Shown here piece after piece: positions 1 to 55,644 of a stretch of 55,644 nt of DNA. Position 1 is the first letter of the stretch. Every line of letters begins with the position of its first letter. The notes beneath the pieces were generated by a model. It was not told the origin of the DNA and did no database searches. It saw nothing but the letters and a program-made list of their open reading frames with translations. The stretch spans positions 1 through 55,644 of the forward strand of contig JAUICH010000034.1 in NCBI GenBank assembly GCA_030427505.1, written 5' to 3'. A program made the position numbers and the translations under genes. Origin of the DNA: Verrucomicrobiia bacterium (lineage in GTDB: Bacteria; Verrucomicrobiota; Verrucomicrobiia; Verrucomicrobiales; DEV007).

Positions 1-833
1 AGGAACACCGAACCGCCCTGGTTCAGGACGCCCGTGGCCCGGATGGAGCCGCTGTTGTTGATCGCCAGGGCATACATGTTGCCGTGGGCTTTCAGTTCCA
101 CCGCGGCGCCGGAAATGATGCCGCTGTTGTCCACCCCGATGCCCACTCCCCCGGCTCCGCCGGTGGGCCGCACGAAGACGCGTTCCCCATTGGCGTCCGG
201 TGCCGCTGAAATCAGCACTTCCTGGCCCGCGGCCAGGCCCACCAGCCCGTTGGCCGCGGTGATGGAACCGGAATTCGTCACAGTCTTACCGACCAGAAAC
301 ACATCGCCCCCCACGGCGTTGATCCGTCCAAAGTTCTGCACCCCGGCCTCCGTGACGCCGCTGAACAACAGGTCCCCACCCGCCAGGAAGTTCGCGTCCG
401 AAATGTTGAGGGTGGAGGCGACGAAGCCATTGACATCCACCGAGCCGCCCGGCCCCACCACGATGCCGTTCGGGTTGATGAGGAAAAGGTTTCCGTTGGC
501 CTGCAAGGCGCCGTGGATGGCGCTGGGATTGCCGGTCACCACGCGGTTCAACGCGGCGGAATTGGCGCCCGGCTGCAGGAACTGGGTCAACTCTCCGGGA
601 GCGATGGAGAAGCTCTCCCAGTTGATGATGGCCTTATCCGAATGCTGCAAAATGGAGAGGTGGCCGTCGAGCCCTTCACCTATCTCCGCCAGGCCATTGA
701 CCACCACACCACCGGCGGGATTGGCTACGGTTGAGAGAGAGGGTAGGAAGACCAGGCTCGGCAGGAGGACACAAAGGGCCAGATGCTGCGTCAGCGGTTC
801 CTTGCGAATCAAGGAAAGCAAAGATTTTTTCAC
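1..833 (-). CDS. Two-partner-secretion exoprotein, N-terminal part (filamentous haemagglutinin-type), runs off window
   Basis: Reading the minus strand from a GTG at 833 gives an uninterrupted frame that leaves the window at its left edge (277 codons visible). It begins with Lys-Lys and a hydrophobic stretch (about residues 15-38), consistent with a signal peptide. The TPS/haemagglutination-activity domain follows. Visible hallmarks are an INWESF segment, a FLQP segment, the NPNGI motif near residue 117 and many short Asn/Gly-rich beta-helix-like repeats (NSGSI, NSGII). Family knowledge: such TpsA proteins are exported by an outer-membrane TpsB partner, and no TpsB is in the window. The C-terminal repeats and any effector domain lie outside. 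No good Shine-Dalgarno site precedes the GTG, so the exact start is uncertain; the family call is firm. Confidence 0.85.
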   Translation of the reverse strand, partial: MKKSLLSLIRKEPLTQHLALCVLLPSLVFLPSLSTVANPAGGVVVNGLAEIGEGLDGHLSILQHSDKAIINWESFSIAPGELTQFLQPGANSAALNRVVTGNPSAIHGALQANGNLFLINPNGIVVGPGGSVDVNGFVASTLNISDANFLAGGDLLFSGVTEAGVQNFGRINAVGGDVFLVGKTVTNSGSITAANGLVGLAAGQEVLISAAPDANGERVFVRPTGGAGGVGIGVDNSGIISGAAVELKAHGNMYALAINNSGSIRATGVLNQGGSVF

Positions 834-972
834 AATCGTCGGGGGTTGGGGTTTCCTATGGCGTCACACCATGCTCACCAAGGGTCCCAAATCCGACGGG
901 ACAGGGATGGGTTCGGTGAGCGGGGGTTGGGCCTATCGTGGGGTATAGGTCCGTAGCCGAAACGCAAAACCG

Positions 973-1043
973 TTTCTATACGAACGATTTGGATAGAAAT
1001 AATTATAGAACGAACCGTCAAGACAAAAAAGTTCGTATCGAAA
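973..1043. promoter_or_regulatory. AT-rich inverted repeat upstream of the exoprotein gene
   Basis: TTTCTATACGAAC at 973-985 is matched by GTTCGTATCGAAA at 1031-1043, whose reverse complement is TTTCGATACGAAC: 12 of 13 positions agree. A further partial copy, TAGAACGAAC, lies at 1006-1015. The block is distinctly AT-rich in a GC-rich neighbourhood and lies 140-210 bp upstream of the exoprotein start. It looks like an operator or upstream promoter region; no regulator can be named. Confidence 0.45.
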
Positions 1044-1277
1044 CCAATTCCTCCGCCTGACAAGTCCGCAAACGCGCCAGATTCCCCAGAACTTGGGGAA
1101 AAACCGGCCCAGAAAAATTTTTTCCGGTTTTTTGATCTTTCTGGCTCAACCGGGCATCTCCACGCAGTCCTGTTTCCCAAAAATCGGGCAGAAAACCGCT
1201 TGGACCCGCACCTTTCACCCCCCTCGATTGTTCGAGAACAGATTCATTTTTCCGGGTCGTCAGCCCCTGCTGATCTC

Positions 1278-1325
1278 TCAGGGCTGAATGCCCTGACGCA
1301 CAAAACCCAGGGATTCATCCCTGGG
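1278..1325. repeat. Two tandem perfect hairpins (REP-like intergenic unit)
   Basis: CAGGGC/GCCCTG (1279-1284 and 1290-1295, loop TGAAT) is followed 10 bp later by CCCAGGGA/TCCCTGGG (1306-1313 and 1318-1325, loop TTCA). The pair sits in the 558-bp gap between the divergent-looking ends of the exoprotein and lipoprotein genes (834-1391). Apart from these hairpins and the inverted repeat at 973-1043, no gene is seen in that gap. Neither hairpin has a U tract, so a dispersed palindromic repeat is as likely as a terminator for the minus gene ending at 1392. Confidence 0.5.
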
Positions 1326-1391
1326 AAACGTGCCCCAAAAATTGCGGGCCGAAAGTCCGCTAGCGAGCCTCCCCTGGCTCGAGGACCTCTC

Positions 1392-2063
1392 TCAGCTATC
1401 CTTCCGGCTCTTCACAAACTCCGCCCGTGACTTCGGACGGTCTGAAGAGGATTTGCTGGAAGAAGAGGAAGACTTCTTCTTGGACGAAGAGGAGCCGCTG
1501 CTGCTACTGCTACTGCTCTTCTTTGACTTGGAGGATGAAGAGGAAGAACTCCGCCGATAGGTGTCACCCTCTTCGTTCTTCAGCGTGAGCTTATTCAGGT
1601 CGTAGCCCCTCTCCCGGTACCAGTCCGGCGAATGGTAGCCGGTGGGCTTTGTCTGAGAAGACCGGACGCTTCCGGAAGAAATCCGGTAATCGTTGTCGCT
1701 GCGCTTGTTACGGTCGTCGCGGCTGCTGGAAGAGTAATTCCGGTCATGGTCGTGATCGTGATCGTCATGCCGGCCGTGACCGTAGCGCGAATAATAGCTG
1801 GAGCTGCTCCGGTTGCAGCGGCAGGGATTGTACCCGCAACGGCTGCAGACTGAATTCGACCGGTAGTACGAGGAGCCGTAGCTGCGAGGATAATAAGGCG
1901 ACGAATAACCCGAGTACCGGGACACCGTGCTGCCGTAGACCGGCGCCGCGCCATAGCTGGGATAACCTCCGTAGCTGTAATAACCCTCGTCGTAATAGAC
2001 GCATGAAACGCCACAAAGAGCCACGGCAGCCACCGCCAAACTGAGAAATCTGGATCCGTTCAC
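1392..2063 (-). CDS. Putative lipoprotein, low-complexity Tyr/Ser/Lys-rich
   Basis: No family is recognised. From GTG 2063 the 223-residue product starts with a short basic segment and a hydrophobic stretch ending in CGVSC, a plausible though atypical lipobox (Gly at -3). A Tyr/Gly/Ser-rich part follows (YYSYGGYPSYG-type repeats), then a CSRCGYNPCRC cysteine cluster, an Arg/Asp/His-rich stretch, a short ordinary segment containing SPDWYRERGYDLNKLTL, and a C-terminal half dominated by Ser and Lys. An alternative TTG start lies at 2132. GGAGGAG sits about 20 bases before GTG 2063, which is wider than ideal. The composition suggests an extracellular, disordered or surface-coating protein; function unknown. 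Confidence 0.6.
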   Translation of the reverse strand: MNGSRFLSLAVAAVALCGVSCVYYDEGYYSYGGYPSYGAAPVYGSTVSRYSGYSSPYYPRSYGSSYYRSNSVCSRCGYNPCRCNRSSSSYYSRYGHGRHDDHDHDHDRNYSSSSRDDRNKRSDNDYRISSGSVRSSQTKPTGYHSPDWYRERGYDLNKLTLKNEEGDTYRRSSSSSSSKSKKSSSSSSSGSSSSKKKSSSSSSKSSSDRPKSRAEFVKSRKDS

Positions 2064-2242
2064 AACCTTTAAGACGTTGCCTTTCTCCTCCCTATTCAAT
2101 GTAACGTTCAAGTAGCGTTTCCCGGTGCGCAAATGGTCTTCAACTTCACCGGGATTTCATCGCCCCTTCAGACGCTACCGCTTGCTTTTCGCTTCCATTT
2201 CGGACGATCATTTCCCGGCAAACCCCGCAACGCTCTCTACCG

Positions 2243-3727
2243 ATGTTTCCCCCCAATCCAATGCCTTTTCTTGTCCGCCCCTGTTCTTTGCAACTCATTC
2301 TATTTCTGTCACTTGCGGGACTCACTCTGCTCTGGTCCGCTCCCTCCAGCCGCGGCGCGGAAGACCGGCCCAACTTTCTCATCATTCTCGCGGACGACTG
2401 CACCTACCGGGACCTGCCCGTCTATGGCGGAGAAAACGCTAAAACGCCAAACCTGGACCGGCTGGCCTCCCAGGGAATGACCTTTGAGCGCGCCTACGTC
2501 AGTGAGGCCATGTGCCAGCCCTGCCGGGCCGAACTCTACACCGGTCAGTTCCCCCTGCGAAACGGCTGCGCCTGGAACCACTCCGCCAGCCGGCCCTCCG
2601 CCACCAGCCTGCCGCAACACCTCGCGCCGCTGGGCTATCGGACCGGGATTGCCGGCAAAGTACACGTCAAACCGGAGGAGGCCTTCCCCTTCGAACCGGT
2701 CGCGGGTTTCGACCCCAACTGTGTCCGCGACCCCACACAGCCTCACGATCTGGCCCCGGCGCGGGATTTTTTCGCGAAAGACAGCGAGCAACCTTTTTGC
2801 CTGGTGATCGCGCTGGTGGACCCCCATGTCCCTTGGGTGATGGGCGATCCGTCTGCTTATCCGCCAAAGAAAATCAAGTTGCCTCCCAACATCGCGGATA
2901 CCCCGGTTACCCGCGAAGCCTTCTCCCGCTACCTGGCGGAGATCACCTACATGGACGGCCAGGTGGGCGAAATTCTTGAAACCCTGGAAGCCAGCGGTCA
3001 AGCCAGCAACACCCTGGTCCTGTTTTCCAGCGAGCAAGGCGCGCAGTTTCCCGGCTGCAAGTGGACCAACTGGGACACCGGCCTGCACACGGCCCTCCTC
3101 GCCCGCTGGCCTGGAAAAATCGCGGAAGGGGTGCGCACGGACGCCATGGTCCAGTACGCCGACGTCCTACCCACTCTGCTGGAAGCCGCGGGCGGCGACC
3201 CCGTGCCGGAACGTTACGACGGTTCGAGTTTTCTTGCCGTGCTGACAGGCCAGACGCAGAAACACCGGGTCTATGTCTATGGCGTTCATAACAATCTGCC
3301 GGAAGGACCCGCCTATCCCATCCGGACCGTCAGCGACGGTACCTATAGATATATTCGCAACCTGAGTCCGGACGAAATCTATATAGAAAAACACCTCATG
3401 GGCTGGAAGGGAACCGGCAAGCTGAATAATCCCTACTGGGCCACCTGGATCGCGAACAGCTGGGACGATTCCCACACCTACGATCTGGTGAAACGTTACA
3501 CCCACCGTCCCGCCGAAGAACTCTACCACACGGCTGCTGACCCCTACGAACTCAACAACTTATCCAGCAATGCCGATGCCTCGGAAATCCGGGCCCGCCT
3601 CAGTGCGGAACTGGACCGGTGGCTGGAGTCTCAGGGAGATCCCGGCGCCGCCCAGGACACAAACGAAGCTCTACAAGCCGCCCGCGATGGTCAACACCTT
3701 TATGGCATCCCTGCTGTTGCTGAATGA
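2243..3727 (+). CDS. Secreted sulfatase (S1/arylsulfatase A-like)
   Basis: A formylglycine-dependent sulfate-ester hydrolase of 494 aa, a normal length for the family. An N-terminal signal peptide covers about residues 1-39 (hydrophobic FLSLAGLTLLW, cleavage near GAE). The N-terminal metal site NFLIILADD (D51, D52) and the activation motif CQPCR (C91-R95) are clear. A later segment reads DPHVPW, and an HTALLARWPGKI segment leads to the conserved C-terminal strand. Position 4 of the CxPxR motif is Cys instead of the usual Ser or Ala. No maturase or other carbohydrate enzymes lie nearby. The product is probably periplasmic or extracellular and acts on a sulfated glycan, substrate unknown. An internal ATG at 2261 is an alternative start. 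Confidence 0.9.
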   Translation: MFPPNPMPFLVRPCSLQLILFLSLAGLTLLWSAPSSRGAEDRPNFLIILADDCTYRDLPVYGGENAKTPNLDRLASQGMTFERAYVSEAMCQPCRAELYTGQFPLRNGCAWNHSASRPSATSLPQHLAPLGYRTGIAGKVHVKPEEAFPFEPVAGFDPNCVRDPTQPHDLAPARDFFAKDSEQPFCLVIALVDPHVPWVMGDPSAYPPKKIKLPPNIADTPVTREAFSRYLAEITYMDGQVGEILETLEASGQASNTLVLFSSEQGAQFPGCKWTNWDTGLHTALLARWPGKIAEGVRTDAMVQYADVLPTLLEAAGGDPVPERYDGSSFLAVLTGQTQKHRVYVYGVHNNLPEGPAYPIRTVSDGTYRYIRNLSPDEIYIEKHLMGWKGTGKLNNPYWATWIANSWDDSHTYDLVKRYTHRPAEELYHTAADPYELNNLSSNADASEIRARLSAELDRWLESQGDPGAAQDTNEALQAARDGQHLYGIPAVAE

Positions 3728-3778
3728 CGCGTCATATATAGCAAACAAATTTCCGGTTAGGCCGGCCAAACACATAAT

Positions 3779-4201
3779 ATGAACCCACCTCCAAAGTTTA
3801 AGATCAAAAACCTTATCAGCAGCTCCGAAACGAACGGCCTTTCAGCGGTATTCGAGGAACGCGACGATCCCGGGCAGGGGCCGCCCCGGCACATTCACCG
3901 GGACCAAGTGGAAATCTTCCACGTCATGGAAGGCACTTTCGAGTTCCTGGTGGGCAATCAGCTTATGGAGGTCCAGGCCGGCGGCGTGGCCGTGGTTCCT
4001 CCGGGCGCGGTTCACACCTTCCGGAACATCGGAACCGCGGAAGGCGTCCTGCATTTTGAAATTCTTCCCCCCGGCAATTGCGAAGCCTTTTTCGACACGC
4101 TGGTCAATCACCCGGATCAAGTGGGAGACTTCCCGGCGTTTTTCGACGCTCACGGCATGGATTTGGCCGGGCCTCCGCTTTCGGAAATGCCCGCCTCCTG
4201 A
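3779..4201 (+). CDS. Cupin-domain protein
   Basis: A 140-aa single cupin_2 barrel. Motif 1 is visible as PRHIHRDQVEIFHVMEGTFEF (His38, His40, Glu45 region) and motif 2 as GGVAVVPPGAVHTFRNIG with its His. These residues normally bind one metal ion. The protein has no signal peptide and should be cytosolic. It lies 51 bp after the sulfatase, on the same strand, and may be co-transcribed with it. Small stand-alone cupins act as sugar isomerases, dioxygenases or sensors, and nothing here decides between these. Confidence 0.8.
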   Translation: MNPPPKFKIKNLISSSETNGLSAVFEERDDPGQGPPRHIHRDQVEIFHVMEGTFEFLVGNQLMEVQAGGVAVVPPGAVHTFRNIGTAEGVLHFEILPPGNCEAFFDTLVNHPDQVGDFPAFFDAHGMDLAGPPLSEMPAS

Positions 4202-4259
4202 GAAGACCGGCCTTCTCAGGTAAAACAAAGCCTTCTCCGCCAGCGGGACGGAGAAGGCT
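4198..4259 (+). terminator. Tandem hairpins after the cupin gene
   Basis: CTGAGAAG/CTTCTCAG (4198-4205, 4212-4219) embraces the cupin stop codon. A second hairpin with an 11-bp stem, AGCCTTCTCCG/CGGAGAAGGCT, follows at 4229-4239 and 4249-4259. The sequence before the second stem is A-rich (TAAAACAAAG), so on the minus strand it is followed by a T-rich run. It can serve as a terminator in either direction, though less typically on the plus strand. Confidence 0.6.
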
Positions 4260-4303
4260 CGGAATAGAATGCGAAGTCGCCGGGACTCTCTTACCCGGCA
4301 AGA

Positions 4304-4522
4304 TTAGGCAGTGTGGACAAATTGGGGACGGACCGGCGCGAGAGCATTTTTGGGCTGGCCAGGCGCCGCGAACGGCATTGGGCCTACCCCCAATAGAGAG
4401 AGCGGGAACTAAGCCAGGCGAAAAATGGGCCGCGTCTCCAGGTATTCGCCGCTTTGCGGCGCTGAGTTCTCTTTCCCTTTCTTCGTTTCCGGTCCGTTCT
4501 CAAATTTGTCCACGCTGCCTAG
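4304..4522. mobile_element. MITE related to the IS5-type element at the right window end
   Basis: The ends are TTAG+GCAGTGTGGACAAATT (4304-4323) and, inverted, CTAG+GCAGCGTGGACAAATT (4522 back to 4503), differing at one internal position. The 211-bp interior has no coding capacity. It carries a CGCCGC/GCGGCG hairpin near 4447-4461 and a short ATTGGG/CCCAAT palindrome. The same terminus occurs on the IS at 55524 and as a single end at 54518, so this is probably a non-autonomous derivative mobilised by that transposase. The flanking TTAG/CTAG fits a 4-bp YTAR target duplication with one change. The right CTAG contains the stop codon of the next gene. Confidence 0.75.
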
Positions 4523-4926
4523 AAGCCGTAGGCTCTGCGCAGTTGGTTCTCGGCGGGCATGTAGGGGTAGATCTCCCCGCGAGGCCCCTGCCAGCCGCTC
4601 GGCACGCGCACCAGCGTCACTGGCGTTTGGCTGCCGTTGCTGTTCTGCACATAGACGACCTGCTGATTCGCCGCCGCCGCCGCCGCGTTGGCGTGATCGA
4701 TTTGTTCCTGTTGGCGGCCCATGACGTTGCCGACCACGCCGCCTAGAACAGCGCCGCCAATAGCGCCTTCTCCAGCGGAGAGGCCGTCAATGTTGTTGCC
4801 GGCAATGGCCCCGGCCGCCGCGCCTGAGCCGGCGCCGATGAGGGTTCCTGAAAGAGCGTCGCACCCGGTGACGGTCAAAGTCGCGGTGGCTGCCCCGACG
4901 ATAGCAAGGAGGGATAGTGATTTCAT
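4519..4926 (-). CDS. Glycine-zipper lipoprotein
   Basis: A 135-aa product from ATG 4926. It has a basic start, a hydrophobic stretch and a lipobox at TVTGC (Cys22), then a glycine-zipper region with GAGSGAAAGAIAG and GAIGGAVLGGVVGNVMG repeats typical of outer-membrane-associated or SlyB/OmpA-like zipper lipoproteins. An Ala/Gln-rich linker and a short C-terminal domain with WQGPRGEIYPYMPAENQLR follow. A TTG at 4959 preceded by GGAG would add 11 residues and spoil the signal peptide, so ATG 4926 is preferred. Its stop TAG lies in the CTAG flank of a MITE. Role in envelope integrity is inferred only. Confidence 0.75.
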   Translation of the reverse strand: MKSLSLLAIVGAATATLTVTGCDALSGTLIGAGSGAAAGAIAGNNIDGLSAGEGAIGGAVLGGVVGNVMGRQQEQIDHANAAAAAANQQVVYVQNSNGSQTPVTLVRVPSGWQGPRGEIYPYMPAENQLRRAYGF

Positions 4927-5052
4927 TGGTTGCGGTTTTCGACGCAAAACATAGTTCAACTATTCATCTCCACCAACGAATTCGCGGGTACGCAAAAAAG
5001 CTTCCGCAAGAACAGCGCCTCGCGAAAGCTTTTCCGTTTTAGAATTCTTTCC

Positions 5053-6219
5053 TTAGTGGGAGAGGCAAAATTCCTCGAACCGGTCGAGGCCTTTCTTGAT
5101 GATGTCCAGGCCCGTCGCGTAGCTGAGCCGCACGGACTGGTCGTAACCAAAGGCCGCGCCCGGAACCGCCGCCACATGGTACCGGCTGAGGAGTTTCTCC
5201 GTCAGGTTCAGCGAGGTCAGCCCCACCTGCGTGGTGTCCACCAGGAAGTAAAACGCGCCGTCCGGTTCCACCACATTCACATTGTTGATGCCCTGGAGCC
5301 GGTTCAGCATGTACTGGCGGCGAATGTCGTACTCCTCCACCATGTCCTGAACGATCTGCTGATCCCCCTTCAGCGCCGCCACGGCGCCATACTGAGCAAA
5401 GCTGGTCACGTTGGAAGTGGTATGGCTCTGAATGGTATCGATGGCATCCACGACTTTCTGCGGCGCGGCCACGTAGCCGAGACGCCAGCCAGTCATCGAA
5501 TACACCTTGCTGAACCCGTTGACCGTGATCACCAGATCTTTCAACTCGTCACTCAGGGAAGCGATGCTGACGTGCTCCTTGCCGTTGTAGATGAGCTTCT
5601 CGTAAATTTCGTCAGAGAGAATCAGGATGTCTTCCGAAGCCGCCACTTCGCCAATGGCTTCCAACTCTTCCCGGCTGTAAACGGAACCGGTCGGGTTGTT
5701 CGGCGAGTTCAGAATCAGCATTTTCGTCCGGCCGCTGATGGATTCTTCAAACTGCTCGGCGGTCAGCTTCCAACCGTTGGAGCGTTCGGTCTGGACGATG
5801 TAGGGCTGAGCGCCCACCAGCTTTACCATTTCCGGGTAGCTGGTCCAGTAGGGTGCCGGAATGATGACCTCGTCACCCGCGCCGCAGCAGGCCAGAATGG
5901 CCTCGTAACACGAGTACTTCGCGCCACAGTTGACGATGATCTGCTCCGGCGAATACTCCAGGTCGTTGTCCAGCAACAGCTTTTCCGAAATGGCTTCGCG
6001 CAGTTCCAGGATGCCTTTGTTCGCGGTGTACTTGGTATGGCCGTCACGAATGGCCTGAATGGCGGCTTCTTTTACAAACTCCGGCGTGTCCAGGTCCGGC
6101 TCCCCAGCTCCGAAACTGCAGACGTCGATTCCTTCGGCTTTCAATTTGCGAGCCTGATTGCTTACGGAAAGGGTCAGTGAAGGGGATATTTCAGCGATGT
6201 TGGGTGCGATGACGTCCAT
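5053..6219 (-). CDS. aspC: Aspartate aminotransferase, class I/II (subgroup Ib)
   Basis: PLP enzyme of 388 aa, full length. Key features are GAGEPDLDTP near residue 38, the substrate/PLP segment NSPNNPTG (171-178), LSDEIYEKLIY (201-211) with the PLP-ring Asp/Tyr, and the Schiff-base lysine K238 in NGFSKVYSMTGWRLGY. The GEPD and FSK-MTGWRLGY signatures match the Ib aspartate aminotransferases of bacteria such as Thermus and Bacillus. It interconverts aspartate and 2-oxoglutarate with oxaloacetate and glutamate in the cytosol; some relatives also use prephenate. It is transcribed alone or with the upstream NDK-like gene 36 bp away. Confidence 0.92.
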   Translation of the reverse strand: MDVIAPNIAEISPSLTLSVSNQARKLKAEGIDVCSFGAGEPDLDTPEFVKEAAIQAIRDGHTKYTANKGILELREAISEKLLLDNDLEYSPEQIIVNCGAKYSCYEAILACCGAGDEVIIPAPYWTSYPEMVKLVGAQPYIVQTERSNGWKLTAEQFEESISGRTKMLILNSPNNPTGSVYSREELEAIGEVAASEDILILSDEIYEKLIYNGKEHVSIASLSDELKDLVITVNGFSKVYSMTGWRLGYVAAPQKVVDAIDTIQSHTTSNVTSFAQYGAVAALKGDQQIVQDMVEEYDIRRQYMLNRLQGINNVNVVEPDGAFYFLVDTTQVGLTSLNLTEKLLSRYHVAAVPGAAFGYDQSVRLSYATGLDIIKKGLDRFEEFCLSH

Positions 6220-6255
6220 GGTGCTTGTTTATTTCTAGGGGAAAAATAGGGGCAA

Positions 6256-7494
6256 TCAGCCTTGTTGATTGTGAAAGAGTTTGGAGATCCGGTTGACCAG
6301 CCGCTGCTTACTACCAAAATCGCCCGAATACCAGTCCTGGATGAAAGGCGTTAAGTCGTCTTGGCCCGGGTTCAGGAGTCTGATCTCGTTGGCGGCGTTT
6401 TCCGGGGAGTCGCTGGCATGGCCGGCATTGATCATGACGCTTTCGCCAAACTCCCGCCGCACCGTGCCGATGGCGGCCCGAGACGGATCGGTACTGCCTA
6501 GCAGTTGCCGGATGCGGCTCACGGCGTCCGGCCCTTCGAACACCAGCAACAGCAGCGGAGCCGTGCCGGGGGCTTGCCGTTCGGTTTCGTTCTCCACATC
6601 GGCGGAGGTGGCGCCCGCCATGAAGCGGACCAGCTTTTCCCAGTGCTTCCGGCCCATGATGGGGCCGGCGGTTTCACCGAGTTGCTTCCGTTCTTCGTCG
6701 CTGAGTTCGGCGCCGTAGTGTTCCTCGATCAAGTCGCCCAGTTCCCGGGCGAAGGTATCTTTAAAAGACTCCCGCAGCGCGTGTAACACCGGGCCATAGA
6801 ACCGCTCGGCTTCCGCCACGCTCATGTGGTGCAACCGGCAGGCAATCAGGTTCAGCCCTGATTGCGAAAAAACGTCCAGAACCTCGCCAGGCCGCCGGTT
6901 GGGAAAACGAAAATTGTCAGGTTTGATCAGCGCCAGGGTCCGTTCCACGGGCTTGTCGATTTCCCCAGCGGATTGGGGGACATCTTCCAGCAGCCCGCCA
7001 TCGGATTCCGCGAACGCCGTCCACAGCAGCAGGTGTTCCCTGACTTCCTCCGCGGTATTTCCCACGATCAAAGCCGGTTCATAGAACAACGTATTCCCGT
7101 CCGCGTCCGTAATGTGTTCGGCAAAGCTGTCCCGCAGGGTCCGGCCGGATTGAAATTCCGCGCCGGTTTCTCCCGTCAATTTACGGATGCGGTTCACGGC
7201 GTCCGGCCCCCGGAAGACCAGCAACAGAACGCGGTGACGATTCCCCTGCTCCGGATGATTGACAAAATGGGTCCGGATGTAATCGGCCAACAGAAATCGC
7301 CACGTTTCCGGAGAGCTGGAGTGGCTGACTGCTTCCGCGAAGCCTTGGGTGAGCGCTTCGCCTGGCGCGAACATTCTGGCGGCGATACAATCCAGACCGC
7401 TCCGCGAAATCAATCGTGACAAGATGATGCCAGTGCGTGATTTGCGGACCGTGTGTGGCGTCAAGATCGCATAAGCCAGTTCTTCGTCACCCAT
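6256..7494 (-). CDS. Tandem nucleoside-diphosphate-kinase-like protein
   Basis: 412 aa, about three times a normal NDK, made of two NDK-fold units. The second (residues 185-370) keeps ALIKPD (K191), MGRKHWEK, the FEGPDAVSRIRQLLG helix, an R-EFG segment and the active-site loop NAGHASDS with the phospho-accepting His (H359). It carries an insertion between the KPD strand and the GPDAV helix. The first unit (about 5-160) has the parallel VFRGPDAVNRIRKLTG helix but AILTPHT instead of ALIKPD, and no His in the expected loop. It is therefore probably a non-catalytic partner domain. The likely reaction is transfer of phosphate from ATP to other NDPs, if the second domain is active. Confidence 0.82.
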   Translation of the reverse strand: MGDEELAYAILTPHTVRKSRTGIILSRLISRSGLDCIAARMFAPGEALTQGFAEAVSHSSSPETWRFLLADYIRTHFVNHPEQGNRHRVLLLVFRGPDAVNRIRKLTGETGAEFQSGRTLRDSFAEHITDADGNTLFYEPALIVGNTAEEVREHLLLWTAFAESDGGLLEDVPQSAGEIDKPVERTLALIKPDNFRFPNRRPGEVLDVFSQSGLNLIACRLHHMSVAEAERFYGPVLHALRESFKDTFARELGDLIEEHYGAELSDEERKQLGETAGPIMGRKHWEKLVRFMAGATSADVENETERQAPGTAPLLLLVFEGPDAVSRIRQLLGSTDPSRAAIGTVRREFGESVMINAGHASDSPENAANEIRLLNPGQDDLTPFIQDWYSGDFGSKQRLVNRISKLFHNQQG

Positions 7495-7653
7495 CAGGTT
7501 TGCCTACAACAGATTCCCGCAACGACGGGACTCTGGCGATGACCGGGCCGGCCCCCCGAGGACTGCGGTAGGTTGTGTTATCCTAAAAAACGCCCGTTTC
7601 AAGTGAAAAGGCAGTCCGCCTCCCTCACGGAAGGAGGGAGCGTCAGTCGCCAT

Positions 7654-7680
7654 CAGGGCTCGTTCTAAGGATCAGCCCTG
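7654..7680 (-). terminator. Hairpin overlapping the mlaD stop codon
   Basis: CAGGGCT (7654-7660) and AGCCCTG (7674-7680) form a 7-bp stem with a 13-base loop at the end of the mla operon. A weaker GCCTCCCT/AGGGAGC pairing lies at 7618-7641. No U tract follows, so termination is only plausible. Confidence 0.35.
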
Positions 7681-8724
7681 GCGTTTCAGAAAATTGAAGA
7701 GACCTTTTTTCTCTTTTTCTTCCGGCTGGGCCGCTTTCTTCTCCGTCTGCGGCGCCGGGAGACTGGAGGGCGCGTCATCTTTGTAACCCAGGATGCCATG
7801 CTCCCGGAGATTGGCGATCAAGCGCTCCAGGTTATCCCGAAGTTCGGGATCCGAGATGAGGGCCGCCGCGGCTCCTTCACCACTCTTGATCCGGTTGATG
7901 GTGTCGTTGGCGTTCTTCAGCGTGGCGTTCAGTTCTTCTACCGCCGGCTCCAGTCCTTCCACGGCGGGTCCGGCTTTGGCCACGACTTCCTTGGCGGTTT
8001 CCATGACGTCGCCAGTTTTCTCGAAGGCGCTTTTCGCCTCCGCAATGGCGTCCCGCCCATCGGTCAGAAGCGGGCCCAGCGTCTCACTGGCTTCCCGGAT
8101 GTTTTGGCTGCTTTGCTTCAGCTCAGACAGCGTGCCTTTGAAGTTTTCCAGGTTCTCCTCCCCCACCAGGTTGTTTTCGATTTTCTGGAACGTGTTATCC
8201 AGACTCTGAACCGCTCCCCGTATGTCCACGATGGCCAGCTTGATGTCGTCCAGGACGTCCTGAACCTGCTTGGTGATAACCAGGGCATTTTCCTGGAGCT
8301 TATCCAACCCGGCGCCGGGATCGCCATCCACCAACATACCGGGGTCCACATACTGTTTGGCCTGTGAAGGCTGAATCTTGATGAGCGTATCCCCCATCAG
8401 ACCACTGGTGGCGATGGAAAACTTCGAACCCAGTGGAATCTGAACGCCGTCGTCGATGTTCAATGGGATGATGGCCTTGGTATAATCCTCGTTATGGCTG
8501 GGACTCGCCGCCACGGACCCCACCTTCACTCCCCCCATGTGGACCGGCGCGCCGCTCACCACGCTCTCCGCGTCCGGAAACGACACCGTGATGCTGTAGC
8601 GGTCTTTCAGGCTGTCGCTGAATCTTCCGAAACGCAGGATCAAAGCACCCAAGATGGCCAGGCCCACCAAGACAAACAGGCCCACCAATACTTCGGTGCG
8701 TTCTTTACGGAGTGCTTCGGCCAT
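7672..8724 (-). CDS. mlaD: MCE-domain protein of the lipid-transport ABC system (MlaD)
   Basis: 350 aa. One N-terminal transmembrane helix (about 11-31) is followed by the MCE/MlaD domain (about 40-118, with VHMGGVKVGSV and the SGLMGDTLIKI strand). A long helical stretch (about 130-300) rich in Leu, Asn and Glu heptads resembles the extended needle-like MCE proteins. The C-terminal tail is basic (FNFLKRQG). In E. coli MlaD binds phospholipid in the periplasm as part of MlaFEDB. Here the gene lies 10 bp after mlaF and closes the operon mlaE-mlaF-mlaD. No mlaB or mlaC is present. Confidence 0.9.
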   Translation of the reverse strand: MAEALRKERTEVLVGLFVLVGLAILGALILRFGRFSDSLKDRYSITVSFPDAESVVSGAPVHMGGVKVGSVAASPSHNEDYTKAIIPLNIDDGVQIPLGSKFSIATSGLMGDTLIKIQPSQAKQYVDPGMLVDGDPGAGLDKLQENALVITKQVQDVLDDIKLAIVDIRGAVQSLDNTFQKIENNLVGEENLENFKGTLSELKQSSQNIREASETLGPLLTDGRDAIAEAKSAFEKTGDVMETAKEVVAKAGPAVEGLEPAVEELNATLKNANDTINRIKSGEGAAAALISDPELRDNLERLIANLREHGILGYKDDAPSSLPAPQTEKKAAQPEEKEKKGLFNFLKRQG

Positions 8725-8734
8725 GAAAATGAGT

Positions 8735-9586
8735 TCAGTTTGGTTGCGGGCTTACCGGTGTCAGACCAACCCCGTTTGATACCCCGGAATTGGAGCCATT
8801 TCCATTCTCGGAAACGCCTTGAATGAAGTTCTGCACCACTTGGTCAGTGGAATTTCTCAGCTCCTCCGGGGTGCCGAGAAAGTAAATCTTACCTTTTTTC
8901 AAATAAGCCACCCGGTCGGCTACGTGTTGCACGCTCCTCATGTCATGCGTCACCACGATGGACGTCACGCACAACTCCTTCTGCATGCGCAGGATCAGAC
9001 GGTCGATGCTGTCGGAAACCACCGGGTCCAGGCCAGACGTAGGTTCGTCATACAATATACACTCCGGCTGGGTGATGATGGCCCGGGCCAGGGCCGCCCG
9101 CTTCCGCATGCCGCCGGAAATGTTGATCGGCATTTTCGCCATGTGGGCCTCCAACCCCATCAGGGAGAGGGCATGGGTGACTCTTTCCAACAGCTCCTGG
9201 CGCTTCTTGATACCACTCTCCTGCAAGGGGAAGGCCACGTTCTCCGCCACGGTCATGGAGTCGAACAGCGCTCCGTCTTGAAACAGCACGCCGATCTTCT
9301 TCCGGATCGCGCTCATCCGGCGCTCGGGCACGCCGACGATCTCTTCTCCGTCGATCTTGATGCTCCCCTCATCCGGCGTCATCAAGCCGACCAAGTGCTT
9401 TAACAATACACTCTTTCCTTCACCGCTTTGGCCAATGATCACCATGGTTTCCCCCCGGCGAATCGACAAGTCCACCCCATCCAGAATGACCTGAGACCCG
9501 ATCTTTTTCTTCAGGCCTTTTACTTCGATCACCATTTCCCCGTTCTCCGCGCAGGGCTGGCGCTCGGTCTTATCCGGGGATTCCAT
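8735..9586 (-). CDS. mlaF: ABC transporter ATP-binding protein (MlaF)
   Basis: 283 aa cytosolic ATPase of the phospholipid transporter. Walker A GQSGEGKS (52-59) has Glu where Ser is more common. The Q-loop LFQDGALFD, the signature NISGGMRKRAALARA (155-169) and Walker B CILYDEPTSGLDP (176-188) follow. The ISGGM-KRAALARA form is characteristic of MlaF/Ttg2A-type ATPases. The C-terminal tail is short and Ser/Asn-rich. The gene lies between mlaE (37 bp upstream) and mlaD (10 bp downstream), so a single transcription unit is likely. Confidence 0.92.
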   Translation of the reverse strand: MESPDKTERQPCAENGEMVIEVKGLKKKIGSQVILDGVDLSIRRGETMVIIGQSGEGKSVLLKHLVGLMTPDEGSIKIDGEEIVGVPERRMSAIRKKIGVLFQDGALFDSMTVAENVAFPLQESGIKKRQELLERVTHALSLMGLEAHMAKMPINISGGMRKRAALARAIITQPECILYDEPTSGLDPVVSDSIDRLILRMQKELCVTSIVVTHDMRSVQHVADRVAYLKKGKIYFLGTPEELRNSTDQVVQNFIQGVSENGNGSNSGVSNGVGLTPVSPQPN

Positions 9587-9623
9587 AGAGTGAAAATAAA
9601 TCCGGTTTCAGGCATACGGGCTA

Positions 9624-10418
9624 TCAACCCGAACCTAACGGAGACAACTGGTTTAGAAGAAGACTGAGGAAAAAATTAAAAATCAATACGGCCAGGGAAG
9701 CGATTACCACCGCGGAAGTCGTGCCTTTTCCAACACCCACCGCGCCGTTGCTGGCGGTGAGGCCCTGGTGACAGGAAACCAGTACGATCAAGCCCGCAAA
9801 AACGAACCCTTTGATCATGCCGATGCTGATGTCGTAGAGATCCGTGTGGGCTCTGACGTGGTGGGAATACCACGCTTCCGGGATGTGGAAGCCATGCACA
9901 CACATGATTCGCGATGCCAGTATGCCGAAGCCGATGGACTCCGCCACCAGCAACGGCATGGAAAAAAGCAGCCCCACCGCCCGGGGGAGCACCAGGTAGT
10001 CCACTGGATGCACGCCCATGACGCGGAGCGCGTCAATCTGCTCCGTCACCTTCATGGTGCCGATTTCCGCCGCCATCGAAGCCCCCACCCGTCCTGACAC
10101 CATCAGCGCGGTGAGCACCGGGCCCAGTTCCCGGCACATCGCGATGGAAACCACGGCGCCTACGGCCGATTCGATCCCAAAATCGTTAAACTTAAAGTAA
10201 CTCTGCGCCGCGAAGACCGCGCCGGTAAATGCTCCGGTCACGATGACGACCAACTGAGAACCAAATCCGATCGAAACAATCTGACGGCCAATGAGGTGGC
10301 AACGCACCTTCCCGATGAACGGACTGCATACCAAATCCCTCAGCAGGGAAGCCAATTGACCAAGATAACTCAGTCCCACAGACGCCGTTTGGCCCGTTGT
10401 TTGAAGCAGCTTCAGCAT
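9624..10418 (-). CDS. mlaE: ABC transporter permease (MlaE)
   Basis: 264 aa, polytopic inner-membrane protein of the MlaE/Ttg2B family. Recognisable segments are FTGAVFAAQSYFKF, the conserved loop CRELGPVLTALMVSGRVGASMAAEIGTMKVTEQIDALRVMG in the middle (the EQIDAL coupling region), the DYLVLPR segment and the final hydrophobic stretch. It forms the channel through which lipids pass between the inner membrane and the MlaD ring. It is the first gene of the operon, and its 5' end faces carB across a 182-bp divergent intergenic region. Confidence 0.92.
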   Translation of the reverse strand: MLKLLQTTGQTASVGLSYLGQLASLLRDLVCSPFIGKVRCHLIGRQIVSIGFGSQLVVIVTGAFTGAVFAAQSYFKFNDFGIESAVGAVVSIAMCRELGPVLTALMVSGRVGASMAAEIGTMKVTEQIDALRVMGVHPVDYLVLPRAVGLLFSMPLLVAESIGFGILASRIMCVHGFHIPEAWYSHHVRAHTDLYDISIGMIKGFVFAGLIVLVSCHQGLTASNGAVGVGKGTTSAVVIASLAVLIFNFFLSLLLNQLSPLGSG

Positions 10419-10600
10419 GTTCAGCGTTACACCCAGCTTTTTTTCAGTTGAAGAGCCGCACGGTTGCCAATTTGCTTACAAGCATAGGCCGCACCGGTCT
10501 TTTAGCAAAAGAAAGGTCTTTGACTCGGCGAGACGCCTCGCCAGCTTGGTTCTTTACAAGCCGATAGGTCAATGCAAGTAATTCAGCCACATATTGCTCA

Positions 10601-13600
10601 ATGCCCAGGGACACCACGATTGAAAAAATACTGCTAATAGGGTCGGGTCCCATTGTTATCGGTCAGGGTTGCGAGTTCGATTATTCAGGCGTCCAGGCCT
10701 GCAAAGCGCTTTCGGAAGAGGGGTATACGGTGGTGTTGGTGAATTCCAACCCGGCCACCATCATGACCGACCCGGAGTTCGCTGACCGGACTTACATCGA
10801 GCCGATCGACCCGGACATCATCGAACAGATCATTGAGAAGGAGAAGCCGGATGCGCTTCTCCCTACTCTGGGCGGTCAAACGGCCCTCAACGCGGCCATG
10901 GAACTGGCGCGCCGCGGATCGTTGGAAAAGCTGGGCGTTCGCCTCATCGGCGCCAACGCCGAAGCGATCGAAAAAGGGGAAGACCGCCTGCTTTTCAAGG
11001 AAGCGATGCTCAAAATCGGGCTGGACGTGGCCCGCTCCGGCGTGGCTCACAACATGGAAGATGCCCGCAAGATCGCGGAGGAGATCGGGTCCTTTCCCCT
11101 CATTATCCGTCCGGCCTACACCTTGGGCGGATCGGGCGGCGGCATCGCCTACAACCAGGAAGAGTACGAAGACATTGTCTCCGGCGGGCTGGACCTGTCC
11201 CCCGTCAGCGAAGTGCTCGTCGAGGAATCGCTCCTGGGTTGGAAAGAGTTCGAAATGGAGGTCATGCGGGACCGCAATGACAACTGCGTCGTCATCTGCT
11301 CCATTGAAAACTTCGATCCCATGGGGGTGCACACCGGGGACTCCATCACCGTGGCGCCGACGCAGACTTTGACGGACAAAGAGTACCAGCTCATGCGGGA
11401 CGCTTCCTTTGCCGTCATCCGCGAGATCGGGGTGGAGACCGGTGGCTCGAATATTCAGTTTTCGGTGAATCCAGAGAATGGCCGCATGGTGGTCATCGAG
11501 ATGAACCCGCGCGTTTCCCGGTCCTCCGCGCTGGCTTCCAAGGCCACGGGTTTCCCCATCGCGAAAATCGCCGCCAAACTCGCCGTCGGTTACACACTGG
11601 ACGAGTTGCGCAACGACATCACCCGCGAAACCCCGGCCAGTTTCGAGCCCACCATCGACTACTGCGTGGTGAAAATTCCGCGCTTCACCTTCGAAAAATT
11701 CCAGGGCGCCGACACCACGCTGACCACGCAGATGAAAAGCGTGGGCGAGGCCATGGCCATTGGCCGGACCTTTAAGGACGCCATGCAGAAAGCGCTGCGT
11801 TCCTTGGAAACCGGACGCTTTGGCTTTGGCGCCGACGGCAAGGATCCAAAGTCCGAACTGGATCCCGACGAGCTCCGGACCAAGCTGATCGTTCCCAACG
11901 CGGAGCGTATTTTTTACATCCGTCAGGCCTTCCAGGTCGGGATGCGGGTGGAAGATATTCACGAACTGACCAGCATCGATCCCTGGTTCTTGGAAAACCT
12001 GCGCCAGATAGCAGCTGAGGAAGAAAAGATTGCCTCCTCTGGCGCGGAGATCGATTTCCGCCGGGTCAAGCGGCTCGGTTTCTCGGACCGGCAACTCGCC
12101 CACCTGAAAGGACTTTCGGAAACCGAGATCCGGCAACGGCGGAAAAGTCAGGGTGTCGTCCCGACCTACCGGCTGGTGGATACCTGTGCCGCGGAGTTCG
12201 AAGCCTTTACCCCCTACTACTACTCTACCTACGGAGACGAGAACGAATCCCGTGGGGGCGACAGAAAACGGATCATGATTCTTGGGGGCGGACCAAACCG
12301 GATCGGCCAGGGTATCGAATTCGACTACTGCTGCGTCCATGCCTCCTTTGCTCTGAAAGAACTGGGATTCGAAACCATCATGGTGAATTCCAACCCGGAG
12401 ACGGTTTCCACGGACTACGACACCAGCGACAAGCTCTACTTCGAGCCTCTGACCCTGGAAGACGTGCTCAACATCTACGAGCAGGAAGAGTGCTGGGGGG
12501 CTATCGTCCAGTTTGGCGGTCAGACCCCCCTGAACCTCGCGGCGGACCTGGAAAAGAACGGTGTCCGGGTCATCGGAACCTCTCCGCGCAGCATCGAACT
12601 CGCGGAGGACCGGAAGTATTTCAGCGCCCTGTTGGACCGCCTGAACCTGAAACAGGCGCCGGCGGGTACGGCCACTTCGCGGGAGGAAGCCCTGTGCGTG
12701 GCCGAACGCATCGGCTACCCGGTCTTGGTGCGGCCCTCTTTTGTTTTGGGCGGCCGGGCCATGATGATCGTTTATCAGGATGACGAGCTGAGCCACTACA
12801 TGGACACCGCCGTCAAGGCCAGCCCGGAGCGGCCCGTGCTGATCGACCGCTTCCTGGAAGACGCAGTCGAGGTGGATGTGGACTGCATTTCCGATGGCGA
12901 AACCACCGTGGTCGGTTCCATCATGGAACACATCGAAAAAGCTGGCATTCACAGTGGCGACAGCGCCTGCGTGATTCCGCCATTCTCACTTTCCGAAGAG
13001 GTGAAGGGCACCATCATGGACGCGAGCAAGGCGCTGGCTCAGGCCCTCGAAGTTAGCGGTCTGATGAATATCCAGTTCGCGGTCAAGGACGAAGAACTCT
13101 ACGTCATTGAAGTCAACCCGCGCGCGTCCCGCACCGTGCCCTTTGTCAGCAAAGCCATTGGCGTGCCGCTGGCCAAACTGGCCGCCAAAGTCATGGCGGG
13201 GGAAAAGCTGAAGGACCTCGGTTTCACTCAGGAGATTGTGCCGAAGCACTTCTCCGTGAAAGAAGCGGTCTTCCCTTTCTCCAAGTTCCCGGGCGTGGAC
13301 ATCGCCCTGGGTCCGGAAATGAAGTCAACCGGCGAGGTAATGGGTATCGATACCGAAATGGGCATGGCCTTCGCCAAATCCCAGATGGCGGCGTCTTACC
13401 CCTTGCCCCTCTCCGGGAACATCTTTGTCAGCGTTAAGGACAGTGACAAACCGGACGTGGTGGAGATCGCCCGGGACTTCGCTCGCTTGGGTTTCACCAT
13501 CTTTTCGACCTCAGGAACCGCGAAAGCTCTAGACGAGGCTGGCGTCCCCGTTCACCGGCTGCACAAGCTTTCGGAAGGCCGCCCAAACGTGTTGGACATG

Positions 13601-13810
13601 ATCAAGAACAAGGAAATCGCTTTCGTGATCAACACACCCAGCGGCCGGGTACCCCGGCAAGACGAAGTGAAGATCCGTGGCGCGGCGGTCGCCCGCCGTA
13701 TTCCGACGATCACCACGCTGCGCGCCGCCAAGGCCAGTCTGCTGGCAATCCAATCGCTTCGGGATGCCTCCGTGGAAGTCCGGACGCTCCAGGATATTCA
13801 CAAGTCCTGA
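10601..13810 (+). CDS. carB: Carbamoyl-phosphate synthase large subunit
   Basis: 1069 aa, the usual length. Two homologous ATP-grasp halves are seen: the carboxyphosphate half (residues 1-~400, [15 protein letters not shown], then [12 protein letters not shown]) and the carbamate half (~550-930, [24 protein letters not shown], then [15 protein letters not shown]). An oligomerisation domain lies between them, and a C-terminal MGS-like allosteric domain (~935-1069) includes [19 protein letters not shown]. It makes carbamoyl phosphate from bicarbonate, glutamine-derived ammonia and ATP for pyrimidine and arginine synthesis. The small subunit carA is not in the window. The ATG at 10601 fits the family start although no clear ribosome site precedes it. 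Confidence 0.97.
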
Positions 13811-13867
13811 GCAGGATCGCTTTCAGCCCCTGTCCCGGCCCCATTCTCCGGAATCTGATAGAGTTTA

Positions 13868-14398
13868 CTATCGGTTTCCCGTCACCAAAGCGTCCATTTG
13901 GGTGTGAATGGACCCGTCCGCCATCATGACATGACCGCCCCGGCCATGGAAATCTGCGCGTTCCACCAGCCAGGGCTGTGGATAACGGTGAGGAGAAAAG
14001 GCGTGTGAATCAAAAAGAGTGGGTACGTAGGAACTTCCGTAGTCGTCATCCGACTCCTTCCGGCGCTCGTCGGAAGGACAGATCCAGTCTTCTTCCGCGC
14101 ACCCGTAGGCCATCATTTCTTTCACCCACCAGCCCCAAAATTCCGCCTCTTCAAAGTCTATCGCTTTGCGAGGCATCTGTGGCCAATGGTTGTTTTCCAG
14201 CAGATAGGAATCAAACCCGGTGTGAAGGCGGCGCATCTGGCTGAGGCAGGTAGCCTTTTCCGCTTTGCGGATGAAAGACCGGTAGGACGGCACCCCGATG
14301 GAAACCAGGATCGCAAGAATCGCGACCGCCACCATGATCTCGATTACCGACAGCCCAAGAAAAGAGGCGATTGCCGGCCGAAGTACTGGGGGTTTCAT
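13868..14398 (-). CDS. Type II secretion/type IV pilus-like prepilin (pseudopilin)
   Basis: 176 aa from ATG 14398. The prepilin-peptidase site and N-terminal helix read FLG/LSVIEIMVAVAILAILVSIGVPSY, with Glu at +5 after the Gly. The globular part is short and contains two cysteines and a DGSIH segment after HVMMA, like the H-X-DG motif of many Planctomycetota/Verrucomicrobiota pseudopilins. No secretion or pilus machinery lies nearby, so it is an orphan that would need the peptidase and assembly ATPase encoded elsewhere. A longer reading from 14446 would place extra residues before the leader and is less likely. Confidence 0.82.
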   Translation of the reverse strand: MKPPVLRPAIASFLGLSVIEIMVAVAILAILVSIGVPSYRSFIRKAEKATCLSQMRRLHTGFDSYLLENNHWPQMPRKAIDFEEAEFWGWWVKEMMAYGCAEEDWICPSDERRKESDDDYGSSYVPTLFDSHAFSPHRYPQPWLVERADFHGRGGHVMMADGSIHTQMDALVTGNR

Positions 14399-14563
14399 TC
14401 GGTGAGGGGAACAGGTGGGATCTCCACTAACGAAGAGACCGCGCACCTTTTTACGATGCGCGGCTACGGAGCAACTAAAGAAATTTTGCTTCAGCTTTCA
14501 ACGAAAGCCAAATAGGGGCGAAAAGCGCTGATGCGTGTTTCACCCCCTCCAAGACGGGTCCGA

Positions 14564-15475
14564 TTACGGTGTGACCGTAAAGGAGACCTGAGAACCGAAC
14601 ACGATGAATTTCCTCTTGTGGCCATGCTGGCTGAAATTCTCGCTGTCCCCGTAGAACTCGGCATGGATCGAAACGGCCACATCCTGATTGTCCAAGTCCC
14701 GGTCGGTGGAAATGGCTTCGCCATTTGGCCCATTAAGGGTGTCGTTGATCTGGTAGGTAGTGCCATCGGAAACACCGTCGAAGAAATAAGCCTCACTGTC
14801 ATCCGGCAGGCCGTTGAAAGAAACGACCCCTTTGCCTTTGAAGGTCACCTGAGGATTCTTGGTGGTGAAGTGCGCGACAAAGCTGGAATTCGCGTAGCGA
14901 ATGTTTCCACCCAGTGAACCGGGGTTAATGTTCTGGGTTGACTGGTCGCCAAGGTCGTTGTCAAAACCCGTCACAGCGTTTCCGGTGCTGTTCGTGTCGG
15001 TCACGGAGACCGCAACCGTTTGCGGCTGGGGCGTGTCGAGCGTCGAATTCGGGCCAGACAAGGTCACTCCGTTAATACTGTTACCGGCATTGTCGAGGCC
15101 ATCCGTGGAGGCATTCCCCGTCACGGAAACGATTTTCATTCCGGAATTCACGATACCGAAGCAGCGGCCGTAGTAGGTCACGCCTTTGTAGTACCACACG
15201 TTGGAGTTAGCGGCGGCGATCAAACCTCCGAACTGGACGTTGCTTTGCTGGAGTGCCGCGGTAGCGTCCGCCGGAGCCGGGATGGAAGAAGAGTTGTTCC
15301 GGACAGCCCAGCGATACATGCCCACGCCATTGGTTGTGGTGGCGATGGCTTCATAGACCCCATCGTCTCCGGTCTGATTGTAACTTCCATTACTCCAGGG
15401 GCCACCAATCCAAGCCTGGGCGTTCAGAGCCGGCATCAGCACCAGCGCGGTAATTACTGCGAAAACTTGTTTCAT
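14564..15475 (-). CDS. Secreted protein of unknown function
   Basis: 303 aa from ATG 15475. A clean signal peptide (MKQVFAVITALVLMPALNAQA) precedes a Gly/Asn/Ser/Thr-rich mature protein without recognised domain. Landmarks are WIGGPWSNGSYNQTGDDGVYEAIATT, a VWYYKGVTYYGRCFGIV segment, a VSVTGNASTDG strand-like repeat, and a C-terminal KRKFIVFGSQVSFTVTP. The composition suggests a beta-rich exported or surface protein. It has no sorting tail and no cysteine pairs beyond a single visible Cys. The start region faces the dihydropteroate synthase-like gene across 66 bp. Confidence 0.7.
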   Translation of the reverse strand: MKQVFAVITALVLMPALNAQAWIGGPWSNGSYNQTGDDGVYEAIATTTNGVGMYRWAVRNNSSSIPAPADATAALQQSNVQFGGLIAAANSNVWYYKGVTYYGRCFGIVNSGMKIVSVTGNASTDGLDNAGNSINGVTLSGPNSTLDTPQPQTVAVSVTDTNSTGNAVTGFDNDLGDQSTQNINPGSLGGNIRYANSSFVAHFTTKNPQVTFKGKGVVSFNGLPDDSEAYFFDGVSDGTTYQINDTLNGPNGEAISTDRDLDNQDVAVSIHAEFYGDSENFSQHGHKRKFIVFGSQVSFTVTP

Positions 15476-15541
15476 CACGGGTTCTTTTAAAAACTTTTTC
15501 AGCTCTTTGGCAACTCCAATCTCGCGACATTCGGGGATTTT

Positions 15542-16507
15542 ATGGCAGTAACGCAAGTATATTCTTCCGCGGAGTCCGAATTCTCCCGCCCAATGGCCTC
15601 TACGACCCCTATCTCGCTCAAGATCAAAGACCGGGAAATCCGGTTTCCCCGCCGTCCTCTCGTTATGGCGGTTGTAAATATCAATGACGATTCGTTCTGC
15701 GGAGACGGCACCTTGGACCCCACGGAGGCGCTCTCCCAAGCCCGGGACGCGCTCCGCAGCGGGGCGGACGTCATTGACGCCGGCGCGGAATCCGCCCGCA
15801 CCAACCGGGGTCCCATTTCGCCAGAGGAGGAAATCGCCCGTCTGTTGCCTTTCATTCGGGCGTTTCCAGCCCTGGTGGCGGAATTTTCGGGACCGCCTCT
15901 GGACTCGGAGCAGCTCTGGCCGCCGCTGCTTTCCATCAATACCTGGAGACCGGAAGTGGTCGAGGGCGTGTTGGGAGAAGGCGGCGATCTCCTTAACGAC
16001 ATGGGAGGCCTGCCGGACAGCCGGAACGCCCGTCTCTGTGCCGCCCATGGCGCGGCTCTGCTGATCATGCACACCGTGGGATTGCCCAAGGTACCCCACA
16101 CTGGACAGCAGTACGCGGACGTTTGCGGGGCCCTGGAGGACTTCTTCGCGGAAAAACTCGCCCTGGCTTCAGAGGCCGGCCTGGATCCCCAAGCCACGCT
16201 GTTGGACCCGGGCATCGACTTTGCCAAGCAGCGAGACGACAACCTGAAGGTCTATCGCGACTTGGAACGAATCGTCGCCTTCAACCGGCCGGTCCTGGTG
16301 CCGGTTTCCCAGAAAACGGTCATCGGGGACGTGCTGAACCTGCCCGATCCCAGAGAAAGAGACGCCGGGACGGTGGCCTGCCTGACCCGGGGAGTAGTGG
16401 CGGGCGCTCAACTCTTCCGGGTGCACAACGTCCCCGCCGCAGTCCAGACCATCAAGACGCTGTGGGCACTGGAGCACTGCCCAGCTCCCTCAACTGCTGG
16501 AGGCTAA
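15542..16507 (+). CDS. Divergent dihydropteroate synthase-like protein
   Basis: 321 aa TIM-barrel of the DHPS family and a paralogue of the canonical folP at 29109-29954. Motifs align in order but are altered: AVVNINDDSF (canonical ILNVTPDSF), GADVIDAGAES (GADIIDIGGES), INTWRP (IDTSK), LLNDMGG (IINDVTG), LLIMHT, LLDPGIDFAKQRDDNL (LDPGIGFGKTLEHNL), PVSQKTVIGDV (GVSRKSFIGKV) and RVHNV (RVHDV). Loss of Arg in the SRK loop and Thr/Pro in the first loop makes normal pABA chemistry doubtful. Related pterin-binding proteins exist in other families. GGGGA lies five bases before the ATG. The last 56 bp overlap the convergent HAD gene. Confidence 0.75.
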   Translation: MAVTQVYSSAESEFSRPMASTTPISLKIKDREIRFPRRPLVMAVVNINDDSFCGDGTLDPTEALSQARDALRSGADVIDAGAESARTNRGPISPEEEIARLLPFIRAFPALVAEFSGPPLDSEQLWPPLLSINTWRPEVVEGVLGEGGDLLNDMGGLPDSRNARLCAAHGAALLIMHTVGLPKVPHTGQQYADVCGALEDFFAEKLALASEAGLDPQATLLDPGIDFAKQRDDNLKVYRDLERIVAFNRPVLVPVSQKTVIGDVLNLPDPRERDAGTVACLTRGVVAGAQLFRVHNVPAAVQTIKTLWALEHCPAPSTAGG

Positions 16508-17132
16508 CGCCCTCCAGGCTCTCCAGCCGGGCCGCCGCACCCTGAAAGTCGAGATGGCGGGTGATGGCGTTTGGCACCGCGACACAGGGGCTCCCCGCCG
16601 CTTTAGCCGCCAAAAGACCGTTCAGCGAATCTTCCAGCACCAAGGCCTCCGCGGATGGCACGTTCAGGGCATCGGCCGCCGCCAGAAACAGGGACGGATC
16701 CGGCTTGGGCCGGGCCACGTGGTCCAGGCACCGGACGGCTTTGAAAAAATCCCGGATCTCCAGTTTCTGCAGCAAAGGCTCCACCCACCGGCGGGGCGAA
16801 CTGGAGGCCACCGCGCAGGGAAATCCTTCCATTCGGGCTTCCTCCAGCAGGTTGAAGATTCCGGGCAACGCCTTCTTTTGCATCACCAGCCGCCACACCC
16901 GCTCGGACCGCCATTGGTCCCAGAAGCTCCAATTGATGGTCTCCTGGTGAAGAGACTCCAGCTGGCTGGCTGGGCTGAATCGCCCAAAATCGCTCCCCAC
17001 GCAGCCTACGTATTCTTCCAGGGCCAGGGTCTGGCCGTGAGCGGCATAGCAGTCCCGCCACGCCTCGAAAACGGGTGTTTCCGTGTCCAGGATGAGTCCG
17101 TCAAAGTCAAAGATCAGCGCGTTGATGGCCAT
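16452..17132 (-). CDS. HAD-superfamily phosphatase/phosphoglucomutase-like
   Basis: 226 aa. HAD motif I is FDFDGLILDTE (residues 8-18, nucleophile and acid/base Asp pair DxD), motif II is VASSSPRRWV, motif III contributes the Lys in RPKPDPSLFL, and motif IV is LVLEDSLNGLLAAKAAG. A helical cap lies between motifs I and II. The pattern is that of beta-phosphoglucomutase/GPH-type enzymes (class IA) acting on small phosphorylated sugars or glycolate. The ATG at 17132 directly begins MAINALIFDFDG. Its 3' end overlaps the end of the convergent DHPS-like gene by 56 bp. Confidence 0.88.
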   Translation of the reverse strand: MAINALIFDFDGLILDTETPVFEAWRDCYAAHGQTLALEEYVGCVGSDFGRFSPASQLESLHQETINWSFWDQWRSERVWRLVMQKKALPGIFNLLEEARMEGFPCAVASSSPRRWVEPLLQKLEIRDFFKAVRCLDHVARPKPDPSLFLAAADALNVPSAEALVLEDSLNGLLAAKAAGSPCVAVPNAITRHLDFQGAAARLESLEGVSLQQLRELGSAPVPTAS

Positions 17133-17191
17133 GCGGTCGAAGATACCGCCAATGCGCCACGGACCCCCCTTCCGTCAACCTGAAATCGGCT

Positions 17192-18085
17192 TCAATTTTC
17201 CCTGCCGGACAGACGCTCGGCATAGTCCATCGCTAACTCGGCGAAACGTTTCGCCACGGGCTTCAGATCGCCCATGTGCAGCAGACCCACCACCAGGGGC
17301 GGCACCCCTTCCACTGGAATGCGGCGGACTCGCGGGCTGAACTTGATGCCCGGCACGTCCACGGTGATGCCGTATCCGAAGCCATTGGCCACATAGGACT
17401 GCACCAGTTCCAGGGTGCTGACTTCCACCTGGGGATTCCAGCGCAGGCCCTTTCGTCCCAGTGTTTCCTGGAAGAGTTTCGTCGCGGTGTCCGTCGGCGG
17501 CAGGGCGATCAAGGGCTCCCGGATCTCCCCATCGACAGCTTTCTTCGCCAGTTGAGAAAAGGTCAGAGAGTTCCGTTCCTTGCCCCCAATCAGGATGATC
17601 GGCAACTCCAGCAGGCTGTGCGCCCGGATGCCCGGCGCCACGCTCTTGTAGAGCAAGGAAATCGCGGCATCGGATTCCTGCTTCTGCAGAGAGACCTCCA
17701 CGTCTTCCGGTGAGGCTTCTTTCAGGGTGATGCGCAGGTTCGGAAATTCTTCGCGAATGATTTCCAGGACCTTCGGCAGATGACTCGTCAATGCCGTGGC
17801 GGAGGCCGCCAGCCGGAGATGCTGGCTTTCCTCCCCCCGTAGGCGGCTCGCCACCTGGTGTAGCTGGGAAAAGAAGGGATAGACATAATCATAGAGTTCT
17901 TCTCCCGCCGGCGTCAGGGCAAAGGGCCGCCGGTGAAAGAGTTTCACTCCCAGGTCCCGCTCCAGTTGCAGGATCTGGCCGCTGACCGCCGGTTGCTGGA
18001 TGCCATAGGGCATCTTGCGCACCGCCTGGGTGATGCCTTCGAACTTGGCAACGTAGTAAAACAGCTCCAGGTGGTGAACGTTCAT
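17192..18085 (-). CDS. LysR-family transcriptional regulator
   Basis: 297 aa from ATG 18085 (MNVHHLELFYYVAKFEGITQAV). An N-terminal winged helix-turn-helix (about 1-60) carries QQPAVSGQILQLERDLGVKLFHRR, where the usual alanine pair before the recognition helix is replaced by a KMPYG sequence. This matches an NhaR-like or Verrucomicrobiota-specific LysR subgroup. A periplasmic-binding-protein-like effector domain covers about 88-290. The frame extends upstream of 18085 into the xerD 3' end, but that part is not LysR-like. The gene follows xerD by 73 bp on the same strand. Target genes are unknown. Confidence 0.85.
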   Translation of the reverse strand: MNVHHLELFYYVAKFEGITQAVRKMPYGIQQPAVSGQILQLERDLGVKLFHRRPFALTPAGEELYDYVYPFFSQLHQVASRLRGEESQHLRLAASATALTSHLPKVLEIIREEFPNLRITLKEASPEDVEVSLQKQESDAAISLLYKSVAPGIRAHSLLELPIILIGGKERNSLTFSQLAKKAVDGEIREPLIALPPTDTATKLFQETLGRKGLRWNPQVEVSTLELVQSYVANGFGYGITVDVPGIKFSPRVRRIPVEGVPPLVVGLLHMGDLKPVAKRFAELAMDYAERLSGREN

Positions 18086-18158
18086 CGCGGGAAACTCGAC
18101 CGGAAGCAGCCTGTCGATCACGCGGCGGGATGTCCACAGGTTTTGAACATTCCGCGGG

Positions 18159-19142
18159 CTAGGAACGGGGATGAAACTGCTGGTGCACCCGGCGCAGACG
18201 CTTCTGGTCGACGTGGGTGTAAATCTGAGTCGTGGAAATGTCCGCGTGCCCGAGAAGTTCCTGGATGACCCGCAGGTCGGCGCCGTTTTCGAGCAGGTGC
18301 GTGGCAAAGGAATGACGCAGCAGGTGGGGATACACGTTCAGATCCACGCCGGCCATCCGGGCGCGTTCTTTCACGATCTGCCAGAGACGGGTAGTGGTCA
18401 TCCTGCCGCCCCGGACGGACAGGAAGATTTCGCTGCCGGACCGGCGTTTCACCAGCTTGGGACGCTCGTTCTCAACGTAGTCTTCCACGGCGGACAGGGC
18501 CTGGCGCCCCACGGGAACGATTCGCGTCTTATTCCCTTTGCCGGTCACCCGGATCAGCCGCTCGTCGGTGTCCAGGCTCTCCAGCTTCGCACCCGTCAGT
18601 TCGGAGGCTCGGAGACCGCAGGCATAGAGCATTTCCAAAATCGCCCGGTCCCGCCGGCCCAGTGGCGCCGCGATGTCGACCGACTCGAGAATCCGCGCGA
18701 CCGCGGGCTCGTTCAGCGTTTCGGGCAGGTATTTTTCCAGCCGGGGCGATTGCACGGCATCCGCCACGTCCGCTGGAACCTTTCCCCGGGCATGGAGAAA
18801 GCGGAAGAAAATCTTCATCGCGATCACCTGCAGCCGGAGGCTTCCCGCGGAGAGCCCGTCTTTCTTCCTGCGGGACAGGTACCCGGTAAGATGTTCCAGC
18901 TTAACCTCTGAGGGATTGGAAACCCGTTGCTCGTCAGCCAGCCACTCGCCGAACTTTTCCAGGATCAGGCGGATGGAAAGTTGGTAATTGTCTGACAACC
19001 CGCGCTCGGTGGCGAGATACAGGATGAAACTGTCGATGGAGTCCTGCAAAGCGTGGCTCGGAATTTTGATTCGAAGTTTCCGATATCTAAGATCGCTTAC
19101 TTTACTCCAAAACGGCGCCGGTTCAGCGCCTGAAAATTCCAT
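18159..19142 (-). CDS. xerD: Tyrosine recombinase XerD-like
   Basis: 327 aa. The N-terminal SAM-like core-binding domain spans about 30-120, and the catalytic domain about 140-320. Catalytic residues visible are R178 (ACGLRASEL), K202 (GKGNK), H273 and R276 (HLLRHSFATHLL), H299 (LGHADISTTQIYTHV) and nucleophile Y308. The length and the LSDNYQLSIR start of the core domain fit XerC/XerD chromosome-dimer resolvases better than phage integrases. Which of XerC or XerD it is cannot be decided from this copy alone. About 25 N-terminal residues precede the usual start, so a downstream start is possible. Confidence 0.88.
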   Translation of the reverse strand: MEFSGAEPAPFWSKVSDLRYRKLRIKIPSHALQDSIDSFILYLATERGLSDNYQLSIRLILEKFGEWLADEQRVSNPSEVKLEHLTGYLSRRKKDGLSAGSLRLQVIAMKIFFRFLHARGKVPADVADAVQSPRLEKYLPETLNEPAVARILESVDIAAPLGRRDRAILEMLYACGLRASELTGAKLESLDTDERLIRVTGKGNKTRIVPVGRQALSAVEDYVENERPKLVKRRSGSEIFLSVRGGRMTTTRLWQIVKERARMAGVDLNVYPHLLRHSFATHLLENGADLRVIQELLGHADISTTQIYTHVDQKRLRRVHQQFHPRS

Positions 19143-19300
19143 CGCCGGGTCTTCGCCCAGTTCCCGGCGTCAGTTTTCCGGATTCGTCCGCTTGTTTCCG
19201 CGGGAAAAACGCGGATCATACTCCCCTCCCAACGTCCGGCCTGGAACCGGAAAGTTGGAAGGTTGAACCCCGGAATTAGGGAAGCGGTATAGTTAGCACC

Positions 19301-20665
19301 ATGCCCAAGGTATTTCTCAAAACCTACGGTTGCCAGATGAACGAGCGCGACTCCGAACAGGTGGCGCGCATGTTCGTGGACCGGGGCTATGCCATCACGA
19401 AAACCGAAGAGGAAGCGGACGTGGTTCTGATTAATACCTGCAGCGTCCGGGACCAAGCGGAACAAAAGGCCCTGGGGAAGATGGGCCTGATGGGTCACCT
19501 GCGCAAAGAACGGCCCCATGTGGTCTACGGTTTCCTCGGGTGCATGGCCCAAAGCCGGGGCGCGGACTTGCTTTCCGAATTGCCGCACCTGGACCTGGTG
19601 GCGGGAACGCAGAAATACCACCGGGTGGTCGATCACGTGGAGGCGCTGCTCAAGCACCGCACGGAGCGCCACATGAACGATCCGCGCTACTCCATCGTGG
19701 ATACGGACGAGGAAACGTCTTCCCAGAACACCATTCGCGACCACTTGGACAAGCCGTTCCAGGTCAGTGAGTTCGTGTCCATCATGCAGGGCTGTAACAT
19801 GAAGTGCAGTTTCTGCATCGTTCCCTACACCCGGGGCGCGGAACGCAGCCGGCCCATCGCAGAAGTGGTGGGAGAAGTGCGTCACCTGGCCTCTCGCGGC
19901 GTGCGCGAAGTCACTTTGCTGGGCCAAATCGTCAACCTTTACGGCCGCACGGAATTTTCCCGCGAGAACGGCAAGAGCCCTTTCGTTCAGCTCCTGGAAG
20001 CGGTGCATGAAGTGGAAGGGATCGAACGGATCCGCTTCACCTCCCCCCACCCCATCGGCTATCGCGAAGACTTGATCAACGCCTTCACCTACCTGCCGAA
20101 GCTGGCGGATCACGTGCATTTCCCGCTTCAGTCCGGTTCCGACCGCATCCTCAAGGCCATGCGCCGGCCCTACAAGTACCAGCGGTTCAAGGAAATCTGC
20201 GACCAGATGCGCGAAGCCCGGCCCGGCATCTCGATTACGACCGACATCATTGTCGGGTTTCCCGGTGAGACCGAGGAGGATTACCAGGCCACCCGCCGGG
20301 CGGCGGAAGAGATCGCGTTCGATAATGCCTTCATCTTTCGCTACTCCAAGCGCAAGGACACCCCGGCAGCCGAAATGGACGAACAGTTGCCGGAACGCGT
20401 TAAAGAAGAGCGGAACCAGGACCTGCTGGCGGTGGTAAACCGCATCGCGACAGCCAAGAACCGCGCCTTGGTCGGCCAAGAGGTGGAAGTTCTCTGCGAA
20501 GGCCCCAGCCGCACCAATGCCAGCCGTCTGTCCGGCCGGACCACGGCCAACAAAATTGTCATCTTTGAAGGTCCGGCGGACCGCTTAACCGGCCAGATTC
20601 TGAAAATTCGCGTTCTCGAAACCACCGGATTCACCCTCTACGGGGACGCGATTACGGCCAACTAA
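19301..20665 (+). CDS. miaB: tRNA (N6-isopentenyladenosine(37)-C2)-methylthiotransferase MiaB
   Basis: 454 aa radical-SAM enzyme. The UPF0004 domain has its three cluster cysteines at C11 (KTYGCQMN), C47 (NTCSVRDQAEQKA) and C81 (FLGCMAQ). The radical-SAM CxxxCxxC is C165/C169/C172 (GCNMKCSFCIVPYTRG). A C-terminal TRAM domain (about 385-450) contains GQEVEVLCEG and LSGRTTANKIV. The NTCSVRDQAEQK form is typical of MiaB and not of RimO or MtaB. It adds the methylthio group to i6A37 of tRNAs that read codons beginning with U. The ATG lies 158 bp from the divergent xerD start. Confidence 0.96.
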   Translation: MPKVFLKTYGCQMNERDSEQVARMFVDRGYAITKTEEEADVVLINTCSVRDQAEQKALGKMGLMGHLRKERPHVVYGFLGCMAQSRGADLLSELPHLDLVAGTQKYHRVVDHVEALLKHRTERHMNDPRYSIVDTDEETSSQNTIRDHLDKPFQVSEFVSIMQGCNMKCSFCIVPYTRGAERSRPIAEVVGEVRHLASRGVREVTLLGQIVNLYGRTEFSRENGKSPFVQLLEAVHEVEGIERIRFTSPHPIGYREDLINAFTYLPKLADHVHFPLQSGSDRILKAMRRPYKYQRFKEICDQMREARPGISITTDIIVGFPGETEEDYQATRRAAEEIAFDNAFIFRYSKRKDTPAAEMDEQLPERVKEERNQDLLAVVNRIATAKNRALVGQEVEVLCEGPSRTNASRLSGRTTANKIVIFEGPADRLTGQILKIRVLETTGFTLYGDAITAN

Positions 20666-20731
20666 TCTCTGCTTCACGTCTTTCGCCACGCGGCGCATTG
20701 CGCTAAAGGAACCCGACTTTTTGACCCTCCC

Positions 20732-21304
20732 ATGACCAAGTTTCTCTTCGATACGGCCTACAGTCTCAGTTTGAAATCGGTGGGCATCTTGGTGGGGCTG
20801 GCTTTACTCGCGGCGCATTTGGGCGCGTTGTTCAACTCCGAACGGCTCAAGCCTTGGCTGAGAACCTTGCCGCGTAATTACTCCTTCGGGGTCGTTCTGC
20901 TTCTCATCGACTTCCTCTGGTGCTTCGTACTGGTGACCGAGATGGACCTGGGCGAATTTTACACCCTGGAATTGCTGCTCCAGGCCGTCATCGTGGGTGG
21001 CTATTTCCTGGTTTCCTACTACGTTCGCGACTTTCTGGCGGTCCGGGCCATTGGTCTGGGCTTAATCCTGGTGGCGTCTCCCATCCTGGAGTCCGCGTTT
21101 CTCCAACCGCCCTTTTCCCGCCTTTTGCTGGTGGCCCTGTCGTTTGCCTGGATCCTGTTCGGGATCTTCTGGGTGGGTCTCCCCTACCTGCTCCGCGACG
21201 CCATTATCTGGATCACCAATCAGCCCAAGCGCTGGCAAATCGGCTGCATCCTGGGCGCGGCATACGGTTTGGTGACGCTGTTGTGCGCTATTTTGTTCTA
21301 TTGA
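20732..21304 (+). CDS. Integral membrane protein, unknown
   Basis: 190 aa, almost entirely hydrophobic. About five or six transmembrane helices can be seen, around residues 15-33, 50-70, 78-100, 104-124, 128-150 and 168-188. Short charged loops include NSERLKPWLRTLPRNYS and TNQPKRWQ. No transport or enzymatic motif was recognised. It lies 66 bp downstream of miaB and 87 bp upstream of a GT9 gene on the same strand, so it may belong to an envelope-biogenesis unit. Confidence 0.7.
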   Translation: MTKFLFDTAYSLSLKSVGILVGLALLAAHLGALFNSERLKPWLRTLPRNYSFGVVLLLIDFLWCFVLVTEMDLGEFYTLELLLQAVIVGGYFLVSYYVRDFLAVRAIGLGLILVASPILESAFLQPPFSRLLLVALSFAWILFGIFWVGLPYLLRDAIIWITNQPKRWQIGCILGAAYGLVTLLCAILFY

Positions 21305-21391
21305 TCCACCAATTGATCCACCAGCCTTTACGCCCGCGTCCACGCCTGGCTGCCTGGCTGCCGGGCCGCCTGAGACCCTTTCGCACGCAGT

Positions 21392-22366
21392 ATGGGAAAA
21401 GTTCTCTTCATCCGCGGTGGCGCCATTGGCGATTTCATCCTGACGCTGCCAGCGATTCAATTGCTTCGGACCACGTTGCCCGATACAGCCGTGGAAATCC
21501 TTGGCTACCTGCCGGCCATTGAGCTCGCCAAAGCCGCGAACCTGGCTGATGCGACCCGCTCCATCGAATACGGTCCGCTATCCAATTTCTTCATTCCCTC
21601 CGGACTTTTGGATCCGGACCTGATGGCCTATTTCAAGAGCTTCAGCGTGGTGGTTTCCTACCTCTACGATCCGGATGGCTTTTTCCGGGGCAATATGGAG
21701 CGCTGTGGCGTCTCCACGCTGATCGAGGGTCCGCACCGCGTGGAGACCGCCGAGGACGCTGAGCCTGCTGCTGCGCAGCTTGCCAAGCCGCTGGAAAGAT
21801 TAGCTCTGTTCCTGGAAGAGCCCTTTGTTCGCCTGCAACTCAAGGCAGAACACGCCACCAAAGCCCGGCAGTTTCTGGAAACGAAGAAAAATGTCTCCTC
21901 AGCCACCAAACTGATCGCCCTGCACCCGGGCAGCGGAAGCCCCCGCAAAAACTGGTCTTTCGAAAGCTGGCTGGAAGTGGCGGAGCGCCTGCATGGCAAA
22001 TTTCCCGGCTCGGCCTTTCTGATTGTCAGCGGCGAAGCGGAAGACCGCACCATTACCGAGTTTCTTTCCCTGATGTTTCAGCGGCAGCTTCCTTTCGTCC
22101 ATGCCCACCACCTGCCTTTGCCTGAAATTTCCGCCCTGCTCAGTGAAGCAGCCATCTTTCTGGGGCATGACAGCGGCATCTCTCACCTGGCGGCCGCCAG
22201 TGGAGTTCCCTGTGTCCTGGCCTTTGGTCCGACGGACCCAGACATTTGGGCGCCCAAGAATCCTGGCGTCAAAACGGTTTCAGCTCCCGAGGGAGATCTA
22301 AGCCGCTTGACCACGGAATCCGTGCTGGCAGAAGCCTGTCAGATTCTCAGCGCGGCGAAAGCGTAA
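21392..22366 (+). CDS. Glycosyltransferase family 9 (heptosyltransferase-like)
   Basis: 324 aa. The N-terminal Rossmann half begins VLFIRGGAIGDFILTLPAIQLLR, the classic GT9 opening. The C-terminal half has ALHPGSGSPRKNWSFESWLEVAE and the donor-binding segment FLGHDSGISHLAAASGVPCVLAFGPTDP, both hallmarks of ADP-heptose:LPS transferases. It is cytosolic, associated with the inner membrane, and expected to extend lipopolysaccharide core or a similar glycan. A second GT9 lies at 34834-35913. The sugar and acceptor are unknown. Confidence 0.88.
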   Translation: MGKVLFIRGGAIGDFILTLPAIQLLRTTLPDTAVEILGYLPAIELAKAANLADATRSIEYGPLSNFFIPSGLLDPDLMAYFKSFSVVVSYLYDPDGFFRGNMERCGVSTLIEGPHRVETAEDAEPAAAQLAKPLERLALFLEEPFVRLQLKAEHATKARQFLETKKNVSSATKLIALHPGSGSPRKNWSFESWLEVAERLHGKFPGSAFLIVSGEAEDRTITEFLSLMFQRQLPFVHAHHLPLPEISALLSEAAIFLGHDSGISHLAAASGVPCVLAFGPTDPDIWAPKNPGVKTVSAPEGDLSRLTTESVLAEACQILSAAKA

Positions 22367-22473
22367 TTGCTCTCGATTCGGGCCTCTGCGAAAGCTCTGC
22401 AAAAGGCCGCATTAATGCGTCACAGATTTTCCTTACAGGGGCCTGGAAATCGCGAATCCGGCGATTTGTTCAC

Positions 22474-22495
22474 ATCTCTATCTAAGAATAGAGAT
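22474..22495 (+). terminator. AT-rich hairpin downstream of the GT9 gene
   Basis: ATCTCTAT (22474-22481) and ATAGAGAT (22488-22495) pair perfectly around a six-base loop and are followed by TTTATC. It is a candidate rho-independent terminator 108 bp after the gene end. The rest of the 290-bp gap (22367-22656) is AT-rich, contains three GTTCACAT copies (about 22469, 22655 and 22684, the last inside rnc) and shows no gene. Confidence 0.45.
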
Positions 22496-22656
22496 TTTAT
22501 CAAAAAAGAAACATATCAGTATTAGGAGTGCGAATAACTTGGCAGATTTGCTAGAACACCCTGATCGTCAGCCGCATATGTGAGAATTTGCCCTGCGAAC
22601 AAGGCTCTCAAAGGTGCGAATCAAGGATGGAGATATTCGCAATTGTGACGAGGCGT

Positions 22657-23382
22657 TCACATTTCCCCACGGCTTTTCACCACTTGTTCACATACTGTTA
22701 AGGCCTTCCAGCCGCGCTTTTCGAGGGCATCCTGGGCGGCGCGAATCTCGGCTTCTTTCTTGCTCCGGCCCGCTCCGCTGCCCAGGGTCAGATCCTGCCA
22801 TTCCACACAGGCGCTGAAGGTTTTCCGGTGATCCGGGCCTTCCTGGGAGAGAATGCGGTACTTGGGGCTGACGGAGGAAATGGCCTGGAGAAGTTCCTGG
22901 AGTTTTCCTTTCGGATTGATCTCCTCCGGTTCCTCGGTCACGAAATTGACTGCTTCGGAACAAAGTTTCAGGACGACCTCTTTTGCTTTCTCAAATCCGC
23001 CATCCAGGTAAATCGCCCCGAGAAGAGACTCAAAAGCGTCCGCCAGATTGGAAGGACGTTTGCGCCCGCCGGAGGCCTCTTCCCCCTTCCCCATCATGAG
23101 GTAGTCGCCCAGATTGATGCTCTGCGCGTAGCGTTGTAATGCGTGGCGGGAGACAAGGCGCGAGCGGAGCTTGGTCAGACGGCCTTCGCCGAACGCAGGG
23201 AAAAGCTGGTAGAGTTCTTCGGTCAGGACCAGTTGGAGGACCGCGTCGCCCAAGTACTCAAGCCGTTGATTATCAAAGTGTGGGCGTTGCGTCTCATAAG
23301 CGAGACTGGGATGCGTGAGCGCCTCCGCCAAAAGCAGCGAATTACAAAATTTGTAACCAATGCGAGTCTCGATGGACGTCAT
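22657..23382 (-). CDS. rnc: Ribonuclease III
   Basis: 241 aa. The RNase III signature NQRLEYLGDAVLQLVL (about 38-53) carries the catalytic Glu and Asp, and the second metal-binding segment is DAFESLLGAIYLDGG (about 113-127). A C-terminal double-stranded RNA-binding domain follows (about 158-230, PKGKLQELLQAIS, then GAGRSKKEAEIRAAQDAL). It processes rRNA precursors and other structured RNAs in the cytosol. The ATG at 23382 fits the family start. The tRNA-His gene lies 58 bp upstream on the same strand. Confidence 0.95.
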   Translation of the reverse strand: MTSIETRIGYKFCNSLLLAEALTHPSLAYETQRPHFDNQRLEYLGDAVLQLVLTEELYQLFPAFGEGRLTKLRSRLVSRHALQRYAQSINLGDYLMMGKGEEASGGRKRPSNLADAFESLLGAIYLDGGFEKAKEVVLKLCSEAVNFVTEEPEEINPKGKLQELLQAISSVSPKYRILSQEGPDHRKTFSACVEWQDLTLGSGAGRSKKEAEIRAAQDALEKRGWKALTVCEQVVKSRGEM

Positions 23383-23440
23383 TCCCCTTGGAACACCTAT
23401 TATGCGCTGAGCCTCAGCAGTTCTGGCAACCCTAAAATGG

Positions 23441-23513
23441 GGTGACAGACGGGATTCGAACCCGCGACAACCGGAACCACAATCCGGGGCTCTACCCCTG
23501 AGCTACTGTCACC
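23441..23513 (-). tRNA. tRNA-His (GUG)
   Basis: The 73-base minus-strand sequence folds as a complete cloverleaf. The acceptor GGTGACA pairs with TGTCACC, the D arm is GCTCAGGGGTAGAGC, the anticodon loop is ATTGTGG with anticodon GTG, and the T arm is CGGGTTCGAATCCCG. The CCA end is not encoded immediately after the acceptor stem. An extra G(-1) can be supplied by the base before the acceptor. Confidence 0.97.
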
Positions 23514-23733
23514 ATCATTGCCGGCCGGGCCGGGCTGGAACGAGAAACGGAAACTATCCGATTGCCAACTAAAATTCCATTAGTTTTTGCAATAGACAGG
23601 CCGTAATCAGGTCGAAATCAGGCAAAAGGGGCATTTATTTGGCAGGCCGTCCGTGGAAAGACCCATTCCGAAGCTTTTGGTTGGACGAATACCGGCCATT
23701 TCCCCTAGCATCCGTGGCGTTAGTTAACTTGTC

Positions 23734-25170
23734 ATGGAAGACTCAATGTATCGTCTGTTTGACGGATTCCCCCGGTTCTTTGCGTCCGCTTACCTCGAAC
23801 TGCTTCTGAGATACCTCTGGATGGCCGGTCTGGTATTTTTGGCGTTCTACATCTTTTGGCCGAAGTCATTCCGGTTCCGGAAGGTTCAGAAGGCATTTCC
23901 CAAGCGGAAAGACTACCAGCGGGAAGTTGGCTATTCGCTTGTTTCGGCAGCGATCTTTGCGCTGGCTGGCTGGGTGGCCTTCGCGCCTTTCACCCGTCCT
24001 TACACCCAATGGTATTTCAAGCTGGACGCGCACAGCGGCTGGTACTTCGCCTTTTCGGTGGTGGCGATGATTGTGGTACACGATGCCTATTTTTACTGGA
24101 CCCACCGGCTCATGCATTGGCGGCCGCTCTATCGCGTCATGCACCAGGTCCACCACCGGTCCACGAATCCCAGTCCGTGGGCCGCGTATTCCTTCCATCC
24201 CTTGGAATCGATCGTGGAAGCCAGCATCGTGTTAGTCATTGCCTTCTGCATTCCCGCGCACCCGCTGGCGCTCGCGATCTTCCTATTGTGGATGACGTTC
24301 TTCAACGTGTCCGGTCACCTGGGGTTCGAGTTTTATCCCAAGTGGCTAACCTCCAATCGCTTCGGGCGCTGGCTGAACACTTCCACCAACCACAACCTTC
24401 ACCATAAGCACTTCCGCGGAAATTACGGACTCTATTTCCGCTGGTGGGATGAGTGGATGGGCACCACGCACGCGAAATACGAGGAGGAATTGCACGCGGT
24501 TCAAAGCCGCCCCTATGTAGCTCCCGATATGCGAGCCGGATGGGCGGAAGGATCGGTCAAACTGTGGATGGCGGCCCCGTACCTGGCCTTTGGCATAGGA
24601 CTGCTGCTCTTGCACAATGCCTGGATCGCGCTGGCCGCGTTTCACGGCTCTATCATCACCGCCTTGGTGGTTCACCGGGACCGCTGGTCTTTGAAAGCGC
24701 TGTGGCGTGGCGGACGCCTGCTCTATTTGCCGATAATCGGTTTGTCCGTGCTGCTGTTTGGATTGTGGCTTTCCAGTTTCGCGGGACAGCATAGCGGGTA
24801 TGGAAACGAACTGCTGAAGATGCTGGCTTCCGTGCATCTGAAAGGTTCGACGGCACTGTATGGACTCGCGATCTATGTGTGCCTGGTCAATCCCATCTTG
24901 GAGGAAGCGTTTTGGCGGGGGCTATTTGTGTCCCGGCACCGCCGGATCACGCTCTCGGACCTGGCGTATGGATGTTTCCATTTCCTGGTGTTTCTGCCCT
25001 TTATGTATGTTTCCTATGCCGCCGCCGCGGCGACCTTCCTGGTGGCCATGGGCTATCTGTGGCGGCAGATCGCCAATCGAAGCCAAGGCCTCGCCTTGCC
25101 TGTTGCCTGGCATGCCTTGGGTGACGTGGCCATCGTCACCACCGTCAGCGGGATCTTGCTGTCCGCCTGA
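23734..25170 (+). CDS. Fusion of sterol desaturase/fatty acid hydroxylase and CPBP-type intramembrane protease domains
   Basis: 478 aa. The N-terminal half (1-~260) is a membrane di-iron hydroxylase with His boxes H116-D-x6-H124-x3-H128, HQVHH (137-141) and NHNLHHKH (220, 223, 224, 226). The C-terminal half (~275-478) has further transmembrane helices and the CPBP (Abi/CAAX-like) signature EEAFWRG (E390, E391, R395), then F-H416 and H460, the usual metal-free glutamate/histidine set. Each half is complete. The hydroxylase would act on a lipid, and the second half could be a protease or an inactive relative. Both halves are read in one frame with no sign of frameshift. It is flanked by the tRNA/rnc block and a DUF1802 gene. 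Confidence 0.83.
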   Translation: MEDSMYRLFDGFPRFFASAYLELLLRYLWMAGLVFLAFYIFWPKSFRFRKVQKAFPKRKDYQREVGYSLVSAAIFALAGWVAFAPFTRPYTQWYFKLDAHSGWYFAFSVVAMIVVHDAYFYWTHRLMHWRPLYRVMHQVHHRSTNPSPWAAYSFHPLESIVEASIVLVIAFCIPAHPLALAIFLLWMTFFNVSGHLGFEFYPKWLTSNRFGRWLNTSTNHNLHHKHFRGNYGLYFRWWDEWMGTTHAKYEEELHAVQSRPYVAPDMRAGWAEGSVKLWMAAPYLAFGIGLLLLHNAWIALAAFHGSIITALVVHRDRWSLKALWRGGRLLYLPIIGLSVLLFGLWLSSFAGQHSGYGNELLKMLASVHLKGSTALYGLAIYVCLVNPILEEAFWRGLFVSRHRRITLSDLAYGCFHFLVFLPFMYVSYAAAAATFLVAMGYLWRQIANRSQGLALPVAWHALGDVAIVTTVSGILLSA

Positions 25171-25266
25171 GATTTTCCGGTACGTATTTCGCCAGCGTCC
25201 AGGGATTCGCGGTAGAGAAGCGGTCCCGGCGCTGTTATGGTGAAAAAACGCTGAAAGATTCGCGCG

Positions 25267-25857
25267 ATGTCATTGGGATTCAAAGAATGGAAACTGGTCT
25301 GTGACGCCCTGGAAAGTGGGCGCCAGAGCATCATTTTACGCAAGGGCGGCATCGCCGAAGGGAGAGGGGGATTTCAGTTCGAGCACGACGAATTTTTCCT
25401 GTTTCCGACCTACTTTCACGAACAATCCGAACGGCTTCGCCTGGAAGGCGAGGCGTCGGAGGGGGCCGGATCGGAAGACCCTGATGAATCCAAAGTGGAA
25501 ATCCGTTTGGCGGCTCGGATCGCCTGGGCGGCGAACATTACGAAATGGGAGTCGGTGAAAGGCCTGGAGCCCTTTCACATCTGGAATGAGGACGTTCTGG
25601 AAGAACGCTTTGACTACACCGGTTTGCTGGGACTCCGCATGGCGGTGCTGCGGGTCTATCGTCTGGCCGAACCCTGGATCCTGGAGCAACGGCCCGAATT
25701 CGGTGGCTGCCGTTCCTGGCTGGATCTGCCGGAGGAAGGCGAAGCCTTGTGGAAAACGGCCACGCCCGTGCTGACCGATGACGCCTTTGTGGAGCTGGAA
25801 ACAGAGCTGGAAAACTGGGCGGGTCACCAAGGCGTCATGATTCGAAAAGCGGCGTGA
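25267..25857 (+). CDS. DUF1802-family protein
   Basis: 196 aa cytosolic protein. The beginning (FKEWKLVCDALESGRQSIILRKGGIAEGRGGFQFEHDEFFLFPTYFHEQ) matches the DUF1802 pattern of a short conserved motif, a KGGI turn and a PTYxHEQ end. It has no signal peptide or transmembrane segment. The family is found in cyanobacteria and other lineages and has no established activity. Its 3' end overlaps the convergent bioD gene by 23 bp. A start at 25267 is supported by the direct MSLGFKEWK reading. Confidence 0.8.
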   Translation: MSLGFKEWKLVCDALESGRQSIILRKGGIAEGRGGFQFEHDEFFLFPTYFHEQSERLRLEGEASEGAGSEDPDESKVEIRLAARIAWAANITKWESVKGLEPFHIWNEDVLEERFDYTGLLGLRMAVLRVYRLAEPWILEQRPEFGGCRSWLDLPEEGEALWKTATPVLTDDAFVELETELENWAGHQGVMIRKAA

Positions 25858-26509
25858 CCCAGTCCTCGTCCGCTTCACTCTGATCGTAGAGCAATTCTCC
25901 GAGCACCGGCACGGGCAGGAATTTTTCCAGAACCAGCCGGTTCGAAATGGACGCGCTGTCCCGGTCGGGCCGGCAATGGTTCAGCAACACGCCCCGGCAA
26001 TCCAATCCGGAGCGCAGGACAGCCTGAACGGTCAGGATGGTGTGGTTCAGCGCGCCCAGTTTGTTGTCCACCACCACCAGCACGGGAGCTTTGAATTTTT
26101 CCGCCAGGCCAGCCATGGTCAGGTCTTCCGTTAGGGGGACTTCCCAGCCTCCGGCCCCCTCTACCACCACATAGTCGAACCGGTCCAGCAACGCTTCGTA
26201 TCCGCGATAGATGGAGTCCAGATCCACCCGCCGGTTCTCAATCAGCGAAGCCGCGTAGGGGGACTGGGGAGACTTGAACCAACAGGGGTTGACTTCATCG
26301 ACCGTCAGGACGGGATCGTCCTCCGCGCTGGTTTGCAGCAAAGCCAGGGCATCAAAGCGGTCGCCGCAACAGAGCGGTTTGTAGCCGGCGGCCCGCAGGC
26401 CCTTTTCCTTCAGGACGCTCAAGATCAGCGAAGTGACAAAGGTCTTGCCGACGCCGGTATCGGTTCCGGTAACGAAGAGGGAAGGCATCTGAAATGAAGT
26501 GGGGGACAA
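25835..26509 (-). CDS. bioD: Dethiobiotin synthetase
   Basis: About 217-224 aa. The P-loop VTGTDTGVGKTFVTSL opens the protein, with the substrate Lys in AAGYKPL, the acidic metal loop VVVEGAGGWEVPL and the DNKLGALNHTILT segment. The enzyme closes the ureido ring of dethiobiotin from DAPA, CO2 and ATP in biotin synthesis. A TTG at 26509 overlaps a GAGGG site at the glmM stop; an ATG at 26488 gives the more typical length. No other biotin genes are nearby. It is the last gene of the folP-cdaA-cdaR-glmM run, following glmM by 6 bp or more. Confidence 0.9.
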   Translation of the reverse strand: MSPTSFQMPSLFVTGTDTGVGKTFVTSLILSVLKEKGLRAAGYKPLCCGDRFDALALLQTSAEDDPVLTVDEVNPCWFKSPQSPYAASLIENRRVDLDSIYRGYEALLDRFDYVVVEGAGGWEVPLTEDLTMAGLAEKFKAPVLVVVDNKLGALNHTILTVQAVLRSGLDCRGVLLNHCRPDRDSASISNRLVLEKFLPVPVLGELLYDQSEADEDWVTPLFES

Positions 26510-26515
26510 ATACCC

Positions 26516-27928
26516 TCAAGCGCCGATCTGCTGGCGCACGGCCCCGGCGATCGCGTCGGCCTGCTGATGAATGTAAGCCTCGTTTCGGCCTTCGATGAGG
26601 ATGCGAAGCAGCTTTTCCGTGCCGGAGTACCGCACCAGGACCCGGCCCGCCGCACCCAGTTCGGTTTCCGTTTCGGAGATGGCTTGTTGCGCCGCCTCCA
26701 GCTCTTCCAGGGGTGGTTTGGAAGAGACTTTCACATTTCGCTGCGCTTGCGGGAACTTCTTCAGCAAGGTCCGCAGCTCGCTCAACGGTTTGCCGCTTTT
26801 CTTAGCAATGGCCAGCAGTACGGCCGCGGCCACCAGACCATCGCCAGTGGTGTTGAAGTCACGAAAAATGAGGTGCCCGCTTTGCTCGCCGCCCAGGTTG
26901 TAACCGCCTTCACGCATGGCCAGGATGACGTGGCGGTCGCCCACGGGCGTGCGCAGCACCTGACCGCCATGCTCGGTAACGACATCGTCCAGGCCGTAGT
27001 TGCTCATCACGGTCGCGACCAGCGTCTTGCCCGCCAGCTTGCCTTCGTCCAGGTAGGAAGCGGCGGCAATGGCGAGCAGTTCGTCGCCGTCCAGGGAAGA
27101 ACCGGTTTCATCGCAGAGCAGCACGCGATCCGCGTCGCCATCGTGTGACACGCCGGCGTCCGCTTTTTCCTGAAGCACCAGTGTTTCGATGGCTTCCGGA
27201 TGAGTGGATCCGCAATCCACGTTGATGTTCTTTCCATCCGGCGAATCGAAAAAGGTCACGGCCTCGGCGCCGAGCCGGGTCAAGGCGGCTTTGCTGGTTT
27301 GGTAAGAAGCGCCATTGGCGCAGTCCAGGACCAGCTTCAGACCTTGCAAGGGCAGGGGACCTTCGCCGCCTTCGCCGGAACCGAATTTTCCAATTACGAA
27401 GTCCACGTACCGGCTGGCGGCGTCCTCCATGGAAATGATGGTTCCCTTGGGCGACGAGGCTCCGGCGGGAGTGCTTTCGGTCTCAAGCAACTCGTAGAAG
27501 GTCTGCTCGATGGCGTCCTCGGTTTCATCGGGAAGCTTGTAGCCATCCGGGCCGAAGATTTTGATGCCGTTGTCCTGAAAGGGATTGTGGGACGCGGAAA
27601 CCACGATGCCGAGGGCGGGGGACCCGTGGGTCTGGGTCAAGTAGGCGACCGCCGGGGTGGGGACGATGCCAGCCAGATAGACGTCCACCCCTGAAGCGGT
27701 CAACCCTTCGGCCAGGGCGGCTTCCAGCATTTCTCCCGAGGCGCGGGTGTCCCGGCCAATGATGCAGGCGGGACGGGGAGAGGTGGCGCCATGGAAAAAG
27801 ACCGCCGCGATGGCGCGGCCAATTTGCGCCACGGCTTCGGCGTTCAGGGGAAAAACTCCGGCTTCGCCGCGAATGCCGTCGGTGCCAAAGATTTTCTGCT
27901 TTTCGGGAAGGAGGGTGTGAGAACTCAT
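26516..27928 (-). CDS. glmM: Phosphoglucosamine mutase
   Basis: 470 aa. The active-site phosphoserine loop is VSASHNPFQDNG (S113), the metal-binding loop DGDADRVLL, the sugar-specific loop GGEQSGHLIF and the phosphate-binding RYSGTEKLLRI near the C terminus. It converts glucosamine-6-phosphate to glucosamine-1-phosphate, the committed step towards UDP-GlcNAc. The ATG overlaps the stop of the preceding small gene by four bases (ATGA). Its position downstream of a diadenylate cyclase and a CdaR-like gene reproduces the conserved cdaA-cdaR-glmM order, in which GlmM and CdaA physically interact in Firmicutes. Confidence 0.96.
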   Translation of the reverse strand: MSSHTLLPEKQKIFGTDGIRGEAGVFPLNAEAVAQIGRAIAAVFFHGATSPRPACIIGRDTRASGEMLEAALAEGLTASGVDVYLAGIVPTPAVAYLTQTHGSPALGIVVSASHNPFQDNGIKIFGPDGYKLPDETEDAIEQTFYELLETESTPAGASSPKGTIISMEDAASRYVDFVIGKFGSGEGGEGPLPLQGLKLVLDCANGASYQTSKAALTRLGAEAVTFFDSPDGKNINVDCGSTHPEAIETLVLQEKADAGVSHDGDADRVLLCDETGSSLDGDELLAIAAASYLDEGKLAGKTLVATVMSNYGLDDVVTEHGGQVLRTPVGDRHVILAMREGGYNLGGEQSGHLIFRDFNTTGDGLVAAAVLLAIAKKSGKPLSELRTLLKKFPQAQRNVKVSSKPPLEELEAAQQAISETETELGAAGRVLVRYSGTEKLLRILIEGRNEAYIHQQADAIAGAVRQQIGA

Positions 27929-28245
27929 GCGAGTAACAATCCGGGAGCGGCTTTCGGGCCAAAGACTTCGGCGGTCCAGTCAAAACCGCCCGCGGAATAC
28001 TGGATGACCCAATGATCCGCAACGGGTTGGAGCACGGAATGGGGCAGGGCGGGGCCTTTTGGCTTTGCCTTGGCGATGGGAACTTTGGGCTGCTCGTTGC
28101 CCGGCACCGGGAAAGGATTGAAATCCGGCACGCTTTGCTTTTCCACGTGCTGCTTGATCAGTTTCCAGACCGCGATGGCGATGATCAGGGTGGCGACCTT
28201 AGCCTTCCAGTTGTTCAGTAAGATTGTCTGAGCTTTCATCCTCAT
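27925..28245 (-). CDS. Minimal CdaR/YbbR-like membrane-anchored protein
   Basis: 106 aa. The N-terminal NNWKAKVATLIIAIAVWKLIKQHV is the membrane anchor typical of CdaR (YbbR) proteins, whose helices commonly read NNW-K--SL--A--LW. The remainder is a Pro/Lys-rich linker and a short C-terminal segment, without the three or four repeated YbbR beta domains. It lies between cdaA and glmM exactly where cdaR belongs, overlapping cdaA by 47 bp and glmM by 4 bp. The assignment rests on the helix and position. Start at 28245, or ATG 28239, is uncertain. Confidence 0.68.
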   Translation of the reverse strand: MRMKAQTILLNNWKAKVATLIIAIAVWKLIKQHVEKQSVPDFNPFPVPGNEQPKVPIAKAKPKGPALPHSVLQPVADHWVIQYSAGGFDWTAEVFGPKAAPGLLLA

Positions 28246-29065
28246 CCACGGTGTTTGGGAACAGCAGTTCGTTCAGGCGGTGGCGCAGTTCGGCGAGGTC
28301 CAGATCCCGCTCCAGGGCGCCCTCCACGGCAATGGAGATGTGGCCGGTTTCTTCAGAGACCACGATGGCAATGGCGTCTGACTCTTCGCTTACGCCCATG
28401 GCCGCCCGGTGGCGCAGGCCAATGGCGCGGTCCACCAGCTCGCGCTGGCTCAGGGGGAACACGCAGCCGGCGCCGAGAATGCGCTCGTCCCGCAGCCGCA
28501 GGATCACCCCGCCATCGTGCAGCGCGGTGTTAGGGTGGAAGATGGTCTGAATCAGCTCTGGCGAAAGCAGGCAATCCATTTCCACGCCAGTTTCGAGATA
28601 TTGCTTGAGATCGATCCCGCGCTGGAGAGCGATCAGGGCGCCGATGCGCTTGTGGGCCAGCGAACCGATGATCTCCGAAAAGTGCTCGGTAAACTCCGTG
28701 GCGCCTTCGTTAAAAGACAGGAAACGGCTGCTGCCCAGTTCCGCCAGCACGCGGCGGAGTTCCGGCTGAAAAATGACGACCAGGGCCACGGCCAGGAAGA
28801 CGGAAACACTCTTCAACACCCATCCGATGACCGCCAGGCCCAGGAATTCCGAAGCCAGGGTCAAGGCCAGTAGAACGACCACCAGGCCCAGGAAAATGCG
28901 GGCGCCGCGCGTGGCGCGGAAGGTTAGATAAGCGTAGTACACCGCCACCCACAGGATCAGAATCGTCAGGCCGTCCCGCCAGTGACGGCCCGCGAAGTCA
29001 GAAATTTGCTGAACGAATCCAGGTTCCACCGCGCCATCATAACACATACCCGAACGGGGAACCAC
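28199..29065 (-). CDS. cdaA: Diadenylate cyclase (CdaA family)
   Basis: Up to 288 aa. Three hydrophobic helices (about 32-48, 57-76, 82-100) are followed by the DAC domain (about 118-285). It has FHPNTALHDGGVIL (D184-G185-G186), CVFPLS and GLRHRAAMGVSEESDA (R218-H219-R220). The domain condenses two ATP to c-di-AMP as a membrane-bound enzyme. The catalytic DGA motif reads DGG here, a substitution worth noting. The GTG at 29065 and the ATG at 29047 are both possible starts. It follows folP by 43 bp and overlaps the small CdaR-like gene. Confidence 0.9.
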   Translation of the reverse strand: MVPRSGMCYDGAVEPGFVQQISDFAGRHWRDGLTILILWVAVYYAYLTFRATRGARIFLGLVVVLLALTLASEFLGLAVIGWVLKSVSVFLAVALVVIFQPELRRVLAELGSSRFLSFNEGATEFTEHFSEIIGSLAHKRIGALIALQRGIDLKQYLETGVEMDCLLSPELIQTIFHPNTALHDGGVILRLRDERILGAGCVFPLSQRELVDRAIGLRHRAAMGVSEESDAIAIVVSEETGHISIAVEGALERDLDLAELRHRLNELLFPNTVDEDESSDNLTEQLEG

Positions 29066-29108
29066 ATGAGAGCGGCCAGCGGGGTCAGAACCAGCGGACC
29101 CTGGCCCA

Positions 29109-29954
29109 TCATGCCACCCCGTGCAGGATGGCTTCCGTCATGCGCAGAGCTTCCCGGTTCGCCTGCACGTCGTGAACGCGAAAGATCCGGACCCCGCGTT
29201 CCCGGGCGTGGGAGGTGAGCGCCACGGTCGGCCAGAAACGGCTCTCCAAGTCGTCGGTCCCGAGCACTTTTCCGATGAAGGACTTCCTTGAGACACCGAG
29301 CAGCAGGGGGCAACCCAGGGTCTCCAGGGCCGGGAGCCGCCGGAGCAGTTCCAGGTTGTGCTCCAAGGTCTTGCCGAACCCGATACCGGGGTCCAGCACC
29401 ACCTGTTCGCGCCGGATTCCGGCGGCTTCGGCCCGTTCCAGTTGCTGTTGGAGAAAATCGCGGACTTCCCCAACCACGTCGTCATATTCCGGATTCTGCT
29501 GCATGGTGCGCGGCTTTCCCCGCATGTGCATGATGACCACGCCCGCGCCGGTTTGCTGGACGGCCTCGATCATTTCCGGATCGCCCGTCAGACCGGTGAC
29601 GTCGTTGATGATCTGGACCCCGGCCTCACAGGCAACGAGGGCCACCGCGCTCTTGGAGGTATCGATGGAGAGCAATGCTTCCGGATAGCGTTCCAGGATG
29701 CCGCGAATGACGGGTAGCGTGCGCGCAATTTCCACGTCCTCGGGCACTTCGTCCGCTCCGGGCCGGGTGGATTCGCCCCCGATATCGATGATGTCCGCGC
29801 CTTCCTCTATCAATTCGCAGGCGTGAGCGACCGCGGCTTCCGTGTCGAGAAACTGGCCGCCGTCGGAAAAGGAGTCGGGCGTGACGTTCAGGATGCCCAT
29901 GATTAGGCCGCGTTGGCTCAGGTCGAGTTCGCGGTCTTGGAAGTTCCAGTTCAT
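29109..29954 (-). CDS. folP: Dihydropteroate synthase
   Basis: 281 aa, canonical. The motifs GILNVTPDSFSDGG, IDIGGESTRPGA, SIDTSKS, IINDVTG, VVIMHMRGKPRTMQ, VLDPGIGFGKTLEHNL, GVSRKSFIG and RVHDV are all intact. It joins pABA to the pterin pyrophosphate to give dihydropteroate in folate synthesis. It opens the operon that continues with cdaA, the CdaR-like gene, glmM and bioD. A second, divergent family member lies at 15542-16507. Confidence 0.97.
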   Translation of the reverse strand: MNWNFQDRELDLSQRGLIMGILNVTPDSFSDGGQFLDTEAAVAHACELIEEGADIIDIGGESTRPGADEVPEDVEIARTLPVIRGILERYPEALLSIDTSKSAVALVACEAGVQIINDVTGLTGDPEMIEAVQQTGAGVVIMHMRGKPRTMQQNPEYDDVVGEVRDFLQQQLERAEAAGIRREQVVLDPGIGFGKTLEHNLELLRRLPALETLGCPLLLGVSRKSFIGKVLGTDDLESRFWPTVALTSHARERGVRIFRVHDVQANREALRMTEAILHGVA

Positions 29955-30026
29955 GAGTTACTGTTCCGGCTTGCTGCGAGTGGGCGTGACCCGTAGGGTG
30001 CGGAGGTGGAAATGGAGGTATCAGTT

Positions 30027-30728
30027 ATGAAAAGACGCGGATTTCAATTGTTGATGTTAGCGGCCCTGTTCCTGATGGGTGGCGCGGGAAATCTCTGGGC
30101 GCAATTCCAGAGCGGAGGCTCTCAACGAGCTGGCGAGCCTGAAATTCTGGCCCGGACCATCGTTCATCTCAACGGAAACTACACCGAATCCGTCCGCGAC
30201 AATACCACCCGCATCCTGACGCTGGAAACCTACAAGGGTAAAGAGAACCCTACCGACCAGGAGCTGTTGGATCCCGACTCGGCCCACCGGGAGCTGATCG
30301 AGCGGCAGTTGGTGAAATTGGACCAGTACGGCCGGGGCGTGGAAACGCTGGTCTATGGGCCCGATGAAAACCTGAAATATCGCGGCAAGCTGGTTTACAA
30401 CGGCTTCGGTCAATTCCAGGAAGAGCAACTCTACAACACCACGGGCGAACTCATCCGCCGGCGGATCCAGGAGTACGGCCCTGGAGGAAAACCTCTCGCC
30501 TTGAAAACGGTTTCCTACGTGGAGGGTATTCCAGATGACTTTAACGGCGTGCTGCTGCCGGAAATCACCCAGGACCAGAACCTGATCCGGCAGGCCCAGG
30601 AAGAAAATCAGGCCATGCAGGCCTCCGGCGCCGGCAGCGGGGAGAAGGAAAAAGAAAAAGGCCGGTTCTTCGGAAAGTTGCAGTCTCTCTTTGGGGATAA
30701 GGACAAGGAGAAGAAACGCAAAAACTGA
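30027..30728 (+). CDS. Secreted protein, unknown, Lys/Glu-rich tail
   Basis: 233 aa from ATG 30027, preceded by GGAGG at eight bases, a strong ribosome site; an upstream ATG at 30006 is weaker. A signal peptide covers about residues 1-26 (LLMLAALFLMGGAG...WA). The mature part has a repeated GxLVYxGFGQFQEEQLYN-type segment reminiscent of small beta-hairpin repeats. It ends in a Gly/Glu/Lys-rich tail (GSGEKEKEKGRFFGKLQSLFGDKDKEKKRKN). No family is recognised. It heads a plus-strand run divergent from folP (72 bp). Confidence 0.7.
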   Translation: MKRRGFQLLMLAALFLMGGAGNLWAQFQSGGSQRAGEPEILARTIVHLNGNYTESVRDNTTRILTLETYKGKENPTDQELLDPDSAHRELIERQLVKLDQYGRGVETLVYGPDENLKYRGKLVYNGFGQFQEEQLYNTTGELIRRRIQEYGPGGKPLALKTVSYVEGIPDDFNGVLLPEITQDQNLIRQAQEENQAMQASGAGSGEKEKEKGRFFGKLQSLFGDKDKEKKRKN

Positions 30729-30759
30729 CGAAGATTCTTTGGGGGCCGTTCCCACTCAG

Positions 30760-31023
30760 ATGAGGAATCTCCAAGGCCTTCTGCCGCTGATCATGATCCT
30801 GTTGGCCTTGGCCGCCGGCGGATTTTACTATGGCTGGCACTGGAAACAGGTGGCGGACGGGTCCAAGTTGACCAGTGAGGAAGAAGTGATCCTGAGCCTG
30901 ATGCGTAAGATCGACGCCCTGGAAGTCGATAACAAACGCCTGATGAAGGAGTTAAGAGAGGCGAAGGAAAATCCTTCCAGTCCCGAAAACGCGGACGAAC
31001 CGGCTTCTCCCGTGTCCCGATGA
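30760..31023 (+). CDS. Small single-pass membrane protein with coiled-coil
   Basis: About 87 aa from ATG 30760, chosen because the frame upstream overlaps the preceding gene. A transmembrane helix (LLPLIMILLALAAGGFYYGW) lies near residues 7-27, followed by a charged helix with the heptad-like segment EEEVILSLMRKIDALEVDNKRLMKELREAK and an acidic, Pro/Ser-rich end. The topology is probably N-in with a periplasmic or cytosolic helical stalk. Its stop overlaps the acylphosphatase start (ATGA). Role unknown. Confidence 0.62.
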   Translation: MRNLQGLLPLIMILLALAAGGFYYGWHWKQVADGSKLTSEEEVILSLMRKIDALEVDNKRLMKELREAKENPSSPENADEPASPVSR

Positions 31024-31289
31024 TCGCCAAACAATTCTTTTTCGAAGGCAAAGTCCAGGGAGTGGGCTTTCGCTACACCACCAAGCAGATCGCCATGGGA
31101 TTCGAAGTGGTGGGCTGGGTGCGGAATCTTCCCGACGGCCGGGTGGAAATGCAGGTGATGGGGGACGAAGACGAAGTGGCCGAATTTCTCCAGGATCTGC
31201 ACGACAGCCAACTGGGCAGCCACATCCGCCATGAGGAGGAACATGAGATACCGCCGCTTGAAAACGTCCGTGGGTTTTCCATAAGTTAA
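31020..31289 (+). CDS. acyP: Acylphosphatase
   Basis: 89 aa, full length. The signature EGKVQGVGFRYTTKQIA (about 9-25) holds the phosphate-binding loop and catalytic Arg, and the second motif GWVRNLPDGRVEMQVMG (about 32-48) holds the catalytic Asn. It hydrolyses acyl phosphates in the cytosol. The ATG overlaps the previous stop codon, so it is translationally coupled to the small membrane protein. The three genes upstream of the ABC genes may form one transcript. Confidence 0.94.
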   Translation: MIAKQFFFEGKVQGVGFRYTTKQIAMGFEVVGWVRNLPDGRVEMQVMGDEDEVAEFLQDLHDSQLGSHIRHEEEHEIPPLENVRGFSIS

Positions 31290-31323
31290 GGGGTATCCCC
31301 AACCTCCTTTCCGGCCTCCTGCG

Positions 31324-32193
31324 ATGAGCACCCCCGCGGTCAAAATAGAGAATCTCACCAAGATCTTTCCGCTCTCGTTGAGGAAACGTTACCTGGTGGC
31401 GGTGGAGCAGCTTTCCCTGACGGTGGGAGACGGCGAAGTCTATGGCCTGATCGGCCCCAACGGTTCCGGAAAATCCACCACCATGAAGGTGGTGCTGGGC
31501 CTGATGGCGCCCACCAAGGGCACCTGCCGCGTGTTCGGCAACGACAGCCGGGACGTGGTGAGCCGGAACCAGGTGGGCTTCTTGCCGGAGAACCCCTATT
31601 TCTACAAATACCTGACGGGCGCGGAGACGCTGAAGTTTTATGGGAAACTCTGCGGCATGAAGGGCCCAGCCCTGAAAGAACGGGTGGATGAACTCCTGGA
31701 AATGGTGGACCTGACCGGCGCGCGCGACCGGCGGCTGGGCGGGTACTCCAAAGGGATGCTCCAGCGCATTGGCCTGGCGCAAGCCGTCGTGCAGCGCCCG
31801 CGGCTGGTGGTGCTGGACGAACCAACCGCCGGCGTGGACCCCTCGGGCTCGCGGAAGATTCGCGATCTGGTGCTGCAACTGAAAAAGGACGGCACCTCCG
31901 TCATGCTGTGTTCCCACCTCCTGGAACAGGTTCAGGAAGTGTGCGACCGTATCGGCATCATTCACCAGGGGCGAATGGTCAAGGAGGGCAGCCTGAAAGA
32001 GCTGATCGCCCTGGAAGACCAGACGGAGATCGTCCTGAAAAACGGCTCAGAAGCCCTCATCGAGAAAATCCGGAGCCTCATCCGGGAGGAACAGGGGGCT
32101 GAACTGGTGACCCTGGGCCATCCGCGAACCACGCTGGAACGCGTCTTCCTGGAAGAGACCCGTCAGGACGCCCCCAAACCCGCCAAGGATTGA
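31324..32193 (+). CDS. ABC transporter ATP-binding protein (ABC-2 exporter)
   Basis: 289 aa. Walker A GPNGSGKST (44-52), the Q-loop VGFLPENPYFYKYLTG, the signature GGYSKGMLQRIGLAQA and Walker B RLVVLDEPTAGVDP are intact. The start reads ENLTKIFPLSLRKRYLVAVEQLSLTVGDGEVYGLIGPNG. It pairs with the ABC-2 permease gene that begins two bases after its stop (TGAG-ATG). The substrate is not evident. Related modules export polysaccharides, drugs or Na+. Confidence 0.9.
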   Translation: MSTPAVKIENLTKIFPLSLRKRYLVAVEQLSLTVGDGEVYGLIGPNGSGKSTTMKVVLGLMAPTKGTCRVFGNDSRDVVSRNQVGFLPENPYFYKYLTGAETLKFYGKLCGMKGPALKERVDELLEMVDLTGARDRRLGGYSKGMLQRIGLAQAVVQRPRLVVLDEPTAGVDPSGSRKIRDLVLQLKKDGTSVMLCSHLLEQVQEVCDRIGIIHQGRMVKEGSLKELIALEDQTEIVLKNGSEALIEKIRSLIREEQGAELVTLGHPRTTLERVFLEETRQDAPKPAKD

Positions 32194-32194
32194 G

Positions 32195-33139
32195 ATGAGC
32201 GACACCACCACCTCTACCGCTGAATCCGCTGGGAAGGACGCGAGCCCGGTCCGTCCGCCGTTGATTTCTCCTTCCCGCATCTGGAGCCTGGCCACGGTTA
32301 CCTTCACTCAGTTGCTGAGGATGAAGGTGCTCTACTTCATGCTCATTTTCGGACTGATCGTGGCGGTCATCTTCAACTTCAACCCCTCGGGACAGACCGT
32401 GGCCCAGCAGTTGAAGAGCACGAAGGACGTGTCCTTCGCGGTGATGAATGTGTTTTCCATGCTCTTCGCGATCGCTTCCACGGCCATCCTCATCCCGAAG
32501 GATCTGGAGGACCGGACGCTCTACACCATCTTGTCCAAGCCCGTGCCCCGGTTGGATTACCTGTTGGGCCGGTTGATGGGCGTGCTCATGGTGGTGGGCG
32601 CCTGCTTGATCATCATGTATGCCTTCCTGGCGCTGGTGCTTTTCGTTCAGGAACAGATCCTGGTATCCGCGGAGCTAAGCCGGTTGCGGGAGCAGCCGCA
32701 GATGGACTCTGAGACTCTCCTCAACATGGAGAACGACATGCGGAAGCAGGGACTGCACTGGCCTCTACTCTACGCGCCGCTGGCGATCTTTCTGAAGGCC
32801 TGCGTGGTGGCGGCGGTCACGCTGTTCCTCTCCACCTTTGCCTCAAGTACGCTGTTTACCATCATCGTCAGCGCCATGCTGTTCCTCATCGGGCACTTTC
32901 ACAAGAGCACCTACGAAGTGCTGATGGAAGACACGCACGCCAACGCGGTGGTGGCTCTGTTGGGCAAGCTGGTGGTGCTGGCGGTGCCGAACTTCGCGCT
33001 CTTCAACGTGGTGGACGGCATAGCGGCGGCGGAACCGGTGGACCCCATGCTAATGGGTCAGCTCTTCCTCGTGACCGCCGTTTACACGGTGCTCTACCTC
33101 CTTGTGGCGCTGATCGTGTTCATGGATAAGGAATTTTGA
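32195..33139 (+). CDS. ABC-2 type transporter permease
   Basis: 314 aa. The Ser/Thr-rich N-terminal segment (about 1-40) is followed by about six transmembrane helices: 42-62, 76-95, 125-146, 190-210, 220-240 and 285-310. A long extracytoplasmic loop of about 35 residues lies between helices three and four. The SKPVPRLDYLLGRLMGV segment is a common ABC-2 permease element. It is encoded directly after the ATPase, and its stop lies 16 bp before the TPR-like gene, suggesting a three-gene operon. Confidence 0.87.
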   Translation: MSDTTTSTAESAGKDASPVRPPLISPSRIWSLATVTFTQLLRMKVLYFMLIFGLIVAVIFNFNPSGQTVAQQLKSTKDVSFAVMNVFSMLFAIASTAILIPKDLEDRTLYTILSKPVPRLDYLLGRLMGVLMVVGACLIIMYAFLALVLFVQEQILVSAELSRLREQPQMDSETLLNMENDMRKQGLHWPLLYAPLAIFLKACVVAAVTLFLSTFASSTLFTIIVSAMLFLIGHFHKSTYEVLMEDTHANAVVALLGKLVVLAVPNFALFNVVDGIAAAEPVDPMLMGQLFLVTAVYTVLYLLVALIVFMDKEF

Positions 33140-33155
33140 TGACTCGCCTGGCCGG

Positions 33156-33971
33156 ATGAAGCAGCTCCTCAAGAAAGCAGGCCTCGTGATCGCCATTCTG
33201 ATGGCGGGCGGCCTGCTTCGTTCTCCTCTGGAGAACCGCCTGGAGACGCGGCTCGTCGAAACGCACCTCCTGTTCACGCCCCCTGCTAAGAATGTGCTGG
33301 ATGTGCTGGGTCAGGAAAGCGCCATGGCGGTGCTGGGCGGCATGCGCTCCGTGGTGGCGCTGTATTGGCAGCTCATGGCCATCAGTGACTGGGAGTACCA
33401 GGAGTGGGACGACTTGGCGAAGAAGTTCGAGATCGCGGCCCTGTTGACACCGCGGGACACGGACATGTGGATCAAGTACGCCTGGCACATTCACACCAAC
33501 GCCAGCGCGTCGGTTTTCGATGATGCGTCGATGACCGAGCCCCAGCAGTACCTGGCGGCGGACGACTACATCGAACAGGGCATTGGTATTCTGTACCGGG
33601 CCGTCAAGCAGATGCCGGACAGCGTGGATCTGCAAATGGACCTGGCCCAAGTGCTCCGGGAAAAAAGGCAGGACTACTGCGGCGCGGCGGAAGCCTACAA
33701 GCGCGCGCTGGAACTGGAAGGTCACCCCGCCTACACGACGCGTTTCTACGGATACATGCTGGCGAAGTGCCCGGGCCGGGAACGCGAGGCCTACGAACAC
33801 TTGAAAATGCTGTGGTTCGAGGATGAGAAGCACCACATGCCCTCCATGCGGCGGGACTTGGCGGACCTGGAAGTGAAGTTGAACGTGCCGGAAGCGCTAC
33901 GCATTCCGGGTCTGGAAAATCAGGACGAACGCTTCTCCCGCCAGCGTTCCGGACAGCCGGAAGTGCCCTAA
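33156..33971 (+). CDS. TPR-like lipid/membrane-associated protein in the ABC operon
   Basis: 271 aa. A hydrophobic N-terminal stretch (LVIAILMAGGLL) suggests a signal anchor. The rest has helical repeat character: KKFEIAALLTPRDTDMWIKYAWHIH, LYRAVKQMPDSVDLQMDLAQVLREK and AEAYKRALELEGHPAYTTRFYGYMLA are spaced like tetratricopeptide units. The family name is unknown. Placement 16 bp after the ABC-2 permease suggests a scaffold or accessory subunit of the same exporter, which is an inference from context only. Confidence 0.65.
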   Translation: MKQLLKKAGLVIAILMAGGLLRSPLENRLETRLVETHLLFTPPAKNVLDVLGQESAMAVLGGMRSVVALYWQLMAISDWEYQEWDDLAKKFEIAALLTPRDTDMWIKYAWHIHTNASASVFDDASMTEPQQYLAADDYIEQGIGILYRAVKQMPDSVDLQMDLAQVLREKRQDYCGAAEAYKRALELEGHPAYTTRFYGYMLAKCPGREREAYEHLKMLWFEDEKHHMPSMRRDLADLEVKLNVPEALRIPGLENQDERFSRQRSGQPEVP

Positions 33972-34105
33972 ATGGGCGAGGTGCGGGAAGCAAATAAAGT
34001 GCCGAAAGCGTTGCGCATAGTGTATCTTGTGCTTCCGTTTCCGGATTTGCGCGCTGCGATGTGGCTCGCGGTTGGAACAGCGGCCTCAGGTCCACCTGCC
34101 AGGGA

Positions 34106-34828
34106 ATGAAATTCGCAATCTTCGGAGATATCCACGCCAATCTTGAGGCTCTCGAGACTGTCCTGACCCACGCCGCCGATAACGACTGTACTAACTTTGT
34201 CTGCATGGGAGACATTGTCGGGTACAACGCGAATCCTGTGGAATGCCTCAACATCGTCCGCGATATGGGCTGCCCCGTGGTGCGCGGAAACCACGATGAG
34301 GAAGCTTCCTCCGACGCGGAACTGAACGGCCTGAATCCCTTGGCGCGTCATGCCCTGGAATGGACGCGCGACATGCTGAGCCCGGAAGACCGCGAGTGGC
34401 TCCTGAACAACAAGCTGGTCCGGCAGGTGCGGGACTTCACCATCGTGCATGCCACGCTCGATACCCCGGGAGCCTGGGGCTACGTGACGAACAAGTTCGA
34501 CGCGATGGCAAGCTTCAGCTACCAGTTCACCCCCGTGTGTTTCTACGGCCACACGCACACGCCGAAGTTTTATGTAAAGGGTGACATGGTCGATGCGGTG
34601 GACGGCAATGAGCTGGACATCGAAATGGGTAAAAAATATTTCATCAATGTCGGCAGCGTGGGCCAGCCACGGGACGGAGACTGGCGCTCGTCCTACGCCA
34701 TTTACGACATTGATAAACAGAAGGTGACCATCCACCGCCTGGAATACGATCTGCCGAAGGCCCAAACGAAGATTGTGCAGGCGGGTCTCCCGGAAATGCT
34801 GGCAAATCGCCTCGCTCTGGGAAAGTAA
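34106..34828 (+). CDS. Metallophosphoesterase
   Basis: 240 aa from ATG 34106, where the family-typical MKFAIFGDIHANLEALETVL begins (D8, H10). The remaining binuclear-metal motifs are FVCMGDIVGYNANP (GDxVG), VVRGNHDEEA (GNHD), IVHATL and FYGHTHTPKF (GHTH). This is the small YfcE/DR1281-like or symerythrin-type group that often acts on phosphodiesters or unknown phosphoesters. No nucleotide or lipid motif is present. A poor AGGG lies directly before the ATG. Confidence 0.88.
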   Translation: MKFAIFGDIHANLEALETVLTHAADNDCTNFVCMGDIVGYNANPVECLNIVRDMGCPVVRGNHDEEASSDAELNGLNPLARHALEWTRDMLSPEDREWLLNNKLVRQVRDFTIVHATLDTPGAWGYVTNKFDAMASFSYQFTPVCFYGHTHTPKFYVKGDMVDAVDGNELDIEMGKKYFINVGSVGQPRDGDWRSSYAIYDIDKQKVTIHRLEYDLPKAQTKIVQAGLPEMLANRLALGK

Positions 34829-34833
34829 GAGGC

Positions 34834-35913
34834 GTGACAACGCCCGGCCACAGGTTCACCGCAAGCAAGGAAAGCGATTCCCCCCCCGCCTGCCAGCGGA
34901 TCCTGGTCATCAAACCCAGTTCCCTGGGGGATGTCGTTCACGCCCTGCCGGCCGTGGCAGCCTTGAGAGCCGGGCTCCCGGACGCCCACATCGCCTGGCT
35001 GGTGAATACGGAATGGGCGCCACTGCTGGAGGGGAATCCCCACATCAATGAAATCATCCCGTTTCCACGCCGGAACTTTCGCGGGCTATTCGGGTTGTGG
35101 AAGGCATACCAATGGGGCCGGCAAGCCCTGCGGCCTAGGGGCTTGGACTTGGTGGTGGACTTTCAGGGCCTGGCCCGGAGCGGACTGATTTGTCTGGCGG
35201 CCGGTGCCCGGCGAGTGCTCGGGTTTCGCGAAGCCCGGGAGGGGGCGGCGTTTTTCTACACGGAAAAAATGGCCGGAAAAGAGGGCGATGCGCCGGTCCA
35301 TGCCGTGGACCGTTACCTGAAACTGGCCGAAGCGGCGGGCGGAAAGGTGGAGCCGCCAGCGGTCTTTTCCCTTCCGGAAGGGGGACCGCCGCCGGATCTC
35401 ACGGAAAAGGAATCCGCGTTCTTGGCGGCTCCCTTTACGCTCCTGCACCCCTTTTCCCGTGGCGCGGGGAAGTCGCTTTCCCTTGGCGAGGTGGAAGCGT
35501 TCTGTTCGGAAAGCCCACTACCTGTCTGCGTGGTGGGAGTTGGGACCGAACCCCCGCTGGCTTTGCCGGAAACTTGCCTGGACCTGCGTGGCCGGACTTC
35601 GCTCACGCAATTGCTCTGGCTGATGCGCCGGGCGGCCTGGACCGTAAGTGTGGACAGCGGGCCCATGCACATGGCAGCCGGAGTGACGGACCGCCTCCTC
35701 TCCATTCACACCTGGACGGATCCTCTGATGGTCGGCCCCTACCGGAGAGAAGCCTGGATCTACCGGGAAGGAAAGATCCGCCGGGTGGGAGACCTCAAGC
35801 CGGGAGACTTTCCCGAGCGGCGGAAGGACCGGCATCGTCCGGTCAGTGGCCCTTTACTCCCCCAAGGCGCGATGAGTCAGCTCCTGGCGCACATAGAGCA
35901 GCACCGGGGATAA
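34834..35913 (+). CDS. Glycosyltransferase family 9 (heptosyltransferase-like)
   Basis: 359 aa from a GTG at 34834, five bases after the phosphoesterase stop. The GT9 opening ILVIKPSSLGDVVHALPAVAALR is at residues 23-45. LLHPFSRGAGKSLS matches the HPG region, and the donor loop VSVDSGPMHMAAGVTDRLLSIHTWTD follows with WTDP in place of GPTDP. It is expected to transfer heptose or another sugar to the LPS core. The divergence from the GT9 at 21392 shows that they are not recent duplicates. Confidence 0.85.
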   Translation: MTTPGHRFTASKESDSPPACQRILVIKPSSLGDVVHALPAVAALRAGLPDAHIAWLVNTEWAPLLEGNPHINEIIPFPRRNFRGLFGLWKAYQWGRQALRPRGLDLVVDFQGLARSGLICLAAGARRVLGFREAREGAAFFYTEKMAGKEGDAPVHAVDRYLKLAEAAGGKVEPPAVFSLPEGGPPPDLTEKESAFLAAPFTLLHPFSRGAGKSLSLGEVEAFCSESPLPVCVVGVGTEPPLALPETCLDLRGRTSLTQLLWLMRRAAWTVSVDSGPMHMAAGVTDRLLSIHTWTDPLMVGPYRREAWIYREGKIRRVGDLKPGDFPERRKDRHRPVSGPLLPQGAMSQLLAHIEQHRG

Positions 35914-35932
35914 GCCATTCAGTTAAAGTGGA

Positions 35933-36241
35933 TCAACTGTCCAGTTCCGGCAGCACCTTGGCCACCCGCTCCTTGAGTTCCTTGCCGGGTTTGAACTTTA
36001 CGATGGCACGGGCGGGAATCGGAACTTCGCGGCCGGGATTGTTTGGATTCCGGCCCACTTTCGGCTGAGTTTTCTTCACCTGAAAAGAACCGAAGTTCCG
36101 GAGAACCACCTCGTCGTTGTGGGCCAGGCTGGCGGTAATGCTCTCGATAGTGCGCTGGATGACATCGAAAACCTGCTGCTGTGTCATCCCCGTCTCGTTG
36201 CTAATCTTAACGACGAGATCGCGTTTCGTGATCGTGGCCAT
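35933..36241 (-). CDS. HU/IHF-family DNA-binding protein
   Basis: 102 aa. The fold begins with MATITKRDLVVKISNETGMTQQQVFDVIQRTIESI. The beta arm carries RNFGSFQVKKTQPKVGRNPNNPGREVPIPARAIVKFKPGKELKERV, with the intercalating NNP-containing loop typical of IHF and HU proteins. It bends DNA and organises the nucleoid. The gene stands alone in the 3' flank of the GT9 gene on the opposite strand. Its promoter must lie in the AT-rich 166-bp gap (36242-36407), which shows AATGTTTTAAAATAC. Confidence 0.93.
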   Translation of the reverse strand: MATITKRDLVVKISNETGMTQQQVFDVIQRTIESITASLAHNDEVVLRNFGSFQVKKTQPKVGRNPNNPGREVPIPARAIVKFKPGKELKERVAKVLPELDS

Positions 36242-36407
36242 GGTGTGAGTTGGGTGAAATTAAACTAAAGAAGGAGACTGCTGAGAGCGCCTTTTGTGAG
36301 CAGGTAGCAGGCCATAGGCAAATCCCTGAGCCTTTAAAATGTTTTAAAATACAGTCCTCGCAACCTGTTCTTTGTGAGGATGTCGTAAAGTTACCGGCCC
36401 TAACGGA

Positions 36408-37322
36408 TTACCTCCACGGGTCGGCGGTGCGGAAGTGCATTTTGGCGGTTTCGGCCAGAATGGCCGGTCCAGATCTCTCGGCGAGGCGTCCCGCAGCCTC
36501 GCTGACCTGCCGGGAAGCGCCCTTTGGAAGGGGGATTCCGTAGGCCTTTCCCTGGTCGTCCAGCCAGTTGATAAAGCGTTCCCGGGCCAGGATGGAGGCC
36601 GCCGCCACTGCCACGTCAGACTCGGCTTTGGTCTTTTGCTGGATTTCTATGCTCTGACCCTTTGTCTGGAGGGCTTTTTCGAGAACTCGGGGATTGGCGA
36701 ACTGGTCACTCAGGGCCCGGGGACAGTCTGGAACCCGTTCCAGGAGATTTTCGATAACCCGGGCATGACCCCAGGCCAGCAGCTTGTTCAAGTTCCCGAA
36801 TTTTTCGTATAACTCGTTGTACCTCTTTGGGTTGATTTGAATAATATCCGCCTGCAAGCCGGGAATTTCCCGGATGGTTTCGGCTACCTGGCGGATGCGG
36901 GCGTCGGAGGAGATGCGTTTACTGTCCGTGGCGCCCGCCTCCAGCAGGGCCCGGGCCGTGGTAGGGTCCACATAGACCCCGGCGACCACCAGGGGTCCGA
37001 AGAAGTCGCCCTTGCCACTTTCATCCACCCCAATGTGGGGCTGGAACATCTCGGGGTTCAGTTCCTCCTCATAGCCGAGCTTGGCCTCGCCCAGGACATC
37101 GGGTTCCAGGGTAAACTTGATGAAATCTTCCGTCTCCTTCCCCTGGATGACGGCTTTGGGGCCTTTTTCGTAAACGGAGATGTTCAGTTTCCCCTTCGAC
37201 GCGGCGTAGAGCGTGTAGGGGCGGGGAACAAAGTCGAATCCCTTGGTTTCCAGGATCTCGCGAAGAGTCTGGGCCTGGGCGGCGGTAAGGGGTGTGGTAT
37301 AGGACGTTACGGGCTTTGGCAT
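36408..37322 (-). CDS. rnhC: Ribonuclease HIII
   Basis: 304 aa from ATG 37322. The N-terminal TBP-like domain (about 1-90) that distinguishes HIII from HII is present (LREILETKGFDFVPRPYTLYAASKGKLNISVY). The catalytic domain starts with IGVDESGKGDFFGPLVVAG (D100, E101), followed by ATDSKRISS, NKLLAWGHARVIENLLE, a DQF segment and a KAESDVAVAAASILARE element. It removes RNA from RNA-DNA hybrids. The frame upstream of 37322 continues but lies antisense to mutY and is not HIII-like. Confidence 0.94.
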   Translation of the reverse strand: MPKPVTSYTTPLTAAQAQTLREILETKGFDFVPRPYTLYAASKGKLNISVYEKGPKAVIQGKETEDFIKFTLEPDVLGEAKLGYEEELNPEMFQPHIGVDESGKGDFFGPLVVAGVYVDPTTARALLEAGATDSKRISSDARIRQVAETIREIPGLQADIIQINPKRYNELYEKFGNLNKLLAWGHARVIENLLERVPDCPRALSDQFANPRVLEKALQTKGQSIEIQQKTKAESDVAVAAASILARERFINWLDDQGKAYGIPLPKGASRQVSEAAGRLAERSGPAILAETAKMHFRTADPWR

Positions 37323-37417
37323 GCCTCGGCGATATTCTGGCGGAGCATAGAAGGGGTGTCCGGTGGGAACAATCGCTTTCTTGCATGGCCGGGTTTGGCG
37401 GGTTTGGTGACGGATTG

Positions 37418-38503
37418 ATGGAAAAGCCGCCCTTTCAGACCGATCCCCTGCCGGAAAAGGGCCGGCCGCGCTTTCAAAAAGCCCTGATCCGCTGGTTCGA
37501 AAAGTACGGGAAGGACTACCCGTGGCGGCAGACCCAGGATCCCTACGCGATTCTGGTTTCGGAAATGATGCTCCAGCAGACGCAGATCGCGACCGTGCTG
37601 GAGCGGCGCTATTTTGAGCGCTGGCTGGACTCTTTCCCAAGCGTTGCGGAATTGGCCGCTGCCCCTGAAGAGGCGGTGCTGAAGGCCTGGGAAGGGCTGG
37701 GCTACTACAACCGGGCCCGGAATCTGCAAAAAGCAGCTCGTGCCGTCCTCGAAGATTGGGAAGGCATATTTCCCAAGGAAGCCGCCAACATCGAAAAGCT
37801 ACCTGGCGTGGGCCGCTACACGGCCGGAGCGGTAGCGAGCTTTGCCTATGATACCGCGGCACCGATCGTGGATGGAAACGTGGCCCGGGTGTTTGCGCGG
37901 CTCCTTGATTTTCAAGGCGAAGTCGATACCCCGGCGGGCCTGAAACAACTCTGGGCCTGGGCTGAAGTCCTGATGCCGTCCCGCGACGCCCGGAAATACA
38001 ATTCCGCCCTGATGGAACTGGGCCAGCGAATCTGCCGGAAATCCAGTCCACTCTGCCAGGAATGCCCGGTCTCCGCCTTCTGTCAGGCACGGGAACCCGC
38101 AAAATTGCCCGTCAAACGGGGCGGAAAGCGCACGGAACGGAAGACAGAGGAAGCGGTTTTTGCTCTGTCGCGAGCGAAGGTTCTTCTGGAACAGGAAACT
38201 GGCTCCCGCCGGAAAGGTCTCTGGAAACTTCCACTCCATTCCGGCCCGGCCTCGGATTCCGGGGCGGAAGCTTGGCCGGTCCTGTTGCGGACTCAGTACG
38301 GCATCACCCACTACCGGGTGGAGTTGATCGTGCGCCAAGCTCCGGAAGAAATGGTGTCCGAATTGGAAAAAGATCCCCACCGCCGCTGGTTCGCGCTGGG
38401 AGACGAGCTGGAAACCGTGGCCATGGCGGCTCCTTTTCGGCGGGCCCTGGAGGTGGTGCTTAGGCAGGAGCAGGAAGCGGGCGACTTTCGCCTGGAGGGG
38501 TAG
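37418..38503 (+). CDS. mutY: A/G-specific adenine glycosylase (MutY)
   Basis: 361 aa from ATG 37418. The catalytic domain has PWRQTQDPYAILVSEMMLQQTQ with the catalytic Glu (E49). It also has the helix-hairpin-helix LPGVGRYTAGAVASFAYD and the base-excision Asp (D152 in IVDGNV). The iron-sulfur loop is C206-x6-C213-x2-C216-x5-C222. The C-terminal NUDIX-like domain (about 240-355) that reads 8-oxoguanine is present. Upstream codons to 37292 overlap the rnhC 5' end on the other strand; the two genes are divergent. Confidence 0.93.
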   Translation: MEKPPFQTDPLPEKGRPRFQKALIRWFEKYGKDYPWRQTQDPYAILVSEMMLQQTQIATVLERRYFERWLDSFPSVAELAAAPEEAVLKAWEGLGYYNRARNLQKAARAVLEDWEGIFPKEAANIEKLPGVGRYTAGAVASFAYDTAAPIVDGNVARVFARLLDFQGEVDTPAGLKQLWAWAEVLMPSRDARKYNSALMELGQRICRKSSPLCQECPVSAFCQAREPAKLPVKRGGKRTERKTEEAVFALSRAKVLLEQETGSRRKGLWKLPLHSGPASDSGAEAWPVLLRTQYGITHYRVELIVRQAPEEMVSELEKDPHRRWFALGDELETVAMAAPFRRALEVVLRQEQEAGDFRLEG

Positions 38504-38587
38504 GGACGTCCTGTTCGGCTTTGCGACTGAATTGTCCTTCAGTGGGATGTGGGCTAAAGTGCTGGTCTCCCATCCCCATAATTTCTC

Positions 38588-39838
38588 ATGAGCGATTCAA
38601 CCACCACCGAAATGCAGATGCCGGCCACGGCACCGGTTTTGCCTGACGCGGGCGGCCATTTTGGGTCCTACGGCGGCATGTTTGTGCCGGAAACGCTGAT
38701 GGCGGCACTGACGGAGCTGACGGAGGAGTATGAACGGGCCAAGGTAGATCCGGCCTTCCAGTTGGAACTGGAGCAGCTCCTTCACGACTACGTGGGCCGG
38801 CCCACGCCGCTGTATTTCGCGGAGCGGTGGACGGAAAAGCTGGGTGGGGCGAAGATTTTCCTGAAGCGGGAAGACCTGCTCCACACCGGGGCGCACAAGA
38901 TCAATAACGCGCTCGGCCAAATTCTGCTGGCCAAGCGGCTGGGTAAAAAGCGCATCATCGCCGAAACAGGCGCGGGACAGCACGGCGTGGCGACCGCCAC
39001 GGTGGCGGCGCGTTTTGGCATGGAATGCGTGGTCTATATGGGCGCGGTGGACATGGAACGCCAGGCGCTGAACGTGACCCGGATGCGCCTGCTGGGCGCC
39101 GAAGTGCGGGCGGTGACGGCTGGCCAGGCCACCCTGAAGGAAGCCGTCAACGAAGCCATGCGCGACTGGGTGACGAACGTGCGGACCACGCACTACATCC
39201 TGGGCTCGGCCCTGGGTTCGCATCCCTATCCCATGATGGTGCGAGACTTTCATCGCGTGATCGGCATCGAAGCCCGCCTCCAGATCCTGGAGCGTGAGGA
39301 ACGCCTGCCGGACCTGCTGGTGGCCTGTGTCGGGGGCGGCAGCAATTCCATCGGCCTGTTTCATCCTTTCCTGAAAGACGCGGGCGTCCGCATGATCGGC
39401 GTGGAAGCCGGCGGTCACGGCATTCGCACCGGCGAACACGCCGCCCGTTTCCAGGGCGGAAAGCTGGGCGTGCTACAAGGGACCAAGACCTGGCTCCTGG
39501 CGGATGACGACGGCCAGATCCAACTGACCCACTCCGTCTCCGCCGGCCTGGACTATGCCGCCGTGGGCCCAGAACACGCCTACCTGAAGGAACAGGGCCG
39601 CGTGGAATACACCTACGCCACCGATGATGAAGCCCTGGACGGTTTCCAGGAACTCAGCCATGTGGAAGGCATCATTCCCGCCCTGGAAAGTTCCCACGCC
39701 CTGGCCGAGGTCAAAAAGCAGGCCCCGAAAATGTCCAAAGACGACATCATCATCTGCAACCTCTCCGGCCGCGGCGACAAGGACGTGGAACAGGCGGCAA
39801 AGTACATTTTCGGAGAGAGCGGGAAGAAGGAAAGCTGA
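38588..39838 (+). CDS. trpB: Tryptophan synthase beta chain
   Basis: 416 aa. [17 protein letters not shown] opens the conserved part. The PLP lysine K104 lies in [13 protein letters not shown]. The [17 protein letters not shown] loop, the phosphate-binding [10 protein letters not shown] and the C-terminal SGRGDKD are canonical TrpB1. It joins indole and serine to tryptophan. No trpA or other trp gene is adjacent. Instead it precedes three copies of an unrecognised membrane-anchored family. A hairpin at 39846-39866 may separate them. Confidence 0.96.
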
Positions 39839-39845
39839 GCTTGCA

Positions 39846-39866
39846 CGGAAACTAGCGAAGTTTCCG
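39846..39866 (+). terminator. Hairpin after trpB
   Basis: CGGAAACT (39846-39853) and AGTTTCCG (39859-39866) pair perfectly around a five-base loop, seven bases after the trpB stop. No U tract follows, so it may attenuate instead of ending transcription before the paralogue array that starts at 39986. Confidence 0.4.
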
Positions 39867-39985
39867 CCCTGGATCTCGGAATTTTCCAGGTGAAGGGACT
39901 GAGAGAAATATTTTCTCGCAAGCGGGTAGTGGCGGCGGCCAAGATGAAGTTTCCTGAAAAGGGATTCTCTTCTAACCACTGAGTC

Positions 39986-41542
39986 GTGCCCAGACCCCTG
40001 AAATATCTTCTCTGGTTTCTCGTGGCCTTGGTGGGATTGGTCGCGATCTACTACCAGATCGCCAATTGGGCGGGTCGGCGGGCCTGGGCCAAAACGCAGG
40101 CTGAGTTGCGGGCGGCAGGGGAGCCAGTGACTCAAGGGGAGTGGGCGGCCCGCTTTCCGGTGGTGCCACCGGAGGACAACTTCTGTGCCATCGATTTACT
40201 GCGAGGCGTGACCGAGGTGGAAGATGGAGACGAATTCTCAGGCGAATCCGCGGAAAAGAGACAGCGGTTGGAGGAATTGGATGCGCGAAAGTATTTCGAA
40301 GAACACTTTGAGAGCGAAGATGTCCCCAGACTGGGAAATTTCCGTTCCGGTATCGAGTGGAGCCTGAGTGGTTCCGAATCGAATCCAAACGGCGGCCCAA
40401 AAGAAAATGCCTTGAAGCAAACGACCGAGGAAAGAGTCGCCAGCTACTTGGATGAATTTGAAGATGTGTTCGTCGAGTTGGATGAGTCCAATCATCGGCG
40501 CCATGCGGTGTTTGTGCCGGCGGCCGGGGGAACTTTGGATCGCGAGAGCATATCCCTGCTCTCGCCGGCTCCCTTCCCCAAGGCCATGTTGAGTCTTCAC
40601 TTCGGACTGGGGTTGAGAATGTTTGCGGCCCTGGACCGTGGTGACGGAGAGACTTGCCGGCAGAGCGTGATTACGTTGCTCAGGCTGGCGGAGGCAAACG
40701 CCAATGAACACAGGTCCATGGCCACGATCTGCAGCATCCTTCAGATGCGGATGGCGGACGACGGGCTATTCAGGTATTTGAACGGCAAGTGGTATACTGG
40801 TGAGGAGGACCTAGGGGACCTTTCCGTTGCACTGAATAGGTTGAACTACCGGGAGACGTTCAGAGAGATCACGAGAACCGAATGGGTCGTGGGAACCGAA
40901 TGTCTCACTTGGTTTCAGCGGTCAACTCCGTCGAATGGTTACAGGTGGCCAACCTTGGACGATGTCTATGTTTGGGGGCCCTCGGGTTGGATCGATCAGA
41001 ATAAGGCAAATCTCTGCCGGATGTATTATTCCGGAGTGATGAAACCTGATGAGGAATCCGGGCGTGGGTTTCTGGGAATCCAAAGACGAACTGAAGAGAA
41101 TGTCAGCAAAGTGCTGAAAGCGAAAAGTTGGTGGAATCCGTGTTATGCGGGAGCGGCTATCTTTGCGGAATCCACGGCTACGTGTTTGGAGCCGGTGGCT
41201 TATGCAGAGACGATTCGCGTTCAGGACCTCACAGCTTTGACTTTGGAGTACTATCTTCTAAGAAGGGGCGAGTATCCGGAAGGATTGGAGGAACTGCCAA
41301 GCGAGTTCCTAATCGAACCGCCATTGGACCCCATGGATGGGCAAGTCATGCGCTACCGCAAGACGGCAAACGGATACCTGCTGTATTCGGTAGGCTGGGA
41401 TGGAGTGGACGATGGAGGCGCAGTCGATCCGGGTTCCCAGGGAGCGGGCAAGCCTTCGATCGCCAGTTTTGACTACAAAGGGGATTGGGTTTGGGAAATC
41501 AAACGCAATAAAAGGGATAACCAAAATGCAGAGAAGCCCTAG
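39986..41542 (+). CDS. Paralogue 1 of a membrane-anchored family of unknown function
   Basis: 518 aa from a GTG. A transmembrane helix (about 6-28) precedes a GRRAW-KTQAELRAAGEPVT stretch and VPPEDNFCAIDLL. The middle is helical, with LVMADDG-like segments (MADDGLFRYL) and the shared GPSGWIDQNKA motif. The C terminus reads PLDPMDGQVMRYRKTANGYLLYSVGWDGVDDGG and YKGDWVWEIKR, a pattern reminiscent of pseudopilin GspG-like C termini (DPxxxxxxYxYxxxxxxYxLxSxGxDG). No enzyme domain is recognised. It is the first of three tandem copies, 147 bp after trpB and 8 bp before the next copy. Confidence 0.72.
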   Translation: MPRPLKYLLWFLVALVGLVAIYYQIANWAGRRAWAKTQAELRAAGEPVTQGEWAARFPVVPPEDNFCAIDLLRGVTEVEDGDEFSGESAEKRQRLEELDARKYFEEHFESEDVPRLGNFRSGIEWSLSGSESNPNGGPKENALKQTTEERVASYLDEFEDVFVELDESNHRRHAVFVPAAGGTLDRESISLLSPAPFPKAMLSLHFGLGLRMFAALDRGDGETCRQSVITLLRLAEANANEHRSMATICSILQMRMADDGLFRYLNGKWYTGEEDLGDLSVALNRLNYRETFREITRTEWVVGTECLTWFQRSTPSNGYRWPTLDDVYVWGPSGWIDQNKANLCRMYYSGVMKPDEESGRGFLGIQRRTEENVSKVLKAKSWWNPCYAGAAIFAESTATCLEPVAYAETIRVQDLTALTLEYYLLRRGEYPEGLEELPSEFLIEPPLDPMDGQVMRYRKTANGYLLYSVGWDGVDDGGAVDPGSQGAGKPSIASFDYKGDWVWEIKRNKRDNQNAEKP

Positions 41543-41550
41543 ATTGAGAA

Positions 41551-43107
41551 ATGCCGAAACCCCTCAAGTATTTCCTGATTTTTCTGGCCGTCGTCTGCGC
41601 GATGGTGGTGGGCTACTATCAGTTTGCCAACTACGCCGGCCGCAAGGCGTGGGCGGAGACCCAGGCCAAGCTGAAGGCCGCCGGCGAACCCGTTACGCGG
41701 GAAGAATGGCTGAGCCGGAAAGTGAAAGTTCCGCCGGAAGAAAACTTCGGCGCGGTGGAGCCTTTGCTTGGAATCGCCGAAGTCATCAATGGCGATCCGG
41801 ATGCTGGCGAACCAGGGGCGAAGCGGCAGCGCTTGAGCGAATGCAATCCATTGGAAAAAGTGAAAGGCTCCCAGGTGGATCTGCCGATTGCTGTCAGTTT
41901 CCGCGCGGGGGGCTCTTTTGATCTGCTAGGATGGGCGGAGGTTTTCTCCAAGACGGACGTCTTTGAGGAAGGCGAACCGGTTCCTGAAGATCCCGTGGCG
42001 GTTTTAAGAAAGGTTCTGGAGCCAAACCAGGAGATTCTGGAAGCTTTACACAAAGGAAATACGCGGCCACATGCCCTCCTTGAACCGCCAATAGCGACGC
42101 GTTTCAAAAAAGAGGAAGAATGGATCAGTTTGGCGCTGCCGCACTTTTCATGCATCCTCGGCGTGGCAAAGGCCCTGCGTTTTCATTGGGCCATGGCCAC
42201 GGCGCGGGAAGATGGCGCTGAAGTGCTGAAGTGCCTGGTTACCCTGATGCGGCTGGCGGAACTGTCTAACAATGACGATACCCTAATCGGCTCGATGGTC
42301 GGCGCTTCAGTAGTCGCTATGACCGATGACGGTGTGCATTCATTCCTAGAAGAGGGCCGGTATCAAAGAGTTCAGGATCTTCGGGCAATAGGATCGGTCG
42401 CGCGGAAACTGAAAGCTTCCATGACGCTGGCGGAGAGGTTTCGGTTCGAGTGTTTGTTTGTGGAAGAGGCGTTGGATAAATTGGGTTCCGAACACAGCCC
42501 ATATTCAGCTATCAATGACTATCGAGAGTATCTGTACCGGTATGGTCCTTCCGGTTGGATCGATCAAAACAAAGCAGCATTTTGGGATGCAATCTATTAC
42601 TCCATTATCGAACCGGAAGAGAGAGGTCTCGGGTATGCGGCTATCGATAAACGTTGTAAAGAGACTGTGGCAACCTTCAATCGAAGTGGCGGGTGGATTA
42701 ACCCACATACTATGTTCGCGAGGGAAAGTTTTGGTGCTTATACCAGAATAAGCTTTGAACTGATCTACTCCAGGACGCTCGTGACCCAATGGATCACCGC
42801 GATTGAGTTGGAGCTATACTATCTTCAGAATGGGAAGTATCCGCCTTCTTTGGATGAACTGATAGATGAGAATAGAATTGAACTTCCCCACGATGAGATG
42901 GGTCAGCAAGCCATGCGGTATAGAAGAACGGAAGGTGGCTATCTTCTCTATTCCATAGGCGCGGACGGCACAGATGATGGCGGTAAGGTGTCTCTCGATT
43001 CAACTCACCCGGAGCGGACGCGCTTTCTGGATGAGAAGTACAAAGGCGACTGGGTCTGGGAGATCCACCGGACCGGCAGCCGTGAGCTGGAGGGTGAGAA
43101 TCCCTGA
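41551..43107 (+). CDS. Paralogue 2 of the same membrane-anchored family
   Basis: 518 aa. The transmembrane start reads MPKPLKYFLIFLAVVCAMVVGYYQFANYAGRKAW, followed by AGEPVTREEW and VPPEENFGAVEPLLGIAEVINGDPDAGEPG. A MTDDGVHSFLEEG segment, GPSGWIDQNKA, a LDELIDENRIELPHDEMGQQAMRYRRTEGGYLLYSIGADGTDDGG tail and YKGDWVWEIHR mark the family. It is adjacent to copies 1 (8 bp) and 3 (8 bp from the stop to ATG 43116), so the three are almost certainly one transcript. The sequence is clearly diverged from copy 1, showing that the duplication is old. Confidence 0.72.
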   Translation: MPKPLKYFLIFLAVVCAMVVGYYQFANYAGRKAWAETQAKLKAAGEPVTREEWLSRKVKVPPEENFGAVEPLLGIAEVINGDPDAGEPGAKRQRLSECNPLEKVKGSQVDLPIAVSFRAGGSFDLLGWAEVFSKTDVFEEGEPVPEDPVAVLRKVLEPNQEILEALHKGNTRPHALLEPPIATRFKKEEEWISLALPHFSCILGVAKALRFHWAMATAREDGAEVLKCLVTLMRLAELSNNDDTLIGSMVGASVVAMTDDGVHSFLEEGRYQRVQDLRAIGSVARKLKASMTLAERFRFECLFVEEALDKLGSEHSPYSAINDYREYLYRYGPSGWIDQNKAAFWDAIYYSIIEPEERGLGYAAIDKRCKETVATFNRSGGWINPHTMFARESFGAYTRISFELIYSRTLVTQWITAIELELYYLQNGKYPPSLDELIDENRIELPHDEMGQQAMRYRRTEGGYLLYSIGADGTDDGGKVSLDSTHPERTRFLDEKYKGDWVWEIHRTGSRELEGENP

Positions 43108-43115
43108 ATGTTGTG

Positions 43116-44651
43116 ATGCCGAAACCTCTCAAGTATCTCCTTTTCTTCCTGGCCGCCGTCTCCGTGATGGTGGTGGGGTATTACCAGTTTGCCAACTGCG
43201 CCGGCCGGCGGGCTTGGAAACATGCCAGGGCGGAACTGACCGAAAAGGGAGAGCCGGTTACGAGGCCGGAATTGAAGGCCCGATTGATATCTTCCGTAGC
43301 CCCGGAGCGAAACTTTTGCGCGGTTTCTCCGCTGGATGGAATCGCCGTGGTTGTTGAGGGCGACCCCGAGGCGGGGGCGCCCGCGATGAAACGGAAGAAG
43401 CTGGAAGCCCTCCTCCCGCCGGACCAGGAGAGTCCGATTCCACCAGCGGGCGACTTCAGAGCTGACCGGAATTGGGACTTCGAAGCCTGGGGAACTTACC
43501 TGGAAACGAACGTGGCGGTCAGCCTGCCTCTTTCCGCGGAAAGCCCGATGGAAAAACTCGGCGAGATACTCGAAAGGGACGCCTGGCTCTTCGACGCACT
43601 GGACGAGGCGAATGATCGTCCGGAAGCCATCTTCTTGCCGTCCGCGCTTCAAAGCATGAGAGACGATGGTTCGGACCCCTTCCGCTTTGCGTTGCCCCAT
43701 GCCGGGGCGATGCACCGGGTCGCCGCCATGCTGGAGTTGAGGGCAGCTTTTTCCGTCCGCCAAGGGAAGGAAGTGTCTTGCAGGGAAAGCCTGATCTCGC
43801 TCTATAGGGTTGCCGAGGCGGAGATGAATCAAAAGACCTGGATGAATCTCCTTCTCGGTCAGACCGCATTGGACCGGGCGGACGATCCTCTCTATCGCTA
43901 TTTGAAGAGGAGCCTCTATGAGAGCGATCAAGACCTGGCGGATCTGAACGAGGCCCTCGCGAAACTGGATCTCGCCCATTCCTTCTGTGAAGCCACCCGG
44001 ACGGAATGCGTGGCTTTTGTCACCACGGAAGAAGAGGTGGAAGAGATCGATTGCCGTCTGAGCGATGCCGAGAAGTGGGCGCTTAACTGGGGTCCGTCCG
44101 GATGGGTGGACCAGAATTGCGCGAACTATTGCAATGTATTGCAGTCGGTCATCGGCCGCGAATCGGCAGGACTAGCGGAAATGCTGAGTAGCCTAAAGTC
44201 AGAACAAAGAAAGTTCAGCAAGCGCTTCCTGGGGAACTGGCACCACGTTTGGATGGCACGGAGAGGCTGGGCCGTGGCGGAATCGGTACTGCGGGGTTCC
44301 CTCTACAGCGAAGCCTTGAGGCGGCAGCAACTTGCCGCCATCGCGCTGGAAAGGCATCGTTTGAAGACCGGCGGCTATCCGGTGTCCTTGCCGGAACTGG
44401 ATCGACAATTTGTAGTGGGACCGCTGCTGGATCCCATCGACGGTCAGCCGTTGCGTTACCGAAGGACACCCGCCGGCTACATGCTCTACTCCATCGGTTT
44501 CGACCGGTCAGACGACGGAGGGAACACCCCTTTGACTCCTAAGAAAGAGAAAGCACGGAAATATGTGCCGCCGTTCCGTTCACCTGACTACCGTGGAGAC
44601 TGGGTCTGGGAGATGAAGCGAGAAACGGAAGCCGCCGTTTCGGGTGAGTAA
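43116..44651 (+). CDS. Paralogue 3 of the same membrane-anchored family
   Basis: 511 aa from ATG 43116 (a GTG sits just before it at 43113). The N-terminal anchor MPKPLKYLLFFLAAVSVMVVGYYQFANCAGRRAW is the one closest to copy 2. The family markers are GEPVTRPELKARL, PERNFCAVSPLDGIAVVVEGDPEAGAPAMKRKKLEALL, RADDPLYRYLKRS, GPSGWVDQNCA, and PLLDPIDGQPLRYRRTPAGYMLYSIGFDRSDDGG followed by YRGDWVWEMKR. In the Cys/Asn position of GWVDQNCAN it differs from the other three copies, which have GWIDQNKA. Function unknown. Confidence 0.72.
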   Translation: MPKPLKYLLFFLAAVSVMVVGYYQFANCAGRRAWKHARAELTEKGEPVTRPELKARLISSVAPERNFCAVSPLDGIAVVVEGDPEAGAPAMKRKKLEALLPPDQESPIPPAGDFRADRNWDFEAWGTYLETNVAVSLPLSAESPMEKLGEILERDAWLFDALDEANDRPEAIFLPSALQSMRDDGSDPFRFALPHAGAMHRVAAMLELRAAFSVRQGKEVSCRESLISLYRVAEAEMNQKTWMNLLLGQTALDRADDPLYRYLKRSLYESDQDLADLNEALAKLDLAHSFCEATRTECVAFVTTEEEVEEIDCRLSDAEKWALNWGPSGWVDQNCANYCNVLQSVIGRESAGLAEMLSSLKSEQRKFSKRFLGNWHHVWMARRGWAVAESVLRGSLYSEALRRQQLAAIALERHRLKTGGYPVSLPELDRQFVVGPLLDPIDGQPLRYRRTPAGYMLYSIGFDRSDDGGNTPLTPKKEKARKYVPPFRSPDYRGDWVWEMKRETEAAVSGE

Positions 44652-44832
44652 GGCTGAAGAGACGAGTAGCCGGATTTGACGGAACGATTGGGATTGGGAT
44701 ACCTGGATGGGGACGCTGACCCGTGCGGAGCGGACTTCTGTTGGATTCCAGCCGGCTTCCGCTCTGCTTTCTCCCAAGTGACAACTCTTTCGGTTGCATC
44801 AGAACTGTCTTCCTGACTAGGCTTAGCTCTCT

Positions 44833-46425
44833 ATGAAAAAAGGCCTCCTCGTTACTCTCATCGTCCTACTCTTCCTGGCTGGCGCGGGCTGGGCCGCCGC
44901 CACCTGGGTCATCGGCACCGGGTCGGAAGGCGGTTTCGAAAAGTCTCTCAATGACATGAATGCTCAGTTCGCCACCGTGGGGCTGAGGCTGGAGCGCGAG
45001 TCCTTCCAGCGCGGCTTTCTGACCAGCGAGGGCATTGTGAAAATAGACGTCCCCAGCCCGATGATGACTGAAGAGGACGCCGACAAGGGCCTGCGGCTGA
45101 AGGCGAAAATCTGGCACGGGCCCCTGATGTTTACCCCAGACGGCCCAAAGGCCGGTTTTCACCACCTGGAGCTGACGATGGTTCCTTCCAGCCTGGAGCC
45201 TGACCTCCAGGCTTCCCTGGAGGAAGCCCTCGGCGGGGAAGAGGACTTGTTCGTCGTGAAAACCTGGTCCGGCCTGGATGGCAAGGTGAGCGCCGCCTTC
45301 ACCGTCGCGCCCCTGTCCTGGAAGGAAGAGGGAGCCAGCGGTAAGGGCAAGATGGAATTTTCCGGCGCTTCCGGCACCCTGACCGGCCTGTCGGAAAAGC
45401 CCGGCGGGAAAGGGGAGATCGTGATCGGCAGTCTGAAAGGGTCCCAACCTGAGACGGGGTTCAACGCGGAGATCGCGGAAAGCCGGATGGAGTTGGACGT
45501 GGCGCCCGGCGCGAGCGAGCACTCGAACGGCACGGGCTACGCGCTGTACGAACTGCCGTCGGTGAAAATCTCCGAATCGGGCAACACGTATTTCGTGCAG
45601 AACGTGTCGTTCCGTTATGACATGGACGAAGACGCAGAGGGCCGCATGGAGGCGGGCTACACGTTCAAGGTCGGGAAGGTCACCGCGCCGGAAACCAGCG
45701 GCTTCCCCGTCGCGGCCGTGGTGGGAAAGGGCGGCACCTTTACCTATGGCTTTAAGGGTGTGCGCCCGCAGGAAGTGGAGGCGTTTAACGAAGCGCTCCG
45801 GGACCTTCAGACCTGGCAGATGAATCAGATGGCGGAAGGGAATCTCGGCGCCGCGATGGAAGGAAATCCCGAGAAGACGGAGGCGGTCGCCAAGACGCTG
45901 CTGAGCCTTTTCCAACCGGGGCTCAGTCTGTCCGCCAGCCTTCTCCTCCAGGGCGCCCAGGGCAATGCCAAGGCTACCCTGGAACTGGCCTACACGGCGG
46001 ACAAGCCTCTCTCGGAACAGAAAACGCTGGGGGACACCATCCGGGCCTTTGGTGGAGAGATCTCCTTCCGGATGAGCAAAGCCATCCTGCCACCGGAACT
46101 GGCCATGCAGGTCATGGCCGTCCCGCTGCAGAGCGGTTTCATCGTGGAAGACGCCACGGAATACAAAGGCGAGTTCCAGCTTGCCCAGGGCGAAACCACG
46201 CTAAACGGCCAGGAGGTGCCTCTTCTGGAGAGCTTCGGTCCCGCGTTGGAGGAAGAAATCCCGTGGGATGACGTCATCAGGAGCAGCACGATGGGCGGCT
46301 TGCCACTCCCGGGCGGCGACGCGGATCCCACGGGCGGGTTGGACGGCGAAAGCGGTTCCGGCCCCATGCCGGGCGAACCAGGTGCGCCTGCCTCGGATCC
46401 CGCTCCGGACTTTCCCCAGCAGTAG
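44833..46425 (+). CDS. DUF945 (YdgA-like) envelope protein
   Basis: 530 aa. A transmembrane or signal segment at residues 4-26 (LLVTLIVLLFLAGAGWAAATWVIG) precedes a large domain typical of the DUF945/YdgA family, with alternating beta-rich segments and a long middle part. The C terminus is disordered and rich in Gly, Pro, Ser and Asp. In E. coli YdgA is an inner-membrane-anchored protein of unknown function. It lies 181 bp after copy 3, and a run of three hairpins begins 56 bp after its stop. Confidence 0.75.
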   Translation: MKKGLLVTLIVLLFLAGAGWAAATWVIGTGSEGGFEKSLNDMNAQFATVGLRLERESFQRGFLTSEGIVKIDVPSPMMTEEDADKGLRLKAKIWHGPLMFTPDGPKAGFHHLELTMVPSSLEPDLQASLEEALGGEEDLFVVKTWSGLDGKVSAAFTVAPLSWKEEGASGKGKMEFSGASGTLTGLSEKPGGKGEIVIGSLKGSQPETGFNAEIAESRMELDVAPGASEHSNGTGYALYELPSVKISESGNTYFVQNVSFRYDMDEDAEGRMEAGYTFKVGKVTAPETSGFPVAAVVGKGGTFTYGFKGVRPQEVEAFNEALRDLQTWQMNQMAEGNLGAAMEGNPEKTEAVAKTLLSLFQPGLSLSASLLLQGAQGNAKATLELAYTADKPLSEQKTLGDTIRAFGGEISFRMSKAILPPELAMQVMAVPLQSGFIVEDATEYKGEFQLAQGETTLNGQEVPLLESFGPALEEEIPWDDVIRSSTMGGLPLPGGDADPTGGLDGESGSGPMPGEPGAPASDPAPDFPQQ

Positions 46426-46481
46426 CCGCGGGGTCCGGTCACAGACTCGATGGCTACACGGCCCGCGTGTCCCGGTTCAGT

Positions 46482-46561
46482 CGGCGGCTTCGGCCGCCGG
46501 CACGCTACTCTTTGCGGAGCGTGCCCCCGTGCTACCGCCTGGGGCTGAGTTCACGCGGTAG
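46482..46561. repeat. Cluster of three adjacent hairpins
   Basis: CGGCGGC/GCCGCCG with a TTCG tetraloop (46482-46499), GCACGCT/AGCGTGC (46500-46506 and 46518-46524) and CTACCGC/GCGGTAG (46532-46538 and 46555-46561) follow each other almost without gap. They lie just after the DUF945 gene and just before an hflX relic. No U tract follows, so they may be a dispersed REP-like cluster or a transcription barrier. In the 376-bp gap (46426-46801) nothing else is seen beyond the relic and the sigma-factor promoter region. Confidence 0.5.
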
Positions 46562-46684
46562 GTTTCGAAAACGTGCGGCAGCGGTTAGGGGACGATGGCG
46601 GTTAGCAGAATGCCGTTACCTTTGTGTTCTTGGGTCAGGATTTTTCCGTCCCGGCGAAATAGTCTTCAGTCGCGGGCAAAGAAA
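46555..46684 (-). pseudogene. Decayed 3' fragment of an hflX-like gene
   Basis: Read on the minus strand, this short stretch gives RDGKILTQEHKGNGILLTAIVP, stop, PLPHVFETYR. The intact hflX at 49557-50918 has RDGKILTEGYEGNDILLTAIVPKPLLHLFEPFR at the same place near its C terminus. Two in-frame stops (one before the RLFRRDGK part, one replacing Lys after IVP) and the absence of any upstream GTPase domain mark it as a remnant. It probably records a past duplication or rearrangement in the same neighbourhood. Confidence 0.8.
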
Positions 46685-46801
46685 TCGATCTCGTTCAAAT
46701 GGCATTGCCGCCGGCAAAGCCAGGCTCGATTTTCTTGAGGGATTTTAAAAGAATTCCCGGACGGGATGCGTCGTCATGGGTAGGGCGGAAAGTACGGGCC
46801 A

Positions 46802-47368
46802 ATGGCGAAGGGAAAGGGCCCCGCCCGGAAAGAATTCATAGGCATGAAACTGGAGGAAGTGGAGGCGCTGTATGACGGGCACGCGGAAGCGCTCTATCGC
46901 TACCTGTTTAGCCTGTCCATGAATCCGTGCGAGGCGCGGGACTTATTGCAGGAGCTTTTCGTGAAAGTATTGCGGCCATCCAAGGGGGTCCGGCGCGCGG
47001 CGAATCCCCGGGCTTTCTTGCTCCGCATGGCGAGAAATCTTTGGATCGACAACCGGAGGCGAAACGCGGCCTACCGGCGCGCGGTGAACGGATACCGGAG
47101 CGAACAAGATAGGGAGTTGTTTGAGGCTTCCAACGATCCGGACACTCAAGCCTTTCGGAAAGCCCTCAGCGCGGCCTTGGCCCAACTGCCGGAGGAGCAA
47201 CGCGAAGCCGTGTATCTGAATCTTTGGGAAGGAATGACGTTCGCCGAGGTCGCGGAGCAGCAGGCAGCCTCGGTGAATACGGTGATTAGCCGTTACCGCT
47301 ACGGTATTGAGAAACTTCAAGCTTTGTTAGGGCCGGTATATCAGGAGCTTTGCCATTCAGAACGATGA
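46802..47368 (+). CDS. ECF-type RNA polymerase sigma factor
   Basis: 188 aa, or 174 from ATG 46844. Region 2 (about 18-90) has LYRYLFSLSMNPCEARDLLQELFVKVLR and ANPRAFLLRMARNLWIDNRRR, the core-binding and -10 recognition parts. Region 4 (about 118-180) has LAQLPEEQREAVYLNLWEGMTFAEVAEQQAASVNTVISRYRYGIEKLQ, the -35 recognition helix-turn-helix. It directs RNA polymerase to a small regulon. Its stop codon overlaps the next start, ATGA, so it is coupled to the small membrane protein that follows. Confidence 0.9.
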   Translation: MAKGKGPARKEFIGMKLEEVEALYDGHAEALYRYLFSLSMNPCEARDLLQELFVKVLRPSKGVRRAANPRAFLLRMARNLWIDNRRRNAAYRRAVNGYRSEQDRELFEASNDPDTQAFRKALSAALAQLPEEQREAVYLNLWEGMTFAEVAEQQAASVNTVISRYRYGIEKLQALLGPVYQELCHSER

Positions 47369-47772
47369 AAGATACGGGAGAAATTCCTAAGGAAAACGAA
47401 GGCTCGGAAAACCGTTTTGTGGAGCGGCTCAAGAGCCAGTCTCTGGGCGCCCTGCCTCCCGAGTGGAAGGAAGAGATCCTTGCAATTGAGCCTGGTCATC
47501 AAGCCAATCGGTCTTTTCCACACATCCTTACCGGGTGGCTAAGCGAATGGTTTCCGAAGCCGGTGCTGGTACCGCTTCTGGCGGTTTGGGGGGTCATTAT
47601 GGTGCTGTATGGGATGAACCGGACGGAGCGCGGAGCGGACGCGGGCCTGCCCAATAATCTGGCGGGTACCGAATCGCTAAAGCCAGAACCAGTGGTGGTA
47701 GGTCCTTCTCTTTGGATCGAACGAGAAAGATTGCTCGCCCTGGGTGAAATGCCCTGGAGTTTTGAACCCTAA
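47365..47772 (+). CDS. Small single-pass membrane protein, candidate anti-sigma
   Basis: 135 aa from ATG 47365, overlapping the sigma-factor stop by four bases. The cytosolic N terminus (about 1-70, charged) precedes one transmembrane helix (PKPVLVPLLAVWGVIMVLYGM, about 73-91). A short outer segment ends in GPSLWIERERLLALGEMPWSFEP. This layout is that of many ECF anti-sigma factors, although no zinc-binding HxxxCxxC is visible. The role is inferred from position and topology. The fourth paralogue begins 15 bp later. Confidence 0.65.
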   Translation: MKDTGEIPKENEGSENRFVERLKSQSLGALPPEWKEEILAIEPGHQANRSFPHILTGWLSEWFPKPVLVPLLAVWGVIMVLYGMNRTERGADAGLPNNLAGTESLKPEPVVVGPSLWIERERLLALGEMPWSFEP

Positions 47773-47787
47773 CTAACCCACCAAGAA

Positions 47788-49362
47788 ATGGTTAAACGAA
47801 GCAGGAAAAGAACGGTCTTGAAGATTCTTCTATGGGGATCTGTGAGCCTGATATCACTGATTGTGTTGCTGGTGCAGGTAGAGAATTGGCGCGGCAGACG
47901 TGTATGGAACGAAGTGCGGCAGAAGCTTGAAGACGCGGGCGAACCCGTGGCGGCGCAAGACTTGGTGGCCCGCGTCCCGCACGTCCCGGACGCGGAAAAC
48001 TTTGGTGCGATCGAGGCTCTCAAGGGAATTGCCATGGTAGTTGAAGACGACCCAGACAAGGGCGAACCGGGCCGGATTCGGGAGCGTTTGCAGGCAGTGA
48101 ATGTGCACGCGCACTTCGGCGAACCGAGGTCAGGCTACCAAACGCCGAAAGCGGGGAATTATCGGGTGGGCCGGAAGTGGAACTTTGAGGCCTGGGCGGC
48201 GTATCTGTTGGATGAGGCAGCTTTCAAGGAGGCGGAGGTACAAAGAGACGCAAAGGCGATCGTTGGAAAGTTTCTTGAATCTCACGAAGACCTATTTGCC
48301 GAATTGGACTCCGCGAACGGGCGGGCGAAGGCGGTTTTTGTCCCAACTATACTGGAAGCGACACCGAAAGATCGGATGCTGATCTCGATGATATTTCCGC
48401 ATGGGAGTCCAGTGATAGCGCTAATCCGGGCACTCGGTCTTCGGGCGGCACTGGCGGCGGAAACGGTAGATGGGGAGGTCTGTCAGGAGAGTCTGATGAA
48501 CATGGTACGCCTTTCTGAAGCCATGGCGAACGAGCGGACGCTGATTAGTGTCTTAATTAGTGTGAGTTCGCTGCTCATGGCGGATGATGGACTGCACCGT
48601 TTTCTGGAGGACCAGCTATATCAGAACGATGCGGAGCTCGTGGAACTTTTCGATGCAATAGGAAACTTGGACTATGCCGTTGCCTTGGATGAGGCGGCCA
48701 GAACAGAGTGGGTCTACCTCGTGGATTCGATGAATTGGTTCGTTAAGATGAGGAAGCAGAAAGGTGGACTGCCGAAGGAGTGGAGCAACGAAATGGGTTT
48801 CTTTCGTTGGATGCCCACGGGATGGATCGATCAGAACAAGGCCCTTTCATGCCGGATCTTATCTTCAGTGGTGAATCGGGACGAAAGCCTCTATCCTGGT
48901 CTTCTCGGGATGCGCACCTTGTTTGAGTCTGAAATGGATGAACTGCAACGGCGGAAAGCCAGATTCGATCCCACGGCAATTATTGCCTCGGTTCAACTAC
49001 CCTACATGGAGAAGGTCATTGGGAACGTAGCCTATGGCGAAGCCGTGCGGGCCCAAATGGAGACCGCGGTGGCTTTGGAACGATACCACTTGGCAAATGA
49101 CGAATACCCGGAGACGCTGGATGTCCTGGAGCCAAGATTCATTCGGGAGATTCCTCTGGATCCGGTGGATGCTCAGCCGATGCGCTATCAGAAAACAGAG
49201 GGGGGTTATCTGCTATATTCCATCGGCATGGATAGAGTGGATGACAGTGGCGCCGTTACTCTGGATGATAAGAAGTCCGAAAAGAGCGCTTTCTACTTTT
49301 CGAAAGACGACTACAAAGGCGACTGGGTCTGGGAGATTAGCCGGAGTCAGCAGGACCGCTAG
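47788..49362 (+). CDS. Paralogue 4 of the membrane-anchored family, in the sigma operon
   Basis: 524 aa, clearly related to copies 1-3: a transmembrane start (VLKILLWGSVSLISLIVLLVQVENWRGRRVWNEV), GEPVAAQDLVARVPHVPDAENFGAIEALKGIAMVVEDDPDKGEPG, MADDGLHRFLEDQ, MPTGWIDQNKA, IPLDPVDAQPMRYQKTEGGYLLYSIGMDRVDDSG and YKGDWVWEISR. It has MPTGW where the others have GPSGW. It follows the ECF sigma and the putative anti-sigma, so the family is likely to be expressed in one sigma-controlled unit here. The stop TAG (49360-49362) lies in a CTAG that is the left edge of a MITE. Confidence 0.73.
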   Translation: MVKRSRKRTVLKILLWGSVSLISLIVLLVQVENWRGRRVWNEVRQKLEDAGEPVAAQDLVARVPHVPDAENFGAIEALKGIAMVVEDDPDKGEPGRIRERLQAVNVHAHFGEPRSGYQTPKAGNYRVGRKWNFEAWAAYLLDEAAFKEAEVQRDAKAIVGKFLESHEDLFAELDSANGRAKAVFVPTILEATPKDRMLISMIFPHGSPVIALIRALGLRAALAAETVDGEVCQESLMNMVRLSEAMANERTLISVLISVSSLLMADDGLHRFLEDQLYQNDAELVELFDAIGNLDYAVALDEAARTEWVYLVDSMNWFVKMRKQKGGLPKEWSNEMGFFRWMPTGWIDQNKALSCRILSSVVNRDESLYPGLLGMRTLFESEMDELQRRKARFDPTAIIASVQLPYMEKVIGNVAYGEAVRAQMETAVALERYHLANDEYPETLDVLEPRFIREIPLDPVDAQPMRYQKTEGGYLLYSIGMDRVDDSGAVTLDDKKSEKSAFYFSKDDYKGDWVWEISRSQQDR

Positions 49363-49560
49363 TGCACTGACCGCCTTAAAATGATGAGCGCTTGGTCTGA
49401 ACAAAGAGCCGCTGGCGGCAGGGCGGGAACCGGTCTTTTTGGCTGGGGTCTTCGTTGCTCTTCAGTCAGTTATGATTCACATAGCCTCCTTCATCGCGCC
49501 TTGCCCCCAGCCAAAAACCCTCGCCAATCACCCATCATCTTAAGGCGGTCACTGCACTAG
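49359..49560. mobile_element. MITE inserted at the shared CTAG of two convergent stop codons
   Basis: CTAG at 49359-49362 and CTAG at 49557-49560 flank a 194-bp interior. The terminal repeats are TGCACTGACCGCCTTAAAAT (49363-49382) and, inverted, the right end with two substitutions (ATCTTAAGGCGGTCACTGCA at 49537-49556). A 13-bp internal palindrome TTTTTGGCTGGGG/CCCCAGCCAAAAA lies at 49436-49448 and 49505-49517. No coding sequence is present. The left CTAG holds the stop of paralogue 4, the right CTAG the stop of hflX. Confidence 0.82.
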
Positions 49561-50918
49561 GAAGAGGTTTCCGCCACGGCGGGACTGGTAGGAATTTCGC
49601 TTACCTTTTCAGCTTTTGCGGAACGGAAGGGTTCGAAAAGGTGGAGCAGCGGCTTGGGCACGATGGCGGTGAGCAGGATGTCGTTCCCTTCGTAGCCTTC
49701 GGTCAGGATCTTTCCGTCACGGTGGAGCAGGGCAACCAGGTCCTGGCGGGCCTGGGGGATGCGGAGGGGCAGACGGGAGACGCGGTCGAGAACCAGTTCG
49801 TTTAGCTTGTTGAGCAGATCTTCGAGTCCTTCGCCGGTATGGAGGGAGACGAACACGGCCGATCCGTTGAAGTGGGAGCGCAGCTCATTGAGACGCAGGT
49901 CATCGTCCTCCAGGAGGTCGATTTTGTTCAGGACAATGACGGTGCGTTTGTCCGCGGCGCCGAGTTCGGTCAAGACGTCGAGAGTCGTGCGGTAGAAGTC
50001 GAACAGGTGAGGCGCGCTGGCGTCGAGGACGTGGATGAGGAAGTCGGCGAGCACGGCTTCTTCCAGGGTGGCTTTGAAGGCTTCCACCAGGCGGTGCGGC
50101 AGGTTGCGCACGAACCCGACGGTGTCGGTGAGCAGCAGGGGTTGGCCATCCGGCAGCTCGATGCGCCGGGTGGTGGGATCGAGCGTGGCGAACAGCTTGT
50201 CCTCCGCCAGCACGGCACTGCCGGCGAGCCGGTTGAGAAGGGTGGATTTGCCGGCGTTGGTATAGCCCACGATGGCGGCGTGAGGGATGGCTTCTTTCAC
50301 CCGTTCCTTTCGCTGGGTCTCGCGGTTTTGGCGGACTTTTTCCAGCTCGCGTTTGCAGCGGTCGATCCGTTTGCGGGCGAGGCGGCGGTCGACTTCGATC
50401 TGCTGTTCCCCTTCACCACGGGCCGCGCCGCCGCCGCCTTTGCCGCCGCCGGTGGCGCCGCGCTGGCGGTCCAGGTGAGCCCACATCCGGGCGAGGCGGG
50501 GGAGGGAATATTCCATGCGGGCCAGCTCTACCTGAAGCCGGGCTTCGCGGGTCTGGGCGCGCAGGTTGAAGATGTCGAGGATGACTTCCTCTCGATCGAT
50601 GACGGTGATGCCGGATTCTTTTTCCCAGGTGCGTTGCTGAGAAGGGCTGAGTTCGTTGTCGAACACAATGCAGTCGGCTTCCATCTGCCTGGCATCTTCG
50701 ATGAGTTCGAGCGCTTTGCCGGAACCGGTCAGGTATTTCTGGTTTCCGTCCCGGATGAAGACACAGGCCTTCCCCACGACGCCGATACCCAGAGAATCCA
50801 CCAGCTCCGCCAGCTCTTCCACCAGGCTCTCAGCCTCGCTCTCGTCCTCCCGGTCGAAATAAGCGCCTATGAGGAAGGCGCGCTCGACCATTTGTGGCTT
50901 TTCGCGAACGTCAAACAC
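49557..50918 (-). CDS. hflX: GTPase HflX
   Basis: 453 aa from a GTG at 50918. The N-terminal HflX domain (about 12-150) has EELAELVDSLGIGVVGKACV, DNELSPSQQRTWEKESGITVIDREEVILDIFNLRAQTREARLQVELARMEY and a Gly-rich loop (GGGKGGGGAARGEGE). The coiled linker precedes the G domain with GYTNAGKST (218-226), DTVGFVRNLPHRLVEAFKATLEE and NKIDLL. The C-terminal domain ends in DGKILTEGYEGNDILLTAIVP. HflX splits stalled or hibernating ribosomes. Its stop TAG lies in the right CTAG of a MITE, converging with paralogue 4. Confidence 0.95.
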   Translation of the reverse strand: MFDVREKPQMVERAFLIGAYFDREDESEAESLVEELAELVDSLGIGVVGKACVFIRDGNQKYLTGSGKALELIEDARQMEADCIVFDNELSPSQQRTWEKESGITVIDREEVILDIFNLRAQTREARLQVELARMEYSLPRLARMWAHLDRQRGATGGGKGGGGAARGEGEQQIEVDRRLARKRIDRCKRELEKVRQNRETQRKERVKEAIPHAAIVGYTNAGKSTLLNRLAGSAVLAEDKLFATLDPTTRRIELPDGQPLLLTDTVGFVRNLPHRLVEAFKATLEEAVLADFLIHVLDASAPHLFDFYRTTLDVLTELGAADKRTVIVLNKIDLLEDDDLRLNELRSHFNGSAVFVSLHTGEGLEDLLNKLNELVLDRVSRLPLRIPQARQDLVALLHRDGKILTEGYEGNDILLTAIVPKPLLHLFEPFRSAKAEKVSEIPTSPAVAETSS

Positions 50919-50975
50919 CGGGGATCAAGAAACGCCGATTCCGTCCCGGAATCAAGGCGAGGAATTGTGGGCTTC

Positions 50976-51950
50976 TCAAGAGGCCGCTTCTGAAAGCAAC
51001 TGCTTCAGGGTGGCGAAGTCTTTCTTCGTTGCCTTGACGATCCTGTTGTGAAAGTCACCATCCTTTTCCTTCAGGTACTCCACATGGAGGCTGATGGGTC
51101 CGGTATAGCCGGAAGCGAGAAGGGTTTTGTAGAAGCCCTTGTCCACCGCGCCGTCGCCCAGGGGACCCCAGGCCACGGTGTTGTCCAGGAATTGCGGTTC
51201 TTTGATATAAACCGCGCCGAAGTGGGGACGCATGAGGGCGAAGTTGATGGGCCAGCACTTGGCGCCTTCCACGGTGGCGTGACCGATGTCGTAGCAGCTG
51301 GCCAGGTATTCCGTGGGATGGTCCTTGATCAGCTCGTACAGGTCCCACAAGGGAGCGCCCACGTACTTGTTCCCAGAGTGATTCTGATAGACGGCCTGGA
51401 TGCCGATTTCTTTGTTCAGAGCGACCAGGTCTTTCAGTTTGGGGCGGATTTCGTCGAGCTGGGCCGGGATGGGCTTAGAGAGGTCATATTTGAAGTAGGC
51501 CATCCGGTAGCGCTTGATGCCGAGCGCGGCGGCGGTGCGCAACACGGTCTCGGTGTGCTGTTCGTCCGAGACTTCGTTGATGCCGGAGGTCATGATGAGG
51601 ATTTCGAGGTCCCGCTTTTTCATGGCCTCGGCCATCTTGGGTAGATCTTCCTCCACGTTCTCAGGGAGCACATGACCGCCGGGCCGGACGGGTGCTTCAA
51701 TGCCGTCGAACCCGATCTCCGCGATGAGGTCTGCGACTTCGTCATAACTGAGGTGCTGGAAAACCTTGGTAAACGTGCAGAAGGGGTTTTGCACCGGCAC
51801 GGCGCTGGTGCCGGCGGCAGAGGCAGAAGGAGCCGAGGCCCACGAGGCTGACGCCAAAGCGCCGCCCGCTACCGCGCAGGAGCGGGAAAGGAAGGAACGG
51901 CGGGAGAGCGGCGCGGATGATGGGCCGGAAGAAGTGGCGGGGGATTTCAT
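50976..51950 (-). CDS. Tat-exported sugar phosphate isomerase/epimerase-like TIM barrel
   Basis: 324 aa. The N terminus carries SRRSFLSRSCAVAGGALASA, a twin-arginine signal. The mature part is an AP-endonuclease-2/xylose-isomerase-like TIM barrel with FDGIEAPVRPGG, an ILIMTSGIN strand, VYQNHSGN and SCYDIGHATVEG, then YIKEP and ISLHVEYLKEKDG. These carry the His, Glu and Asp that usually bind a divalent metal. Such proteins are common in heterotrophic Verrucomicrobiota and Planctomycetota and often take part in sugar or inositol-like breakdown. The substrate is unknown. Confidence 0.85.
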   Translation of the reverse strand: MKSPATSSGPSSAPLSRRSFLSRSCAVAGGALASASWASAPSASAAGTSAVPVQNPFCTFTKVFQHLSYDEVADLIAEIGFDGIEAPVRPGGHVLPENVEEDLPKMAEAMKKRDLEILIMTSGINEVSDEQHTETVLRTAAALGIKRYRMAYFKYDLSKPIPAQLDEIRPKLKDLVALNKEIGIQAVYQNHSGNKYVGAPLWDLYELIKDHPTEYLASCYDIGHATVEGAKCWPINFALMRPHFGAVYIKEPQFLDNTVAWGPLGDGAVDKGFYKTLLASGYTGPISLHVEYLKEKDGDFHNRIVKATKKDFATLKQLLSEAAS

Positions 51951-52034
51951 GGAAATGATTGGAAAGTGATAAGGGAGGAAAAACTATCGGTTCTTGTCAC
52001 GGCTCGCAAGGGTTGAGATGCTGGCGGTCAGCCG

Positions 52035-52409
52035 ATGATGGAGGAACTCAGCAATCTGGACAAACTTCGAACGTTGGGAGCCTTTGTGTTCTACGTGGTG
52101 TTCTGGGCGCTGATGACTTGGGGAGTGGTGGTGATGTTTTTCCGGTGGAAAAGCCTGCGGAGTTTTCTCGCCATGGCGGGGGCGGTGTTGATCTTGGTGA
52201 GTTCCATCGCGCACCTGATCGGGATGGGATTTCTGGTAACGGATCCGGAGCGGTTTCCCGTGGGAGGGGACTGGTTTGCCCAGCTCATGAGAGGGGTGAT
52301 GACGGGTCAAAATGTGGGAATGGTCCTCTTAGGTATTGGGTTTTTGGCGCTGGCCTACCGGTTCGTGCCGGGTGGCGGGATGCGCGGGCGAGAAGGCAAT
52401 CACCCATAA
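52035..52409 (+). CDS. Small integral membrane protein, unknown
   Basis: 124 aa (ATGATG at 52035/52038). Three hydrophobic helices are visible, around residues 15-36 (GAFVFYVVFWALMTWGVVVMFF), 43-68 (FLAMAGAVLILVSSIAHLIGMGFLV) and 90-110 (GVMTGQNVGMVLLGIGFLALAYRF). A short extracytoplasmic loop (TDPERFPVGGDW) joins the last two. No family was recognised. It is followed by a 56-codon membrane protein gene that may belong to the same unit. Confidence 0.65.
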   Translation: MMEELSNLDKLRTLGAFVFYVVFWALMTWGVVVMFFRWKSLRSFLAMAGAVLILVSSIAHLIGMGFLVTDPERFPVGGDWFAQLMRGVMTGQNVGMVLLGIGFLALAYRFVPGGGMRGREGNHP

Positions 52410-52486
52410 GATTGACAATTAATTATAAATATCATAATATCGGGTGAGCATTCCTTCCGGGTTCTTCCGGAGTTTCTTACCTGGTC

Positions 52487-52657
52487 ATGAACAGCGCCGC
52501 CTTTTGCATTTTTCTGGGCTCTTCGATTTTCGGAGCCGCTGGGTGGTGGATTGGTAACTTCTTCGGCTTTGTGCCGGCATTGATTGTGAGCACGGTGCTC
52601 AGTTTTGTCGGCATGTGGGCTGGCTGGAAGTTTGATCGCGATCACTTTTCCTACTGA
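52487..52657 (+). CDS. 56-aa membrane protein
   Basis: The frame from ATG 52487 to TGA 52657 reads MNSAAFCIFLGSSIFGAAGW and then WIGNFFGFVPALIVSTVLSF, VGMWAGWKFDRDHFSY. It has two hydrophobic helices and a charged C terminus, like many small stand-alone membrane proteins that share the GxWxGxxxDRD end. CGGAG lies about 15 bases upstream, longer than usual. It is separated by 77 bp from the preceding membrane protein gene. Confidence 0.6.
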   Translation: MNSAAFCIFLGSSIFGAAGWWIGNFFGFVPALIVSTVLSFVGMWAGWKFDRDHFSY

Positions 52658-52798
52658 GGGCCGATTGTGGCCGAGGGGAGAGTTCTTCCACGTTTTGCCC
52701 GGGGTACGAATGTGCGCCGGAAAACCGCGTTCCTAGTTCTCGCCGGAATTCGCCGGGTGTGTTATGTACCCGGTGCGAAAATTCAATAATTCCTACCC

Positions 52799-53749
52799 GT
52801 GAAGATTCTGAAATTCCTTTGTGTAAGTCTGTTAGGGCTGAGTGCGTTACCGGCCTTTGGCCAGGGCCAGTTCAGCCAGAGTAATGGCGTGGTGACGGTC
52901 AATCTGGGGGGCGAAACGCTCACTCAGTATCACTACAAGGATGTGATCCGGCCCTTTTTTCACCCCTTGATCGGGCCGAATGGCGTGTCCGTGGTGCGGG
53001 CCTGGCCTGTTGAGGAAGCCGCGCCCGGCGAAGCGGAAGACCACGTACACCATCGCGGACTGTGGTATGCGCACGGGGACGTCAACGGCGTCGATTTCTG
53101 GCACGACGACAAAGAGAACAGCGGCAAGATAGAGCACGTCAGTTTTGGCGCGATGCGGGCGGAGGGGAACTCCGTGCTTTTTCAGTCCCGAAACAAGTGG
53201 GTGGGACCGGACGGTAAGGTGCAATGCACGGATACCCGGGATCACCGGTTTGAAAAACAGGAAGATGGGACGGTCATCGTAGACCTCACCATTGCGATCC
53301 ATGCGTCGGAAGGAGACGTCGTTTTTCAGGATACGAAGGAGGGTAGCATGGCCATGCGAGTGGCGCCCACAATCCGCCTGGAGGGCGAAGTGGCCAAGGG
53401 CGGCATCCTGAACAGCAACGGCGACGAGGGAAAGGAAGCCTGGGGTAAGCGGGCGAACTGGTGCGACTTCTTCGGGCCCGACGGAAGTGGTGAGATGGTA
53501 CACATCGCCATGTTCGATCACCCGTCCAATCCCGTTCATCCGACATGGTGGCATGCCCGGCAATACGGTTTGTTTGCAGCGAATCCGTTCGGAAAGTCCA
53601 ATTTTGAAGGGGAGAAGGACAAGAGTGAGGGAAATTTCACCATCAAGAATGGCGAGACGAGTACCTGGCGCTACCGGGTGATCATCCGGGCTGGCGAACC
53701 GGACAAGGCCGCGATTGAAGAGGATTACCAAGCCTACTCAAAGCAGTAG
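52799..53749 (+). CDS. DUF6807 (PmoA-type) family secreted protein
   Basis: 316 aa from a GTG at 52799. A signal peptide (ILKFLCVSLLGLSALPAFG) precedes the domain. Visible elements are LTQYHYKDVIRPFFHPLIGPNGVSVVRAWP, EDHVHHRGLWYAHGDVNGVDFWHDD and a late SNPVHPTWWHARQYGLFAANPFG. These HxHHRG- and HPTWWHARxYGLFAANPFG-type motifs are typical of the DUF6807 proteins annotated as PmoA in Planctomycetota and Verrucomicrobiota genomes. They usually accompany sugar catabolism genes. Despite the name there is no link to methane oxidation here. The activity is unknown. Confidence 0.88.
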   Translation: MKILKFLCVSLLGLSALPAFGQGQFSQSNGVVTVNLGGETLTQYHYKDVIRPFFHPLIGPNGVSVVRAWPVEEAAPGEAEDHVHHRGLWYAHGDVNGVDFWHDDKENSGKIEHVSFGAMRAEGNSVLFQSRNKWVGPDGKVQCTDTRDHRFEKQEDGTVIVDLTIAIHASEGDVVFQDTKEGSMAMRVAPTIRLEGEVAKGGILNSNGDEGKEAWGKRANWCDFFGPDGSGEMVHIAMFDHPSNPVHPTWWHARQYGLFAANPFGKSNFEGEKDKSEGNFTIKNGETSTWRYRVIIRAGEPDKAAIEEDYQAYSKQ

Positions 53750-53832
53750 GTGGGGTTCGAAGCGGAAGGCGGAAGTCCCGGAACAAAGGGGCGATCCGCC
53801 GCTGACATTCGAAGATCAGGCTTCCGAAAATG

Positions 53833-53866
53833 GAAAGCGCGCCTGGAGGGGGACAGGCGCGCTTTC
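53833..53866. terminator. Strong hairpin between convergent genes
   Basis: GAAAGCGCGCCTG (53833-53845) pairs perfectly with CAGGCGCGCTTTC (53854-53866) around an eight-base loop. It lies 84 bp after the DUF6807 stop and 102 bp before the end of the minus-strand secreted-protein gene, so it can end transcription from both sides. There is no U run. Confidence 0.6.
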
Positions 53867-53967
53867 GGCTGGCTCTCGAACCGGATCGGTAGGAGAAGCG
53901 TTGGGTTAGGGAATACAGGGAATGGTCTCTGGTTCTTGGAATCGATCTGTTCTGAGATTGCCGGTTC

Positions 53968-54297
53968 TTAGCGGCAATGGTTGTGACGATCGTAGTGATA
54001 GCGCGGGCTGCCGAAGCGGAAGCTGAATCCGTAGCTGGAACCGCGGTCGTGATAGTCGTACGAACGATGGTAGTGCGAGCTGCCGCGGCCGCAGTTTGAA
54101 TGGTAGTTGGTGACCCAACCGTAAACAGCACGCCCGCAGTGGTCGTAGCCGACGACTTTGTAGTAGGCGTAGACGGGTTTGTGGCAATACCCGCAATGGC
54201 TGACGGTGCGGCAGCTGCTGTGGCCTGCTTCAGCCTGTTTGGGGGCAAAGGCGAGGACGGCAAAGGCCGCTGCGATGATAGCGATGAACTTTTTCAT
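53968..54297 (-). CDS. Small secreted Cys/His/Tyr-rich protein
   Basis: 109 aa. A signal peptide (KKFIAIIAAAFAVLAFAPKQAEA) is followed by a mature part rich in Cys, His, Tyr, Ser and Arg: HSSCRTVSHCGYCHKPVYAYYKVVG, YDHCGRAVYGWVTNYHSNCGRGSSHYHRSYDYHD, and a final FGSPRYHYDRHNHC. Four or more cysteines in C-x5-C-x2-C and later single positions could form disulfides or bind metal. No family is recognised. The gene is single and ends 102 bp from the hairpin at 53833-53866. Confidence 0.65.
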   Translation of the reverse strand: MKKFIAIIAAAFAVLAFAPKQAEAGHSSCRTVSHCGYCHKPVYAYYKVVGYDHCGRAVYGWVTNYHSNCGRGSSHYHRSYDYHDRGSSYGFSFRFGSPRYHYDRHNHCR

Positions 54298-54601
54298 GTG
54301 TCTGATCGGATTCGGGTTTGGATTCCTCTATTTGGGTGGTCTCCCTGCAGCCGGTGGCTTGGAGGCATTGTTTTCGGGGAAGCAACGCCTCGTTTTCTGA
54401 AAGAGAGCGCCGCGTTCAGAAAATTCGACGAGGGCCCGCGGAACTTTATTCAGCGCCGTGGCATTTTTTTCGACGAGGCCGTGAGTGGAGAAAGAGAGAC
54501 GCCGTCCACACTGCCTAGAGCCGTGGCGGAACGACTTATCCAAACAGGGGTTTCCGCAGATTCTTCGGAGCGAAAGAATAGGGAGGCAGCCGTTGAGCCA
54601 C
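54298..54601. other. Intergenic region with a solitary IS5-type terminus
   Basis: No gene is supported in these 304 bp. A single terminus GTCCACACTGC (54504-54514) plus CTAG (54515-54518) matches the inverted end of the MITE at 4304-4522 and the IS end at 55524. The match stops after GTGGAC, where the next bases become GGC instead of AAATT. No partner end is found upstream, so it is probably a deletion remnant. A minus-strand frame of 71 codons (54328-54543) crosses it without any recognisable feature. Confidence 0.55.
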
Positions 54602-55369
54602 TCAGTTTTTTGTCTCCTGGGGCGGACTGGTCAGACTGATCTCGAGGGTGTGGGCTTTGATGATCTCTGCCAACTGAGCGGCGTTGGATTCCCAGCGCTT
54701 CTCCTGCGGCAGGAAAGTAAAACCGGGTGGTTCGTTTTCCTGAGATTCGATCATTTCCAGGCTGACCCGGAAATACGTCTCCAGGTCTTCCCAGAGCGCG
54801 TATTCCGCGCCTCCATTTCGCCATTTCAAAACCTGGCCGAATCGGTGGCTTTCGGGATTGACGTTTACACAGGTAACGCCGGAGGCGTAAAAGACGGGAT
54901 ACCAATCTGACGAGGGTGAACCCGCGAGGGAGAGGCCTTTGTTGTTCCGTAATTCCCGGTAGTGCTTGGCAGAACTGGTGAGTGACATGAAAACATGCCT
55001 CACCGGGATATGGAGATGCTGACTTTCGGCCGCGCCGGGGAGGTGGCCGTCGGAGGTTTCATAAAGCCCCCGCAGTTCGGGAGGGAAGGAAATGGAAAGG
55101 GACCTTTCGATTTGGGCGATCCGGTGGGGCGGATTTCCCGGAGCCAGAGCGGAATCCAGAGATTGGCCGGTAATCGACTCGATCCCCCGCCGGAGATCCG
55201 ACCAGGCGGCCAGGGTGCTTTCCCGCCTGTCAGGCGGGGGGGGAGTCGAGACAAGCGTTGGCTCCGGAGCGGCTGCTGGGAGGAAAGTGGTCCTGGAGAA
55301 GAAATAAAACCCTAGTGACAGAAAAAGGGCGATGGCAATGAGAGCGGTAACGATAGCAATCCAGCGCAT
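54602..55369 (-). CDS. Membrane-anchored SUKH (SMI1/KNR4)-domain protein
   Basis: 255 aa. A transmembrane or signal anchor (WIAIVTALIAIALFLSLGFYFF) covers residues 3-24, with a Pro-rich linker. The SUKH domain (about 80-200) has RIAQIERSLSISFPPELRGLYETSDGHLP, followed later by YPVFYASGVTCVNVNPES, FGQVLKWRNGG and ALWEDLETYFRVSLEMI. SUKH proteins frequently neutralise polymorphic toxins, or act in signalling. No toxin gene is adjacent. Membrane anchoring of a SUKH domain is less usual than the soluble form. Confidence 0.78.
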   Translation of the reverse strand: MRWIAIVTALIAIALFLSLGFYFFSRTTFLPAAAPEPTLVSTPPPPDRRESTLAAWSDLRRGIESITGQSLDSALAPGNPPHRIAQIERSLSISFPPELRGLYETSDGHLPGAAESQHLHIPVRHVFMSLTSSAKHYRELRNNKGLSLAGSPSSDWYPVFYASGVTCVNVNPESHRFGQVLKWRNGGAEYALWEDLETYFRVSLEMIESQENEPPGFTFLPQEKRWESNAAQLAEIIKAHTLEISLTSPPQETKN

Positions 55370-55523
55370 GAGATAGAGGCTAAGTTACCGGCGCTCCACA
55401 GGCGCCAAAGAAGCGCCAGCGTACCCCCAAATCCCGGTTTCTCTTGAGGAATCCGGGAACATAAGCGCTATACCGTATGAATCAAACGCTGGTTAGCTCT
55501 GGTGGGGTATCATCACTAACAGA

Positions 55524-55543
55524 CTAGGCAGAGTGGACAAATT
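55524..55543. mobile_element. Left end of the IS5-type element (CTAG + terminal repeat)
   Basis: CTAG (55524-55527) followed by GCAGAGTGGACAAATT (55528-55543) matches the MITE ends at 4304 and 4522 and the solitary end at 54518. This is the boundary of the insertion sequence, whose body extends to the right, out of the window. About 150 bp separate it from the SUKH gene start (55369). Confidence 0.78.
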
Positions 55544-55644
55544 CAGATTTGATCCAATCGACGATGGCAGAGAGGGTTACGAAGCCCATGTAGGTTTCAG
55601 CGAGTTTGTCGTAGCGAGTGGCCACGCGCCGGTAGGATTTGATC
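55524..55644 (-). CDS. IS5-type transposase, C-terminal end, runs off window
   Basis: The minus-strand reading from the window edge gives IKSYRRVATRYDKLAETYMG, FVTLSAIVDWIKSEFVHSA, stop. The RRxATRYDK...F-x-FV-x-L-x-AI-x-DWIK pattern is the C-terminal end of IS5-family DDE transposases, after the catalytic residues. The last codons lie inside the terminal inverted repeat. The stop TAG is the CTA of the flanking CTAG, so the element seems to use its target site as stop. The rest of the transposase lies beyond the window. Confidence 0.8.
   Translation of the reverse strand, partial: IKSYRRVATRYDKLAETYMGFVTLSAIVDWIKSEFVHSA

Follow-up and report, generated by a model that had tools for sequence, protein, structure and literature searches.

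Some anti-sigma factors, RsiV and RsgI among them, carry sensor ectodomains. In the CnrYXH system of Cupriavidus metallidurans, as described in parts of PMC4598750 and PMC7406223, the sigma factor CnrH is paired with the anti-sigma factor CnrY, whose sigma-binding part is short and two-helical, and a separate periplasmic sensor, CnrX, is thought to switch the system. The sigmaE-RseA-RseB set with DegS, according to part of PMC8103513, comprises an ECF sigma factor, an inner-membrane anti-sigma factor and an extra periplasmic protein, and a PDZ domain is a sensing module.

The stretch of DNA analysed here (the window, 55,644 nucleotides from a Verrucomicrobiia bacterium) carries four genes of one family, named FAM, and an operon with the order ECF sigma factor, SMALL, FAM4. 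FAM4 is probably the extracytoplasmic sensor of a CnrYXH-like sigma/anti-sigma relay, with FAM1 to FAM3 as old lineage-specific paralogues. The features are as follows.

39986..41542, + strand: FAM1, 518 aa, starting at GTG; anchor at the N terminus, then an ectodomain; C terminus GspG-like by alignment with FAM4
41551..43107, + strand: FAM2, 518 aa; matches Pfam T2SSG weakly, at 11.6 bits (cut-off 21) and E 0.3
43116..44651, + strand: FAM3, 511 aa (512 aa if the start is the GTG at 43113)
44833..46425, + strand: DUF945 protein (PF06097, E 7.2e-36), between the FAM array and the sigma operon
46746..46773, + strand: site resembling a sigma-dependent promoter, TAAAAGAA-N13-TGCGTCG, 28 bp upstream of the ATG of sigma
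46802..47368, + strand: ECF sigma factor, 188 aa; Sigma70_r2 E 7.8e-12, Sigma70_r4_2 E 4.7e-11
47365..47772, + strand: SMALL, 135 aa, one hydrophobic segment; putative anti-sigma factor
47788..49362, + strand: FAM4, 524 aa; putative sensor, encoded third in the sigma operon
48961..49362, + strand: GspG-like C-terminal domain of FAM4 (residues 392-524 and stop) in the predicted model

The four FAM proteins were 35-38% identical; in an alignment of the four (A1) identity to FAM1 was 35-37%, and 90 invariant columns were distributed along its whole length. A profile search of the 6.41-Mb genome, in which the profile rows were the same four proteins as those returned, found exactly these four at E 3.6e-258 to 1.8e-245, values that exclude chance for a four-member family. 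Coordinates, lengths, A1 and the genome search agree with the initial annotation, which had joined three adjacent genes and a fourth at 47788 in one membrane-anchored family without a recognised domain; no curated Pfam or NCBIfam assignment was obtained. The motifs it had quoted are present in FAM but are not identical in every copy. The central motif reads GPSGWIDQNKA in FAM1 and FAM2, GPSGWVDQNCA in FAM3 and MPTGWIDQNKA in FAM4; GEPVT of FAM1-3 is GEPVA in FAM4; PLDPxDGQ is altered in FAM2; and FAM3 has YRGDWVWE for YKGDWVWE.

Members were found in related genomes: FAM was present in at least 109 of 387 sampled Verrucomicrobiota genomes (E<=1e-10; at most 3 candidates were scored per genome, which makes the counts lower bounds) and in 52 of the 74 genomes of the window's family. 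ORFs that did not span the model were left out of the counts. This gave 106 full-span FAM ORFs; 11 with less than 1 kb upstream were dropped, leaving 95 assessable for linkage, and two of the 11 were truncated duplicates of window copies, hence 104 distinct members. In the tree of these 104, FAM1-4 formed a single clade (SH-aLRT 100) with the sigma-linked FAM4 as sister to FAM1-3 (SH-aLRT 93). The copies therefore arose within the lineage as sampled, which qualifies the earlier view that they are maintained and not recent duplications, although their strong divergence is confirmed. A defence origin (no PADLOC match for 7 window proteins) and a phage origin (no PHROG match for 3 proteins) were rejected. 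The DUF945 gene is probably not a conserved part of FAM loci, since no DUF945-like ORF (E<=1e-5) lay near FAM in the other genomes' loci compared.

Two genes directly before FAM4, one for the ECF sigma factor and one for the small membrane protein, had been left out of the initial annotation. The sigma factor scored above the Pfam cut-offs in both region 2 (45.3 bits, cut-off 24) and region 4 (42.6 bits, cut-off 25.7); Sigma70_r2 had 36 matches across the 6.4 Mb. An ECF sigma gene was located upstream, on the same strand and within 1.1 kb, of 30 of the 95 assessable full-span FAM ORFs, in 12 family codes, and SMALL lay between sigma and FAM in 28 of these 30 loci. No sigma gene adjoined the other 65, FAM1-3 included. 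In a subset of loci, 14 of which had been picked for SMALL or sigma matches, linkage was seen for 13 of 64 FAM ORFs (not deduplicated) versus 6 of 293 other ORFs of at least 250 aa. The sigma factors of SMALL-type modules formed one clade (SH-aLRT 99) apart from this genome's 27 other sigma factors in the tree; the L070 sigma fell outside it. Part of the family is encoded in ECF sigma operons, and this points to a likely role for FAM.

The start of SMALL overlaps the sigma stop (ATGA). SMALL has the layout of an anti-sigma factor, lying directly after sigma and having one transmembrane segment and a short cytoplasmic N terminus, a topology predicted from hydropathy and charge. At Kyte-Doolittle >=1.6, 21 of 27 SMALL proteins showed a single segment and the remaining 6 peaked at 1.11-1.57; K+R around the segment numbered 76 before versus 42 after. 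Within the N-terminal segment of about 60 residues, two short stretches are conserved, FExxL and PxxWRxxIL. No anti-sigma family in Pfam matched the 8 SMALL proteins scanned at E<=1, and the SMALL profile did not match solved anti-sigma factors. SMALL was detected in 24 of the 74 genomes of the window's family (E<=0.01, with no more than 60 candidates scored per genome) versus 52 of 74 for FAM. The profile rows were 27 gap proteins, so that similarity among SMALL proteins is partly by construction; the finds at L226, L048 and L228 and in non-FAM modules are independent of these rows. SMALL also occurs between sigma and PDZ-domain proteins in sister modules, and the third slot therefore takes different proteins, which are probably extracytoplasmic. 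We infer that SMALL is an anti-sigma factor.

Natural SMALL-FAM fusions were found at two loci. At L048 (genome G007) one 523-aa ORF follows sigma, its N terminus matching the SMALL profile (E 6.4e-5) and its remainder being FAM. At L228 (genome G021) a single ORF, cut by the contig end, matches both SMALL (E 6.1e-8) and FAM (E 3.8e-16). The two are 35% identical over 131 columns and, judging by sequence, perhaps derive from one ancestral fusion. Each has one hydrophobic segment by eye, as for an anti-sigma factor with its own ectodomain. Apparent fusions at L066, L068, L075, L101, L107 and L156 were rejected: they arose from non-coding sequence read through ahead of the true start of FAM.

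A promoter-like motif, TAGACAAA-N13-TGCGTCT or a diverged form such as the window's own site, was present 5' of 25 of 31 module sigma genes and was sometimes repeated before SMALL or FAM. The other 6 modules had no upstream site; three of those upstreams were short, missing or contained N. For the sigma gene of fusion L228 the best site scored only 10.7. The two-block motif reached a total score of 564 over 29 sigma upstreams versus 308-332 in three mononucleotide shuffles. Sites scoring >=14 in the 31 modules numbered 38 sense versus 6 antisense, and 25 of the 38 were upstream sites that had trained the model. Ten of the 13 non-training sites were accounted for by the 3' end of sigma (8) and the sequence in front of FAM (2). 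Leu/Ile-Asp-Lys is encoded at the sigma 3' end in 10 loci, and an xTA codon makes the -35 block in 7 of them (L040, L041 and L155 lack it); xTA accounts for 25 of 609 Leu codons in sigma and FAM of the 7 loci.

Exact sites in 25 genomes numbered 18, of which 14 were in FAM modules and 4 elsewhere, versus 16 for a reversed control pattern, whose other codon bias makes this regulon comparison rough. With one mismatch, 12 genomes gave 104 sites versus 192 for the control, so there was no genome-wide excess. The own-type motif occurred exactly once in this genome, and two mismatches gave 3 sites versus 1. A larger regulon was rejected, as no site excess was seen outside the modules. Nor was there an excess at the 73 unlinked FAM genes scanned (2 sense versus 1 antisense at >=15). 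Sigma control of the FAM1-3 array was likewise rejected, the 25 best window sites including none upstream of 39986 or 44833.

Such a distribution might be expected if FAM were the output and not the sensor, sigma and SMALL being the switch and FAM the chief product, which would protect the envelope or act as a scaffold. The stringent sites are mostly in FAM operons, the looser sites show no excess, the frequent second promoter could serve SMALL and FAM alone, and 65 of the 95 assessable FAM genes have no sigma gene. However, anti-sigma genes are commonly autoregulated together with their sigma, so a private promoter is compatible with a sensor, and the fusions in two genomes better fit a sensor ectodomain. 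We consider a pure output role unlikely and retain FAM4 as the probable sensor.

FAM is predicted to consist of an anchor, a helical solenoid and, at the C terminus, a domain folded like GspG, the major pseudopilin of the type II secretion system (T2SS). The modelled last 133 residues of FAM4 aligned with PulG 1t92 (VIA-align: Z 9.1, rmsd 2.2, 88 aligned, 23% identity); the top 5 rows were GspG, and pilins or pseudopilins made up the first 24 of 26. Foldseek matches of this domain by itself were weak, with no E below 0.24, and GspG was absent among the best 50 fold-search rows for the whole model. Of 22 FAM members, 10 gave T2SSG Pfam matches at E<=1, the best of them at E 4.6e-4, and a profile search with FAM gave GspG 2kep at E 0.0025. 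No window copy reached the T2SSG gathering score; only FAM2 was listed, with the bit score given above, and it scored 12.5 bits in the whole-genome search. The T2SSG matches and the PulG-like predicted fold bear out the suggestion that the C terminus resembles pseudopilins. No named family was accepted for the solenoid: Foldseek and VIA-align gave designed-repeat or generic helical-repeat proteins at Z 9 or less, which were not taken as kin. GspG binds calcium; a crude loop pattern, G-x-[DN]..[DNES][DEN], was kept in 66 of 105 rows, FAM4 fails it, and the calcium reading was set aside as not decided by this.

The same fold, together with the T2SSG and 2kep matches, could make FAM a divergent pseudopilin serving type II secretion or a pilus, but we regard this as very improbable. 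The N termini of FAM1-4 carry no prepilin-type cleavage motif, and in the FAM4 model no prepilin-type hydrophobic helix leads into the globular domain: the anchor helix covers residues 2-49, and only some 350 residues further on, at 405, does the GspG-like domain begin its long helix. The genome's 3 T2SSG proteins above cut-off all map away from FAM, and no T2SS gene was recognised beside FAM among the window ORFs read. Two thirds of the assessable FAM genes lack a nearby sigma, as they might if sigma and FAM were neighbours by chance and their proximity told nothing about FAM. This is scarcely credible, for the linkage spans 12 family codes with a constant middle gene, fusions and second promoters.

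The computations show the operon order and its recurrence, the co-occurrence of SMALL, the two fusions, the promoter motif and the predicted folds. In the proposed switch, with FAM4 as sensor, SMALL would bind the ECF sigma factor (46802-47368) and hold it inactive, its N-terminal 60 or so residues lying in the cytoplasm and its single helix spanning the membrane. FAM4 would be anchored in the inner membrane, its solenoid and GspG-like domain outside. There it would touch and bind SMALL and pass the signal to it; this topology, the direction of the signal and a ligand are likewise putative. The freed sigma would activate its own promoter, giving more sigma, SMALL and FAM. FAM1-3 may be further sensors acting in trans, or may have diverged in role.

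Our most tentative suggestion is that these modules form a new class of self-contained envelope switch, widespread in Verrucomicrobiota, combining a sigma factor whose promoters are nearly confined to the operon encoding it, a minimal anti-sigma factor of a new family and a pseudopilin-headed sensor; we give it somewhat doubtful standing. If it is true, the switch could read the state of secretion because its head docks on the type II secretion or pilus machinery, is bound by that machinery, or binds calcium as GspG does; tandem FAM copies would widen the range read, and PDZ proteins occupy the same slot in sister modules. Among the matches listed, no literature title or abstract opening described a sigma switch with a pilin-type domain as its outer part. 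The proposed switch would assign a role to a large family that had none, offers a three-part system with a promoter that can be tested by simple reporters, and makes ECF signalling accessible in a little-studied phylum.

Among known systems, GspG of the T2SS (PulG, EpsG) resembles the predicted fold of the last 133 residues of FAM4, but FAM has no prepilin-type N terminus, bears the domain on a solenoid and is encoded in a sigma operon. L048 and L228 look like RsiV and RsgI in that each is apparently a single-pass protein whose anti-sigma-like N terminus is followed by an ectodomain; the ectodomain and N-terminal segment are unlike theirs, and other linked modules keep the parts as separate genes. 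With sigmaE-RseA-RseB/DegS, as far as the cited part describes it, the modules share a three-part set and, in sister modules, PDZ proteins in the third slot. They differ in that SMALL has no Pfam-recognised anti-sigma domain and FAM is predicted to be membrane-anchored. Compared with CnrYXH, FAM (about 500 aa, solenoid and GspG-like domain) is unlike CnrX, no metal-efflux target was seen, and the anti-sigma-like and FAM parts are fused in two genomes; the FAM fold search gave generic helical repeats, and no solved anti-sigma factor was among the SMALL profile matches. The gene order and the predicted membrane anchors of SMALL and FAM would fit a CnrYXH-like arrangement, with FAM as putative sensor and SMALL as putative inhibitor.

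In the window, the four copies of FAM, an unassigned membrane-anchored family, and the genes between FAM3 and FAM4 were located as follows.

FAM copies (each by profile and alignment) and the genes between FAM3 and FAM4
39986-41542, + strand, FAM1
41551-43107, + strand, FAM2
43116-44651, + strand, FAM3
44833-46425, DUF945 protein
46802-47368, ECF sigma factor, with Sigma70_r2 and r4 above the Pfam cut-off
47365-47772, SMALL (135-aa membrane protein), its start overlapping the sigma stop
47788-49362, + strand, FAM4

The four copies aligned end to end, with 35-37% identity to the first copy and 90 invariant columns, and a profile built from them found just these four in the 6.41-Mb genome. The motifs listed in the initial annotation were present with small differences from copy to copy. 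Its statement that no domain was recognised agreed with Pfam and NCBIfam, which gave zero matches above cut-off for all four copies. SMALL, separated from FAM4 by 15 bases, received no name from Pfam, NCBIfam, PADLOC or PHROGs.

The model of FAM4 (pLDDT 83.8, pTM 0.86) predicted a long N-terminal helix and a helical body, followed by a long helix and three strands. Fold searches with the whole model gave generic helical matches alone. The last 133 residues were modelled separately (pLDDT 85.6), and the top match was the GspG protein PulG (1t92; Z 9.1, 88 residues, 2.2 A), followed by four further GspG entries (Z 8.0-8.7). Pilins and pseudopilins filled the first 24 of 26 rows, the last two having Z of 2.4 and 2.2, and Foldseek returned weak matches. 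T2SSG was the sole Pfam family in more than one of 22 FAM members (10 of 22 at E<=1, best E 4.6e-4), and the best solved chain by sequence profile was XcpT (2kep, E 0.0025). The resemblance of the C terminus to pseudopilins, suggested from sequence, was thus borne out by predicted structure. The predicted fold of the C-terminal domain is like GspG, whereas the N terminus is unlike that of a pseudopilin; the latter and the gene context, as far as scanned, rule against FAM itself being a pseudopilin.

ORFs were called in the fetched loci and scored for FAM, ECF sigma and SMALL. There were 106 full-span FAM ORFs (104 distinct, two being truncated duplicates of window copies), and the 95 with at least 1 kb upstream were assessable for linkage. 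In 30 of the 95, an ECF sigma gene in the same orientation lay no more than 1.1 kb upstream. These 30 represented 12 family codes, with the window included under f1. Sigma genes were scored with a model built from sigmas of these loci, which other sigma kinds can escape. In a subset of loci, a sigma held this position for 13 of 64 FAM ORFs versus 6 of 293 other long ORFs. SMALL was present in 28 of the 30 sigma-linked loci, by a profile grown from one seed whose own rows make up most of the SMALL proteins counted. The exceptions were L048, where SMALL is fused to FAM, and L088, whose gap holds a 120-133 aa ORF with a hydrophobic segment, below the SMALL profile threshold. Two fusions were found.

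SMALL-FAM fusions, each after a sigma gene
L048:9131-10702
L228:3965-4501, ORF cut by the contig end

Both joined a SMALL-type N terminus to a FAM ectodomain, with one hydrophobic segment (by eye). They share 35% identity across 131 columns, so descent from a single ancestral fusion is possible.

In the FAM tree (104 rows), the window's four copies formed one clade (100), with FAM4 sister to FAM1-3 (93). Sigma-linked rows fell into several groups. With midpoint rooting, all of these groups were on the side with 71 rows, and sigma linkage required at least 11 changes. In the sigma tree (66 rows), one clade (99) contained 29 of 30 FAM-linked rows, the window's sigma, that of L228 and those of sister modules, which have the same gene order and a non-FAM third gene. 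L070 was the sole FAM-linked row outside it, and the 27 other sigmas of the window's genome also fell outside. By eye, the same groups recurred in both trees, which are quick trees without bootstrap and with long branches.

A 22-member profile, applied inside one phylum, found FAM at E<=1e-10 in 52 of the 74 genomes belonging to the window's family. Of the 387 genomes sampled from the phylum, at least 109 had FAM at this threshold, up to three candidates being scored per genome in this wider search. We infer that this phylum is Verrucomicrobiota because the named relatives from a pattern search belonged to it in 7 of 7 loci. In the window's family, 24 of the 74 genomes had SMALL at E<=0.01, so that it is rarer than FAM. 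Among the open-access matches listed, no title or abstract start concerned FAM, SMALL or a pseudopilin-like anti-sigma partner; an ECF re-classification paper cited by others was absent from one set of those matches, so an ECF group may already have been assigned.

By plain count, ACAAA-N15-CGTC occurred in 13 of 29 sigma upstream regions, 3 being reached by shuffled sequences. A two-block model seeded from this pattern gave TAGACAAA-N13-TGCGTCT. Its best sites scored at least 16.7 in 24 of the 29 regions, with a spacing of 13 in every one, and its total was 564 versus 308-332 in three mononucleotide shuffles. The window site, TAAAAGAA-N13-TGCGTCG at 46746-46773, scored 18.0 and ranked second in the window. 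The top match (3252-3279, - strand, score 20.6) lies antisense within a sulfatase-like gene (2243-3727, named by eye) and is perhaps due to chance. Best sites reached at most 10.9 upstream of the 27 other sigma genes of the genome, at most 15.4 before the sigmas of PDZ-type and other non-FAM modules, and just 10.7 for the fusion L228.

Across 31 modules (79.8 kb), sites scoring at least 14 numbered 38 sense versus 6 antisense, 25 of the sense sites being upstream sites that trained the model. The other 13 comprised eight at the sigma 3' end, two just before FAM (L076 and L088) and three within FAM. Both sites of L088 share an unusual GTTGTCA, and the exact -35 block was present in seven of the eight 3'-end sites. 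CTA, TTA or ATA preceded Asp-Lys in 7 of 10 loci with Leu/Ile-Asp-Lys at the sigma 3' end; in these seven loci, xTA accounted for 25 of the 609 Leu codons (Leu alone counted) in sigma and FAM. The seven fall in two clades and so are not seven independent events. The strict pattern had 18 exact matches in 25 genomes, 14 of them in FAM modules as assigned by coordinates, and the reversed pattern had 16. One-mismatch sites in 12 genomes showed no excess (104 versus 192 for the reversed-pattern control). From exact sites lying mostly in FAM modules and the lack of a one-mismatch excess, we read the sigma operon as what would be a nearly private circuit that regulates itself. A looser regulon is possible.

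SMALL-like proteins with a hydrophobic segment were also encoded at L219:4380-4859 in the window's own genome (C43; E 9e-5), after apparent dnaG and rpoD, and at L229:3185-3580 in G420 (E 3.5e-5), after an apparent dnaG end, these genes being named by eye. A membrane anti-sigma for a housekeeping sigma would be surprising. In three loci of genus code g24, a sigma-less FAM occupied a conserved place adjoining apparent rpoA and rplQ (L044, L045) or rpoA (L046), again named by eye. Elsewhere in the window, the following were observed, the two Pterin_bind genes lying less than 15 kb apart.

Other features of the window
3-833, - strand, protein with a two-partner-secretion (TPS) domain, extending beyond the window edge
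6256-7494, - strand, 412-aa protein with three nucleoside diphosphate kinase stretches (PF00334)
15542-16507, + strand, Pterin_bind gene, dihydropteroate-synthase type, the weaker score of the two
29109-29954, - strand, Pterin_bind gene, dihydropteroate-synthase type

The simplest reading of the sigma-SMALL-FAM order is a CnrYXH-like relay. The sigma factor would be held by SMALL, acting as a minimal membrane anti-sigma, and FAM would be a separate membrane-anchored sensor on the outer side. FAM may instead be the output, a less probable reading and the main rival to the sensor role. The third gene encoded a PDZ protein in all four sister modules scanned by Pfam (L220, L222, L224 and L230), and PDZ in DegS is a known sensing module for envelope stress (PMC8103513); together these support a sensor role of the third slot. 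L223 is also a sister module; L221 is truncated, and L225 has a third protein that Pfam did not match. As for the relay, a review portrays CnrY as two helices embracing CnrH, with metal sensing and switching assigned to CnrX (PMC4598750, PMC7406223). The two short conserved stretches of SMALL ahead of its membrane segment would fit this arrangement, SMALL being a putative anti-sigma.
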